Assembly (NCBI GenBank): GCA_019044685.2
Contig: JAGTXX020000013.1
Coordinates: 186,001-250,000, forward strand
DNA length: 64,000 bases
From: Nannochloris sp. 'desiccata'
Lineage: Eukaryota > Chlorophyta > Trebouxiophyceae > Chlorellales > Chlorellaceae
Reading direction: 5' to 3'
How positions within the stretch are numbered: position 1 is the first letter of the stretch; each line of letters opens with the position of its first letter. The notes under the pieces are model-generated. The model was given only the letters and a program-made list of their open reading frames with translations. It had not been told where the DNA came from and made no database searches. Below, one piece after another: positions 1 through 64,000 of the stretch. The position numbers and the translations under genes are program-made.

Positions 1-905
1 AGGCGAAGAAGTGGAATTTGATCTAGTTATAGGAGATGATGAAAAGAAGAAAGCTTACAGGGTAACTGGACCTGCCGGAGCACCTCCACTGGTAAGTATA
101 GATGGACAAATTAAAAATCTCCCCCCCCCCCCCCCCCCCGACATATTTTCACTCCCAGCTCTATCTTCTAATTTTTTGTCATCAGGGAAGTATGATGGAT
201 CCATCTAGAATGGCATTTAGTTTAGGGCGTGGTATGGCAATGCCTCCATTCGATGCATCTTCCTACCCTCCAGGAGCACCCCCTTACGTTCATACCCCGC
301 CAGCAGCGTACGGCCATCTCCAACAGCAGCAGCAACAAAACCAGCAGCAAGGATCACCTCTAGGGAGCAGTGGCCGTGGGGGAACAGGTAGCATAGGGCA
401 AGGTCCTATGACGCAACCTGGTTTCTATCCTCCTATGCCTTCTCCAGAAGCAGCAGCATACATGGGATACTATGCCATGGCAGGCCCAGCTCCGGGCGGC
501 GGCGGCGGTGTGGGCGGGGGCTACCCCGGCGGCCCTCCTCCAGGACCAGGAGCCTACCCAGGGGGCCCAATGTTTGGCCGTGGCCGTGGGCAATACTTCC
601 CAGGAGGTAGAAACTGGGCAGGTGCACGTCCCCCACCACCAGGTCAGCCTGGATTTAGCAGTGGTTTACAAGTTGTAGTCCACAATTTGCCGTGGGACTG
701 CACCTGGCAGCAGCTGAGGGATGCGTTTCAAGACATTGGGGAAATTGAAAGAGCAGATGTTGTGTTTGATTCTCGAGGAAGATCTCGTGGTTTTGGAATT
801 GTGAGGTTCCCGGATAGAGAATCAGCTGAGATGGCTGCCGAAAAAATGAATAATGGAACCATCGGAGGGAGAGTTGTGTCGGTTCGTCTTGATAGATTTG
901 CTTAG
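1..905 (+). CDS. NAB1: NAB1-type cold-shock domain + RRM RNA-binding protein (5' partial)
   Basis: The last exons of a cold-shock/RRM protein; the gene begins left of the window. Exon 1-91 encodes the end of a cold-shock domain (EEVEFDLVIGDDEKKK, then VTGPAGAPP). Intron 92-185 (GTAAGT...CAG) contains a 19-base C run. Exon 186-905 encodes a Gln/Gly/Pro-rich linker with RGRG motifs, then a C-terminal RRM (SGLQVVVHNLPW... to ...VSVRLDRFA, stop TAG). This order and the RRM sequence closely match Chlamydomonas NAB1, a cytosolic protein that represses translation of light-harvesting LHCBM mRNAs. In NAB1 two RRM cysteines (Cys181, Cys226) form a redox switch. Here the first is kept (NLPWDC), while the second position reads Ala in AEMAAEKMNN. 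The RGRG linker resembles the arginine-methylation segment of NAB1. Orthology is well supported by sequence; LHC repression is inferred. Confidence 0.88.
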
Positions 906-1641
906 AAAGAAAAGATGTAGCAAGCATCAATGTATTTCTGTTTTGCACCAAGAAGTGAAATTAAAGAGTAAATTTCGTTTCAACAGTTTCTTTTCGCTGT
1001 TACTTTGCGGCGTCGTTTATATGGATGGCTCCATAGTCTTCTTTCTCCCCAAACTGTTTGCAGTCGAAGCTTTATCAAGATATTTTCAATTTTCTGGCTC
1101 TTATTTCTCGCTTCAATTTTCTCTTGTCCTTATTCCTGCCTCGATTTTGGGGAGTTACGAGGAAGCCTCTGTCTTATAAACTTACAATTTCGTTCTATTT
1201 CTTGAAAGAAAGGACCGTCTTTTTTCCTCCTTTAATCAGTTCACCCCTTACCCTTGTCTTTTTTCTCCATTGATCGCGGCACCAGTACTGCTCCGCGGCC
1301 AAAAACAAAATTACTTTTTATTTCTAGATTAATTAAGAAGAGAGTCATCGGTGCGTGCCATGCTGACGCAACGTTCGTCACATGCGCCCCTTTTATAAAA
1401 TTAATTTACCATATCCTATAAAAATAAAAAAAACTTCCTCTCTTTTTCTACAACATCGTTAAAGCTATCAAAAATTGCATTCAAAAAGGAAAATATGGCG
1501 GGAGCACAAGTACTCGAATCCAATTGTAAAACCCCATTATTCTATTTCAAATACCGGCATATATCTACAGAAATTAATAACTGAATCCAGACCTTTGAGA
1601 AACACGCAGGCGTGTTTTTTAAGAACGTAGTGCTGCCCTGT
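906..1641. other. Intergenic, convergent 3' regions
   Basis: This AT-rich stretch lies between the convergent NAB1 and fibrillin genes and presumably holds both 3' UTRs. A TGTAA motif occurs near 1525. The open frames here are short and resemble no family; I see no other feature. Confidence 0.6.
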
Positions 1642-3154
1642 TCACAAAGGGTCTTTCGACCGGCGTGATACCACAACTCTTAAACTTTCCTTGACAAAGA
1701 CACGCAATTCTCCCCGATCCCCACGAGTTATTCTCATCTTTTCATCTAAAAAGGTAACGTCAAACGTAGCGTCTCCGGCCGGAGCAATGACAGGTCGCAA
1801 AAATTCTGGCAGCATCGGCGTTGCAAATTGCGGCAATGAATCCAACCACCCACCAATACCCCCAGAGGTCTTTGCAATTGTATTTTCAAAAACAATACGA
1901 ACGGTAGCAGCGCCTTCAACCCTAAAAGAATGTTTCAAACGAGCCGTGACAGCTGGGGGTTCAATTTGAAACAACGACGCTAATGAGACCTTTGCAGTTA
2001 ACGTGACGACATTATCTAACTCCTTTGCAGCTACAAAAATATCTTGATATACTGCTCCTAGAGTTACAGGGGCAAGTGAAGCAGGGGGGCCAGGACGGCG
2101 GCCTCCAAGATTTCCTCCTGAGAAACCGCTACTGTAAGCTAAACGCCACCTTCCATCCAACAACTTCAAACAACTCTTTCTTTTATTTGTTGAACTATCA
2201 CTAGTTGGAATGTCCAAAACAACAGGTTCGCCTGCATTTTCAAGTTGCAAAACGAAATTTTCGACTTTGGTTACGTCATCACCGCTGGCTGCTAGACCTC
2301 TATCGAGTGTTGATAAGAGAGCTAATAGTTGTTCTTGCAATTCAGTGATACGGTGTTTCTTGTGGTGTCTGTGGTGTTCCTTGTTGCTGTCTTCATGAAC
2401 AGATTCTGCATCAGAAGGGAGAAGAGCCGATGCAGAGGGTGCTTCAAGCTTTAGGGCTTCAGGTTCTTCAGCGGGGGGAGGAAGAGCAGGAGGAGGTTGC
2501 TCTGCAGGGGTATCTACAATTTAAAATAATAAAAGACAAGGGGAGGGAATACATGGGGTTAATTGAGCACTGATGTGATTTAAAATAATGGAAAATTTGG
2601 GAATTTTGGAGGAAGAAAGAGCGCCCCACCAGTGCCATTGCCATTGCCTCCACCACCACGGCCACCTGCAATTGGAGCAGTTGCCTCTTCCTCTGCTGCC
2701 TTCTTTTCTGATAAGCTACGAGTATAGAAATCAACAACAACATCCAAATCTTCAGGCGGTAAAGAGCTATCTTCACTACTTTCTGCAATGGGCACAAGAG
2801 TTCTCAAATAAACAAGGAACACACATTTCATAACCCCCCGCTCTTAGTCTTTATATTATCTTTTCTAAGAAAAGCTTATACTGGGCAGCGCCTAGGTAGC
2901 AGGATCGGTTGGTATCTTGGCAGTAAATGGCAGAGGCGCTCGTGATGTGGTGGCAAACGTGGGCTACAGAAGGGGGAAAATAAAAAAGTTGAACATAGCT
3001 CACCGTCGTCTGGAGTCGGGGAGTCGCTGGCCATAGAAGAACTTCTTATCTGAACAGAACGCAATGCTATGCGGCTCTTATAGCGCGTTGCAGCATTGGA
3101 TCTGATGCTTAGAACGCATGGAATTCGAGATCCAAGACAACTTGCACTCTGCAT
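1642..3154 (-). CDS. Plastid lipid-associated protein (PAP/fibrillin)
   Basis: Fibrillins are plastoglobule and thylakoid lipid-associated proteins. Three exons are inferred. Exon 1, 3154-3004, encodes a transit-like peptide rich in Ser, Arg and Ala and ends at a GTGAGC donor. Exon 2 starts at 2782 after TTGCAG. Its donor is uncertain: several in-phase GGT sites lie within about 2630-2680. Exon 3, 2513-1642, begins after TTGTAG. Phases agree (1 nt + 2 nt). The C-terminal domain shows PAP_fibrillin hallmarks: LDGRWRLAYSSGF early, PPAVTARLKHSF in the middle, and RITRGDRGELRVFVK near the end, where the family has an RGDRGxLFVF-like motif. Stop TGA. The acidic, Gly-rich middle is poorly conserved. 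It is convergent with NAB1 and divergent from callose synthase. The family call is firm; the exact subfamily is not assignable by eye. Confidence 0.82.
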
Positions 3155-3550
3155 TCTTGGAAATTAGTAAATGCCCAGATCACAAATTTAGAGAATAAAA
3201 TCGTGGCAATATCTTAGACGCAGGGTGATAAATGTCTTCAAAAATATTGCTGACGTGTAATAATAATCTGTATGGCCATCCAAGGCGTGTTTAATTGGTC
3301 TTAACGCGTTAGAGAGAGAAAGTCGGGGATAGCTCCAAAAACAGTTGAAAGCAGCGCTGAAGAGAGTTGCAGCGTTGCACTTTTATAATATCGTATTTAT
3401 ACTTAAGTATTCAAGTTACTGAACGACGCATAGCTGTTCCGAATGCAACTTCAGAAGCCAACAGCTATTTTGGGCTAGCAATTTGATTGCCAACAATAAT
3501 AAATTCCCTTGCTTTTGCCTTCACTATGTCCAATTAAAATACGTGTTGGA
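3155..3550. promoter_or_regulatory. Divergent intergenic region (fibrillin / callose synthase)
   Basis: These 396 bases separate the fibrillin start (minus) from the proposed callose synthase start (plus) and should contain both promoters. TATAATAT-like AT-rich stretches occur around 3384-3400. No specific factor site can be supported. Confidence 0.4.
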
Positions 3551-6500
3551 ATGTCGCACACAGCGAAACCTGCAAACGTCCTGTTTGGGGCCAGTCCCAA
3601 CGATGCTGGTTGGCAAGCAGGCATCCATACAGTGCGTATACTGTGCTAGGCTACATTTTCTGCTACCTTATACTATCCAAATAATGATACATTGTTTTCA
3701 AGCTGGCATGAGCATCAAAAGTTTGCTCACTTTTCAAATTAATTTCAACTGCCATTCTCAACTGCAGGTTGTCCTCCGCATCGGCCGGCATTTTGGCTTC
3801 CAGGCTTTCAATTTGGATACCAGGACAGAGGTAAGATTTCCATTATGTGCACCATTCTTGAGGAAAAGGCAAATACGCCCTTACCAAGTTTTCCCAATCA
3901 CCATTTCTGCTGCTCCCTTGCTCATAAACACTTTTATTCCCACCTTCCTCCTTCTTAACCCCGACTAACCCGTTCCTTATACTTTTTTGCTGCTTATAGA
4001 ACACTGCCAATCCCACCTATACTCCTGCCACCATCTTCCTTGTCACAGATCATTTGCACCATCTCCTCGTCAAAAACTACTTGCGCCGAGACAAAGCCCC
4101 TGGTAGCGATGATGACAAATTCGAACGCGCTGTATACCGTCTCCATGCCAGTATCTTCCAAGCATACCGTGATTGGTGCAAACACGTAGACATCGTCCCT
4201 CGTTTACCTCAGCTCGAGTGGGAAGCAATTTGTGAAGTGCGAGGCAATGTCTTGGAATGGGAATTTTTATTAGAAGAGCTTGCCTTGTACTTTTTGATCT
4301 ATTCTGAAGCTGCGAATTTACGTCATATGCCTGAAGCTATGTGGTTTATCTTCTGGATTGTCCGTAACTCTCAATATCGTATTGCTGGGGTTACTGGAAT
4401 TCCTGCAGATGATCCAGATTCAGCAAATCAAGCGTGTCGTTCTGAGAGTCACAAAGGGATGATTCGTAAGCAAATGCATTTACGCAATAGATACCATCGT
4501 GAAATCGCTGCGCTGCGTAACGATTACAATGTCAAACCAGATGGCGATTACAAAAGTGATCGTGATCTCGCTGACATCCGCAGAGCTGCAGCAACGAAGA
4601 TTGCTCCCATTTTTGGTGGTGCTACCATGGAAGTCAAACTCCTCGCTGATATGGTTGCCTATGGAGACTCTGGTGCGTTCTTAGATCGTATTGTGGAACC
4701 TATTTTCAATTATTTGGCTATCCAGGTAGATGAGCTGGGAACCAAAGGACAAGATATCCAATGGAGAGTCGCTTACGATGATTGCAACGAAAGTTTAGCA
4801 TCAAAACAACAAGTCCACCGTGTTCTAAAGGTTTTGGGCATCAAAATTAATAGTAGAAAGCGTGTCATTACAATGGAAAGAGACCCTTATGAAACTCTCC
4901 TCGAGGTCGGTGAGCAGAGAGTTGCAGTGGTTGCTGACGACGGTGATGGTACAATGCCCGTAGCTCCTGCTGCTACTTTGGGTTGGGGATGGCAAGATGC
5001 ATGTAACTGGTGGTCTAAAGTTGTCTTTGGTAAAACCTACATTGAAAGAAGATCTTGGCTTACTATTGGCCGTGCTTTTTATAGAGTGTGGCTATTCTTA
5101 GTACTTGAATTTCAAGCAATGTGTGTCTTCCTCTGGGGTTGGGATACTGACTACCGGTACTATTGGCTTAGTTCTTTAGTAGGGACCCACGCCTTTGCCA
5201 ATCTTCTTTACGAAATTGCTGGAGGATGGACTCAACGCTCTACGAATAGAAGTGTCCGCCTGCTTGGGTCCCCTTTCTGGAAGCACCACGCCCGTGGAAT
5301 TCTTGACTGGTTGATTATTCTTGGTGTTTTAACATTGTGTTTTGTAGCTCAATGGCTTGATTTCATTAAAGGTGTCACCTTGTGGTGGTATGCTGCTGGT
5401 GGCTATGGTGGCCTTGTGGTCATCCACGCCGTGTTAACTCAAAGAGATGGGTATACTATATCAGTGACTCATTCTATTGCTGGAATGTTTAGAGCCTGTG
5501 GTTTAATCCCTATTGCGTGGCTATTTGAATGGCTGGGTGCCTCTTCTGCTCGCCCTCCTGCTGAGCAATACCTCATGCCGTACACTCTAAAAACCGGCTG
5601 GAGCGCTTATTTCAGCAACATGGCCTTTTGGATCCTCGTTATCGGCTGTAAAGTGACATTCGATTGGTTTGCAGTCATGCAGACTATGAAACTCAGTGTC
5701 GAGGCTCTTATGAATGCGAATTGGCTCGGTGATGTAGGATATACTGAAACACCAAATCCTCTTGGCCCTGAGTATCCCCCAATTCTCACTCCCAATCGCA
5801 CTGGCTTTGATTTAGACGTTATTCTTGCGATTGGACGTGTGCTTCCTGGTTTCTTAGTTATTATGAACGACATGCAAGTGTTTTATTACATCATTGGGTC
5901 TGTTTTCGGTGTTCTAAAAGGACTTTTACAGCTTAATTTAGGTTCAATCACCTCCTTCCAGGAGTTGGTTTTGACCTTCCACAAGGCGCAAGAATACTGG
6001 TGGAATCGCTGCATGTCTGATCGTGGCTCTGAAAATATCGCTCGGCAAGTACAGCGTGCTATGAGTCCTGATATCTCCCAGAAACCTGCTGGAGCGTATC
6101 AATTTGAATCTTTAGCTGATGCCGCTCGTCGGCGCAACACCGAGCGGGAAGCTGCATTACTTTCAGAACAAGTTGTGGATGCTACTTCTGTTTTAACGGC
6201 ACGTAATATCCGTAGTGATAGGTCCAGTCAACGATTTCATTTGGAAGATTCAGAGTTGCCTCGTTGGTTGGCCTTTTCTGATGTTTGGAACGGGATTGTT
6301 GATGAGTTGCGCCAGGTAGATTTAGTATCTAATGCTGAAGCTGACAACCTCCGTTTTGTCTATATTAGTTTAGACGAGGCTACGGAAGTCGTTTCTGGTA
6401 TGCGTCCCATCATGTTGCCTGTGTTCTTTTATGGTGGACAGGTGGCGAGAGCACTTGAAGCGCCTGGTAACGACCCAACACAGCATGTGGTTCTCTCTGA

Positions 6501-9500
6501 GATTCGCGCTTTATTGGTGTATTTACTAGTACAAACTGGAATTATTAATTCAGCACAAGCTGCTGTTATGGCTGATTTCCAGCCTGTTTCCAAGCCTATC
6601 AATTTAGACCACCGCACCAAGCGCTCTAAAGGTGTGACCGCCATCACCAAGCTGTTAACCACCTTTAAAGCAATCATGTCGCCCTGTACAGACCATGCTG
6701 CTGCTTCTAACCGCAATGACGCTATTTCCTCAATGGCAAACACCTTGCATACATTGATTAATATCTCTGATGTTGAGGTTGGGGCTGTGTTGGAGCAACA
6801 CACTAGACCTGCTCGTGATGCTCAAGAACGTGATGGTTCCCGGTTACAGCATACTCGCGCTAAAAATATGGGCGCTGTGCTTGAAGAGCTGCGTTCTAAT
6901 CGGTTAGATCCTTGGCAATGGCGGGAGTTCTGGGGTGAGAATGGTGGCCTCGAAGGAATCTATCACGAAGCGCCGCCTTCTACCGCTCGTAGCAACGTTG
7001 CTAAAGTAGTAGAACAGCTCCACAAGATGCTCAGCACCTCTGCGAAAGGCGCACAACCTCGTGGTGAAGAAGCCCAGCGCATTCTTTCCTTCTTTATGGC
7101 TTCTCTTAAAAATCCTACTTTGGAAACACCGCCTGCTGTCGATGACATGCTTTCATGGAATGTGTTGACCCCTCATTACGAAGAAGATGTGTTGTATGCT
7201 TTGAACTCTAAAAATGTAGCCAACCATTTCGGTCTTCCTGTTTCCTCTGCTAAAGGGCTTAGCGATCTGATGAGTGAAAATGAAGATGGTGTTACCGTCA
7301 TGGCGTGGTTGAGAAGTAACTACCCTTTGGATTGGAACAATTTGCTTGAACGCTTAGACCCAGCCTTAAAGAAGGCAAATCTTGATGGGAGATTAGTCAA
7401 TGAGACTGATTTTGATGATGGTGGCCCCTTAGCTTCTGAGCGTATGCAAGTGCTGCATTGGGCATCATACCGTGGTCAATTACTCGCGCGTACTGTGCGT
7501 GGCATGATGGCATATGAAGCTGGTTTACGTTTATTAGCTCGTATAGAGAACCCCAATCCTGGTGTCTCTTCTTTACGCTACAATTCTGCGATTGATGACC
7601 TTGTTCGTTCTAAATTCTGTTATGTGGTTGCTTCTCAGCAATATGGCGACTTGCGAAAAGCGCCCCATGCAAAAGGGCGGTGGCTTGCTCGTGGAATCGA
7701 GTATTTATTGCATCAACATTTAGGTCTTCGTGTTGCATTTTTAGATTCTTTGTATGGTGCTCGTGGTAAGAAAGTACAGCATGCTGTACTAGTCCGTGCA
7801 CGTGGAGGTACTCCAGTAGAGGACAGAAATTGCACTGAGGAGTTGTACCGTGTCCGCTTGCCAGTCAATCATTTAGAGGGTGGTGGCCATGGTGTCATTC
7901 TCGGCGAAGGTAAACCTGAGAATCAAAACGCAGCTATGATTTTCTGCTTTGGAGAGGTCGTTCAGGCCATCGATATGAACCAAGACAACTATCTCTGTGA
8001 GGCGGTAAAAATGAGAAATCTTATAAATGAGTTTAATCCACCTTCTTATACCGAAGCTGCTCTAGTAAACGCTACTAAAATGGCTTCAAGACGTCGTGCT
8101 GGTCTTGATGCTGTCCGCATCCCTGTCTCCCAAGAAATAGGAGATATGGCGATAAATGGGAGCGGCGGTGTCAGTAACTTCGGAGCAACACCTGCAGCCT
8201 TCCGTGGTGCTGGTGCAGGCCAATATGCATACGAACGCCCTTTCCCTGATATGCGCAATATGCCTGTCGCGCTTGTTGGATTCCGTGAATGGGTCTTCTC
8301 GCAAGATTCCGGCGCCTTGGCATCGTTTGCCGCTGCTACCGAATTCACTTTTGGTTCAATGATTCAGCGAATTATGACCTGGCCTGGTTCTGTACGATTC
8401 CATTACGGCCATCCTGATCTGTGGAATAAGATCTTCGTGATGACTCGTGGTGGTGTTTCTAAAGCCACGCGCGCCTTCCACATTTCCGAAGATGTCTTTG
8501 CTGGGTACAACCACGTTGTCCGCGGTGGGCGAGTTAAATTTAAAGAATACATCGCTTGCGGAAAAGGTCGTGATATGGGTTTCGATTCGATTAATTCATT
8601 TGAATCGAAAGTTTCTGGTGGAAATGGTGAGCAGGTCATGTCTCGTGATGTTTATAGACTAGGAACCCATTTTGATTTCTTTAGATTACTCGCTTTCTAC
8701 CACTCGGGCCCTGGCTTTTTCATCAACTCGTATTTAGTGCTGTTGTCAGTGTATGCTAATTTGTGGATGTTGACCATGCTTGCCTTAACCAACACCCAGT
8801 TATTGCCTGATCCTAACGATCCTTTGAGGACTATTTCTACTCTGAGTGGCCAACCGACGTCTGTTGCTGTGCAGCAAGTGATCCAAATTGGAATGTTTTC
8901 GATTATTACCTATGCAGTGGAATTAATTTTAGAATATGGTCTAGTAAAAGCGTTAGCAACGTTGTTTTTGCAGTTGTTGCAAGGGTCTTTGTCATTCTTT
9001 ATTTTCCGTTCTCGTACTACCGCCTATTTCTTTCTTACCGATGTCCAATTTGGTGGTGCCAAATATATCCCCACAGGCCGTGGCTATGCTTTAAAACATA
9101 ATTCATTTGTTAAAGTGTATTCTAATTATGCACGATCTCATTTGTATTATGCTGCGGAGCTGTTGTTGTTACTCATTCTGCTGGCCTTGTTAGGCCCTCT
9201 TCAATATGCCACTACCACCTGGTCAACCTGGATGGTCTGTATTTCCATCTTGTGGGCACCATTTTGGTTTAATCCTGGGTCTTTCTTATTGGAAAAGACA
9301 AAAGATGACTTTGAAGCGTGGTCTTTATGGATGAATGATGTCGTCGACCCTGAAACCAACTCTACTTGGGATTCTTGGAATAAACAACAACTTGAAAAAC
9401 CACGCAACGACCGTGAAACACAAACAAACCCTCTCGCGACCGGTATTCGTGGCGTCTTGGGCGCTCTTCCCACTGCTGTCATGACGTTGGGAGCTGTCAC

Positions 9501-10164
9501 CAATTTGGAAGATACCCGGTGGAACAAATGGGCTGTCTTTGGTGTAATTACAGGCGCCTTTTGGTCCATTATGGTCGTCTTGGTCATTGCATATCGGTAT
9601 TTGGTCGTCGGCAGACACTATCGCATTTGGCGATTAGTCCGTACCTTTGCCATGTTGTGTTTATTAGCCTTCTTTATCTGCGCTATTGTGTTTATACCTT
9701 CTGCTGGGTCCGGTATAGGAGTTAAAAACCTTGTTTTAATCATTTTTGCAAATTTCTCGTTTGCGTCAGTGGTTATCAAAAGTTTATTGTATCTGGCTCC
9801 TCGTGGTACTTTGGGCCCTCGTAGCATTGTAGACTCTGCATACCGTATTTTGGACTACATTCTCGGCTATTTCTTCTTCTTCTTCTTATTTTTGCTTTCC
9901 TTCCTTCAAGTGTTTAATGCTGTACAGGGTGCTCTGCTGTACAATATTAAATTTTCTAGGAAATTGGAAGAGGCAAGGATGCTCGGAAGTAATAATTACT
10001 TGGTTAGTTACATTGATCGTGCGAGTGAACGTATCAATAATAACTTGAAGGCTGAGATTAACAAGGGCAGTGGTGGTGGTGGTGGTGGTGGTGGTAATTC
10101 CTCAGGGAGTGGAGCTCCCCCGCCGACTGCACCTCCTGGAGCTGTTGGCGTCAAGATGGCGTAG
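3551..10164 (+). CDS. CALS: Callose synthase / 1,3-beta-glucan synthase (GSL type)
   Basis: A plasma-membrane UDP-glucose 1,3-beta-glucan synthase of about 2,100 residues. The main exon is 4000-10164. A 63-base exon at 3768-3830 (GRHFGFQAFNLDTRTE, aligning with the FGFQ segment of plant callose synthases) joins it in phase 0 through a GTAAGA...TATAG intron. A first exon at 3551-3631 (ATG at 3551, donor GTGCGT) is only a proposal. The N-terminal half has the FKS1_dom1-like segment (LALYFLIYSEAANLRHMPEA) and several membrane helices. The central catalytic region shows LTPHYEEDVLYAL, SKFCYVVASQQYG, QAIDMNQDNYLCEA, FHYGHPDLWNKIF, TRGGVSKATRAFH and NGEQVMSRDVYRLG, all family signatures. A C-terminal block of membrane helices follows. 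The tail is a Gly run then Pro-rich. Likely role: wall, cyst or septum callose. The family is certain; the 5' end is not. Confidence 0.93.
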
Positions 10165-10578
10165 AAAGAAATTGATGGATTTTTATTTATTTTCCCTTTT
10201 CTTCTTTCATTTCAAGCGGGAAAAACTTCGCTGGTCTCGTTCGCCACTATTTTTATGAATACAATTTTATAAATACAACTTTAATTAATAAAGATATCCG
10301 GCCTTTCTTTTACCTCATTCTCCTCTTTTGCTTTCCAGCCAGCGGATTTTCGCTTTAGTTTCAGCCACTTCACTTTCCCTATTTTCCGTATAATACTTGC
10401 GCCTTGTGCTGAATTATCTACATGGTGAGGCATATAACAATCAAATGCAATATCAAATCAGAATAGAAGTAAGACCAACAGGGAAAAATAAATTTAAAGG
10501 AGCGGGAGAGAAAAGAGCATAAATATTTTTTTTTTTGAGAATTTCGAGTTGATTGTATTTATCATAGTTGCAATTATA
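10165..10578. other. Intergenic, convergent 3' regions
   Basis: AT-rich sequence between the convergent callose synthase and IPC synthase genes. It holds their 3' UTRs and no recognisable gene or repeat. Confidence 0.55.
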
Positions 10579-11960
10579 TTACATCATAGAGCATTCTGGT
10601 GTTGCTGGATTGACAGGACCAGGTGAAGAATCTCTACGACTCCTTTGCAGTGGTGGAGAGTCCTGACTAGAAGAACCTCCGCCGCCACCACCACCACCGC
10701 CAATACCGTTGCTAAGAGCACCCCCTCCCCCAGCTTCTAGATCTCTCATTTCAACTTCTAAAGGTATGGTACTTCCATTAATGCTACCGCTAATGCTGCT
10801 CTGCCGTCTTTGTGGTCTCGCTCCACGTAGAGCACCAGCGACTGTTGCAACCACACCACCACCATTGAGAGATCCATCAAGCCCCGATGCAAACCCAATG
10901 CCACTCCCAGGTGGCGGTGATGCAGGCTCTTTAGGCGGCAATGGCGGTTTACCTAGCAACCGTAAATCTGTGGTACTTCTGCTGCTCGTTCTACTGTGCA
11001 ACGGCAGCGAAGTGACGACAGGAAGCAACGGCTTTGCCTCCCCATCCAAAGCAGCTGCCGCTTCATGCGCAGCGGCACCAGCATCGGTTCCTTCGCCTTC
11101 GCCAGCCAAGGGACGATGTGGCCAGTAATCTTGCACTGGTCTCTTGGTAGTCCAGCGTCTATGCATCGCATAGAATACCAACGGAACAGTATACCAAGCA
11201 ACAACGACGTCTACTGAATAATGCTTTCTTGATGCGATTATACACAACCCCATGGCGGCAACACCAATCCAAGCGATTAATTTAATAAGCAGAGTCTCCC
11301 CATACTCGGTAAATGTAAGAACGCCTACAAGGACGAATGTAGTATGTGAAGAAAAGATTAAATCACCACATCCGTGCGTTGCTTGCCTGCCTACGTCGAC
11401 ATAAATGTGTCCCCACCATGACGTAGGCATTTCTCTTATTGCAGTTTCTTCTCCTGCTCTGCAATGGTAGTTTGGCGCAGGTAGTTGGGTGACTGTGAAT
11501 GAGATAATACGTAAGAGTTGACAGGTGGTTAAGACCATTAGGATGCGAGCATAGATGACTGCTGTGTAGAAACGTTTACGGGCGGTGACAAACGGAGAGA
11601 AGGACCAGAGTATAAAAGGGATGAAAAGGCACCAAAATATACTTTCACTCATCCAAGCGTTCTCTAAACCTAGTTCCTGCAAAGTAGAGGGGGAGATACA
11701 GTTGAGTTTAGTGGAAACGTTTTCTTCTTAAAGGGAGAGAAATGGGCAAAAATAATGAAAATCGAAGGAAGGACGTCCTAAAATTAAAAATATAAGATTC
11801 AAAATGTTGAACTTACTGGTAGATATTTAAATCCGATATCTCCTAAAGGTACTTCCTGAGGCTGATGCATACGATGCGCCAACTGTGTGGCCATGCCATG
11901 GACATATTGAAAGAGAGCACCGAATAAAACTTGCTTCCAACGAGCACGAAGCAGCGGGAA
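10579..11960 (-). CDS. IPCS: Inositol-phosphorylceramide synthase (sphingomyelin-synthase-like), 5' end unresolved
   Basis: Transfers phosphoinositol from phosphatidylinositol to ceramide in the Golgi membrane. Exon 11960-11817 (144 nt) encodes RARWKQVLFGALFQYVHGMA and ends at GTAAGT. Exon 11676-10579 begins ELGLENAWMSESIF after TTTGCAG. Both borders are phase 0. The membrane core carries the catalytic motifs of the family: GCGDLIFSSHT, and further on ASRKHYSVDVVVAWYT, supplying His, His and Asp. The plant enzymes (ERH1 type) match motif for motif. The C-terminal 170 residues are low-complexity, Ser/Gly/Pro-rich and probably cytosolic. A short first exon must lie upstream; an ATG at about 12168 with an in-frame GT about 15 codons later is possible but unproven. 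Confidence 0.88.
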
Positions 11961-12698
11961 CTGAAGGAAGATAAATAGATAAAGAAGATGAAAATAAGCA
12001 AGGGCGTAACCAAACTATAAAACAAGGTTATTGCTGTTCACTATCTAAATAATGTCATTATGGAATGCTGTGGACAATGTTCTTTGTTGAGCTCATCCCA
12101 TGCAGCGCTTTGTCAGTTGGCACCAACCTCAATTCTAAACTCCAATCGAATCCTCCGCTGTATCTCATGGATGTGTTCGCCAGCAATAGCTAGCATTGAC
12201 GTCATAGCGACTTATGATCTCTAAAATCTAGCTGCTATAAGCTTCTGTTCATATTTGAAAATTTCAATTTTGTTGTTGGGGTAAAATTTTAGCGTCACAG
12301 AACGAAAAACCGCTCTGTTGCACAGCAGATATTTCTTTCAAGATTCCGTAAATATAGAATTTTCGTCCTGCAGAGATTTTCTTCTTCTTCAGCATTTGCA
12401 CTCTTCTTCCTAATTCTCTTTTGCTCTTGGCGCTCAAATCTTGCTTTAACTTTTTCTCTTTCTATATGTCACATTTTGAAGAAACCTAATAGGCTTCCTG
12501 AATGGTACCTTATCTTTCACACTCAACAAAAATAAAGGAAACAAATTAACTCTTAGCACAGTGCGCCGTGAGCTTGATACAAAAGAAAGTCAAAAAGCAA
12601 GCCATCCTTCATAAACAGAAAGGCTATATTCTTCTGTCCTATTTTTCTTTATATTTATGTAGCTACTTTTCTGCTAGCTATATCCCGCACAAGACAGC
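11961..12698. other. Intergenic / probable IPCS first exon and V-ATPase 3' UTR
   Basis: Contains the missing 5' part of the IPC synthase gene and the 3' UTR of the V-ATPase c gene, both on the minus strand. The minus-strand run starting near 12168 (MRYSGGFDWSLEL) could be the IPCS first coding exon, but the splice site is weak. Nothing else is recognisable. Confidence 0.35.
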
Positions 12699-13577
12699 TT
12701 ACATTGGCGCAGCAGTGCCTGCCTTGGATGCCAGAATAATACCGACTGCAAGGAGAAGAAATAAAAATTACTAGGGTTAGAAACAAGTTGATACCCGTAA
12801 CTTTATTTTTCAGTTGTCAGTTGTGGCGTTCTTCCATTGAGCTGTCTATAATCAACTTCAATCTACTTACCAATCAGTCCATAAAGAGCCAACGCTTCAG
12901 CGAAAATCAAAATAAGAATCATACCAACAAACAATTTAGGCTGTTGAGCATTCGCACGCACACCGGCATCACCGACAATGCCAATTGCCATACCTGCACC
13001 TAATGAGGCAAGACCGCAAGCAAGACCAGATGCAAGATGGGCATATCCATCGAAATAATAGTAGGCTTTATCGGCAGTTTGATTGATTCCTGTACTGATA
13101 ATAACGGCAATAATGAGGCCATAGATACCCAAGATACCCGCCATGACAACAGGAACAATAGATTTCATGACAAGTTCAGGGCGCATGACACCCATAGCAG
13201 CAATGCCTACTCCACTCTTTGCGGTACCATATGCAGATCCAAAGCCTGGACATAAACAAGGTGGGTTAGAAACATAAAGGAAACTCAGTTGAGTTCAGGC
13301 AAAAAATAGTTGATCAAGGGCATCAAATGTTTAGCAACGAGACAAGCATCAAAACCAATGAAATGTGGATTAATCTAGGATCCCGACTACTTACAAGCAA
13401 AGACAAGCGCAGCAGCTGCGCCCATATATCCGAAAAAGGGAGCCACCTGTAAATAGAACAAGAGATGCTTAATTAGCTTTGTGTGTAGATGCCTGGTTGT
13501 CGCATCAAGGCAAACGCCAGATATATGTTATTTATACGTACCTGGTCCCCATTCCAAATTACTTCTGTTGTGGACAT
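12699..13577 (-). CDS. VHA-c: V-type H+-ATPase proteolipid subunit c
   Basis: The membrane rotor proteolipid of the vacuolar proton pump, 169 residues in four exons: 13577-13542 (12 codons, GTACGT donor), 13446-13395, 13245-12871 and 12745-12699. All phases close (510 nt including TAA). The order is [90 protein letters not shown], then [20 protein letters not shown]. Four membrane helices are present, and the essential carboxylate in the last one is the Glu of FAEALALYG. Length equals the family norm of about 165. The tail (TAAPM) is shorter than in land plants. It is divergent from proline dehydrogenase across a 439-base gap. Confidence 0.96.
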
Positions 13578-14016
13578 TTTGCTATGCTAGATATAAATGA
13601 AAGAGATTGAGATTTGCAGTTGTCACCTAAATTTGCAGCTGTAGCACCAACGCTTACCGCACGTTTATTAAAGTAGTTTGATTGTTAATGGCCATAACCA
13701 GCTCCTGTCAGCGAATCTGAAGAGGTTAAAAATTGAACGAAGAAAAACCTCACCATCCGCGTTCACTGAATTGGCAAGTCTGACAAAATAGTCACGCCTG
13801 CCGTCTGGCTCGCAATTTGAATGTTGATTGTATAATACTTTGGCTGGGCACAAAACGGCACTACTGTTGTCAAGGCCCAGTGCGTTAATTATTTCGTGAC
13901 GAAGGAGATTCTGTCGTTGAACTTTGTGTCGAATTGATTGGCAGACAGCGTGTTTGGACCTGTCATTCTTGTGAAGACGCGGGTATAGACGTTTTACACT
14001 TATCCACAGTCTATAA
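13578..14016. promoter_or_regulatory. Divergent promoter region, V-ATPase c / proline dehydrogenase
   Basis: The gap between two divergent starts. It contains a minus-strand leader for VHA-c and the 5' leader of PRODH. No specific element can be supported from sequence alone. Confidence 0.4.
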
Positions 14017-15850
14017 ATGTTACGGTTCACCGCCCGTGAACTCGTTCGCCGTGAGGAGTGGCTTGTAAAGCTGACAACTTCTCGCCAATGCCCTTGCTTA
14101 CCGCTCCCCACTCAATGTGCTGCCTTCTCTACTTCTACAGCAACAGCTGTCGACCCAGCCCATGTAGAAGACCCGCCAATTACCCCGGTAGAGAAACCCG
14201 TTCCCTTGCCCTCTTCTTTGGATTTCAACAGCCCTTGGGAAGCATATAGGGTAAGAAACTAATTTATTACAAAAAAGCCTTCCGCCACTGAGAAGAATAA
14301 TTAATGATCTTACTTTTTTATTATACCAGCTAATTTCCTTTTTCTTATCATATTCTTCCAATTCTTCCCTACAGGCAAAGACTAATTCAGAGATTGTCAG
14401 ATCAATTCTTGTTTTTAGAGCATGCCAATTTCCTTGGCTCGTCAATAACGCTGACACTATCCTCTCAAAATCGAAATCCATCTTCGGTTCAACCCTCGTC
14501 AATTGGGTCCTCAAACACACCTTCTACAAGCAATTTGTAGCAGGGCCCGACGCTGCAGGCATTCAACCAACCCTGCGCCGCCTTCGACAGGCAGGTGTGG
14601 GCGCGGTGCTTGATTACGCTGCAGAAGACGATGTAGAGGCAGAAGAAGGTCCTGCAAGTCGTCAACCACCCATAGATACCGTCATCAGTCGTACCTACAA
14701 GTATGAAGATGAAGAAGCTTGTGATAGACGCATGGAAAATTTTTTGCTGTCAATTGATGCCGCTCGCAGTCCTGATGAGCACTCAAGTTCTGGGTATACA
14801 GCGATCAAAGTCACTGCGCTGGGTATGCCACGGTTATTAGAACGTGTCAGTACTGCATTACTTGCAGTCAGGTCCCTGTTTAGCCAGCTAGACGAGAATG
14901 GAGATGGATTTTTGGAGCCTGAGGAGTTTTCAAGAGTTTACTCTCGGCTATTTGTGGACTCGGACGAAGCCAGAATGAACGAAGTATTTGACTATTTAGA
15001 TACTGATCGCGATGGTAAAGTCGATTATGTTGCCTTTACGAAAGGTGTGACTATCTATGACGGTGCAGAGATTGGGGCTAGGTGTAGAGAACAAGGTCCA
15101 TTCTCTCGTGCCGCACTAACGAAAGAAGAATTGCAATTATTGGATAATATGGTCAAACGTGTGAATACTTTAGCAGAAGCCGCTGCTTCAAGTGGAGTGA
15201 GACTACTCGTCGATGCTGAGCATTCGTATTTCCAGCCTGCGATTGATGCTGTAGTGGCTCAGTTGCAGCGGGAACATAATAAAGACGAGCCAAGAATTTA
15301 TAATACCTACCAGTGTTATTTGAAGGACGTTCACGATAGAATTACTGTCGATATAGAACGAGCAAACCGTGAAGGGTATAAATTTGGGTGTAAGTTAGTG
15401 AGAGGGGCATATATGGTTCTGGAGCGGCGACGGGCCACAGAACTGAAATTACCTTCGCCTATTTGGGAGACAAAAGAAGAGACTGACGCTGCCTACGATG
15501 CTGCTGTTGCTGCATTGTTGCCTAGTGTACGTGATAATGGAGCGGAGATTATGGTAGCGACACATAATCAACAGTCTGTGGAGCAAACAGTCGCTGGGAT
15601 GGCGGCTTTAGGGTTGCCGCCATCTTCTGGTGTTACCTTTGGGCAGCTTCTAGGCATGGCTGATCACTTGACCTTCACTCTAGGCGCCCATAAGTATGGT
15701 GCATATAAGTATACTCCTTTTGGTGGGGTCGATGAAGTGATGCCGTATTTGTTGAGAAGGGCGCAAGAAAATTCGGATGTGCTTGGCGGTGTTGGGATTG
15801 AATTGGGGCATTTACAAAATGAATTGAAGAGGAGAGTTTCGGGGGCTTAA
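14017..15850 (+). CDS. PRODH: Proline dehydrogenase, mitochondrial, with inserted EF-hand pair
   Basis: FAD enzyme oxidising proline to pyrroline-5-carboxylate on the mitochondrial inner membrane. Exon 14017-14250 encodes a basic targeting sequence (MLRFTARELVRREEW). Intron 14251-14374 (GTAAGA...ACAG) is phase 0. Exon 14375-15850 gives 569 residues in all, ending TAA. PRODH motifs in order: VRLLVDAEHSYFQPAID, YNTYQCYLKDVHDRI, KFGCKLVRGAYMVLERR, MVATHNQQSVEQTV, FGQLLGMADHLTF, and YLLRRAQENSDVLGG at the C terminus. Between the N-terminal part and the barrel, at about residues 245-305, lie two EF-hands: the first loop reads DENGDGFLEPEE and the second DTDRDGKVDYVA, each with Asp/Asn/Gly at the calcium positions. 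This suggests calcium-responsive proline catabolism. Enzyme identity is certain; calcium control is inferred. Confidence 0.95.
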
Positions 15851-16174
15851 TTGGTGTGTAAATTTGATGTTTTTTTTAGGGTACGTTTACCATGTATAGC
15901 TTTACTAGGTTGTAAAACTTTGAGAAAAAGTAGTATTAGACTTGCTGCAAACTAAGAGCAGCAGATTTTGTCAAACACGTGCTCCGAAACGAAACCGCAG
16001 CAACTAAATCCTCCCAAAAGTCCGCTTGCAACACCGCTACACGCATACAATATATTATCAGCAAATTTTAACTTCGTCTATACTTTGTTCCTTGCTTGCT
16101 TTACCACCAATACTACCCACATATCCACTTTTAGTAAATCTCGAAAACCTCATTTCCGAAACGAAATCCGCGTA
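15851..16174. other. Intergenic (PRODH 3' UTR and next gene's leader)
   Basis: Contains TGTAA at 15911-15915, about 60 bases after the PRODH stop, a plausible poly(A) signal. The frame of the next gene stays open upstream of its chosen ATG at 16175, back to about 15968. That stretch is AT-rich and Thr/Asn-biased and looks like leader, not protein. Confidence 0.4.
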
Positions 16175-16820
16175 ATGGCGTTGTCTACTACTGTTCAGCG
16201 TGCCCTATTGGCGATCAAGCAAAGTCCATATAGCTTGGAAAACGCAACGATGCTACTGGCACGCGCATCATTTGCTTCTAACGATGGACTCCAAAATTCC
16301 ATGAGTGACGGGTTTTACGAGGCTGCCTCTTCTCGTGCTCCCGACTCCAAAGCCTGGCCTAAATCAAGTGATGCACGCGTACAGCGTGCTCGCTCTGCTC
16401 AAAACTCTCTCACTGAGCATGAAGTTCTTGGTAACTCGTTATCGGAGGGCAATTACGCCGCTGGATCAAGAAGAATTAGAAGAACCACAGCCCCTGCTTT
16501 ATCGAGCATGTCTGACCCTGATACCTTTTGGATAGGAAGCTCAATGAGCGACGGATATTATGAAATGCCAGCAAGTCTTCGTGCCGGCCCCCGCAATTTC
16601 AAACGCTCACAGGTAAGAAAAACTCAGGCCTTTGTTTTTATCTTTCGTCCTAACCAACATAGTATACTTGATTGATCTCTTCTGTTCCTTCTTTCCTTTG
16701 CAGTCTCATCGCAGTGCCGGACCTCAGTCTTTGCCGTTAATGCAGCGTGTAGCGTCTAAAAACGTGGGATTTTCGGACTCCGGGCGCCTTCATAACTCAT
16801 ATTCTGCAAGTGGCTATTAG
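16175..16820 (+). CDS. Unrecognised basic protein with three SxSxGxY repeats
   Basis: I do not recognise this protein. Two exons are supported: 16175-16612 (CAG|GTAAGA) and 16704-16820 (TTTGCAG|TCTCAT), phase 0, giving 184 residues ending TAG. The N terminus (MALSTTVQRALLAIKQSP) is basic and amphipathic, like a mitochondrial or plastid presequence. The body has three diverged repeats: NSMSDGFYEAAS, NSLSEGNYAAGS and SSMSDGYYEMPAS, then a C-terminal SDSGRLHNSYSASGY. Between them are Arg/Ser-rich spacers (RRIRRTT). There are no membrane segments and no cysteine clusters. The reading frame is supported by the codon-phase agreement across a good intron. It could be a structural or phosphorylated organelle protein, but no function can be assigned. 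Confidence 0.7.
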
Positions 16821-17240
16821 TTTGAGATTCTTGGGGAGAGATTAGAATTTTATTAAAAAGAAACACGAATGTCTTATGAGTTCAATGATTTTATTTGTAT
16901 ACTTGCACGTCCTTTCATGATTTAGAGATAAATATCCTTTTGTCCTTTTTAAACCACAGCCCACAAAAAAAAAGTACTGCTTTTAAGCATCCCTCCTATC
17001 CAGTAGAGAGTAGAATAGATAACTAAAGAAGCCTTTGTTGTGTATCTTTTATTTGAGATTTACATATATACATTGAAACAAAGACACATGATAAAAACAC
17101 TGAAAAAATGATACAAGTACAATGAAAATGCATCCCGCAGCAAAAAGGGGACAGGCTCATATTGTAAATAGAGAGAAATCCATAATGCAAAGGCAAATAG
17201 GAGGGTAAGCAAGCTACTAAACACGAGACACTGATGTTAA
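16821..17240. other. Intergenic, convergent 3' regions
   Basis: AT-rich sequence between the convergent repeat-protein gene and the SBP gene. No coding signal is evident. Confidence 0.5.
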
Positions 17241-18658
17241 TTACGTCACCATCGGGCTTATTTCACCAAAACTTTCTTTTCTAGAAAATTGGGACGTTGA
17301 CAATGAAGCAGATCTGGCTCTCTGCAGTAGTAATGCATTCGCTGTTGTCGCGAGCAATAACCTGGCCTGCATAATCTGCTGATGAACAATCATGGCATAC
17401 ATAGCAGCATCTGTCGCTTGAAGAGCAGCGAATTCTGCCTCGAGCATTGCTGCGGCAGCAGCGGCAGCGACCTGAGCGTTTGGTGTCGTCGGTGCAGCTG
17501 CTGCTTCATCTTCTTGATCTTCAGCTACTAGGCCCTTGTGAGAGGGTCCTGGAAGGCAGGCGTTGGAATCATCACAATCTGATGTTGCTGCTGGTACTGA
17601 CGGTACTGATCCCGCAGGACAGGCATCAACGTCGTCGTCGGCTGAAGCGGCAGAGGCAGGTGAGGAAGAAGTTGCCACATTGGCATCATCCTGCTGGTGT
17701 TGTCCAGATGACTGACAACACATACACTCTGCATCCATGGTGTTACAACAAACCCGCTCATTGCAGTTGATAGAGTTGGCGGCGCTCACAGTAGGCTGCG
17801 CCTCCCCCCCAGCGACAGCTGCAGCTTCGGCCTCGGCCTCGGCAGCAGCTGCCAAGGCTCCTATTGCTGCTGCTGCTGGTAGAGCAGGTGGGGCAGCATC
17901 TGCCAACAACAAATCCAGATTGAATTCTTCTTTTACAGGCAGTAACTCTCCTATGTCGAAGCCCAGGTCGATATTATCTAGATCATGCAGCTCGGAGCGT
18001 AAACCGCTGAGACCTTCAGAAAGAAGGGAGCTAGATGGAGAACCTTGGTTTTTCTTGTTGATGGCAGGTGTACTTATGCTTTTGCGGCGACGGGAGTTAA
18101 ATTTTTCAAGTTTGTGCCGGCACGAGCGTTTACCTCCATCAAAATCTTCCAAAGGGTGTCCCACAGCACAGCGTTGGCAGAATCTTACAATCTGACCGCG
18201 GCGAGAGTATTGATCTACCTTTTGATGGTTCAAGCAGATGTGATTTCTGCGGTTATAAAATCGAAGCTTGGAGAGGTCGGCCGTAGAGCAGTTGTCAGCT
18301 TGGCAACGATCTTTAAGAAACAAACGGGGTCGGGGCCCACGGGACGCTTTGGAGCTTTGTTGAGAGTCCTGGAAAACAGAGTAAACAAGGAGAGAAGGCG
18401 AACGGATTGAGATGAAGGACATGACAATATGGTAAATAAGGTGATTTATGTGAGAGGGGGAGAAAATAGTAGGAGAAAGGGAACGGTCAAAGGAAGGGCA
18501 TGGCTAAGATGCGGATGGAGGGTCTTGTCCATCTTGGAAGCACTGCCCTTGCCTTGGGAAGTGTGCTATTGAACCTGTGTATGAAATGCCTGGAACTGTC
18601 TCATACTTACCGAGCTTTGAGCTGCTTGGGGCAGCACAACATCATTCGAAGAACTCAT
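17241..18658 (-). CDS. SBP-box transcription factor
   Basis: A plant- and green-alga-specific zinc-binding transcription factor (SQUAMOSA promoter-binding family) of 391 residues. Exon 1, 18658-18611 (16 codons, GTAAGT donor); exon 2, 18368-17241, entering in phase 0 after TTTTCCAG. The SBP domain begins about residue 34. It contains the first zinc ligand set (CQADNCSTADL, then YNRRNHICLNH) and the second (RFCQRCAVGHPLEDF, then KRSCRHKLEKF), followed by the basic NSRRRKS segment that overlaps the nuclear localisation signal. The rest is Ala-rich and acidic, with a His/Cys patch (CCNTMDAECMCCQSS) and no ankyrin repeats. It is thus a short SBP protein, like Chlamydomonas CRR1 only in its domain. 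Target genes are unknown; CRR1-like copper sensing is not implied. Confidence 0.93.
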
Positions 18659-18924
18659 GTTGTTGCAGGTTTAAATTTAAAATTGGTAAGGCAGATGATA
18701 CTCTAAGGCGTTTCAAGTTGTCTCTACTGGGTTATTAGAGATGGGTTTGTGGTAATGGAGGTTCGTTTTTGTTGTTTATTCCAGAATATTAGCCAGCACA
18801 GCGCAACTTCTTGAACACGCGTCTGACTCGAGCTCGCATCATTTTTAAATCATCAAATGTGAAAGCTCAATTTACAGTTTGACACATTGTCTGCGCTCTG
18901 CATTTTAAAGCTCGTTCAAAAATT

Positions 18925-20057
18925 ATGAGTCCATCATCAGTGATGGTCGGGCGCCTTGATGCTGCCATTTGTTTGAATGTGAGACAACCACCATCAGACA
19001 GTTGCGAATTATTAGTTGCAAATTTTGTCTTGATAGAGAAACAGCGTTGATTACATTAATTTTAGCTTGGTTGAGATTCTAGACTATGAGTTAAACTAGC
19101 CCATTTAACTATTTTCCGCAGATCAATCTCCCAACTCATTTTCCATTTCCCCGCCAGCGACCACTGGCTCCTCACCTTGCCCAGCAGCAGCAGCAACAGC
19201 CATCTAGTAGTAAACTAAATGCACTATCCACTAATAACCGAGAAATAGATCTTATTTTCACAGATGTAGATGGCACACTTCTCAACTCAAAGCAAGAATT
19301 AACCTCAAAAGTGGAACTTGCCGTCTCCGCTGCCGCAGCCGCCGGAGTACCCCTCGTTGTCGCTACTGGCAAAGCCCTGGGTCCTTGGACAGACAGAATA
19401 TTACCTAGACTAGATACTCGCATGCCTCAGATCTTCATTCAAGGCCTACTAGTACGAGACTATGAAGAGGGGATCATCTATCAACGTTTACTAGAGGAAG
19501 AAATTTTACAAGAAGCTATCGACTTTGCAGAAGAACACAACTTAAGCTTAACTGCGTACTGCGGCGATCGTATTGTTTGCAAAACTAGAGATGAACATAC
19601 AGATAGATTGATCTTTTACGGAGAGCCTACGCCTGAAGGAATAGGACCATTACACAGTCAAATAGGTGTATTGCCTATCATGAAGGTCATATTCATGGCA
19701 CCAGAAGAGAGGATAACTGCAATCCGACCTGCTGCTGAACGTACTTTCTCAGGCAGGGCTGCATTAACTACTGCAATACCTGGTATGCTTGAGGTTCTTC
19801 CTAGCGGGGCCTCAAAAGGAGCGGGTGTCGAATGGCTCTTGGAGAGGCTGGGCATAGATCCAGAGAGATGCATGGGCATAGGTGATGGTGAAAATGATGT
19901 GGAAATGTTGAGGTTGTGCGGACTGGGTGTCGCTGTAGGTAATGCAGGGGCTGCAGCGAGGGCTGCGGCTGATGTGATGGTGGCAAGTAATGACGAGGAC
20001 GGGGTGGCTGAGGCGATTGGAGAGTTTGTTTTAAAACCGAGAGGGCTTTCGCTGTAA
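18925..20057 (+). CDS. HAD-superfamily hydrolase, Cof (IIB) type, probably organellar
   Basis: A sugar-phosphate or nucleotide phosphatase of the Cof-like HAD subclass. Main exon 19122-20057 follows TTTTCCGCAG. A likely first exon is 18925-18978 (MSPSSVMVGRLDAAICLN, donor GTGAGA), phase 0, giving 329 residues. A Pro/Gln-rich stretch follows. Motif I is DLIFTDVDGTLLNS (nucleophile and acid Asp), motif II is the Thr of VVATGK, motif III the Lys of GASKGAGVEWLL, and motif IV GDGENDVEML. The large cap between motifs II and III is of the C2 type, consistent with Cof. It lies 266 bases downstream of the divergent SBP start. Substrate cannot be predicted. The first exon is a proposal; the catalytic exon is secure. 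Confidence 0.85.
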
Positions 20058-20489
20058 TTTAATATCCATGTTGTTATTTATCATACTCAGTGTAGTGTAT
20101 TGATTTATATATATTTGATATATATATTTGATTGGTTAGAATAACTTGAAGAAAAAAATAAGCTTGAGTTATTGCATTGAAATTTTTGCCTCGAATCTGA
20201 GATTCAATCTCCAGATCCCACTGGCAGTGCAAAAAAAGAAAATGTTGAATGCATTAGATTCGTCAGACAGAAGAAGACCACATTTTGATCCTCACTACGC
20301 ATTATTTTTGTTAAGTATTTCTTAGTAAATAATCTTACCAACGCCAATAGACATTCACTTAAACTCCTAAAGGTAAGCACACCCCTATCAAATACTAATT
20401 ACAGCAAGGTCCATGCAGCATGCACACGTTGAATCCATCGTAACTCACCCTCTGCTTCGTTTCTCCCTCTATTTTCCTCTTTCAAACAG
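20058..20489. other. Intergenic with 5' leader intron of the first CHRD gene
   Basis: Holds the HAD gene 3' UTR and the leader of the next gene. A tandem TATATATTTGA repeat lies near 20110-20130. A leader intron runs from GTAAGC at 20373 to CAG at 20487-20489, ending directly before the ATG at 20490. The second CHRD gene has an equivalent leader intron. Confidence 0.55.
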
Positions 20490-21083
20490 ATGAAGTTCTT
20501 TTCTGCATATACTATGGGCCTTGCCCTCGCCCTCCTCGCATGCACGGCTTGCGCCACCTCCGAGCCCACTGAGGCCATCGACCCTGGTACCCTTGTTGCT
20601 GCATTAGAAAGACTCGGTGCTGACAGCGATTTTTCCGTGTTTTACTTACCCGGAGTAGACGCCAAGAGCCTCATCGCTGCTGACAAGCTTACCTTGGCTC
20701 CTTTGCCTGTTGTTGAAGGCACTCCAAATGAAGACGCACGCGCCATCTTCAGCTGGTTGGCTACCGACACTCATATCGTTTGGAAGCTCTCCTTGTTTGA
20801 TATTGAAGACTTCACTGGTGCTCACCTCCATTTGAACACCCCTGCTGGTCCTATTGTGCAGCATTTGGTGCCTGAACGCTCTGAGGGTGACTTCATTGAT
20901 CCGATCGATATTCCTAACAGCCAGGTTTACGTGGGCTATTTTGGAACTTCTGAACTCCAAGAGACCCTTGGAGTCACCTCTATTCGCCAGTTCATCCGTG
21001 AGTACATTTCTCAAAATGAGATTTACATTAATGTTCATGGGCCTGAGACTGCTGCCATCCTCCGTGGCTTTTTAAATGCTTAA
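20490..21083 (+). CDS. Secreted CHRD-domain-like protein, tandem copy A
   Basis: A 197-residue single-exon protein. It has a signal peptide (MKFFSAYTMGLALALLACTACA) followed by a domain resembling the CHRD fold: AIFSWLATDTHIVWKLSLFD, then FTGAHLHLNTPAGPIVQHLV, and near the end ISQNEIYINVHGPETAAIL. The AHLH..PAGPI..L and YINVH positions are the recognisable CHRD-type signature; such domains occur in chordin and in many secreted bacterial and algal proteins. There is no transmembrane anchor. A leader intron ends at the base before the ATG. Copy B lies 670 bases downstream on the same strand and is about 65-70% alike over the C-terminal 130 residues, so this is a recent tandem duplication. The function is unknown; an extracellular or wall location is inferred. 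Confidence 0.75.
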   Translation: MKFFSAYTMGLALALLACTACATSEPTEAIDPGTLVAALERLGADSDFSVFYLPGVDAKSLIAADKLTLAPLPVVEGTPNEDARAIFSWLATDTHIVWKLSLFDIEDFTGAHLHLNTPAGPIVQHLVPERSEGDFIDPIDIPNSQVYVGYFGTSELQETLGVTSIRQFIREYISQNEIYINVHGPETAAILRGFLNA

Positions 21084-21751
21084 TCACCGAGTAGACGGAA
21101 ACGAGTTTTGAAGGGAGAGGTGTTGTCCTCCCAAAAACTGAAGCAATAATTGCATCTATTGCTATTAAATTTGAACTTATACTTCATATTGAGCTTGCAT
21201 TATATCTCTCTCTTACCCTTGTTGTTCATAGAGTGTAATACTGGTGCTAAAATGCTTCTCTAATAGAAGCACATACACTGTATCTGATATGATACAAAAG
21301 ACATTGAAGAAAAGAGAAACTTTCAAGTTCAAGGAACTAATATGCGCATGAACAAAGATCAAATACTGCCATTTTCTTTACCTAAAGTAAAATGCACTCT
21401 TATCTGACTAAAAATCTAACTTTGTCTCGACAATTCTCGATGCATTGACTTTTAAAGTCACTTTATAAAGAAAAAGAAGACGAAATCTGGATGCATGTGC
21501 TGATCGAGATTCTTGATATACAAACCACTTTCTGCGTATTTAAGTCAACTAAATTAATGCTGCCGTTGCAAACGATAATATATAACTAAACCAGTCGTAG
21601 CCTTATTAAAAGGTAAGCATGCATCGCCAGTTACTAGACTACTAAACATTAATTAATTATTTTCTGGTCAACGCCGCATGCACTGTTTGACGAAACCACG
21701 ACTCTCTTCTTTTTCACGCTCCATCTCTTCTACAGGGAACATTAAGCATAT
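21084..21751. other. Intergenic between tandem CHRD genes, with leader intron
   Basis: Contains the copy A 3' UTR and the copy B promoter and leader. A leader intron runs from GTAAGC at 21613 to CAG ending at 21735; the 16 bases after it precede the ATG at 21752. Its 5' start (AAAGGTAAGCA) repeats that of the copy A leader intron, so the duplication included the leader. No other feature is seen. Confidence 0.5.
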
Positions 21752-22429
21752 ATGACGACTTTCTCTGCTTCTAAGATGGGCCTTGCCCTGGTTCTGCTCG
21801 CATGCACAGCCACTGCAACCACTGAGGCCTCCTCTGCTCTCGACCTCGAGGTTGCAAACCTCGTGTCTGCATTGAAGAAACTTGGCCCTGACACCGAGCT
21901 TTCCGCCTTCATCTTACCCAACGTAAACATCAAGGGCATTCTAGCCGTCGATAAAATCACGTTGGTACCTGTCCCTGATGCTCCTGCCCCTGCTGTTTCT
22001 ATTGCTCCGCCTGTTCGTGTCTCTTCTGTTCGCGAAATCGACGACAAAGAAGAAGTTGACACCCCCAACCCTAATGCAGATGCACGGGCCATCTTCAGCT
22101 GGCTGGCTACCGACACTCATATCATTTGGAAGCTCTCATTGTTTGATATCGAAGACTTCACTGGCGCTCACCTCCATTTGAACACCCCTGCGGGACCAAT
22201 TGTGCAGCACCTGGTGCCTGAACTCGCCGAAGGTGACTTCATTGCTCCGATTGATATTCCCGACTCAAAGCTGTATGTGGGCTCTTCTGATACTTCTGAG
22301 CTTAAAAATACTCTTGGAGTAACCTCTATTCGCAAATTTATTACTGATTTTGTCTCTCAAAATGAGATTTACATTAATGTGCACGGCCCTGAAAATGCTG
22401 CCATCCTCCGCGGCTTTTTAAATGCGTAA
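21752..22429 (+). CDS. Secreted CHRD-domain-like protein, tandem copy B
   Basis: Paralogue of copy A, 225 residues, single coding exon. The signal peptide (MTTFSASKMGLALVLLACTATA) and the C-terminal domain (AHLHLNTPAGPIVQHLVPEL and EIYINVHGPENAAIL) match copy A closely. The difference is in the middle: copy B carries an extra segment of about 28 residues, Pro/Ala/Val-rich then charged (VREIDDKEEVDTPNP), before ARAIFSWLATDTHI. The insertion sits between two well-conserved blocks, so it is an indel rather than a misread. Both copies end in the same RGFLNA tail. Function unknown; probably secreted, as copy A. Confidence 0.75.
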   Translation: MTTFSASKMGLALVLLACTATATTEASSALDLEVANLVSALKKLGPDTELSAFILPNVNIKGILAVDKITLVPVPDAPAPAVSIAPPVRVSSVREIDDKEEVDTPNPNADARAIFSWLATDTHIIWKLSLFDIEDFTGAHLHLNTPAGPIVQHLVPELAEGDFIAPIDIPDSKLYVGSSDTSELKNTLGVTSIRKFITDFVSQNEIYINVHGPENAAILRGFLNA

Positions 22430-24300
22430 TTTAAGCAGAGGAGACCCTCAAAGAAAGCCGAAGCAGCCTATTACTGGCATTGTCAAGATTATTATCTCCA
22501 CCCCATCCCTTCCTTCCTGCTCATTACTATAAAACTTTTTTATTTAAAGATAGCGATAAACTTATTTTTCAACAAATTACAATGATTATATTTTTCGTCA
22601 TCAAAAGTACGAGAGCTTCATGAGAAACAAAAAACCACACATACCCATTTATATGTACAAAATAAAGTCTGTCATCTTCTTCTACATTGAGTGAAGCAAT
22701 GGGAAAACAAATGGGAACAATTCCGAGTTTTAAATTTAATCAATCAGCGCTTAGGCAGCTGGCTTCCTTCTATCTCTATAAACCATTAATATATTTAAAG
22801 AGCAGAGTAAGACGCAGCACCTTTTAGTCTTGCCATGGCCAAACAAACAAACACAAATCGCCTTGAAAGAGATGCAATAGTATATATGAAAAATGAAAAT
22901 TTTCTTCTTATCAAGACGGGCCAAAGGTAAAAAGAGAGGAGACACCTCACGTAGAGAGAGAGTAGACAGAAAGAAAACCACAACGGCGTTCTTATCTGTA
23001 CTTTCCTCTAAGGAGAAAATGGAGATTGAACTGCGGTGGGGCAGTGGTGCATGAGACATGTTTTGAAAATAAAAAGATTGAAAAGAACGCTAAAAAACAA
23101 ACCACAGCGAGGAAAATCCTCGCATATGTATATTAGATATTGATTGATCGAAAAACAACATTGCACCACGCCCCAAATATTAAAACATGATAAGACCGTC
23201 ATCATTAAAGAGAACTAGCCAAACCATATATTTGAAAATTTTTCTTGATTTTTGCCGCAGGGGACCTGTAAATTGAAACAAAGGCACCCTCCTCACCCCC
23301 CGCTGCAGATACTACCAGCAGCGGGGACCAAAAGTGGAAAGACGAAATTCCTTGAGAAGATTACTTTGCTTCGATACGAATAAAGAAGCAAAAAATAAAC
23401 TAAAAGGTAAATCATCGCCTTATCCGAGCTCTTAAGCGGGTTCTCATACTTCTTAGCATGTAAAATTTTCTCGCACTGCTACTGACGAAAAACGAACAGA
23501 AGGTTTCAAGAGCTAGAGAAAACAACAATACGTATAAGAAGTTTCTAAGGAATGTATATATAAAAAAAAAGTACTCGTTGGTATATTTCTTGATAGACAA
23601 AAGTAGATATTGAGATATTTTTTTAAAAAAAGAACAAGTAACATGGGGGTTTCAGCGAGCTTTCTATCTCCTTGGTCATATTTACTATGAGTAGCTAAAG
23701 GTTGATATTAGCTAAATACGCAGAGGGAAACAGTAGCATCGAGCTAAATATGAAATAAACATCTAAAACAGAAGCTAAAAGAAGGGGCAGCTAAGGAAAG
23801 CTAGTAGCCAGGGTGACATCCTCTTTTAAAAATGTTGTTGCAGCGACACCCAAGGGGTAGAAAAGAATAAACCTCAAGATAAAAATAGATTTGACCTGAT
23901 TTTTTGCCCACCACCCCTGGGGAGAATCACAAGTACAAAGATCTAAATTTATATGAGGGCGCAACAGAGGGCACTCGCTAGAAGGTAGAACACTAAATAG
24001 GACTAGGAGAGTGAAGAAGAAGAAGGAAAGAAGATATGAAGAAGACAGCATGGATTGCCGTTGCTGATGCAGGAGGAGCTCGTGTTCGCTTTTCTAAGAA
24101 CACAATACAACAAGGGGGCGCTTCTTTCCAGCAGCCACAGCCCGGTATGTATGCCATTGAACACAGCATCCAAACTCCGCAAATATAGCAGCACTACAGG
24201 TGAATGACAAAGCAAGTGTAGTTATCCTTCTTCAATTCTTTTTTCGCTCTCTAATTTCACACTTTTTTTTGTAAATGCATTCTCTCTCAAGTGAAATATT
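22430..24300. other. Gene-free 1.9 kb stretch
   Basis: I find no gene here. It lies between the copy B stop and the AdoMetDC-ODC stop (minus strand), so it holds their 3' UTRs and whatever lies between. Minus-strand open frames exist but are pyrimidine-skewed low-complexity runs without family resemblance. The plus strand is purine-rich over long stretches. One strong GC-rich hairpin stands out (23298-23326, listed separately). Confidence 0.5.
23298..23326. repeat. GC-rich inverted repeat (9-bp stem, 11-nt loop)
   Basis: CCCCGCTGC at 23298-23306 pairs perfectly with GCAGCGGGG at 23318-23326 across the loop AGATACTACCA. It is isolated in AT-rich, gene-free DNA, which makes it conspicuous. It may be part of a non-coding RNA or a 3' UTR structure; nothing more can be said. 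Confidence 0.6.
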
Positions 24301-26971
24301 CTAAGGGGCGGCAGATGCCACATAGAAGGTAGGTACATCAACAGCGTTCACGCCATTGAATTTAGAAGCACCACAGAGAGTATATGCACCCATGCGTCTG
24401 AACAGCAACCAATCACCCACCTGCAACTCAGGCAAAGGGTAATCACGCACCACAGTATCAAGACCATCACAGGTGGGGCCAAAGACGGTGGAGGGAGCAA
24501 CTTTCGCAGCAGAGCTGTTGGGATCACCCAGAGGGCGTGGATAGACTGTGGCATGGTCGTATAACAAGCAATTCATGCTGCCGTACAAACCATCGGTGAT
24601 CCAGTAGTCGAAAGAAGGGGTGGCTCCAGGCTCGGAGCAGCGTTGGCGGCGGCCGTAGACCAAACACGCCAGGGTTGCTACAGACTCAGCAAAATAGCGA
24701 CCAGGTTCAGCGATCACGCGTACACCGCATCCTTCAGGGAAATGACGTGCTAAAGACGAGTTGACTGCAGCAGGGACACCTCCAAGGTCGACTCTACCAT
24801 CAGAGAAAAAGCGGCCACCACAAAAACCGCCGCCAATGTCCAAAATTGACATCTGGAAGCCGTAAGCAGCACCGAGATCAAACGCACGACGTGCTAACTC
24901 GATAGCGTAGGAGAATGCAGCCGGGTTGGTAGCTCCAGAGCCTACATGGAAGGAAATACCGTCCACAGGAACACCGTGACGACGAGCTGCAGCAAGCAAC
25001 TCCTCCCATTCCCACTCTTCGGCTCCAAACTTGTTTCCAAGAGGGCAACGGGCAGTAGGATCGTCAGCACGGATACGGAGTAACACACGCGAGCCAGGAG
25101 CCCAGCGACGGAGCTTCAAGAGCTCAGCTTCGGTATCATAAGTCGAGTAAGTGACGCCTTTTGCAGCAGCAAAGCGGATGTCTGCAGGTCGTTTGCAAGG
25201 GTTTGCAAAGATGATACGATCAGGAGAGACACCCATAGCAGTGACTTGCTCAACTTCAGCTTCAGACGCACAGTCAAAGCCAGCACCCAAGGCAGCTAAG
25301 CTAGAAAGCAACGCAGGGTCGTTGTTGCACTTCACCGCATAATGGGCATGAACACGAGGCATTGCTTCACCCCAAGCACGATAGAGCCTATCCACAGCAC
25401 CCAAATCAATAACATAGAGGTTATCCTCCAAAGAATGGCGATCGATCAAGTCACGGATGTGAGCATCGATAGTGGTGGCATCTCCGTGGAGGAGAGGGAC
25501 CGCAGCGTGCAAAGCAGCAACTTCCTCAACAGTAGCAGGCATCTGAGCTTCCATGGCACCACGACCACTAGCATCTACGCCGCAGTCGGAGGAGTTGTCA
25601 GAACCAGCCATTAAGTCGATATCAGCAGTAACAGAGGCAGGAGCGGGTAAAGTTTTGAACGACGGCAAGTGTTTCAAGACACCACGAGGAGAGCTGGAGC
25701 ATTCCGAGCCAGAAGAGCCTCCATCAACAACCCCCTTGTTGTGTACATCAGCAGTGGTAGCAATCATCGGGACAGCAGGCTGTTGTTGGGCCTCTGTACC
25801 TGCCTCCAACGTAAAATATGCCACATAGCCTCCACAAGAGACTTCCTGATAAGAAGAAGAGTGGAAGGCGTACCCAAGAGGAGCCTGGAACGAGTCTCCC
25901 CAACCAGGAGAAGCAGGTCCAGGCACCAAAGTATCAGCAGAAAGCGCTACAGAGACAGAAGAAGGCGCAAACACAGAAACACAGCGAGCTACCAACTCTG
26001 CAGGGCAGTGGACGGCAGGGTCGTAACCACAGAGCTCAAAAGAGGCATAAGAGAAGCCATCTTCAGGGGTAATGTGGATAGTAGAGTACTCAATACCAGA
26101 CATACCGTTCATAGAGTATCCACAAGGCTCAAAGACGTAGTCATCGATTGCATGGGCAGGTGCCAAGTTGGCAATGCCAGAGGTGATTGTGGTCTCTTGG
26201 GAAGAAACAAACTCAGAGGTCCGGAAAAATTTAGCTGCTTTGTGGGGGGCGAGGCCAGTCATGCAGACTTCCAAGGTGTGGCGAGGGGCACGGGCAGCGG
26301 CAGGGTGAGTCCTGGCGGAAGCAGAATGAGTTCCTGCTACATAGACGTGCCATTGCAAACCGTTGAGGGCATCGCCCAGGACGTAGGCAGAGGAAGAGCC
26401 TAAAGAGGCGAATTGCTCATGCAAGACATTGCATTCATGCTCGAATCTGTAGTTTATTAAAGAAAAAGAAAAAATTAGTTTCCACACATGGTCGCCATTT
26501 CCAAAACAAAGTGAGGAACTTGATGTTTCCTAGGGAAGTTTTACAACAGAAAAGGGTAAATTCTACTTACCCATGATGAGGCTCAGGCTGCTTTTCAGGG
26601 AACAAGAAGGAAGCACGGGAGTACTTGACCCTAGAAGGGGCCAAGTTCAACCCAGCAGCCAACCCTGTAATTCTGGGCACGGCTTCAAGCAAGCGAGTAG
26701 TGCCACACGTTTTCAAAACCATCCTGTCAGGGTAAACAAACAGAGAAGATTCAGATAACACATAGGCGTCAAAGGAGACACCATTGCGTACAGAAACGAT
26801 TTCGCAGGCAGCGAGCTCAAGCATGGCATCAAGCTGAGTGCGAGTCAAGGCACGGAGTCCGGCGGCCGGGGGGGCGGGTGCGCCAGATAAAGGGGAGAAG
26901 CTAATGGAGATACGCTTCTCTGACCCCTCGAAGACGGGGCAAGGGAAGATTTCGTTGCTAGGGGGAGACAT
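24301..26971 (-). CDS. SAMDC-ODC: Bifunctional S-adenosylmethionine decarboxylase - ornithine decarboxylase fusion
   Basis: One gene encodes both rate-limiting enzymes of polyamine synthesis. Exon 1 is 26971-26571 (GTAAGT donor); exon 2 is 26446-24301 (CTACAG acceptor); phase 2/1, 848 residues, stop TAG. Residues 1 to about 350 are plant-type AdoMetDC: the self-cleavage site YVLSESSLFVYP gives cleavage between Glu74 and Ser75, which becomes the pyruvoyl group. LKTCGTTRLL, LEVCMTGLAPHKAAKF and CGYSMNGMSGIEYSTIHITP follow, with the catalytic Cys, Ser and His. Residues 350-445 are a Ser/Ala/Gly linker. Residues about 445-848 are a group IV PLP decarboxylase: HYAVKCNNDP (PLP Lys506), SILDIGGGF, IAEPGRYFAES, WITDGLYGS (Asp752) and FGPTCDGLD (Cys793). 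All ODC active-site residues are kept, and a mammalian C-terminal degron is absent. Both halves look active. A conserved uORF lies in the leader. Confidence 0.95.
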
Positions 26972-27147
26972 AATGTTTAAAGTTTGGTTGGTCTTTTTCT
27001 AAAGGGGGGGTAAAGAAACCAGTGGAGTTACGAAATACGTAGAGGGATTGGTTGAAATTGATAGATTGCCTGTCTAAAGGAGGCACTAAGACGAGTCCAA
27101 GGTGGGCTCTTTACTAAGATCTATAAGTATACGGTGCACGGATCCTG

Positions 27148-27585
27148 TTATCTAGGCTTTTTAACGATCTGCGAGGAATAAAAGAAGGAAACATGTTTAG
27201 TTTCAAAGGCTTCAGCCCACCAGGCGAACATAATCGGCAACCTCGAGGTCGATCTAGCGAGGTTTACTCCTCATGAAGTTAAGATCTATACTTACGTCAG
27301 TAAAATCTGCGCTGAAGGGCTCTGCAGAAGGAAAAAAACCAAAGAAATAAGTCAGAGGAGCATCTGGCAGCCGTCAGACAGAAGCCCAAGATGCACACTG
27401 GGCAACTCCAATCGAATTTTGAAACCATCAAATAACTCACCTGCTCCCCAAGGTCTAAGATCTTCTACTACGAGAGGAATGGGCGGCTCAAAGGCAGCAA
27501 CTGTGTTTCCGCTGTTCTTGGTTTTACTAAAATGATTACTACGGACTCGACTACTACTAGGTTCACTCGTAGATTCTGAACTCAT
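27148..27585 (-). CDS. Upstream ORF peptide of AdoMetDC (conserved plant small-uORF type), split by two introns
   Basis: A 63-codon uORF in the leader of the AdoMetDC-ODC mRNA. Exons: 27585-27441 (donor GCAG|GTGAGT), 27321-27296 (TTCTGCAG acceptor, GTAAGT donor) and 27168-27148 (CTCGCAG acceptor, ending TAA). Phases close (145 + 26 + 21 nt). The spliced peptide has an unconserved Ser-rich N-terminal 31 residues, then FEPPIPLVVEDLRPWGAEPF, then SADFTDIVKKPR and stop. This follows the land-plant AdoMetDC small uORF pattern: E-x-P-L, then (I/V)ED(V/L)RP, G, F, SA, aromatic residue, and a terminal (V/I)(R/K)KP. In plants this peptide stalls ribosomes at its stop when polyamines are high. The uORF stop is 176 bases upstream of the main ATG (26971), with no AUG between. 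The separate tiny uORF that overlaps it in plants is not seen. Confidence 0.9.
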
Positions 27586-28127
27586 GATTATTTATATAGC
27601 GGGTATTTAGGGAGGTAGCCAGTTTGTTCGCTGAAGGGCCAATAAGGCAGTCGGGGAGATGGTTGACAAGATTGCTGACTATGAACGTTGTCCAAGAGAC
27701 GCAAATACTGTTGCTGAGTGCTTTGCTGGGAGCGTTAATCGAAATTATGATAATGGGAAAGTCAGACCGGGCATCAGATTATTAAAGGCCGTCGGGGCCG
27801 CCCTGACACGCTGTGCTTCGGCGAAGTGCTCAACTTGACCCGGGCCATTCGAGCCCAACTTCGCCGCGAAATATAGAACACTGTTATTGAAATGATCAAT
27901 ATTTTGTTTGCTTAATGTCATATCAATGATTTTATAGCGGAGCAGGCCGGTACATTGTCTTCTAAAACGAGTTCATTGTGCAATTCTTTTTGAAAATCTC
28001 CCGCCGAATCCAATGTGGTTAAAGAATCAATATTGACAAATGCGGATAAATGAATAGGCTCTTGATACTTAAAGGAAGCTATTTTTATGTTTCAGGCCGA
28101 GATTAAAGCCAGGAAAGACTGTACTAA
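27586..28127. promoter_or_regulatory. Divergent promoter region, AdoMetDC-ODC / twin-CX9C gene
   Basis: A 542-base gap between two divergent transcripts. Just upstream of the uORF ATG, the minus strand reads CTATATAAATAA, a TATA-like element. It is so close that it may instead be leader. GC-rich patches (GGCCGTCGGGGCCGCCC near 27790) are palindromic-looking. No binding site can be assigned. Confidence 0.35.
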
Positions 28128-28660
28128 ATGACTTCTGGCAGCGAAAGCAGCGACGGAGGCGGCAGTCCACCTCCTGCTCCTCCTGTAAAGAGTGGTACTT
28201 CTGGGAGTAATGATAGCAATCCAATCAACCCACCAAAATCTCTTTCAGCTCTGCAATGTGATAGAATATTGGCGTCTCTTCAAGACTGTGCTAAGAAACA
28301 TCCAACGCAGCAAGACACTATCTGTGCTCACTTGCACCGAGCGGCAGGGTGGTGTTTAATTCGAGTGGCTTGCCCAGTTCAAGGTACAAAGAGTAATTGG
28401 GAATATTTATGCTATTACTAATGCCAAGTAGTATTGCAGTTCCGATGCATTTGCGTTCGCAGAATAGAATCAATGACTGTTTTATTATAATTATTCTACT
28501 TTTCTTTACAGTTGAAGATTTAGAAGGGTGTGTCGGTGTTGTTAATCAACGTAGCAAAATGCCTGTAGGGCCACCTTTGGTCCCAGATCGATGCCGGAAA
28601 CAAGCACTGAAACTAGAAATGTGTATAGCAGCGCATCAAGTAGATCCCAGGAATAATTAA
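28128..28660 (+). CDS. CHCH-type protein with three CX9C motifs
   Basis: A 134-residue, two-exon protein: 28128-28383 (G|GTACAA) and 28512-28660 (TTTACAG), phase 1. After a Ser/Gly/Pro-rich N terminus it has three exact Cys-x9-Cys motifs: CDRILASLQDC, CAHLHRAAGWC and CRKQALKLEMC, plus lone cysteines in RVAC and EGC. The spacing is that of intermembrane-space proteins oxidised by the MIA40 system, such as CHCHD, COX-assembly and complex I accessory subunits. It lacks an N-terminal presequence, as those proteins do. The precise member cannot be named. TGTAA motifs follow the stop at 28662, 28790 and 28801. Confidence 0.75.
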
Positions 28661-29120
28661 ATGTAAATTAACTCTGTGTTGTATATCAGCAGCAGCGGCA
28701 GCGGTGGCGACCTTGACGGAAATGTTCAAATTTTGTTTTAGTATTCGTTTATTCTTTTCAGTTGTTCTGTGTATATTCGTTCTATTCTTTGTAAGATGTC
28801 TGTAAACATACAAAGCTGGGTTTAGAATTATATTCTTTTAATGCCACTAGTCAGGCTGCTGCTGTGACTGAACTGAAGATCAGGCGAAAGGGGGTGACAG
28901 CACAGATGGGTGCAAAAATATGGGGATAAAACTCTACAGATACCAATGCACCTCCACATTGTAAAGATTTGAGATATAGTAACGCTTTGTTTACACTGCG
29001 TCCTAGTGCAGAGGACACTTGACCCTCTTTGGAGCGCTCTGGCGCATTTCGGATGCCATCAATGGCATAATTGACAACGCTGACCTCTTAGTTTAAACTT
29101 ATATCAACACATAGATAACG
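28661..29120. other. Intergenic
   Basis: Holds the 3' UTR of the CX9C gene and the promoter and leader of the TPS gene. A purine/GCTG-rich patch near 28850-28870 has no recognisable role. Confidence 0.45.
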
Positions 29121-32076
29121 ATGCAATTTTCACGTAAATCTTTTTCTAACTTAGCGGCCCTAGCTCAAGGGGATTTCGGTGGTTCAATGTCGGAACTTCA
29201 GGGTGGGGGGCCCTTGTCACACGCTGGTGCAGCTGCTAATCTAGGATCCCAAGCTTCTTTAGATGGCGATGTCGGTAAAAGAACACAGCGGTGAGTTGTT
29301 CCGGAAGAATTACATTTCTCAAACTAAAGCTTTGATCAGTATCACCCCTGGCGTCTTTTGTTCCCCCCTTCTGTTGCCTCACTAACTGAACCCGCAACCC
29401 TTCTTCTACAGATTAATTTTCGTGTCCAACCATCTACCACTTATAGTGAAGCGTGACGAGGTCCAGGGATGGGTATTTGAGCTTGATGAAGATGCTCTTA
29501 TCACTCAAGCAAAAGAGGGTCTCCCAGATGAGGTCGAGGCTGTTTATGTTGGCTGTCTCCCAGTTGAGGTGGAAGGCCATGAACAGGAAGAGGTAGCTCA
29601 GCAATTAATGACCCAATTTAACTGCCATCCTGTCTTCCTGGGTGCTGAACTCAAGAATAACTATTATAAAAGTAAGCTCTAAATTCTAAACTTTTCCGAA
29701 CCTGAGTCCGAGAAAACTTTCATTTATTTTTAAACCTAACGCCCCCCCCCCCCCCCCCCCCCCCCCCCTTTCCTTTTCTCTCCCCTCTTTTCACTAGAAT
29801 TCTGCAAACAGCAGCTCTGGCCTATGATGCATTACCTTATTCCACTCAATCCCAACTCCACTGGCCGATTCGACCCTGGTCTCTGGTCTGCCTACGTCCG
29901 AGCCAATATGGCATTTTGTTCGAAATTAGTTGAAGTACTCGGCTCTTTGGAAGATGATTTCGTATGGATTCACGATTATCATTTACTGGTACTCCCTTCT
30001 TTACTCCGGAAACGATTCCATCGCATTAAATGCGGGTTTTTCTTGCATTCTCCCTTTCCTTCGTCAGAAATTTTCAGAACATTTCCAAGAAGAGAAGAAG
30101 TTCTGAGAAGTTTATTAAATGCAGACTTGGTTGGGTTCCATACATTCGATTATGCACGTCATTTCTTATCTTGCTGTTCCCGTATGCTGGGTTTAGAACA
30201 TAAAACCAGCAGGGGGTCTATCATTGTTGAGTACTACGGCCGAGATGTTGGTATCAAAATAATGCCGACTGGAGTGAAGCCTGAACGCCTCTTGGCAGCA
30301 TGTAGCTGGCCAGATACAGCATGGCGTCGTGGTGAACTTGCAGCTCAGTTTCAAGGTAAAACTGTTCTTATTGGAGTTGACGATATGGATGTTTTTAAAG
30401 GGATTGAATTAAAGCTTGCTGCATTTGAGCAAGTACTGACGCACCATCCTGAATGGCAGGGTAAATTGGTCTTGATTCAAGTAACCTCTGCTGCCCGTGC
30501 TCCTGGGAGAGATGTCGACGATCTCCATGCCCACGTGATTGCTTTAGTGGAAAGCATTAATGCAAAGTACAGGTCACCAGGGTACGAACCTGTAGTGTGG
30601 CTGGAAAGGCCAGTCCCACTGTACGAGCGTATTGCCTTGTATAGCATTGCTGACGTAGCAGTGGTGACTGCAACACGCGATGGTATGAATTTGATGCCGT
30701 ATGAGTATATCGTTTGCAGACAAGGGCCTAATGCTGCGGAAACACCAAGCGGGGCGTTGGGGCTGCCACCACGAAGTGGCGGTGGCGGTGGTGCAGACAA
30801 CGCTACTCCTGTGACACCTCCATCTCCCTCTTCCCCTGCATCAAGAGCACAAGGAGCAGATGGTACTGCAGCCTTCCTACCAACACAAGTACAGGCAGTG
30901 TCCCCTCGTACTGGACCAACACCTCTCAGGAAACATGCCTCGATGCTTGTTGTCTCTGAATTTGTCGGGTGTTCCCCTTCTTTGTCCGGTGCGTTACGTG
31001 TCAACCCATGGAGCATAGACTCTGTCCGTGATGCTATATACGCTGCTATTCGGTTACCTCACGCTGAACGTCTTATTCGCCATGAAAAACACTGGAAGTA
31101 TGTCTCTTCTCACACGGTGAAATTTTGGGCAAAATCCTACGTGGCAGATTTACAGCGATTTACTAAAGATCACTCAAAATTACAGTGTTTTGATCTTGGA
31201 TTTGCACTGGATACTTTCCGTATGGTTGCTTTAACCTCCGATTTCAGGAAATTACAGTCTGAGGTGGTCATGAAAGCGTATGCTGCTGCAAAAAAGAGAG
31301 TCTTTCTGTTGGACCATGACGGCACCTTGGTGCCTCAAAGTTCTATCACAAGTAAACCTGGCGAAGGCGTGCTACGCGTGCTGCGTTCATTAACCGCTGA
31401 TCCTCACAACAGTGTCTATATCATCTCTGGAAGAGCACGTGAGGAGCTTGATGAGTGGTTCTCGGGAGTTCCAAGACTGGGTCTTGCCGCAGAGCACGGT
31501 TTTTACTGGCGTCGCCCTGGTGCTACCAACTGGTCTGTCCTGGATCCTGACCTGGGTTTCGGTTGGAAGGATATTGTCTTACCTATTTTACGTTTATACA
31601 CTGAATCGACAGATGGTAGTAGTATTGAATCTAAAGAAAGTGCACTGGTGTGGCATTATAAAGATGCCGATCCGGACTTTGGTTCGTGGCAAGCGAAAGA
31701 ATTATTAGACCATTTGGAGGGCGTTTTGGCTAATGAACCCGTTGAAGTCGTTCCCGGAGCGACTATTGTGGAGGTGAAACCACAGGGTGTCTCAAAGGGG
31801 AAAGCGGCAGAGAGGATTTTAGCGGAAAATCAAGATACATTGAATGATTTCGTACTTTGTATTGGAAACGATCGAAGTGATGAGGACATGTTTAATGCGA
31901 TGCCGTCAAAGGAAGGTTTCTGTTTTGCATGTACTGTAGGGCAGAAGCCTTCGAAAGCGCCGTTTTATGTGAATGATCCAGCTGATGTGGTGGCGACCTT
32001 GGGAAAATTGACAGAGGTTGATGGTGGTGGTGGTGGTGCGGTGGCGCCATCACCAAGCGTGTCTTTTGCTACTTGA
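29121..32076 (+). CDS. TPS: Class II trehalose-6-phosphate synthase/phosphatase-like protein
   Basis: A 902-residue protein with a GT20 synthase domain fused to a HAD trehalose-phosphatase domain. Exons: 29121-29290 (CG|GTGAGT), 29412-29671 (A|GTAAGC) and 29798-32076; phases close, stop TGA. Synthase motifs: LIFVSNHLPLIVKRDE, FVWIHDYHLLVLPSLLRK, FPSSEIFRTFPRREEVLRSL and VVTATRDGMNLMPYEYIVCR. A Gly/Pro/Ser-rich insert interrupts the end of the synthase domain. Phosphatase motifs: FLLDHDGTLVPQ and CIGNDRSDEDMF, both complete. In active synthases the first motif reads SNRLP, whose Arg contacts glucose-6-phosphate. Here it is His, as in class II plant TPS proteins thought to be regulatory. So phosphatase activity looks possible and synthase activity doubtful. 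Intron 2 contains a 27-base C run. A TGTAA lies at 32316-32320. Confidence 0.93.
29742..29768 (+). repeat. 27-base poly(C) tract in TPS intron 2
   Basis: An uninterrupted C run 29 bases upstream of the 3' splice site (CACTAG, 29797). The NAB1 intron has a similar 19-base run at 121-139. Both sit where a polypyrimidine tract would be. Confidence 0.8.
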
Positions 32077-32746
32077 GCAGGATTTATGCTTTCTTTTTCT
32101 TTCTTTTCTATTTTTGTTTCCATTATTAGGTTCGAAGGCTATTTCTTTATTATCATTTGTTATTGGATGGATACTCTTTTTTCCTTCTCCTTCTTTGTTG
32201 GAAGGGGCATTCTGCGTTGGGTAGGTGGTTGTGACGACTCTTTATTCTGCCCGTCATTTAAACTTTCACATTATAGATGTTAGATGGCCATGCTATATTA
32301 GTCATCCGATGTACTTGTAAGGAATGATACTTGTCAACAATTTCTATGCACAACAGACATTTGAAATTTGCGTGAATATGAAAAGTCTATCGAGATGGTC
32401 TCTGGTCTATGCAAAGCTAATTGATTCATTACCAAAAGGCCGTAGATCTAAGAAGTGGCGCATTAAGTTACTACAGTTTGCGATTTGGGCAAAGTAAAAC
32501 TGGCGATGAGCGCGATGCGATCGACTCAAGCCTTCCCAGTTCAATTCTTAGTCGACCAATGCCGCAGTATATCAATATTAAATGGAAGAAGGCAGTTTAG
32601 ACGGCAAATTAAAGCTGTAAACCAAAGAAATTTGTGAAATGGAAAAATTTTAAATTTTTGGGGGTTAAGTAAGGCTGGAAAACACATCAGTTATAAGTCA
32701 ATCGAGCCCCCTGAGTCAATCAGGATGCTACATAGCTAATTTAATT
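32077..32746. other. Intergenic, TPS 3' region and tRNA 5' flank
   Basis: Carries the TPS 3' UTR (TGTAA at 32316) and the upstream flank of the permuted tRNA gene. TTATAAGTCAA at 32691-32701 resembles the TATA-like plus CAA start signals seen upstream of many plant tRNA genes. A short hairpin, CCTGA-GTCAA-TCAGG, sits at about 32710-32724. No protein gene is seen. Confidence 0.45.
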
Positions 32747-32824
32747 TAGTCTAGCCCCGAGTTCGATTCTCGGATAACGCAGCCTAAGCGTTATTGGTGT
32801 AGTGGTAACATTGGACTTTGCCAT
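32747..32824 (+). tRNA. Permuted tRNA-Gly(GCC) gene: 3' half precedes 5' half
   Basis: The two halves of a tRNA lie in reverse order. The 3' half, 32747/8-32781, reads: anticodon-stem strand AGTCT (32748-32752), variable AGCC, T-stem CCGAG, loop TTCGATT, CTCGG, acceptor ATAACGC, discriminator A. A 6-base spacer, GCCTAA (32782-32787), follows. The 5' half, 32788-32823/4, reads: acceptor GCGTTAT, TG, D-stem GTGT, loop AGTGGTA, ACAT, T, anticodon stem GGACT, loop TTGCCA(T). Joined at position 37/38, the acceptor pairs 7/7 (GCGTTAT/ATAACGC), the anticodon stem 5/5 with one G-U, the T stem 5/5 and the D stem 4/4 with one G-U. The result is a 71-nt tRNA with anticodon GCC at 32820-32822. A conventional reading fails because no 3' acceptor strand follows the 5' half. 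A T5 terminator follows at 32841. Confidence 0.92.
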
Positions 32825-32840
32825 CCAAAGTGAAGTTATC

Positions 32841-32845
32841 TTTTT
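32841..32845 (+). terminator. Pol III terminator of the permuted tRNA
   Basis: Five T residues 17 bases after the end of the tRNA 5' half, where a Pol III transcript carrying the 3' half, spacer, 5' half and a short trailer should stop. Confidence 0.65.
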
Positions 32846-33357
32846 GCATTTTTCTCAATATTTACACCCATTTGCGATCGATTGGCACCGTTCCCAGGTC
32901 AACTCGACACCACTAGTTGCAAAAACTACAACCATCTCCATTCACTATTTCTTCCACGGTGGCAGGACAGTACGACACCATCAGCAACTATTGTTCTTGC
33001 TCTTTTCGACTGTAAAATCGCTGTTTTTTGAAATTGTAAACCCAATATCAAGCTCCCTTGAAGACTTTCTTGCATTTTCATGGCCTTTTATGCTCTTGTG
33101 GAGGTAACGGCGGCGGTAGCATTTCTTTCGTGTCTACTTTTTTATATACCTTGTCTGTATTCCTTTTACATTTCAAAATGATTTCCGCAACAAAAATACC
33201 CCTATATCCCACAAATCACATCTAGTAGTAAACCAGATTTCTTAGGATCAAGCAAAGGGAATACGCAGAGAGCTGCTTGGTTCCATTAAAAAGACAAACG
33301 AAAGGCGAGAGCCACCACTTTCAATCTCCTAGGAGCTACTACCCACCCAATCTCCTC
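32846..33357. other. Intergenic
   Basis: Between the permuted tRNA and the short LEA-like gene on the minus strand, whose 3' UTR it presumably includes. The open frames are not convincing and nothing else is recognisable. Confidence 0.45.
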
Positions 33358-33657
33358 TTAAGACCATATCTGTTTAGGTGCTACTTCTGTGGGTGCAGTA
33401 TCTGCAGACTTTTCAGGAGTCTGCAAAATTTTCTCCGCGTCGGTATTTTTCTTTTCAGCAGCGCCTTCTCTAGCTGTCTGAGGCTTTTCAGACCCTGCAG
33501 AGAGTTTCTCTGGAAAATCGCTTTCCCTCTCTTTATATGCATCGATAGGGCGAATTAATCCAGGCCCGCTCAGTTCTTGAGGCTTTTCAGAGGCGGTGTT
33601 TATTTGAGCTCTGACAGCAGAGTTGGATATCGCTGAGGGCGGTGCTTTCTTACTCAT
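33358..33657 (-). CDS. Small hydrophilic LEA-like protein, short tandem copy
   Basis: A 99-residue single-exon protein, rich in Lys, Glu, Ala, Pro and Ser, with no cysteine and no hydrophobic segment. Its N-terminal half matches that of the longer neighbour: AVRAQINTASEKPQELSGPG here against TAAQINPASAEAQELRETG there, both followed by RPI. It is therefore a tandem paralogue that lacks the Ala-rich helical second half. The composition suggests an intrinsically disordered stress protein of the LEA or hydrophilin kind. That is an inference from composition; no named family is recognised. Confidence 0.6.
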   Translation of the reverse strand: MSKKAPPSAISNSAVRAQINTASEKPQELSGPGLIRPIDAYKERESDFPEKLSAGSEKPQTAREGAAEKKNTDAEKILQTPEKSADTAPTEVAPKQIWS

Positions 33658-33814
33658 AGTCGCCTTGGAACAGTTCTATATTGCCTTGGAGCTGTTGTTT
33701 ATAAGTTCTAAAGCTATTGAAAAGGTAGAATTAGGGTATCATTACATTGGCAAAGTAGAGAAATAGATTTATGCTTAGGGTCTCGCCCAGGCGCCAACGT
33801 CCTTCTTTCACCAT

Positions 33815-34572
33815 TCAACCTGAATTCCCCTCGTTTCGACACGCCTCCTTCTCCTCTTCCGGTGGCGACTGTGGCTTTGTGCCTGCTGCTACCAACGTAT
33901 CCCCAACTTTTTTCAACGCCTCCCCAGTTTTAGCTGTCACACTCTGTGCTGCTCCTTTCACAGCGTTCTGGCTCCCTTGCACCCACCCTGCTACTCTTTG
34001 TTTTCCGACGCCGTACATCCGTTCAGCGTCAATTACCGCAGCGGCACCATACTACAATTAGAAAATAAAAAGAAAAGATACTAGAAAAGGTTTAAAATTG
34101 TACGTTAAACTTGCAAATTATGACTGTGTTGCTGAATAAAAAATAACGACAGTACCTTGCGAGCAGTCTCCTTTGTGGCTGCTGCAGCAGTGGCAGCAGC
34201 AATGACGGCGGCTTCCTTGGCGTGAGTTGCAGCAGCACTAGCTCGCTCAGCAGCGAGCTGGGTCAAGCCTGCAATCTCTTCACCACTGCCTACTTGGTTA
34301 CTTGATTTCTTCTCAGGCTTTTCTTCTGGCGTTGCTGCTTGTGGATTTTCTAAAGTCGTTGTTCCTTTGTCTTCATTGCTCTTTTCAGGAGCCCCTTCAA
34401 AAGCTTTCTCTTCACTTCCTACCTTCCCTTTTACTGTTATTGGACGCATTCCAGTCTCTCGCAGCTCTTGGGCTTCAGCAGACGCGGGGTTTATTTGAGC
34501 TGCAGTTTTGTTTTCTTGAGGGTTCGCGCTATCAAAGGCAGAGGCTGGTGGCTGGGATGTCTCGTTACTCAT
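33815..34572 (-). CDS. LEA-like Ala-rich helical protein, long tandem copy
   Basis: A 217-residue, two-exon protein: 34572-34156 (AAG|GTACTG) and 34051-33815 (TTGTAG acceptor), phase 0. The first 95 residues are disordered, Glu/Lys/Pro-rich. The rest is an amphipathic Ala-rich stretch (ERASAAATHAKEAAVIAAAT onward) with 11-residue-like periodicity (KEAA, KETARK, KGAAQSVTAKTGEALKKVGD), typical of group 3 LEA proteins. Such proteins protect membranes and enzymes during desiccation or freezing. It is tandem with the shorter paralogue about 160 bases downstream. The LEA assignment rests on composition and repeat pattern. Confidence 0.65.
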
Positions 34573-34717
34573 ATTGCCTTGGATACTAGTTATTTTGCTT
34601 TGTATAAGGGTATATTTGGGTTTAAAATCTATTTTGCAATATCATTAAAGTGCTTTGCATTAAATCCAACCAGCTTCCTCTGTCCTTCTTAGCGCTCAAA
34701 ATTAAAATCAATGTAAA

Positions 34718-37579
34718 TCAAAGCTTCGCACTTGCAGGTGCAGCTACTATTTCTTGCCCACCATCATCATATTCAACTTTCACAGGTCCTCTCTTACTCT
34801 TCCTACTCGAACTGCTCCTTTCAAGGCTCATTCTTTTCTCCCGCTCTCTTGCTGCTACATTCCCCGCCAGCATGTACGCCACGGACTCTATCGTCACCAT
34901 GGGATTAATTCCAAGCGATGTAGGTAATGTAGACCCATCACAACAGTACATATTCGCCACTTCCCAGCTCTCCCCAGTTGGATCCAACACCGAGGTCTCT
35001 GCCGTGGCACCTAATCTAGCAGTGCCCATTTGATGAGCTGAAAATGTAGCCATTTGGAGATCTACTACACCTCTAGTATGTACACGTTGGAGATATGCTT
35101 GAAATGTAGGATCAGAAATTCTCTCTTGGTGTACCTTTATTGTATCAGCGTCTGGAGCAGCAGTTGTCACGGTGGTGGCGCCTGCATTATTTTTATGATC
35201 AACATCAACAACTACATCATACCTACCCTCTTCACTATTAGCCAACGTAATAACAGAACTCGCCCCAGCAGCAATCAATGCCTGCAACCCAGCTTTCATT
35301 CCTTCCACCATCACTTCTCTGTCTTGCTGACTCATAGTGTATTGCAACCGGGGTCTGCCTTCTTTATCCACTGCAACAGTACCGCCGTTGCCAGAATCCC
35401 GTACTAATACCAATACAGGTACGGAATTAGGGTACTGGATGAGAAGATCTTTGTAGGCGGTGCCACCCAACCAAGGGGCTGCTGCAGCAAAGAGACCTGG
35501 GTGCGTTGCAGGTGTGTATAAGATAAAACCGTAGCCGGATGATTCCCAATTGGCGCCGTGGCGAGAGAAGACACTCATAATAGGACCTTCAGAGCACCTG
35601 TTAGAACATTTGTAAAATCATTAAAAAATGAGTAGAATAAGAACAGACCACATTGTTCAGATTTATAGCAACATGTCAACAACAAACCCCCTGCCCCCAC
35701 CCCTGCCCCCACCCCACACCCACCCACCCACCCACAAAAACAGAAAAAACAAAACAAAACAAAAACTTACCGAATACTTCCACTAGGGGTAGCTCCACAG
35801 AAACCAGAACCACTCCCACTGCTACATCCATCCTCTCCTAAATATGCAGATATCTTCACCTCGGGAGGAAATATACCAACAACACAAGTACAGGGGTGCA
35901 ATCTTAAATTTGCGCCGACATTACCGCCACTAAAAATATTTGAGCGCAGCATCACGGCAGGCGTTTGAATAGCTCCAGCACAGCAAATAACAATCGGAGC
36001 AGAAAAGGAGATTTTCAGAGGGCTACAAGCGGGTCCTACCTTGACGACTACCCCAACAGCTTGTTTAAAACGGCCTTTATTACGAGCATCGCTATTTTTC
36101 TTGGTTTTTTCAAGGATGATGGATTCAACCCATGCTCCAGTTATTATTTTTGTAGTGCCTGTACTGCATGCGTCTGCTAAGAAAGTGTTGACACTATCCT
36201 GTTTTGCACCACGGGCACATCCAAAGCAGCTGCACGAGAGAGAGAGAGAAATGAGGAAGAAAAAAATAATAATGTAGAGCCGGAAAAATAATACGAGAAA
36301 ATAAAGGGATGATAATAATAATAACAATAAAAAGTTTAAAAGCGAAGTATTCTTGTTCTTACCAATGTCCACTGCATTCTGGATCGAGACAATTTCTAGG
36401 TACGTCTCCACAATGCATTCCTGCAGCTTCTAAACCAGCAGCAAGCGCACTACACGCCCCTCCGTGAGCAAACCCGGTATTAACCCCAATCCTCTTGCAC
36501 ACCGTCTCTACCGCTTGATCAAAATGCTCACCAGCAAACGCTGGGAGTCCATACCCTTCAGCCCATTCTTTCCTTACATGCAACGGGGTCTTAAAACTCG
36601 CATTCCAATTGATGCGAGTTCCACCACCGAGAGTGCTTCCTGCGAGCACCGAGGTGGTTCCGTTTTCCGTGGTCAAAAGGCCGCCGTAATCGTACATAGA
36701 GCTAAAGGCCTCGCCTTCTTGTAGCGACATCTGTTGCGCAGGGATGAAACTTGATTTTTCGAGGACTATGACATTCAAACCCGCTTGTGCAAGACGAGCT
36801 GCACTGACACCTCCACCAGCGCCAGAGCCTATGACAATGGCATCAGTAGAGACTATAAAGGCTGGCCGGGTTTTAATGACCACTGGAGAGATACCTCTAC
36901 TCTCATTTTTAGTAGTGCTATGTCCAGGCCAGTGAATGGAAAGACCTTTTGCAGATATTTGAGCAGCAGCACGAGCGATTCCAGCAGTGGAGCCATCTAG
37001 TGAGATGGAACTGAGATCGACGAGGGCAGCTGTGATGCATCGTTCTGCTTCGATTGCTTGCGGTAGAGGGTCGACAGGTCGTTTGGGGTCTGATACTTGA
37101 TATTTTAGTGTTTCTAACAGCGTGGATCTGCCATCTGGATCTATCAAAGTAAACAAAGTAGATAGAAGCAGTCCTTTAAGACCGACAAATGCCTTTCTAA
37201 ATTTAGTTGTTGAGGACTGAGACCAATTTAATAAGATACGCTCTCTATTAGCCATAGGAAGATCTGGAAACGCTGCAGGCGTGATAGGGTGAAATGCAGC
37301 TCGACCACCAAGAATGATTGTACCGAAACGGGTGTTTAATAGCCAGAATAGCGTGTAGAGCTCTCTGCGAAGGTCAGACGAGAGGCGGGTCTCAATTGCT
37401 TCCAAAACCTTTAGCGCAATGCCGTTACTGTCTGAGCCTTGGTATGCATAGAACCGTTCAAGTTCAGAATCGGTCAGAATGGTCGATATTATTGAAGTTG
37501 GAGGTTTCGATCGAATGAAAAAAGTGTCCATGAGAGCGAGGACTACTCGCTCTCTGGAACTCTCGGTTCTCGTATCCAT
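34718..37579 (-). CDS. FAO: Long-chain fatty alcohol oxidase (GMC oxidoreductase)
   Basis: An FAD-linked oxidase converting long-chain alcohols to aldehydes, an 851-residue protein. Exons: 37579-36363 (TG|GTAAGA), 36229-35771 (CG|GTAAGT) and 35597-34718 (CTAACAG), phases 2/1 and 2/1. The N-terminal 230 residues are the long FAO extension. The FAD dinucleotide motif is DAIVIGSGAGGGVSAARLAQ, then LEKSSF. Further markers: STLGGGTRINWNASF, HCCFGCARGAKQDSV across the first junction, CAGAIQTPAVMLRSN, and C-terminal FSAHQMGTARLG with DGSTLPTSLGINPMVTIESV, where the catalytic His/Asn of GMC enzymes lie. The second intron contains a CCCACC-rich plus-strand tract (35693-35733), so the transcript is G-rich there. 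The tail is Ser/Arg-rich. The family call is secure. Confidence 0.92.
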
Positions 37580-37932
37580 TCTAAAACTATAATTAAATTT
37601 GAAATTTATGAAATATTGCTGTTAAGGAAGGTGCAGTGCCCTACGTATATACATTTTAAGGTGTACAGCTGAGCTGGCGGTGAAGGTTGCTTCTTACTAA
37701 AAATAAAGGCCAGCTAGAACTATTGATGGTAATCAATTTGCAGAGGTACTGAACAGACACGTATACGAATGTTAAGTATGAGACACAGCTGTCGAACTCT
37801 CTCTGTGCTGGACTAAAAGATGGCTGGCAAGAGGAGGTCGGCAAGGAGGTCGGCGCTGTCGGCGCCTTGCAAGAAAAATTGAAACAACATAATGATTGTC
37901 TATTTGGCTAAATTATTAAGTTTACTTTTTCC
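37580..37932. promoter_or_regulatory. Divergent promoter region, FAO / SEN54
   Basis: A 353-base gap between divergent starts. It contains a GGAGGTCGGCAAGGAGGTCGGC direct repeat at about 37833-37853. No other signal can be supported. Confidence 0.4.
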
Positions 37933-39344
37933 ATGGTGGATGCCGAGAAATTTTCCGCAGCCATTTTCCGGCGAGGTCAGAAACAGGAATTGTTTGGTGA
38001 TGGTGATGATAATCAAGGAGACCTAGAGCTTGAATTAAAGCTTGATGAACTATTAGATGTATGGAGTTTACCACGGGCAGGGTAAGAATTTAGCGAACCC
38101 ATAATGTCGCTTTTAAACCTTTGTTTCATCTTGAGATTAATAAAAAAAAAAAATGGCAGCAGCCAGGACCTAGCAGTCACTGACCTCACATCGAAACCTC
38201 AATCTTCGTTCATCGTCACTGACCTTTACACATGCATTTTTATAAGCTGAACCCTCTGATCTCTAAATATTTTCCTTTGGTTCTCTTCTCCAGGAAAGAC
38301 TTGGCGGCGGCTATTTGGCGACCTCAACACAACACAGCAGAAGTGGTCCTTCAACGAGGCAGACTCTTCAACCACATCGGCTTTATGTGGGGCAAAAAAC
38401 TATTCCTCCACCCAGAAGAAGCGTTGTATTTAGTTGATAGAGCCAATCTGCTTTTATTCGAGGATACCTCTGCCTCTGGTAAACACTTATACTCTCTTCA
38501 AGAATGCCAAGAACTCATGGTAGCTAATGGCGTCTCTATGGATATGTATCTAGTCTACTGCAAGCTTATGAGAGCGGGTTATATAGTGCAAAGACACCCT
38601 TTTACCTGGGTTGTTAAAAATTCTGAGTCACCGACTCAAATTTGGAGTTTTCCACCCAGTTCATATAATAGCAAAAGCAATAGACTCGCACAACCCGCTA
38701 TTCCTAATTCTGCTTCATCAGTAGTAAAAGTAAAAGAGAGAAAATTGACGGAAGGGGAAGGAGTGGAGGAAGAGGAGCGGGCAGCTAAGCGACAACGAAA
38801 AGGAGAGACATCGATTGCTACCGCCACAGAAAAAAGAACTAGTCACAAAGAAAGCAGAAAGAGTCCTTGGTGGGGATCAACTGGCAGCAACACTACTGCT
38901 GATGCCACAACAACAACTACGATTGCTACTACTACTACTACATCTAAAAACCCTTGGGCAGGCTTAATAGATCAAACAACCCTCCCCCGCTGCACCGTCC
39001 GTGAACCAGCTGTTCACCGAGCACTTGCACTGTTCCCAAATATGCAACCACTCCACCATTTACAGCCTTCTGAAGTTGTAGATCTCGGTATTGTGAATAA
39101 AGATGGGGTTGGGATGCTTCATTTTGATGTGTTCGCTGCAAATAGTCAATTTAGTAGGAAAGCACCTGGCGTACCTCTCTATTCAATATCTGTGTGTGAG
39201 GGCGGGGCACCCCCCTCCTTATTAGGCAATAATGCAGCAGATCAAGCTTCAAATGGGATTCCTGTGCGGTATTCAGGTGTGGAACATGGGGATATCAGCT
39301 ACTTTGCTATTGCAAGAGCAGAATTACATAAAATTATTACTTGA
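37933..39344 (+). CDS. SEN54: tRNA-splicing endonuclease subunit SEN54
   Basis: A structural subunit of the heterotetrameric SEN complex that cuts introns from pre-tRNA. It has 399 residues and two exons: 37933-38081 (GG|GTAAGA) and 38294-39344 (CTCCAG), stop TGA. The Sen54 N-terminal domain is clear: DLAAAIWRPQHNTAEVVLQRG, FNHIGFMWGKKLFLHPEEAL, LVDRANLLLFED, and VYCKLMRAGYIVQRHPFTWV, corresponding to the family's W-x-P, G-LYPEEALYL-E and KLGYVVRRH-type motifs. A basic and Thr-rich disordered middle follows, then a C-terminal domain ending SYFAIARAEL. The intron has a long A run. The gene lies about 5 kb from the permuted tRNA, whose maturation needs this endonuclease. Confidence 0.88.
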
Positions 39345-39419
39345 ATGTACTCTTCTATTTATTGTCAAAGGAAAATCCCTGTGATATCGTAAATCGTAAG
39401 AATTAAAATAGTATCGAAA

Positions 39420-41962
39420 TTACATGGCAGTATCCGGTCGTCTTCGGGCGGCGTTCAAAGCAGCCATAAATGCAGCATCGCGGCTTCCAGGCAAAGCTCT
39501 ACTGCCAGTAGTAGCCTTCCTCTTTGCTACTGGAGCACCACCAGCACTACTGCCACTACTTGGCTGTTTTTTACCAGCAAATACTTGCCTGCAGGCTTCC
39601 ATCACCTCCTTTGCATCTGCCTTGGTCATATCTTCATCAGACGCTACCCTCGCAGCCAATAAATTCGACAACAACACAGGACTGATACCAGGAGCTGTCT
39701 CTAATAGAGTCGAATACGACAACGTAAATGATTCAACGCTATCCGATGCCAAAAAATCGATTGTGTCCATGAGTGGCTGACATTCCAGTGCAGCACGATC
39801 TGAAGACACCAACCCTCCAAAGAAAGATTTAATTTTCGCTACATCTCTTCGTAACGCCTTCAGTTCTCGTTCCTGTACCGACCGGAGTTGCATCGTTACG
39901 GCAGCCACAAAATGCGCCGTGGTCTCTCCAAGAAGTAAATCTACTAATTTACGATAAAGTTGAGGTTGCAACCACGTCTCAAAATCATGCATAAAATCGT
40001 CCAACGTAGCTAAAACACTGCCGGTCACTGTTCCTGAAAGCCACCCGTCAGAAAAGCCAACTCGACCGAACAAATCTGCAAAACCAGGGTCTCCAAAAAC
40101 TGTTTCAACACATGACGACAAAGCAACGTCACCAATGTCTAGAAAGGAGGAACAGGCATCTTTTAAATCAGCTTCAGCTTCAGAATCATCGATAGTATTA
40201 GAAAGGGTGGTGGCGGTAGTATGAGAACCAGGTGTTCCTTGTTGTGATGCAGGAGAGACACTATGAATACCACCAGCCTCACCCCCAGGTGGTCCTCCAC
40301 CGCCACCCCCACACGTTTCAAGCAAGTCTTTTACTCTGGCCACGAATTCCAGCCCCAAGGAATGACACCGTTGACTATTATTCGCCACCGCACACAATAT
40401 TTCTAAAGGATGTTCACTGGCTGCTACTTTGCCGCGTGTCAATTGCTGGAAAGATCTCAACATCCTCGCCGCCTCGGCTGCTACTCTTCTGATCAAAACA
40501 CCTCCAGCTGTCGCTGCGACGCCTAGCTGTTCATCTAAAATACGAAATAAATCGACCGGACCAGGTGTCCAGAGCTTTCCTGCTTGAGAAATAGCAGGCT
40601 CCCCTTTGAAATCTTGTTCGACTATGTTAGATAGCCAAGACCCTAAAATTTCTGCTACCCTGCTACTATATTTTTCTAATAACATAGCAACCCCTGAGAA
40701 ATTATTAGTACCATTAGTAGTACAGTTATTTGTACTATCAGAGTTTAACAACACCTTTGAATTGCTGCTGCTATTTATAAGTTTCATCGTCTTATTGTAT
40801 TCCTCCACCCACCGCATGCACAGCAGGATATCTCCATTAGAAAGTCTATTTGCAGAAAGACCGACCAAATCCAACATACTCCCGACATGGAGATTGCACT
40901 CGCTGCAAATAACTAAAAGAACAGCGTAATGAGGTGGGAAGCAGGGTACTACAACATTTCGTGTCTTTTTCAATTCCAAAATAAGGGAATTTGCTTCATT
41001 TAGCACTTCCCGAAGGAGTTGTTCCACATCAGCATCCTCGGCCATGATCTTGGAACACCGTTGGAGCAGTGGAGCAAAGCTTTCCTGTAACGAAGCTGCC
41101 AACTGTTGCATACATCGTGCTCGCCAGCCTTTACGGAGTTTACTGCCCCCCTGTCCTGCAGCAAGAAGCTCTCTATCGACGCCTTCTTGGATTTCTATTA
41201 CTTGTAGAGCAGCGACAAGCATGGCCGGGTTTCTTTCAGCAACGGTTCTAAAAGAACGGACAGTGCTCCACACCCGTTCTTCCACTTTTGTCATCGCTCT
41301 ATGTACCTGTGTAAAGTAGAAATCTAAGCTAGGGACTTGTAAGGTAGATGTCGCCTGCTGTGATTTAAATGCATCCAAAGCGTGTTTGACTTTGACCACC
41401 GTTGCTTCTAACTCGGCTAAAGATAGATACGCTCTTAGCAAGCTTGACGCGCTGTCATTGCTGGTATTAAGTATCTTTTCTGCTTCTGCAGCTTGTCGGG
41501 GTAACGTAGCTACCGTTTCGGCGCTGTGTAGGGTTTGCCGGACATTTGAATGTACTGCTCCTAATCGCCGAATACTTTCTTTAGCATCAACCAGAGAGGC
41601 ACATTCAGCGCAGAGCGCTTCAATTGAAGCAAATCTCGATTCAAAGGCAGCTAAAGCATCTTGGGCGCGGTCCAGACCGTCTAATCCGCTGCGGAGATCG
41701 TTCATATGGGCGGCAAGGGCGGAGCTGAGTTGTTCTTTTGTGGCGTGCCGTTCAGATTCGTATTCTTCTAGAAGGAGGCTGAGGTTACGGAGATTTTCAG
41801 AGGTGTGTAGGAGGCGTTCTAAGTGTTCCACAGCCTCACGCCGAGCAAAAACAGCCTGCAAAGATGTAGAATGAAATTACCTTGAGGGAGGAGGCAAGGC
41901 AGTGCTGTGATCTGGTTTGAAAGGGTAATGAGGGAAAAGTTCACCTGCTGAGCAGTCGTCAT
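39420..41962 (-). CDS. SEC6: Exocyst complex component SEC6
   Basis: A subunit of the octameric exocyst, which tethers secretory vesicles to the plasma membrane. Exon 1 is only 18 bases (41962-41945, MTTAQQ, donor GTGAAC); exon 2 is 41855-39420. Phase 0, 817 residues, usual length about 750. The N-terminal coiled coil (REAVEHLERLLHTSENLRNL onward, with FASIEALCAEC) matches the Sec6 start. Later Sec6 landmarks are VPCFPPHYAVLLVI, GKLWTPGPVDLFRILDEQLG, SCVETVFGDPGFADLF and DSVESFTLSYSTLLETAPG, with AKEVMEACRQVF near the end. Poly-Asn/Ser and Gly-rich inserts separate the helical bundles. Only 73 bases separate its stop from the SEN54 stop. The assignment rests on motif order. Confidence 0.85.
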
Positions 41963-42447
41963 TGCAAACCAGGACTATAGCCGTTCTTAGTGACTCAAAT
42001 CATCAGTTTTCAGTTGAACTGGCTAGATGTAGCTTATATATATATATATATATATCGAGCACAGAAAAGTGATCACGTTTGGACTAATTTAAGGTTTAAA
42101 GTTGTATTTATAGTACCTGGAAGCCTGAACGCAGGTCTCATATGGTATAAATAAAATCAGGTTAATACCAAATATGGAGTCAGTTGTGTTTAAACTCTTT
42201 TTTAGACGACTGAAGGGCCAGGAACAAGTTCAAGCGGGTAGGGTGCAAAATCGATTCAATAATGATATATTTTACCGAGGCAAATTCATAATCGAAGCAT
42301 TTTATCATGTGTATAAATCCATAATTAGCCTTAAACATAAGTGAATGTACAGTAAACAGGGATTATTCATAAGGAGCTCCTTGACGCCGGAAAATGACTG
42401 ATCAATAAATAATCCTATATTTATCAAATTCCCAGCTTAATTCCGAG
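41963..42447. promoter_or_regulatory. Divergent promoter region, SEC6 / symplekin
   Basis: A 485-base gap between divergent starts. It contains a 21-base (TA)n microsatellite at 42035-42055 and AT-rich sequence. No factor site can be assigned. Confidence 0.45.
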
Positions 42448-45400
42448 ATGGCGGCGGAGGAACAAGCTGTCGAATTTTTAAATAATATCAAGCTTGCCGG
42501 AAGCGCTGCTGAACAGGTAAATCGCCATCTTAAACTCTACATTTTTAAACATGCAAATAGATTATAGAATTTTTGTACTCGAAGCTCACCCATCGCTCTT
42601 TCGTTACAGGTTCAATTACTCAAGAGTCTTCAGGAAATTGTGGTCAAGCGCGATGCTTCCTTAATTCCCACATTTATCCCTGAAATTCTCGAGCTCCAAG
42701 TTGATCCTTCACCGCTTGTTCGACGAACCCTCCTAGACTTCTTCGATGCCGCAATGCAAACAGCCCCTACTGCAGCTACCCTTACAAGCGGCATGCAGTG
42801 TATTCAGATTTTACTACAAGATTCAGTCGCTGCTACAGTAAAAAGAGCTGTTATTTCAGCTTACCCCACTTTCCGAGCATCCCTGGCGCTCACTTTAGTT
42901 CAAGGCAGCCCTTCAGGTGGCGCTGCTGCTGGTACACAAGATGAGAATGCAATCAAGCAGATGTGGAACGCAGGATTAGCACTAAAAGATTCCGTAGTCT
43001 CTTTAGCGTTAGAACCTATCTCAAATAGCGCAGTTAAACTTAGCGCATGCAAATTTATTGAGCAAGCTGCCATGCTCCTCACCGCTGATATCGTCCCTGC
43101 TGTGCCTGCTGTGCTGCCTGCACCCCGCGCATTCCCTTCCGATAATACAATAGTATCGAAATCGGATCTTGTGAGAACTGGGGAAGCATTGGTAGGTGCG
43201 TTAAATACTCTATTAAAGGCAGCAACAAATACTGACGGCAAGCAGGACATTGCCGGGCCTTTGGCTATTACCTGCATTCGTGCTGCGATGAATCTAGTAC
43301 AGCAACGGCCACAGTTCCTAGGCAGAATATTACCTACTCTATTAGCGCTTTCTAAAAACAGCAGCTTTGCCCCACAAAAGAATGAACCAGCTGATGGGGG
43401 AGCGGAGGCGTCAGCAGCACCGACAACGCCATTGCCCAGTCCAGCGGTGGTTTCAGCGCTGAAAGCAGCTCTGCTCGCTGCCTGGAATTCAACACACGCA
43501 ATGGCGAAAGCATGGAAGAATAAAGTAGGAGACGCCTTAAAAGCACTGGGAGAGACACTTCCAGAGCCTGTAGAAGAAGATAGTAATAAAAATCGAGTTT
43601 CAAAACGAGCTCGAGATACCATTGAAACAGCAGAACGCCCAACAAAGCAAGCAGCAGTCGGCTACAACGGCACAGAAAGTGCAGCAGCAGCAGCTCCGAT
43701 GCTCCTGCAACAAGGCGGTATTCCATCTTCCGGTCCTGATATCGCTGCATTACGCCAATTAGATTCAACTTTACGTGGATATATAGCAACACAAAATGCA
43801 ACAGGGATAGCAAGTACGATTTCCACTTTACCGCCGCTCGTCTTGGCTGATTTAGTTGCTTTATATATGCCAAACTTACCTGCAAGGCATCTATTACCCC
43901 CAGACCATGCTCCACATATGCCGTGGCTAGATGATCTAATGACCCAACTCTGGCCGCCAATGCTAGAACAACAACAAGAACAACAACAACCGCCATCGAA
44001 TTTTAGTGCTCCTCAAGATCCCCGCCTGGCGGCTCGTGACGGAGCTCCCGCTCCTACTGCAATTGCACCTCCTCAGGATCCTCGCTTAGCAGCGGCAGCC
44101 GCAGCTCCAAAGTTACCACCAATGCCTATTCCTGATGATATTTTCGAGCCTATTGCTCTTACTGAACAGGAGAAAGCCACAATGCGAAAAAATGCAGTTG
44201 TTCGAATTTTACAAACACAAAAGACGGCAGCCAATGAAATACGAGTAAATCTAGTTGCCCGACTTGCTGCATGTTCTCCCGACTCGGATAGAGTAACTGA
44301 TGCTGTGCTTGAGTATTTATTTGAAGATTTTTATGGAAGAGGTGGGCGAGATGTCGCTCTGGCGTGGTTGTATTTATTGTTCACTGAAGTTGTCGGCACG
44401 GGTCATGGGGGCGGTGACGGTGTTGATGATGGCACTACCGATGCCATTGATATCGATGAAGAGCATGTAGCTCTACAGAATCTGAATAATTTACCAGGAT
44501 CTCGTTACGAAGACGTCTTTCTATCACTTCTAGAAGGTTTAAAAGACAAGGTACCTCCTTCAGATCGAACGATTGTCTTTTTATTGACTGAAGCACCAGC
44601 GCTCCCCGAACCAAGGGTGCATGAATTTCTTTCTTCTTTATGCGCTGCTGGAGGGGAATGGGCTACCCTGGCGTTGATTGCAGCGCGTGATGTCGCGTTA
44701 ACACGACCTCCGAGTCGCCAGAGGGCAGTAGCTGTAGCGTTAGAGGCCTCAATCTCCGAAGATGTCGATGTGAGGACGATGGCGGTGCGGCTGTTGGCGA
44801 ATAGACTTTACCCTGAAAGTTCAATGACAGCGTTGATTGAATCATTTGCTAAAGAACAACTGGGAAAGATGGAAGCAGCAGAGGAAAAAGAAAAACAAGG
44901 AAATGGGGTTATAGAAGTCAAGGAAGAGAAAGATGAGATTATGGATGAGAAAGAAGACGAGGTAAAAAGAAAGGATGGCGAAATACAGGAAGCGATCCAT
45001 GATCCAGAGGCAGCAAAAACTGGAGCACTCGCTTTAGCAGCTGAACAGAAAGCCAAAAACGATGAAAATGAAGCCTCCCGTCGGTGTGCGTTATACTGCG
45101 CTCTGTGTACTAAAAAACATTCACTCTTGCGCGACTTATTCACTTCCTTTGCCGCCTTGAAAAGCTCGAATGCCAAAGCCGCTGTCCTCTCCAATGCTCC
45201 AGGTTTGGCCAAAACACTCGGTCCGACTGCCCCAGCATTAATAAAAGTCATTCAAGACCCGCCTCCAGGTAGCTTAGACCTTGTTCTAGTTATGCTGGGT
45301 GTTTTAACTCAGTCTGGAACACCTCCGTCGATGCTTGTCAATGCGTGCATGCAGTTGTACAAATCGAGTAAAGATTCTCGGGTCCTCGCCCCGGTATTGC

Positions 45401-46056
45401 CTGGAATGGATAGAACAACGGTGTTGAAATTATTACCTAGCATACTAGATTTACCTACGGAAATGCTGAAGCAAACAATCGCGAGGTTGACTACTTCTAG
45501 TGGTGGTGCTGACGGCGGAGGTGCTGCAGCTGCTCTAGTCCCAGCTGCTTCTGTGGTAAAGGCTCTGTTTTCCCCTTCAGAATTCCTGGCAGCGCTGCAT
45601 ACTTTGGAAACAGGCGGGGATGCTTCTATCATACGTAAATCTATGGGTGCAATCCACATATGTATTAGTTCTCCTGAGCTGTTCCCAGGAGAGGAACTCG
45701 CAAGGACAATCAACCAGCTACTCACCCGCAGCCAGTTGCCGCCGCTCTTTATGCGTACAGTGATTCAAAGCTTGGCTGCTGCTCCACGTTTACGGTCGTA
45801 TGTAGTTGGCATTTTAGGCCAACTGGCTGCAAAGCAGGTGTGGAATGATACCACACAGTGGCAAGGATGGGTAATTGCAGCTCAGCAAACTGTGCCAGAG
45901 TCATTTCCCACCTGGTTGCAATTGCCATCGGCGGTGCTCGAAAAGGCTTTGAGCAATGCACCGGCAGAGATGAAGGCTAATTTGGCTGCGTATGCAAAGT
46001 CTCCGCAGTGCCAAGTAGCATTAGCGGGTCAGACAAAGGCATTATTGGGAATTTAA
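42448..46056 (+). CDS. SYMPK: Symplekin / Pta1, mRNA 3'-end processing scaffold
   Basis: A HEAT-repeat scaffold of the cleavage and polyadenylation machinery. Exon 1 42448-42516 (GAACAG|GTAAAT), exon 2 42610-46056 (TTACAG); phase 0, 1,171 residues, stop TAA. The N-terminal helical domain runs from about residue 25 (LLKSLQEIVVKRDASLIPTF, VRRTLLDFFD) to 280, as in symplekin. A disordered stretch with two near-identical APQDPRLAA motifs follows (about 525-560). A second helical region carries LEYLFEDFYGRGGRDVALAW and the C-terminal symplekin domain (SRVLAPVLPGMDRTTVLKLL, IRKSMGAIHICISSPELFPG, PLFMRTVIQSLAAAPRLRSY). A Lys/Glu-rich insert sits near residue 810-850. Confidence 0.92.
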
Positions 46057-46248
46057 GAGCGGTTTAAAGTGGAAGACTAAAACTGAAATCAAAATGTTGT
46101 TTTGTGCAAACCGTCTATCGTCTTACTCTTAGATGACGTGTTATTATTATTTCTACATGTAATTCTACGTATAAACGTATATTTAGCATTACAGAGGGAG
46201 AAAAAGAGAAGTATACAACTAAAAACTAAAACCAAGCAGTATTCTAGT

Positions 46249-47323
46249 TTAGTTACCACCACCACCACCAGAACCAGCCTGCTCACTTTCCTTCTCCTTT
46301 GACTGCTGCTCGTTGACTGCGTCAAGAACAGGCTGTAACTCAGCATCCTCATAGATTTTAAACATGACTGCACCAGTCACAGGATCCTTTGAAACCGTTG
46401 CTAATTCTACCTTCTCTGGTGATAAAGTCGTGCTATCCATCGTCTTACTTAATACTTTAATCACCAACTTGACAGCATCCTCAAGTGTAGCATCCTCAGT
46501 ATAATCAGTTTGCAACACACTGCTAGCAGAAGAGTGATTTGCACCGATACTCGTTGCCTTCCATCCACCATAATTACCACTAGGATCACTCTGATAGAGC
46601 TGGAAACCGCGGTGTTTATCCCAGCCTGCATATAACATCGAGACACCAAAGGGTCTCATGCCACCAAACTGAGTGTAGCCTTGCTTTGTATCACAGATTC
46701 CTTTGACTAGCTGATCAACGGGAATGGGTTCCTGATATTGCAGTAAGTATCTCTGAGATTGAAGACGGGTTGTGTTGATGAGAATGTTGGCGTCAGAGGT
46801 GATGCCAGCCACTGCACAGGCGATGTGATCGTCAATTTTGTACATTTTCTCACGGCGCACACCGACTGCTTTAGTATCCAAAAGCTGCAGGAGTAGGTGT
46901 GGATGATCAGTTTTAGTATGTTTCTAGTATTAGAAATGGAAAAGATTGTATTTAGAAGGCCACTATTTAAAACACATGATTGCTGATTACCTTTGATGTG
47001 ATCCGCTTTTCTGCCCCAAGAACGACACCCTCCTTTGTCAGGACGCCGATGCATGATCCAGCATTAGAAATAGCTTCCATTGCATATCTACACGGGATTA
47101 GAGAATTATTATTAGCTTGAACATAGAAGCCTCCTTCTTCGAAGATGAAACTAAGACTGATCTGTGCACTTACTCTACTTGATGAAGGCGCCCCTCCGGC
47201 GAAAACTGCAGTTTCAAGAAAAGGAGATCATTAGCATTGTTAGAGACTGGTTGTAACAAAGAAACGTAATGGGAGTCCCTAAAAACTCACAATTGTTGTT
47301 CTCGAATCATATCTGCGACTCAT
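46249..47323 (-). CDS. PSMA4: 20S proteasome alpha-4 subunit (PSMA4/PAC1)
   Basis: An outer-ring alpha subunit of the 20S proteasome, 265 residues in four exons: 47323-47291, 47205-47174, 47087-46991 and 46884-46249. All junctions are GT-AG with matching phases. The N terminus [11 protein letters not shown] + [20 protein letters not shown] is the alpha-subunit signature. Subtype markers are KRITSK+[63 protein letters not shown], and [18 protein letters not shown], diagnostic of alpha-4. The tail ends in a Gly run (GSGGGGGN), longer than usual. The first exons are tiny, which hides the start of the gene from simple ORF searches. Confidence 0.96.
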
Positions 47324-47536
47324 AACGAAGCTGATCAGAGATATAAATCGGGTCGTATGATAGATAAGGTCTATATAAAACTAATGTAATACGTCTCTGG
47401 CCTGATCAGGGTTATTTTTCATACCAGGGCCTTGCTAGAAAACTCTGCCCTCATTGAAACGCCGCTCAGCGGCCCGCTGCCCTTTGCTTCTGAGCCTCTG
47501 TACAGATAAATAAAATATTACATAACATTGTTATAA

Positions 47537-49779
47537 TCAAATCTGAACTCGAGCATCTTCTTCTAAGGCCATATCTATTTCCCTAAGAATATTCTGGACA
47601 TCAGCCTGGGTTTCAACAGCCTCTCCCACTGCCATCTTACCAGCTGATTTATTCGCTCCTCCTCCTCTTCCTTTCTTCCCACCACGCATCCCTGACCCAA
47701 CAGATACAGCTGAAGCAGATTTTCCCGTCGCCTTTCCACCTCGCCCTCTCCCTCGCCCTCCAGAAGCAGCTGCAGCTTTTTTACCACGACCTCCGGCTGC
47801 TCCCTGCCGCTGTTTATTCGTTGCCTGCTCCACCACTTTAACTTCTTCCCCATCAGAGGGATCACTCTCGCCACTGCTATTGCTACTTGAAGGGGAAGTA
47901 GACGTAGCCGTAGACGTAAAGTCATCATCACTACTAGTATCGCTACTTATATTTCTCGTCCTTTTCCCTCTTTTACCTTGAATAGTCGTGTCGGTCATCT
48001 TTGTTGACCCATCACCACCACCACCACCACCTTCAGTGCCAGTACCACCACCAGCGACATCTGATGGACCAGCCAGGTATTCGAATTCAGATTGCAATCC
48101 AGGGACAAATGGCATATCTTCATCAGAATCTATTCCTAATCCTAATCCAGTAGAATATCCAGCAACTTGGGGGGGAGCGGTGGTTGTGGCGTGCAGTTCT
48201 TTTTCAATTACATTATCAATACCCATCAACTCAGCCCAAGGTTGAGAGCGACGAGCGATGTCAATGTGGCGAGCTTTCTCGCGAGCTAGCAATTGACGAG
48301 AGACGTTCCCAGGGACGCCTGGTATGGTATGTGCAGCAGCGGCGGCAGCAGCGGCGGCGGTTGCTGAAAGCCTGTTGTTTTGAGCTTTTTTGCGTGATCG
48401 GGGAGCTTTTTTTCTAGTGGTCTTTGACGGCTGTGACCCGCCATCGAGAGCAGTGGTAGTGATCTCAGTTTCTGTTGCTCTTGTCGCTGATTCTTTCTCC
48501 TTTTTTAGCATCTTTTCTCGCCAATTTGGGCCATACTGTAAATTCAACTGCAGCTCTTCCTGCTTTTTTGTAGCATACTCATGTAGATATTTGCCAAGAG
48601 ATAAATCTGCAATACCTTCCAGGTGTTGTTGCTGTTCTTCAGAACCAGAGACTCCACCAGGAGCAGCTCTAGATGGCCCAGCTGCAGCAACACGCGTTTG
48701 TTGTCCTAAAGCTCTCCATAACTTTTTCAATTTTTCTCCATACCCCCGACACAGCGGATCCAAATGACCAGTCCCCAACCCAGTTAATGTAGAATCTAAA
48801 TGAAAATGGACTTCACGTAGAGTGGCAGCATCTTCACCTCGTAGACCTGGTGTGATGTACGAAGCACCGATGCCAGGAGCTAGACTAGAAGCTGGTGGTC
48901 CCCCTACAACGACACTCTCAACACCACCAGCAGGTGTTGTCGCTATATTTATATTGACATTTGTAAGGCTCGTATCAGGCTGCAGAGACGAACCTGGTAG
49001 CAGCGCTTTTTCTTTGACAAGCTGAGCTAATAATGACAAAGCATCAAGAGCGTTAGATTGGGCTAAATAAGTCGCTAGGTGAGTGATGGTCTCTTGTTGT
49101 TCTTTAGATACTCTAATCTTAGTTGTAATAGGCCCAGGTTGAGCGTAATATATGCTGTAAAGACAATAAACAGCTGTAGCAACTACGGGAGGGCCTTGGA
49201 CTGCAGGAGCAGTTGCCCAAGCTACGTCTTCTGGAGTGAGGCAAGGTAGCCTCTCTTGAGAGGCATCGTCTTTATCTCCGTTTGCTGTTGTAATAGATTG
49301 CTGATTGAGAGGTGAAAATGGGTTGGCTAGCTCGAATACTTCTCGAAAAGGGAGTGAATCTGCTTTGATTATGCCCAAGAGAAAGTTATTTAGGGAGTCA
49401 ATCAAGCTTGGGAGACCAGTTCCTGAAGGGCAAGCCTGCAAAGACGAGTGAGAAAAGACGGGGGATCAGGAGCGGCGCTTTTTCTTTTTTCTTTTTGAAA
49501 TAAAAGGGGCAGCCCTCCATTACACCAACTGCTATCAATCGTATTGCTATGAAGATGTTTGATTCCTACCTGGAATATATGAGAATAGCCAATTTGCTTC
49601 CAAATACTTTTGAAAGTGGCAAAAGAAAATGGAGCACCGTCACGAGCGCTGATCAAGAACCGAACGATGAGTTGGAGAGTATCAAGATGCGCTGTGTATT
49701 CAATCGGTCTTTTGATGGTTCGACGGTCCTGTCGAACGCGCGTAACCTGCTCTGGGACAGCTTCAGTCGGTTCTGCCAT
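47537..49779 (-). CDS. SNAPC1: SNAPc subunit 1-like protein (SNAP43) with long disordered tail
   Basis: A probable subunit of the snRNA-activating complex used by Pol II and Pol III snRNA promoters. Exon 1 49779-49570 (TTCCAG|GTAGGA), exon 2 49435-47537 (TTTGCAG); phase 0, 702 residues. The N-terminal 230 residues fit SNAPC1: LDTLQLIVRFLISARDGAPF, FKSIWKQIGYSHIF, then later PVVATAVYCLYSIYYAQPGP, TKIRVSKEQQETITHLATYL and LDALSLLAQLVKEKALLP, corresponding to the family's F-x-x-LW, ALYLLYGLYxxQ and IRV segments. The remainder is disordered: charged, poly-Ala, an acidic Ser cluster (SSDTSSDDDFTSTATS), and a basic Gly/Arg/Lys-rich end (GGRGRGRGGKATGK). The family is recognised from motif order only, so it is moderately sure. 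Confidence 0.6.
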
Positions 49780-50231
49780 TAAATTGCAAAAGAACCACAG
49801 CTGAATCAAGCTTAATTAAAAAACTTCACGAATTCTCATCTATTGATATTGCGTTAGAATATTATTCGGCATTTATTTGGCTGGGAATACGCCTTTATTT
49901 GTTGTAAACTAGGCATTAATTGTTCGCAAAGTGATCATTTTATTAACATCGATAAAGTTGGGAGCAACTTGCAATGATTCCAGATGAAAACAGTAAAATA
50001 ATATTTAGAATATCTTTATACCGTTGTACAGTCGTGTATCTCTAGCTCCTTTGAAGGAAAAATGGAACTGGCAGGCCCAGGATTCGGCACGTGATTTTGA
50101 TTTGTGTCGTATCACACATAAAAGCACAGCCATCTACAAGCACTCTACCAATTTAAACTTACCGTATGTAACACTAAATCCAATTAGAGGACTCAGAGGC
50201 GTTTTCCTTAGAAGCTGACGAATTTATTGCA
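49780..50231. promoter_or_regulatory. Divergent promoter region, SNAPC1-like / alpha-beta hydrolase
   Basis: A 452-base AT-rich gap between divergent starts. No specific element or small gene is recognisable. Confidence 0.4.
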
Positions 50232-51552
50232 ATGAGACTTTTTGTACCACCCGTGTTAATTGCCTTCCTGGTTGGAAGTGCTTCCGCCCAAGTGCCCCAA
50301 CCTCAGACTGCAGAAGAGAGTAAGTTAAAGGAAAGAACCATCTGTCTTCTCTAGATCGTGCCTCACGACCCCATTCCCTATTCTTTTAGTGCAAGCTCAG
50401 CTCGACCTCTCTGCCGAAAACTTGGGTGCCTTTATTGGAGCCAACTGCAACCCTAAAAGCGACAATTTCACTATTTATGAGTATACCAACGCCACTATTG
50501 GTAATCTGACCTTCATTCAAGTCGGCGACGTCAATTATGGGTATTACTTGTTCGGGAATGACTCCTCTGATTTGCCGCCTGTTGTGTTAATCCCGGGTTA
50601 GACCGGCACGATTCAAAACTGGCCTGTACCCTTGCTCCAGCAACTTGCTGCCACCCGCCAAGTCTTGATTTTCGACAATCGAGGTATCGGCTATTCCATT
50701 GACTCTGCCCCTGCTTCTGAGCTCACTATGGAAACAATGGCCTCATCCACCGTAGACTTTATTGCCGCCTTAAAATTGGGTAAAGCTGACATCTTTGGGT
50801 GGTCTATGGGTGGAGAGATCGCGTTGACCATGGCTGTTCTCTTCCCTGACAAAGTTGGGAAGATTATGACTATTGGAGGTGACCTTGGTGGCCCAACTGA
50901 TATATCTGAAAACGCACCTCAATACGTTCCTGTGCTGAACGCTCTGAGTAACTCAAGCGCCTCAGATGAAGCGTTTTTAATGCGCCTTGCTGCCCTCTTC
51001 CCTGCGTGGCTGAATGACACTGACCTCCCCGGTATCGGCGTCTGCAACTTGATGTCCTCGTTCTACAGCCTGCCCTTTGACGCTGCCAGCGGCCAAGCAA
51101 TCAAAAATCAAGGAGTGGCTGAGTCAGCCTTTGGCAACAGCTCTGCCATCTACGACCGTGCGGCCAATATTACCAACCCAGTACTGATTATCAACGGCGA
51201 GGAGGATGTCTCTATGGCGCCTGAAGCTGCAGTTATGATATTCAATCAGATCCCTGGGTCAATTCTAGTAGAATTACCAGAAGGTGGCCACGGGAGTCTA
51301 TTTAGCTATTCGGCAAATGGAGATGATACGTTTGCAAAGTTGTTGAATGCATTCTCTGCGAGTGATGATCCTAATGACGCTGTGGCGGAGGTTGCTGGGT
51401 CTGTTGGGGCGATTTATCAAGATAAGAAGAGTGCTTCTCCTTCTCCTTCTATGTCCCCAAGCCCTGCACCCGTTCCGGGTCCTTCCTCCTCTGCCACGTC
51501 TTTGAAGGTTTTGGGGACTTTGGTTGCCGCCATTGTTGCGGCAGCATGTTGA
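50232..51552 (+). CDS. Secreted alpha/beta hydrolase with one in-frame UAG
   Basis: A hydrolase of 416 codons plus stop, in two exons: 50232-50319 (GAGA|GTAAGT) and 50390-51552 (TTTTAG). It has a signal peptide (MRLFVPPVLIAFLVGSASAQ). The fold is intact: the first strand VVLIPG, then FDNRGIGYSIDSAP, nucleophile elbow FGWSMGGEIALTM, Asp in LIINGEEDVSMAPE and His in LPEGGHGSLF. A Ser/Pro repeat and a hydrophobic end (VLGTLVAAIVAAAC) suggest a GPI anchor. Codon 100, at 50599-50601 in the oxyanion-loop motif LIPG-x-TGTIQNWP, is TAG, where relatives have an aromatic residue. Reading frame, codon use and motifs continue unbroken after it, so the stop is isolated. It may be readthrough, a recent null allele or a base error. 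Confidence 0.82.
50599..50601 (+). other. In-frame UAG within alpha/beta hydrolase
   Basis: A TAG codon in frame with 200 intact bases before it and 950 after it. The position normally holds Phe, Tyr or Leu after the IPG strand. TAC or TAT to TAG would be one base change. Confidence 0.85.
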
Positions 51553-52390
51553 GTTTAAGGAAGTTTACCTTTTTCCAATCTTGCTTTATAGCTTGGTTCA
51601 GCACTGCTTTCTTTCCAGCTTTAGACAGGTAAAAAAAGGAAAGTCAGAATTAAAAAAAAAAATCATAACTCAAAATCCCTGGGCTTTTATTGTATTTTGT
51701 TTGTGTTTTCCTGTTCACCGACGTTTCGACTCTGTCATAGAAGCGTGCTACAGGGTCTTCTATCAGGAACACCAGGGAGAAGAAGGACCCTAGTCCAATG
51801 CGAAAGCTGCACCGCCGGCACGGTGGACTGGTTTTCTTTATGGCAAAATCCTTTGTTTAGCAACGCATGGTCTATAAACTATTGCTTTCACTAATATTTT
51901 GATATCTGATCTTCTCTTAGATTGTATTTTATTTGTGAGCCCAACTATTTATAATATGAAATTACCTGGGCTTCTCTCTTTTGAAAACTGTGCGGCGTAA
52001 CGACGACGGGTTATTATCGCCGGAGGGGTCCTGTATTTTTTATGTTTATATTTAGCTAGTATGTAACACGTACATTATATTGGAGCCTAAATAGGATCGC
52101 AGCTGTAGTTTTTGAGAGTCCCTGTTATTGCCAGGTCAGTTTGAACACAGCAGCAGAGCGGCGCTTGAGCACCACCACAACCGTTGAACCCCGAGGGCAA
52201 GCCACCTTGACAACGAAAACTTTTTTTTTTTCGTCGAAAAGTAACAACATAATCGTAGCGAACAAAGTAAAATAATTTTTTATAGTTTCTTCAATTACTT
52301 CTGAAATTGTCAAGGTCGCTGTAGAGGCCACCATACGTCTTCCGATAGGGCACTGATCTGAAAAACTGTGATCACGCAAATTTAGCGTTC
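51553..52390. other. Intergenic, 838 bases
   Basis: Holds the hydrolase 3' UTR and the DIS3L2 promoter. Open frames on both strands are short and featureless. I see no RNA gene or repeat. Confidence 0.45.
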
Positions 52391-55300
52391 ATGAGTCCTA
52401 GTGGCGCTACCGCCCCTCCTCCCGGGCTACACCGCGAACTGTCACCTGCTCCAAACGGCGATGTAACTCGTTCTGCGGAAGGTCGCGCGGAAAAGAACTC
52501 GAAACCTCGAAATCAACATCTTCGCCGTCGAGCCCCCCGCGTCAAAAAGAAACCAAAAGCTGAAACCAATGCCGAAGGTGGAAGCGAAGCGGAAGGGCAA
52601 GCCGAAGCGTCGTCTAGTAATAGGAAACAACGCACTAGAAATCCAAGAAGTAGATCTATTGTTACTCCCCCTCCTGCTACCAATATTACTACTGAAGAAA
52701 AACAAGCGGAAGTCGGGTGGATGAAAACAGGCAGCGCTTCTTCTTCTAAGAAACAACAAGGCAAGGACAGCAGCACTAGAAAATATCAGAAAACTCCCTC
52801 GAATGGTACTAAGGTAGCTTCCTCTGCAGCGCAGCAACAACGAAACTGTCGCCTGAACCCACCCACCTTGACCCCAGGAAAACCCATTTTTAAGGAGCAC
52901 CTTGGCCTCGACGCCTTGGTCTCTGGTCTTGAAAAAGGCACTCTATTCCGCGCCAAATTACGCTGTAACCCTGGAGATAGATCTCAAGGCTTTTGTACTA
53001 TTCCAGGATTACCACATGATGTGTTTATTCCCGACTGGAAACCGCAAAATAGAGCAGTTGAAGGTGATGAAGTGGTTATTCAGTTGCTGCCGATGTCGGA
53101 TTGGAGGAATCAAAACACGCCGCTTGGAGGTAGAGGCAATTGGAAAACGAAACGGACAGAGAGAAAAAGTAGTGCCACACCTTCGCAATCAGCTACTAGT
53201 AATATCGTACCATTTGGCAGTGCATTTAGAGAAAGCAAAATGAGCGCTAGTATGACTATACCAACAGAGGTTACTGGCGGTGGTGGTGGTGGCGGCAACG
53301 GGAATCGAGGAGAGAAGGAAGAGGTCACATCTAGAATGCCTATTTCAACACCTATCACACCCGCTACTATTGAAATCGCTCTTGGCGACGAATCACAGTG
53401 TGCCGCAGACGAAGAAGACAGTGAATGTGAAGAGGGTGAAGTGGTGTCGGAGCTTATAGCGGCACCTGCGTTGATGTCCTCCCCGAGTGGCGGTGAGCTG
53501 TCTATTTCTATGGACCAGCATCCCCCTTTGGGATTGGAAGGAGTGGATGACTTGGAAGAAGAAGAGGAAGAGCATGATGTCAGTATGGTAGGATTTGTCA
53601 CTGAAAAGTTACAAAAAGCCACCTTGCTAGGTACCTCTGCAGCAACAACACCCCATGCCCCTTTTTCCATTAATAATGAATGTGAAGAGCAACGACCTTG
53701 GTCAAATGCTACCTCCCCTGACCAAGCAATTACCCTTATTTCGTCTTTATTGAACAATGAATTCCAGGGTTGGAGAGCTACAGCAGAGGTCGTAGGTATC
53801 ATGCAACGATCAGAACGAAGAAATACCATAGTAGGTGTTTTAAAGACGTTTGGCAGCGGGCACAGCAGCCCCTTTTGTTTGATCCCGAGAGACCCTCGTT
53901 TACCTCGATGCCTCCTAGAACACGGCACACTGAGACGTAGTTTTGATAAAGCGACTGTGGATGCATTACTAAAAGAAGCTAGGCAAGAAGAGGTCACCTA
54001 TCGGACCTTGCTAGCGGCAAAAATAACTTCTTGGGAGAGGTACCACCGCCATCCTTTGGTCGAAATCAATCGCATCGTGGGTCAAGCCGGAGGGTTGGAT
54101 GTCGAAATTGAAGCATTGTTACTTCAAGAACGTGTTCATGATGATGATCAATTCACACCAGAGGTACTAGCATGCTTGCCTGCTGTGCCATGGAGCATTT
54201 CAGAGGTTGACATCGCCCAGCGCCGGGATTTGAGATCTCTCAGAATTTTCTCTATTGATCCCCCTACAGCCCGTGATTTAGACGATGCCTTATCTATAGA
54301 ATCATTACCAGATGGAGTATTCCGTATTGGAGTCCATATTGCTGACGTATCACATTTCGTGACCCCGGCCACTCCTCTTGATGAAGAAGCTGCGGTACGG
54401 TCAACGTCTGTGTACCTCGTTGACCGAGTAATACCCATGTTACCCAGGTTACTCTGTGAAGAGCTGTGTTCTCTTAATCCAGGGGTAGATCGGCTGGCGT
54501 TTTCTATTATTTGGGAAATGGACTCAAAAGGGAATATCAAAAGTACATGGGCAGGACGGACGATAATCTGCTCTTGTGGAAAATTGTCTTATCCACAGGT
54601 TCAAGAATTAATTGATGGCACTTCTACCCCTGAAGGACCTTTACCAGAAGGTGTACAACTGCACGGATCAGCGCATAGTTGGAGAGAGGTAGCCCGTGAT
54701 GCGTTGAAGCTGCACAGCGTGGCGTCAGAAATGAGGCGCCGGAGGTTTGAAGTTGATGGCGCGTTGCGATTAGACAACGTCCGGTTGTATTTTGAGCTAG
54801 ATGATGAGGGTAAAGCTGTAGAGTATGGAGCATATCAACAAAAAGAAGCGAATCGGCTTGTAGAAGAATTTATGCTCGCAGCCAACATGACTGCTGCAAA
54901 AATAGTTTCTGCCGCCTTTCCAGATCGAGCGCTATTACGTCGTCATATGCCCCCTAACGGCACCAAACTCCGAGAATTAGCAACTACAATCGCTAGATTA
55001 TTACCGAATGCACCGCCATTGGATGTTTCCTCTGCTGGTACTTTACAGAAATCCTTGTCAGATTTAAGGAATGCAGTGGGACCAGAAGTTGCCGAGGTCG
55101 TCACTTTAATGTGTACGAAACCCATGCAAACAGCACAGTATTTCTGTACTGGAGATTTTGAGAAAGATCGTAGTTTGTGGAGGCATTATGCACTGGCTGT
55201 AGGCCATTATACGCACTTTACTTCTCCGATTAGAAGGTAACCTGATGTGTTGGTGCATCGCTTGTTACAAGCAGCGCTGGACAAGGAGAAAGAGATCGAG

Positions 55301-55846
55301 GGGAAAAAAGGCACACATAATAAGCAGAAAAACGTGCTCTTCGATGGTGACAAGGTGTCAGAGATTGCATCACATGCAAATGAGCGTAAAATCGCAGCAA
55401 AAGCAGCGCAAGACGGAGCTTTAAAATTGTATTTAGCTTCCTTATTGCTCGACAGACCCGGTGTATTTCATGCTGTTGTTATCGGGCTTGGTGGTTCCCG
55501 GTTCTTTGACGCCTACGTCCCTGATTTAGGTATCGACGTCAGGGTTCATACTGATAGAATCCTAAAAGGCGGAGAAGCTGCTTTGAATTTACACTGGAAT
55601 GATGAAATTAAAAATTTGAAAATTGACGTCAATGTAGAAGCAGCCTCTACCAACAATGTTTCCGCTATACTGCCTGTGTATGATGACGTTGAAAATATGA
55701 GTAAGTTACATAATCCAAAGCATATTGAAAAGGTGAAGTGGCCGATTGAGCTTCGTGCCTTGTGTTCTGTGCCAGTAATAGTTTGTGGAGCGAGAAGCAA
55801 GAGTAGTGGCAGCCCTTCGGGAGTGCATGCCAAGATTTTTGTATAA
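52391..55846 (+). CDS. DIS3L2: DIS3L2/SOV-type RNB exoribonuclease with one in-frame UAA
   Basis: A cytoplasmic 3'-to-5' exoribonuclease of the RNase II/R family, 1,151 codons before the final TAA, single exon. Like DIS3L2 it has no PIN domain. A basic disordered N terminus leads to the cold-shock-like region (FRAKLRCNPGDRSQGFCTIP, then VFIPDWKPQNRAVEGDEVVI, about 183-235), a long Glu/Ser-rich insert, and a second OB segment. The RNB core follows: IFSIDPPTARDLDDAL (catalytic Asp cluster, about residue 622), IGVHIADVSHFV, FMLAANMTAAKI, and HYTHFTSPIRR. Codon 950 (55238-55240) is TAA exactly where the near-invariant Tyr of SPIRRYPD is expected. The frame then resumes PDVLVHRLLQAAL through the S1-like end (VDVRVHTDRIL). 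The stop would remove the end of RNB and the S1 domain. Readthrough, a null allele or a base error are possible. Confidence 0.86.
55238..55240 (+). other. In-frame UAA at the conserved RNB tyrosine
   Basis: Replaces the Tyr codon in the SPIRR-Y-PDVLVHR motif; one base change from TAC or TAT. The downstream 202 codons remain open and conserved. Confidence 0.88.
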
Positions 55847-56033
55847 GGAGATAGATAATTTGGTTTATTCTTTGGATCATTGTCGGTGTATACTATCCAT
55901 CCAATTTTAATTGTATTCATTCTTACTTTACAACGAACACATCTTTTAAAATTTGAAAAAGAAGAAAGAGAGAAAGAAAAGGAGAAAAGCAAAGTTAAGA
56001 AACATCTACCGGTCTTTCTCCCTTCAACCTTTC

Positions 56034-56949
56034 CTAACCATAGCACCTAATAGGATCATTGCATCCCTTTTCAGCGCTCTGTGCTCTTCCACCACGTCCA
56101 CCCTTTGCCAAGTATTGCTGATGATAGTCTTCCGCCATCCAAAACTCAACTGCAGGCTTCAATTCAGATACCACCTTCTTCCCGGAAACACGACGAGGGT
56201 ATTTTCCAGCATCAAGCTGAGCTTGTACTTCAGCATAAGCAGCCTCTGCGTCGGCCTTTTGTTCGTCGGTATGATAGTACACACCGCTACGGTACTGGGT
56301 ACCTGCGTCATTACCTTGGCGGTTTAAAGTAGTAGGGTCGGTTTTTTCAAAGAACACGTCGAGTAGTTTTTTGTAGGACACTTCTTTTGGGTTGTAATGC
56401 ATGTGGACAGCCTCTGTGTGACCAGTACTGCCCCTGCACACGGCTTCGTAGCTGGGACCTTCAACTTGGCCCTGAGTATACCCAACCCAGGTTTGGGTGA
56501 CGCCAGGGACGCGTTGGTATGCTAATTCAATGCCCCAAAAACATCCGCCCGCGAACGTCGCCATTTCAAGGCCTTCAGGAGCGGTCGCTGGCGCCAACTT
56601 TGTTACAGGTTTGGCAGTGCGAGCAAACTGAAGCACTTCGTCGTTCTTACCCTGCAGAAAAAATGATGTTAAAAATGAGAGAGGAGGTGAGAGAGCGGTG
56701 GCTCGGACGCTTCTAGATGCTTATAATGTTGGAGCGCCAGCTAAGTAGCCATAGTTGCGCAATGTAATTGAACGAGGATATGTGGATAACTTTGTAAGAA
56801 TATACCTCGCGTTTAGGTGACTTGTCACCGCCGAATAAGCCGGATAACAAATTCATGGCTCTGATCTGGACAGGGGATGATCGCCTGTTGACACTCACAA
56901 CAGCCCTGGCTTTGGGAGCATGAGTAAAACACGCGGACTTAGCGAGCAT
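56034..56949 (-). CDS. MSRA: Peptide methionine sulfoxide reductase A, organellar
   Basis: Repairs methionine-S-sulfoxide in proteins. Exon 1 56949-56806 (CGCGAG|GTATAT) encodes an Arg/Ser/Ala-rich targeting peptide followed by MNLLSGLFGGDKSPKRE. Exon 2 56651-56034 (TTCTGCAG) is phase 0; total 253 residues, stop TAA. The catalytic motif is FAGGCFWGIELAYQRVPGV, with the nucleophilic Cys in GCFWG. Family markers follow: GYTQGQVEGPSYEAVCRGST, GHTEAVHMHYNP, FFEKTDPTTLNRQGNDAGTQ and AEDYHQQYL. A C-terminal Cys (KGCNDPIRCYG, two Cys) matches the resolving cysteines of plant plastid MsrA. The GLFGGDKSPK segment is a plastid-MsrA feature, so a plastid location is likely. Confidence 0.93.
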
Positions 56950-57084
56950 AATGCAACAAATAATGAATTTATATGTGGTATGGAGCTTCGGTTTTAAATA
57001 AAAGTGTGGTCCTCCAACAACATGGATATTACGAGTCGAAGAAAAGCTTATTTCTGGCGCATTTTTTATTTTTATTTCATTAAA

Positions 57085-57887
57085 ATGACGATTACTGAGA
57101 TTCCAGAGAGCTGGCTGCCATCAGGTGCCAAAGGTATGTGTTTCACTCTGATTCAAATCTGTTCAATTTTAAAATAAAGATCACTTCCAACTCATCAAAT
57201 CATGCTTTTCAGGCCTGGTATTTGATTTGGACGGAACTGTGCTTGACACCATGAAGCACCATTGGGCTGCTTGGGACCAGACTGCACGCGAGCATGGCAT
57301 CGCTCTCACCGCTCCGGAATTATTGAGCCTTGCAGGCAAACCTTCCACTGCAATCATGAGGCTGCTATGCGAGCAGCAGGGCCTTACTATAGACATTGAT
57401 ACCGCTGTGAAAAGAAAAGCGGATCTGTATTGCGAGCTTGCTGTCACTACACAACCGATTGAGGCTGTCATGGCGGTTGCTAGAGCCGCCAAAGCTCAGG
57501 GTATCCCTGTTGCCATTGCGACTGGAGGTAGTAAGAGACAAGTCACGGGATCCATGGCAGCAGCAGGAATTTCTACATTCTTTGATGCCGTGGTCACATG
57601 CGATGTAAGTAGATAGCCTGTGTTCTTCTCCCTCAACTGACGATGATTGCCTTCACCGTTTCTTCAGTACTTTTTACTTATTATACTACAAACAATACTT
57701 GCAGGATGTCACGCACGGCAAGCCTCACCCAGAAACGTTCCTTAAAGCAGCTGCTCTTATCGGTGTGGAGCCTCAGCACTGTGTGGGGTATGAGGATGCG
57801 CAGCTGGGCATGGAGGCGATCAAGGCTGCTGGTTTCTTGAAAGCTATCGACGTGACTGAGTGGGCAGGATACCCTAAATTGGTTTAA
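57085..57887 (+). CDS. HAD-superfamily phosphatase, beta-phosphoglucomutase-like (IA)
   Basis: A 207-residue HAD subclass IA enzyme in three exons: 57085-57133 (G|GTATGT), 57213-57604 (GAT|GTAAGT) and 57705-57887 (CTTGCAG), phases closing. Motif I: GLVFDLDGTVLDTM. Motif II: Thr of AIATGGSKRQV. Motif III: Lys in THGKPHPETFLKAA. Motif IV: GYEDAQLGMEAIKAAG, with the acidic ED pair. The small helical cap, TAPELLSLAGKPS, and length fit the sugar-phosphatase (fructose-1-phosphate or beta-PGM-like) group. No transit peptide is evident. The substrate is unknown. Confidence 0.9.
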
Positions 57888-58179
57888 ATAGATAGGAATA
57901 GTAGATATTGATAATTGCAGTATCATGGTATTTTTTAACTTTTGAAATTTGATTTGATTTTTCTTGTTTCAACTTTTGTGGGACATCGGTTGGTTTTTTT
58001 TTCCTAATGTTTTTTTTAATACAATGATAGTTTCGTTATGAAATTGGATCATATGCTATGAAATAAGTAATTATATAGTACATCGGGTGCATCCTGTCAA
58101 TCAATCAGAAAGAAGAATCAAGCAATCCGCTCATACGGATATTAAAAAAATCGAAAGGATCATGTCAAAGTTTTAGTTT

Positions 58180-58897
58180 TTAGAAAAAACAAGCACGGGC
58201 ATAAAACTCTTCTACATACATTAATCCAACCCACGCCAGCATCGCCAGCCGTCCATTCCATTTCTCAGCTTTGACGCTAAACATGAAGAAATCTTCATCT
58301 TTAACCCCCTTCAACACTGGCACCATGGTGGCGTACGTTAAGACAACAGCGACAATGACGAGTTTCCAATCTGGGTTGGTTAGTTGTTGATAAAATGTTG
58401 CTCCCGTTGAAACTTCATTTTGAGCTGCTAAGGCGAACATGGCCATGGCAAGACGGCCATTAATGCGTTCAGGGCCTGGCCCATTGAATTTCATAGCGTC
58501 TGGAGAAGAAGGAAGAAAATAAAATTTTGAGTTGACGGGTGGGTAGCGGTGGCTGGTGATTTTTTAAGAGTTTGGGAATTAATTTCAAATTCTGTAAAAA
58601 GTACCACAACTATAGACCATGACAGCAACTAAAATTCTTTTAATACTTACCAAAAAGAGAAACGCGATAGGAAACAGGGGTAGTACTTTTGGAGGTCGAT
58701 GCTGGTGACAAGGAGGAGATTTGTGCAACGCTCCCACTGCTCTGTGGATCTATCTCACGCATCCCTGGTGCGCCATCATATGCAGCTTTTGTGGTCACCA
58801 CTGTTCCGTTCCTTTGCTGGCGAATAGAGGGTAGAAACGGACGCACATTCTGAGGTGCTAGAGTCTGAAGATTGCCAGAAATGCGAACAGTAGACAT
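58180..58897 (-). CDS. ELIP/LHC-like stress protein, plastid
   Basis: A three-helix thylakoid protein of the early light-induced family that binds chlorophyll or carotenoid under light stress. Exon 1 58897-58651 (G|GTAAGT) encodes a transit peptide (MSTVRISGNLQTLAPQ...). Exon 2 58499-58180 (TCTCCAG) carries the core; 188 residues. Helix 1: GPERINGRLAMAMFALAAQN. Helix 2: WKLVIVAVVLTYATMVPVL. Helix 3: EKWNGRLAMLAWVGLMYVEE. Helices 1 and 3 hold the generic LHC motif ExxNGRLAM with the Glu/Asn pigment ligands and the pseudo-twofold symmetry. The middle helix lacks it, as in ELIPs. The short C terminus (YARACFF) is unusual in ending with aromatic residues. Confidence 0.9.
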
Positions 58898-59141
58898 GGC
58901 TTTGAGGGCTTTTGATCGTTATTCTCTAGAAAATGGTTACCAAATGTTCAACTAAGTAGGTAACAAACGCACATTTTACAACTTATTGAATAAAATACTC
59001 ATCTTTCTGTGGCTGTGTTCCAAGACACCGTGCACAGCGCAGAGGCACTGCAACAACCTCCTCCACTTCTACTAGCACTATCACTTCACCCCGCCAGGGT
59101 TACCTTCTCTTCAGTTTCACTTCACCCATTGCTAATCAACA

Positions 59142-59941
59142 TTAACTTTCAAAATTGCAAATTTCCTTCATATTCCATATTTTCACTTTTTCGTCACTCG
59201 CACCGCCAATTGCAAAATTTTCAGCATCTGCAATGAGCGCTGCGGCCACCTTTGAGACGGGGACACTAGACATGAATTTACCCCAAACTTTTTCAAGCGG
59301 GCGGTCTAAATCCCCTCGATCTAAAAGACCAGGCCGCATAATAGTCACAGAAGTGAAATGGCCTTTAATCGACTCTTCAGCAAGTCCTTTTGTTTTTGCA
59401 TATAGAAGGCCGTGGAAGGGTTTCCAGTCGCTGGCCCATAAATTGGCATTGGCACCCTGGGCGCTGACTAGACCAAAGTGAGGGACACCTGCTTTCTTTG
59501 CAGCACGCCCAGCAGCAAGGACGTATTCATAATCTACTTTCTTAAATGCTTCAGCTGAACCCGCGACGGCACGAGTCGTTCCGAGAGCGCAGAATACTGA
59601 GTCAACACCTGAGAGAGCAGATTTGACTTGCGGGTTCGATTCCAAGGTATCCATGTTGACTGTGATTTGTTTGAGCTTGCCAGGGGAGGATTCAGGCGGT
59701 GGGGGGGAGAGAGGGCGGCGGCCAATGGTCGTTACGCTTGCCCATTTAGGGCTGGCTGCAATTTGGGCGACAAGCTCCCTTCCTACATTATATTATGAAC
59801 ATGCTAAAGCTATTGGAAGGCTATTCTAGGTCTAAAATTCAGGTTCGAGAAAATAAAAAACGTTTTGATCATTGAAAACCCACCACAGGCACCCGTGCTG
59901 CCAAAGACTACAGCGCTGAGAGGTTTACTAGCTTCCACCAT
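59142..59941 (-). CDS. HTATIP2-like NAD(P)-binding Rossmann oxidoreductase
   Basis: An atypical short-chain dehydrogenase, 232 residues. Exon 1 59941-59884 (MVEASKPLSAVVFGSTGACG, donor GTGGGT) gives the GxxGxxG-type nucleotide loop; exon 2 59782-59142 (AATGTAG) follows, phase 1/2. Features: WASVTTIGRRPLS, SVFCALGTTRAVAGSAEAF, FKKVDYEYVLAAGRAAKKAG, HFGLVSAQGANANLW and the YAKTKGLAEE catalytic Tyr-x3-Lys. TIMRPGLLDRGD follows. These are shared with HTATIP2/TIP30 proteins, which are cytosolic redox-linked regulators. The biochemical substrate is unknown. The donor (CTGTG|GTGGGT) is atypical but phase and motif agree. Confidence 0.85.
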
Positions 59942-60174
59942 TTTTCTTTAATTCACGAAGTATAATTAACGCTGCAATCGTTTGTCTAAACTTCTCCAGT
60001 ACTCCGATTTTGATGACGTCAACCCCGATTGTTTTTGCAATTGACGAGCATATAGCCACCAATTTAGGTCTTAAACTGCAGATTGATTATTTCAGATGGC
60101 ATCCAAGGCGCCTAGGGTGCATATTACCAAGTTGGAAATTTTCCAAGATCTTCAGATCACATTTGTTTTTTTAA

Positions 60175-61272
60175 ATGGCCAAGAAAAGTCTAGCCACCAT
60201 CGTTATGCTCGGTGACGTCATGTTAGGCCGCATTGTAGATGAAGCGCTCACTGTGATGCCTAACCGAGCTGCTATCTGGGGAGATACGCTTCCATTGCTC
60301 TGTGGCGGTGTCTGCACTCCAGACGGCAATGGGGTTGATCCTGAACGGTGCCTAGTCACTGGAAATTTAGAGTGTGCTGTCACTGATTACCCTAAACGAG
60401 CACCCAAAACATTTAATTTTAAGCTTTCCCCTAAAAATATCGGTGCCCTGAAAGAAGCCAATTTCAAATTTGTCTCCCTGGCAAACAACCACATACTCGA
60501 CTTTTTTCCTAGTGGGCTGTTGGAAACAAAAACGGTCCTATCTAAGCACGGTATAGCCTGGGCAGGTGCTGGAACAGCTCAACAAGCTGAGCAACCTGCT
60601 GTAATTGAACAATTAGGTGCAAAGATCGCCTTTCTAAGTTATAGCGATCATTACAAAGAGTGGGCTGCAACAGAAAATCAAGTTGGTGTCCAATTTATCA
60701 ACCCAGAAAATTATGACCCTACTGTGCTTAAAAAACAGCTTAAAAATGCATCTGATCAAGCAGATATGGTCATTATATTCATTCATTGGGGACCTAACTG
60801 GGCATGGCGTCCTAGTCAAGCTATACAACAGCTTGCTCACGATTTTATCGATCTTGGTGGTGACAAAATTGCGGCTGTCTTTGGTCACAGTGCGCATCAC
60901 GTTCAAGGAATAGAAATTAGAGCCGGCAAACCTATTATTTATGGATCCGGTGGGTTTATAGACGATTATGCATTAGATGAGGTGTACCGTAATGATCTGG
61001 GTTTTATGTACTGCCTTCATTTAGATGACCAAACTACTTCTTCTGCCGCCCTGATACCGAGAGAGCTTGAACTTATACCTACCAAGATTACTCATGAATG
61101 GAGGCAACCGTTGGGTTCAGCACGTCCACCGTATTTTTCATATGTAAATAGAGCTACAGGGGAGGATAAAAAGTGGCTGTGGAAGAAAGTAAAGACGCTT
61201 TCTGCAGAATTTGGAACAAAAGTGGTGGAAGGGCCTCGAGGATTTAAGATTCCTTTGAAACATGTTTTTTGA
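60175..61272 (+). CDS. CapA-type poly-gamma-glutamate synthesis domain protein
   Basis: A 365-residue single-exon protein of the CapA family, a calcineurin-like metallophosphoesterase fold typical of bacteria. The start ATIVMLGDVMLGRIVDE carries the GDxMxGR metal motif; GNLECAVTDYPK, FVSLANNHILDFF (NNH), HWGPNWAWRPS (HWG) and VFGHSAHHVQGIE (GHSAH) are the other metal-ligand motifs; YGSGGFIDDYAL follows. All are intact. There is no signal peptide and no transmembrane anchor, unlike most bacterial CapA. No intron is present, unlike most neighbours, but CapA-like genes are also found in various algae and fungi. The substrate is unknown. Its codon use looks like its neighbours'. Confidence 0.9.
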   Translation: MAKKSLATIVMLGDVMLGRIVDEALTVMPNRAAIWGDTLPLLCGGVCTPDGNGVDPERCLVTGNLECAVTDYPKRAPKTFNFKLSPKNIGALKEANFKFVSLANNHILDFFPSGLLETKTVLSKHGIAWAGAGTAQQAEQPAVIEQLGAKIAFLSYSDHYKEWAATENQVGVQFINPENYDPTVLKKQLKNASDQADMVIIFIHWGPNWAWRPSQAIQQLAHDFIDLGGDKIAAVFGHSAHHVQGIEIRAGKPIIYGSGGFIDDYALDEVYRNDLGFMYCLHLDDQTTSSAALIPRELELIPTKITHEWRQPLGSARPPYFSYVNRATGEDKKWLWKKVKTLSAEFGTKVVEGPRGFKIPLKHVF

Positions 61273-61438
61273 AGTAGCAACACAGCTGGTTTGAGACTCG
61301 ATTTCCTTTATTTTGTAGATTTATATATATCACATAATTAAAGTGCATTTGATCTATTTAGCGCTCTGCAAATTGAAGGAATAAAAGAAGAAGAAAAAGA
61401 CTAGAAAGAAAATCGAGAGAAAGAAAGAAATTGTTTTT

Positions 61439-64000
61439 TCAGCAACGGCTCAACGGAGGTCGTGTTAATGCTTCCAAGCTCGCTCCTGGCGAGAATTCCG
61501 GATTGGTATGCAACTTTTCAAGCACAACAAGTTCATGCCCTGCTTGTTCCAACGACACGGGGTCTAAAAACAACGATCCGCAATGCGCCAACACCATATT
61601 GATATCCTTTTGGATGGAAGGGAATCTTTTGGATTTGCATCTCATTAAGAAATCTCTGACCAGCAACTCACAATAATGGACTCGTTGATAATGTGGGTTT
61701 TCAACAGAGGCGCCGCCACCCCATTCAATCTTCCAGGGGGCACGGCCAACCCAGTCACCGACTCCAGGGCGCAAAGCGAGTTTGGTTTGGGAGCCTTCTC
61801 GTTTGGCAAGCAACGTGACTGAAAAAAATAGAAAAATGTTTAGAAATTAGAATTAGTGTATAACATAATTCCTATAATGCTGGGAAAGCCGAAGTAAGCA
61901 ATCCTAAACTTACTTTTCCTGTCTGGTTCAACCGCAACAGCGCGGTCCAAATACTGTACAGCTTGGCCCCAATAATGTTCGTCTGGTTGGTGTTCTTCTT
62001 GGGCACCGACGCTGTCCTTGTCTTCTTGTTCTTTAGTTTCCAGGACCTTTCCTTCAAGGCCAATACCTCTTGGGGCTGCAAAAAAGGAGAATGCAACTTT
62101 AATCTATATTCGAGATCTGGTGAAATCGTCAAGGAAAGAATATATACACCTAACAAACCCCACTAAACTAATTACCCAAATCGTCGTCTTGGCTGCCCTC
62201 CCCTCTCCCCCCGATGCTTCTCTCCACTCACCACTTGTAATAGACTCCACATCATCAAGATGTAAGTCAAACCAAAATACAACCGCATTCAACATTCCCT
62301 GTGCAATAATATCTAGCTTAACAAGACTATCTCTCGGCCGAGGTCTTTTCTCTCCATCAAAAAACGTCTCGGAAATTTTTGTAGGCTTGGTAAGCACCCG
62401 ATGCGGCATATCTTTTAAATTAACAGCTTGATAGCTTGCATCCCATCTATACGCATTAAATGAAGACAATTTTACACCTTCTACTTCAGTTGTCAAAGCT
62501 TCAATGCCCATACAGTACAGAGTGGCAGCTGCAGGTACAACCGTGGCGCCAGGCTGTACAACTTTCTTTCTCGTCAAGTCCAAGAGGTACGGAAACTGAT
62601 CTCCAGTCAATCCAGCGTCAAACATATCTGCAATAACTATATTGACACCAAGAGGTCGGACTTCATGACCTCGTTGCAGCAACGCCACGTCTTTATGAAC
62701 TACAGAAATGTTTTGAGATGATGATTTTGAAAAGCCATTTGCAGCAGCTGCTTTGCGTGCTATGTCACATAAAGACTCGTGTAAATCACATGCAACGACA
62801 GAAGTAGCTCCAGCGCGAGCTGCCATCAAGGCAAGAGCTCCTGTACCGGTGCCAAGATCGAGAACGTGTGCTTCACCATCTGTGGCCTTTCGGCGAGCGA
62901 CGGCTCTGGCAATTGCACGATCATAGGCAGCGAGACGACCTTGATGAAAAGAGGGCGGTGGGGGATGGGGTGAGGTATGGGATCAAATAATAGATTAATT
63001 CGACTTTCAAATAGTTTTAAGTAGTATACCGAGTTCATACACCGGAGCTAATAACAGAGAAAAGTCGGTTCCTTTACCTTGATCTGCCAGCATATTAAAG
63101 TGGCGGTGCGGAAACGACGCATCAGGTTTCATTAAATGCAAATATTCCGCAGTTTCAATATCGAATCGCATTCCCACAGTATTATGTGATGCAATGACCG
63201 GCATAATATGACCAGGGCCAACCCGTAACTCTCCGGCAATGTATTGCAATGCAGGTTGTAAGTACCGCTTTCTACCTGCAACATCGCTTTTTGCAGAAGC
63301 AGCAGCGGTAGTGGTACTTTTTGCGACCTCTGGACCGGAGTTGATATGGACATCGCCCCACAAGTGTAAATCATACCAATACATAACAGCATTAAATCTG
63401 CCTTCTTTAGTAAATTCCACATCGACATTCTTTACGTCACTGGATTCTGGAGGCGACTTGAAATCGAAATACCATATTGGCACTGGCTCGGATAATGTTT
63501 TTATTTTACTTTGGTCTAAAGGAGGCCCTGTAGCGTAGGATGGATGCCACCTGTACAAATTAGCAGCGCTCATATCAAGGCCACAGACGTCAGTTGTGCG
63601 GACTTCCACTGCTTGCATGTAGACGGTTGCCGAGGCGGGCATAACGATAGCTTCATGGGTTGTTAAGCTTCCTAAAGCATGTCGCACAGCAGGGATTATA
63701 CCAGAGGTAAGTAAACCCTCATCCAAAATATTTGCTATTAAAAGGTTGCAGCACACAGCAACGTCTTCTTTGATTTTTAAATCTGTCGGTCGTTTGTAAA
63801 TAACGCTGTACCTTTCTTCTTTGATATCATTCTCTGTCAGTGTTTCTTTAGTAGCCAAAGCGAGATACAGCCATCTTTCTGTAGCAGTCACATGTCGGGC
63901 ACCTACATTCAATGCCGTGACAGCTTGTACGCCAGCTCCAGAACCAAGATTGAGTACTCTGCAATCAGTTTCAGTTGCTTCAATTTCTTTTACAGCTCCT
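61439..64000 (-). CDS. PRMT7: Protein arginine methyltransferase 7 (tandem MTase domains), 5' partial
   Basis: A type III arginine methyltransferase with two tandem SAM-binding domains; the start lies right of the window. Exons in transcript order: >64000-63030 (G|GTATAC), 62939-62232 (G|GTGAGT), 62075-61914 (A|GTAAGT), 61818-61439 (stop TGA). First domain: RVLNLGSGAGVQAVTALNVG, CNLLIANILDEGLLTSGIIP, MYWYDLHLWGDV with the THW-like HNTVGMRF. Second domain: HVLDLGTGTGALALMAARAG, VVACDLHESL, VIADMFDAGLTGDQFPYLLD and FWFDLHLDDV. Both domains have YMQAVEVR or YCMGIEAL after the beta switch, as PRMT7 does. The first domain's glutamate loop is diverged (ANILDEGLL), the second's too (IADMFDAGL), as in plant PRMT7 (PRMT1.6). 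Methylation sites are unknown. Confidence 0.88.

Follow-up and report, generated by a model that had tools for sequence, protein, structure and literature searches.

A circularly permuted tRNA-Gly(GCC) gene in the green alga Nannochloris sp. 'desiccata' and its genomic setting

A 2014 review counts 34 permuted tRNA genes in all, distributed over six algae and one archaeon (PMC3978253). As summarized there from Soma 2007, the red alga Cyanidioschyzon merolae resembles Nannochloris in encoding the 3' half of the tRNA before the 5' half, with a T-stretch downstream, and a circular intermediate has been demonstrated in it by RT-PCR (PMC3978253). Its permuted genes make up 11 of 43 tRNA genes, against 19 of the 29 found in Nannochloris, and fall into four junction types, six of the 11 being type II (37/38); two encode tRNA-Gly(CCC), with 7-nt spacers and a T-loop intron (PMC3978253), whereas the Nannochloris gene presented here is Gly(GCC) and has no intron. 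Ostreococcus, Micromonas and the chlorarachniophyte nucleomorphs belong, like Nannochloris, to the green lineage, and their permuted genes are nearly all type II with hBH at 37/38 and spacers of 5-64 nt, but number two to six per genome and serve mostly Ser, Leu, Cys and iMet, no Gly being among those listed (Maruyama 2010, as given in PMC3978253 and PMC4494063). In Auxenochlorella UTEX 250, a different genus of the same class as Nannochloris, the Trebouxiophyceae, the tRNAscan-SE set is described as incomplete until permuted genes were added (PMC12633428, PMC12636532).

Here we analyze a 64-kb stretch of the Nannochloris sp. 'desiccata' genome (the window), in which an initial annotation had pointed to a permuted tRNA-Gly(GCC) gene. 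We propose that this is a functional, single-locus, circularly permuted nuclear tRNA gene processed via a circular intermediate, a reading to which the sequence features discussed below lead us to assign a probability of roughly 0.93. The annotation had set it against Cyanidioschyzon and some prasinophytes, where the kind is indeed known, but the host is a trebouxiophyte, and since Auxenochlorella has already been reported with permuted tRNA genes (PMC12636532) it is not the first case in that class. Our literature search recognized no report on permuted tRNAs in Nannochloris.

The permuted tRNA-Gly(GCC) locus

At window positions 32747-32823 the two halves of a tRNA-Gly(GCC) are encoded in reversed order, nt 38-73 preceding a spacer and then nt 1-37 (Table 1). 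Rejoined, they give a cloverleaf with fully paired stems (acceptor 7/7, T 5/5, D 4/4 and anticodon 5/5, the last two with one G-U each), U33, the anticodon GCC and A73, with CCA not encoded. The reversed halves and the six-base spacer GCCTAA are thus present where they had been placed, as judged by sequence, ARAGORN and the covariance model R1, and the intact stems, U33, anticodon, discriminator base and T5 run are all seen as well, the D stem with its one G-U; only the end differs, having been set at 32824 because T38 can be read from either 32747 or 32824. The spacer length had been called notable, an emphasis that does not hold against the 1-74 nt given in the published table of permuted genes (PMC3978253) or the 5-73 nt of the 19 permuted genes that we find in Nannochloris.

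Table 1. Features of the tRNA-Gly(GCC) locus and a neighboring reading frame, in window coordinates
Feature	Position	Strand	Basis
Predicted leader (nominal 5' end), which would act as the 3' part of the split intron	32735..32746	+	sequence; 32:-3 pairing over 19 genes
Leader A, A and T that can pair with T32, T33 and G34, respectively; -6 mismatched	32744 (-3), 32743 (-4), 32742 (-5)		
tRNA-Gly(GCC) 3' half, nt 38-73; B box 32761-32769	32747..32781	+	sequence, ARAGORN, R1, parser
Spacer GCCTAA between nt 73 and nt 1; loop closing the acceptor stem	32782..32787	+	sequence, parser
tRNA-Gly(GCC) 5' half, nt 1-37; A box from 32795, anticodon GCC 32820-32822	32788..32823	+	sequence, ARAGORN, R1, parser
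Trailer, which would act as the 5' part of the split intron	32824..32840	+	sequence
T5 run, candidate RNA polymerase III terminator	32841..32845	+	sequence; T-runs in 19/19 permuted genes
Reading frame with SEN54 N-terminal domain (tRNA-splicing endonuclease subunit)	38232..39341	+	PF12928 E 1.2e-12; Sen54 PDB chains, best E 1.7e-14

In the raw 64-kb window ARAGORN reports 0 tRNAs and Rfam none at gathering scores, and an ordinary or intron-containing gene at this place is ruled out by that ARAGORN result and by the 3' half preceding the 5' half. The tRNA search on the rejoined halves that the annotation had proposed was run with ARAGORN and gives tRNA-Gly(GCC). R1, a model of the permuted 37/38 tRNA built from 38 synthetic tRNAs, none of them from the Nannochloris genome and all modeled on the general eukaryotic consensus, returns a single match up to E 10 over the window, the Gly(GCC) locus itself (45.5 bits, E 1.2e-13). 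A rule-based parser, separate from R1, scores the locus at 43; in a random control of 11,614 windows drawn from an order-1 Markov model of the 64-kb window (743 Mb in all), a single candidate among the 12,295 that were scored got as far as 34, with a top score of 36. That the arrangement arose by chance or as an assembly artefact is highly improbable given these control scores, a second copy on another contig with gene and spacer identical, and the presence of 18 more permuted genes in this genome. The structure, the random control, the 18 other genes and a common splicing-endonuclease signal sustain the initial assignment, and the locus is supported as a tRNA-Gly(GCC) gene with a circular permutation of type II (37/38).

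The searched genome comprises 21.55 Mb in 18 contigs, with a G+C content of 43-46% in 14 of the 16 4-kb stretches of the window; for N. desiccata UTEX 2526, 21.6 Mb and 45.0% G+C are reported (PMC12633428). A whole-genome DNA search with the rejoined Gly tRNA matches two places, both permuted and with identical halves and spacer, one in the window (contig C13) and the other on contig C6, where the surrounding DNA shares 99.5% identity with the window across 1,706 nt. A gene for trehalose-phosphate synthase/phosphatase (TPS), whose frame in the window matches a Nannochloris sp. 'desiccata' protein at 100% identity over 69% of the query, lies near the Gly copy on both contigs, on C6 beyond an insertion of ~9.5 kb, and marker pairs on C13 and C6 are spaced 77.6 and 77.1 kb on one side and 110 and 118 kb on the other. 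Two independent gene copies were considered and rejected, as the shared TPS gene, the identity and the marker spacing make the two regions look allelic; the two copies most probably represent alleles of a single locus, and a large segmental duplication may be the alternative.

The same search, which had been called for to look for an ordinary tRNA-Gly(GCC), found no contiguous gene at the level of close matches that it needs, a plant-tRNA DNA query having matched nothing in the genome, and a diverged contiguous tRNA-Gly(GCC) may exist elsewhere. The D-arm pattern TRGTNTAGTGGTNA occurs at eight genome sites, the two Gly copies and six others, and among the four of those six that were examined none is a tRNA by ARAGORN or R1. 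The earlier suggestion that this gene is the only route to its Gly isoacceptor is consistent with permuted copies alone being found and falls short of proof. The gene might, conversely, be a dead remnant, an untranscribed permuted copy left by tandem duplication and loss of the outer halves while GGC and GGU are read by another tRNA-Gly(GCC); we regard this as unlikely, as all stems are intact, no T4 run lies within the gene, and the close-match search of the whole genome yields no further copy.

Leader signal and predicted processing

Should leader and trailer serve as the ends of one split intron, the anticodon loop would be expected to pair with the leader across a 3-nt bulge. Eukaryotic splicing endonuclease calls for such an anticodon-intron pair (PMC3978253, section 8). 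The pair joins nt 32 to intron base -3. Over the 19 permuted genes, the 32:-3 combination is Watson-Crick in 15 (ten C-G, five U-A; binomial P about 5e-7, or 6.5e-6 when corrected for testing twelve positions), against 0-7 of 19 for nt 32 with each of the other eleven leader positions, and when leaders were swapped between genes 5,000 times the count never rose to 15 (mean 7.9, maximum 14). The Watson-Crick pair is missing in four of the 19, one of which has a G-U. Neighboring pairs extend the signal less sharply, 33:-4, 34:-5 and 35:-6 occurring in 10, 10 and 9 of 19 genes with off-diagonal cells at 0-9, and the 4-pair helix of nt 32-35 with -3 to -6 averages 2.58 pairs, a value reached by 3 of 2,000 swaps. 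A leader signal kept across genes in this manner again argues against dead remnants. In the Gly(GCC) gene itself the pairs are U32-A, U33-A and G34-U with C35 unpaired, giving three of four pairs in the H helix, and the junction motif predicted from these bases is a relaxed hBH form, that is, a bulge-helix(-bulge). The annotation had instead suggested a possible helix between leader TAATTT and trailer AAGTTA, which can form in a constrained fold and is not the feature common to the genes; as a recognition motif it was rejected, the cross-gene test favoring pairing of the leader with the anticodon loop.

A T4 run begins at most 18 nt after the 5' half in 19/19 permuted genes, and none occurs in the 1,844 nt that make up their halves and spacers; 9 of the 19 leaders (60 nt each, 26 for one) contain T4. 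These runs bear on whether the Gly tRNA could be a split tRNA, made from two separate half-genes joined in trans instead of one permuted transcript: the kind is reported from archaea (PMC3218864), and each half does form a hairpin-bearing unit, but no spacer among the 19 contains T4, and spacers of as little as 5 nt are too short to hold both a terminator and a promoter, which makes separate half-genes a very remote prospect. One continuous permuted transcript is the reading that we retain.

Some results count against this reading. In plain RNA folding of the 19 precursors, the tRNA-like form is less stable than the minimum-energy fold by 0.2-6.7 kcal/mol (6.1 for Gly(GCC)), and the bulge-helix motif is not seen in the free fold of the Gly(GCC) precursor, which folds only slightly better than its shuffles (z -1.85; equalled by 9 of 200). 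Upstream of the permuted genes no common promoter was recognized beyond A/T-runs, which are also the main enriched words, the others tracing to mobile-element ends; GAACCA, a B-box-like upstream word, was rejected as lying mostly within repeat ends. TFIIIC B-block family matches are present in the genome and say little, because the control also matches in bacteria. How polymerase III starts on genes with A and B boxes reversed becomes testable in a genome with so many of them.

The gene layout, the cloverleaf, the leader signal over 19 genes, the T-runs, and the endonuclease and RtcB-type ligase domains in the genome (two PF01974 endonuclease matches and two RtcB loci) form the observed basis for the following pathway. 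RNA polymerase III would make one short RNA consisting of leader, 3' half, spacer, 5' half and trailer, whose halves would fold into a cloverleaf broken at 37/38, while the leader would pair with the anticodon loop through 32:-3 and its neighbors and leave a 3-nt bulge (38, -1, -2). The tRNA-splicing endonuclease would then remove leader and trailer like the two ends of one intron, and a ligase, presumably of the RtcB type, would join nt 37 to nt 38 and close the circle, from which RNase P and tRNase Z would excise the 6-nt spacer before CCA is added to the nt 73 end. This order of cleavage is the one that we infer, and the resulting tRNA would be expected to function in translation. A SEN54-like gene lies 5.4 kb downstream of the Gly(GCC) gene, which would need that very enzyme (Table 1); their proximity is probably a coincidence.

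Permuted and ordinary tRNA genes across the genome

Loci elsewhere in the genome were drawn with four B-box words, probes that are blind to gene order for the 37/38 permutation and that confine the census to B boxes of these forms. Genome-wide, GGTTCRAWYCC occurs at 87 sites (51 for the reversed-pattern control), AGTTCRAWYCT at 61 (94), TGTTCRAWYCA at 90 (67) and CGTTCRAWYCG at 26 (95), so that GGTTCRAWYCC alone, plus TGTTCRAWYCA weakly, exceeds its control in number. The sites examined were 87/87, 52/61, 12/90 and 20/26, respectively, a few more of the 90 falling within other loci already covered, and the TGTTCRAWYCA windows were cut for the permuted direction, which is unfair to ordinary genes. 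GGTTCRAWYCC, the fully examined word, gives 14 permuted versus 7 ordinary genes. The partial census as a whole holds 19 permuted and 10 ordinary tRNA genes, about two-thirds permuted, counts that are lower bounds from a search that sees the 37/38 junction type alone; their uniform type is for that reason no finding.

The permuted genes are Gly GCC, Asn GTT, Arg CCG, TCG, TCT and CCT, Met CAT, Phe GAA, Cys GCA, Glu CTC, Ile TAT, Ala TGC and AGC, Leu AAG, CAA and TAA, Ser GCT, and Thr TGT and AGT, and 19/19 are called by ARAGORN, once rejoined, as tRNAs with the expected anticodon. In the 129 loci supplied to it as they stand, with introns allowed, ARAGORN called 0 permuted genes, a result that shows ordinary tRNA annotation to be blind to them. 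R1 matches lie at 28-63 bits and are followed by a gap down to 15.9 bits, an ordinary intron-bearing Pro gene; permuted Arg CCG (L081), with a 73-nt spacer, scored 12.0 bits and came to light through the parser alone. In the Cys gene (L150) the 3' half can start at either of two places; we counted the version whose stem is complete, with a variable region of 12 nt and without the -3 pair, the alternative having the -3 pair and one stem mismatch. Left out as doubtful was a Leu-like permuted locus (L107, G000:C11:1726664-1727275; R1 35.5 bits), whose D and anticodon arms fit poorly and which may be a pseudogene or have an extra intron. Upstream of permuted tRNA-Thr(TGT), at a distance of ~36 nt, lies a diverged partial copy of the 3' half (L128; 15 nt, 93%), which may be left over from the duplication behind the permuted gene, and a 12-nt D-arm match follows the permuted Glu gene (L104).

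Among the ordinary genes, six carry a 37/38 intron (His, Asp, Pro TGG, Pro AGG, Ser CGA, Ser TGA), and the other four are Val TAC, Gln CTG, an initiator-like Met and a Ser GCT that looks plastid-derived. The last is present on both C6 (L004) and C13 (L005), possibly as nuclear plastid DNA, with the permuted Ser(GCT) being separate (L088). Pro AGG (L136) rests on the parser alone, and Val TAC on an RF00005 genome search alone, whose nine matches are no census, 63 of 825 candidates having been scored; L019, Pro(CGG) to ARAGORN and Ser(CGA) to the parser, was counted as Ser, and L032, a doubtful ordinary call (ARAGORN Ile, 122-nt intron), was left out.

In this partial census, most isoacceptors on the permuted list are without an ordinary gene, and so many could hardly all be dead, which weighs further against a remnant at the Gly(GCC) locus; a remnant gains some room from the sites outside the census (9/61 AGTTCRAWYCT, 6/26 CGTTCRAWYCG and 78/90 TGTTCRAWYCA) and from its restriction to four words. 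While the kind of gene is already known from a red alga, prasinophytes and Auxenochlorella, the proportion of permuted genes in Nannochloris appears unusual. One green alga with at least 19 of them, most lacking an ordinary copy in the partial census, would move permuted genes from a curiosity to a main route of tRNA supply, in which most sampled adaptors would need cutting and rejoining at the RNA level before working, and it opens to test whether nearly all of that supply can depend on tRNA-splicing endonuclease and circular intermediates.

Retroelement ends upstream of tRNA genes

The C6 insertion is a non-LTR retrotransposon of ~9.5 kb with RVT_1 and Exo_endo_phos domains (reverse transcriptase and endonuclease), which ends 121-128 bp upstream of the Gly gene (L015, L010), the window allele on C13 being without it. 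A second copy sharing this end lies 45 bp ahead of permuted tRNA-Ala(AGC) (L073), and the two copies are oriented alike with respect to their tRNA genes. Overall, 10 of the 19 permuted genes have a retroelement end 45-155 bp upstream, in one case on a single haplotype. Dictyostelium retroelements that target tRNA genes offer a comparison.

We consider it likely, with appreciably less assurance than for the Gly(GCC) gene itself, that the nuclear tRNA set is mostly permuted (at least 19 genes versus 9 ordinary nuclear ones found, six of the 9 with an intron, so that 25 of 28 would need the endonuclease) and that the retroelement ends are placed as if aimed at polymerase III complexes, which would accordingly form on permuted genes. 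If so, permutation would give tRNA genes no shelter from mobile elements, a point that can be tested in this alga, and most permuted genes would be live transcription units.

Two repeat families account for further ends. The first ends at -81 to -104 before permuted Arg CCG, Arg TCT, Phe and Cys and is also found 762 nt before ordinary His (L030, L081, L022, L150, L006), and the second ends at about -75 to -154 before permuted Ile, Leu AAG, Ser GCT and Arg CCT and ordinary Asp (L035, L096, L088, L109, L098). Repeat matches at E 1e-4 or better, in 181 records totaling 340 kb with some overlap, all fall in tRNA loci, a comparison that is no genome-wide survey because the loci were drawn by B-box words; when 44 non-tRNA loci were compared pairwise, two pairs shared any segment. 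Upstream of permuted Phe, 449 nt are 65% like the non-LTR retrotransposon.
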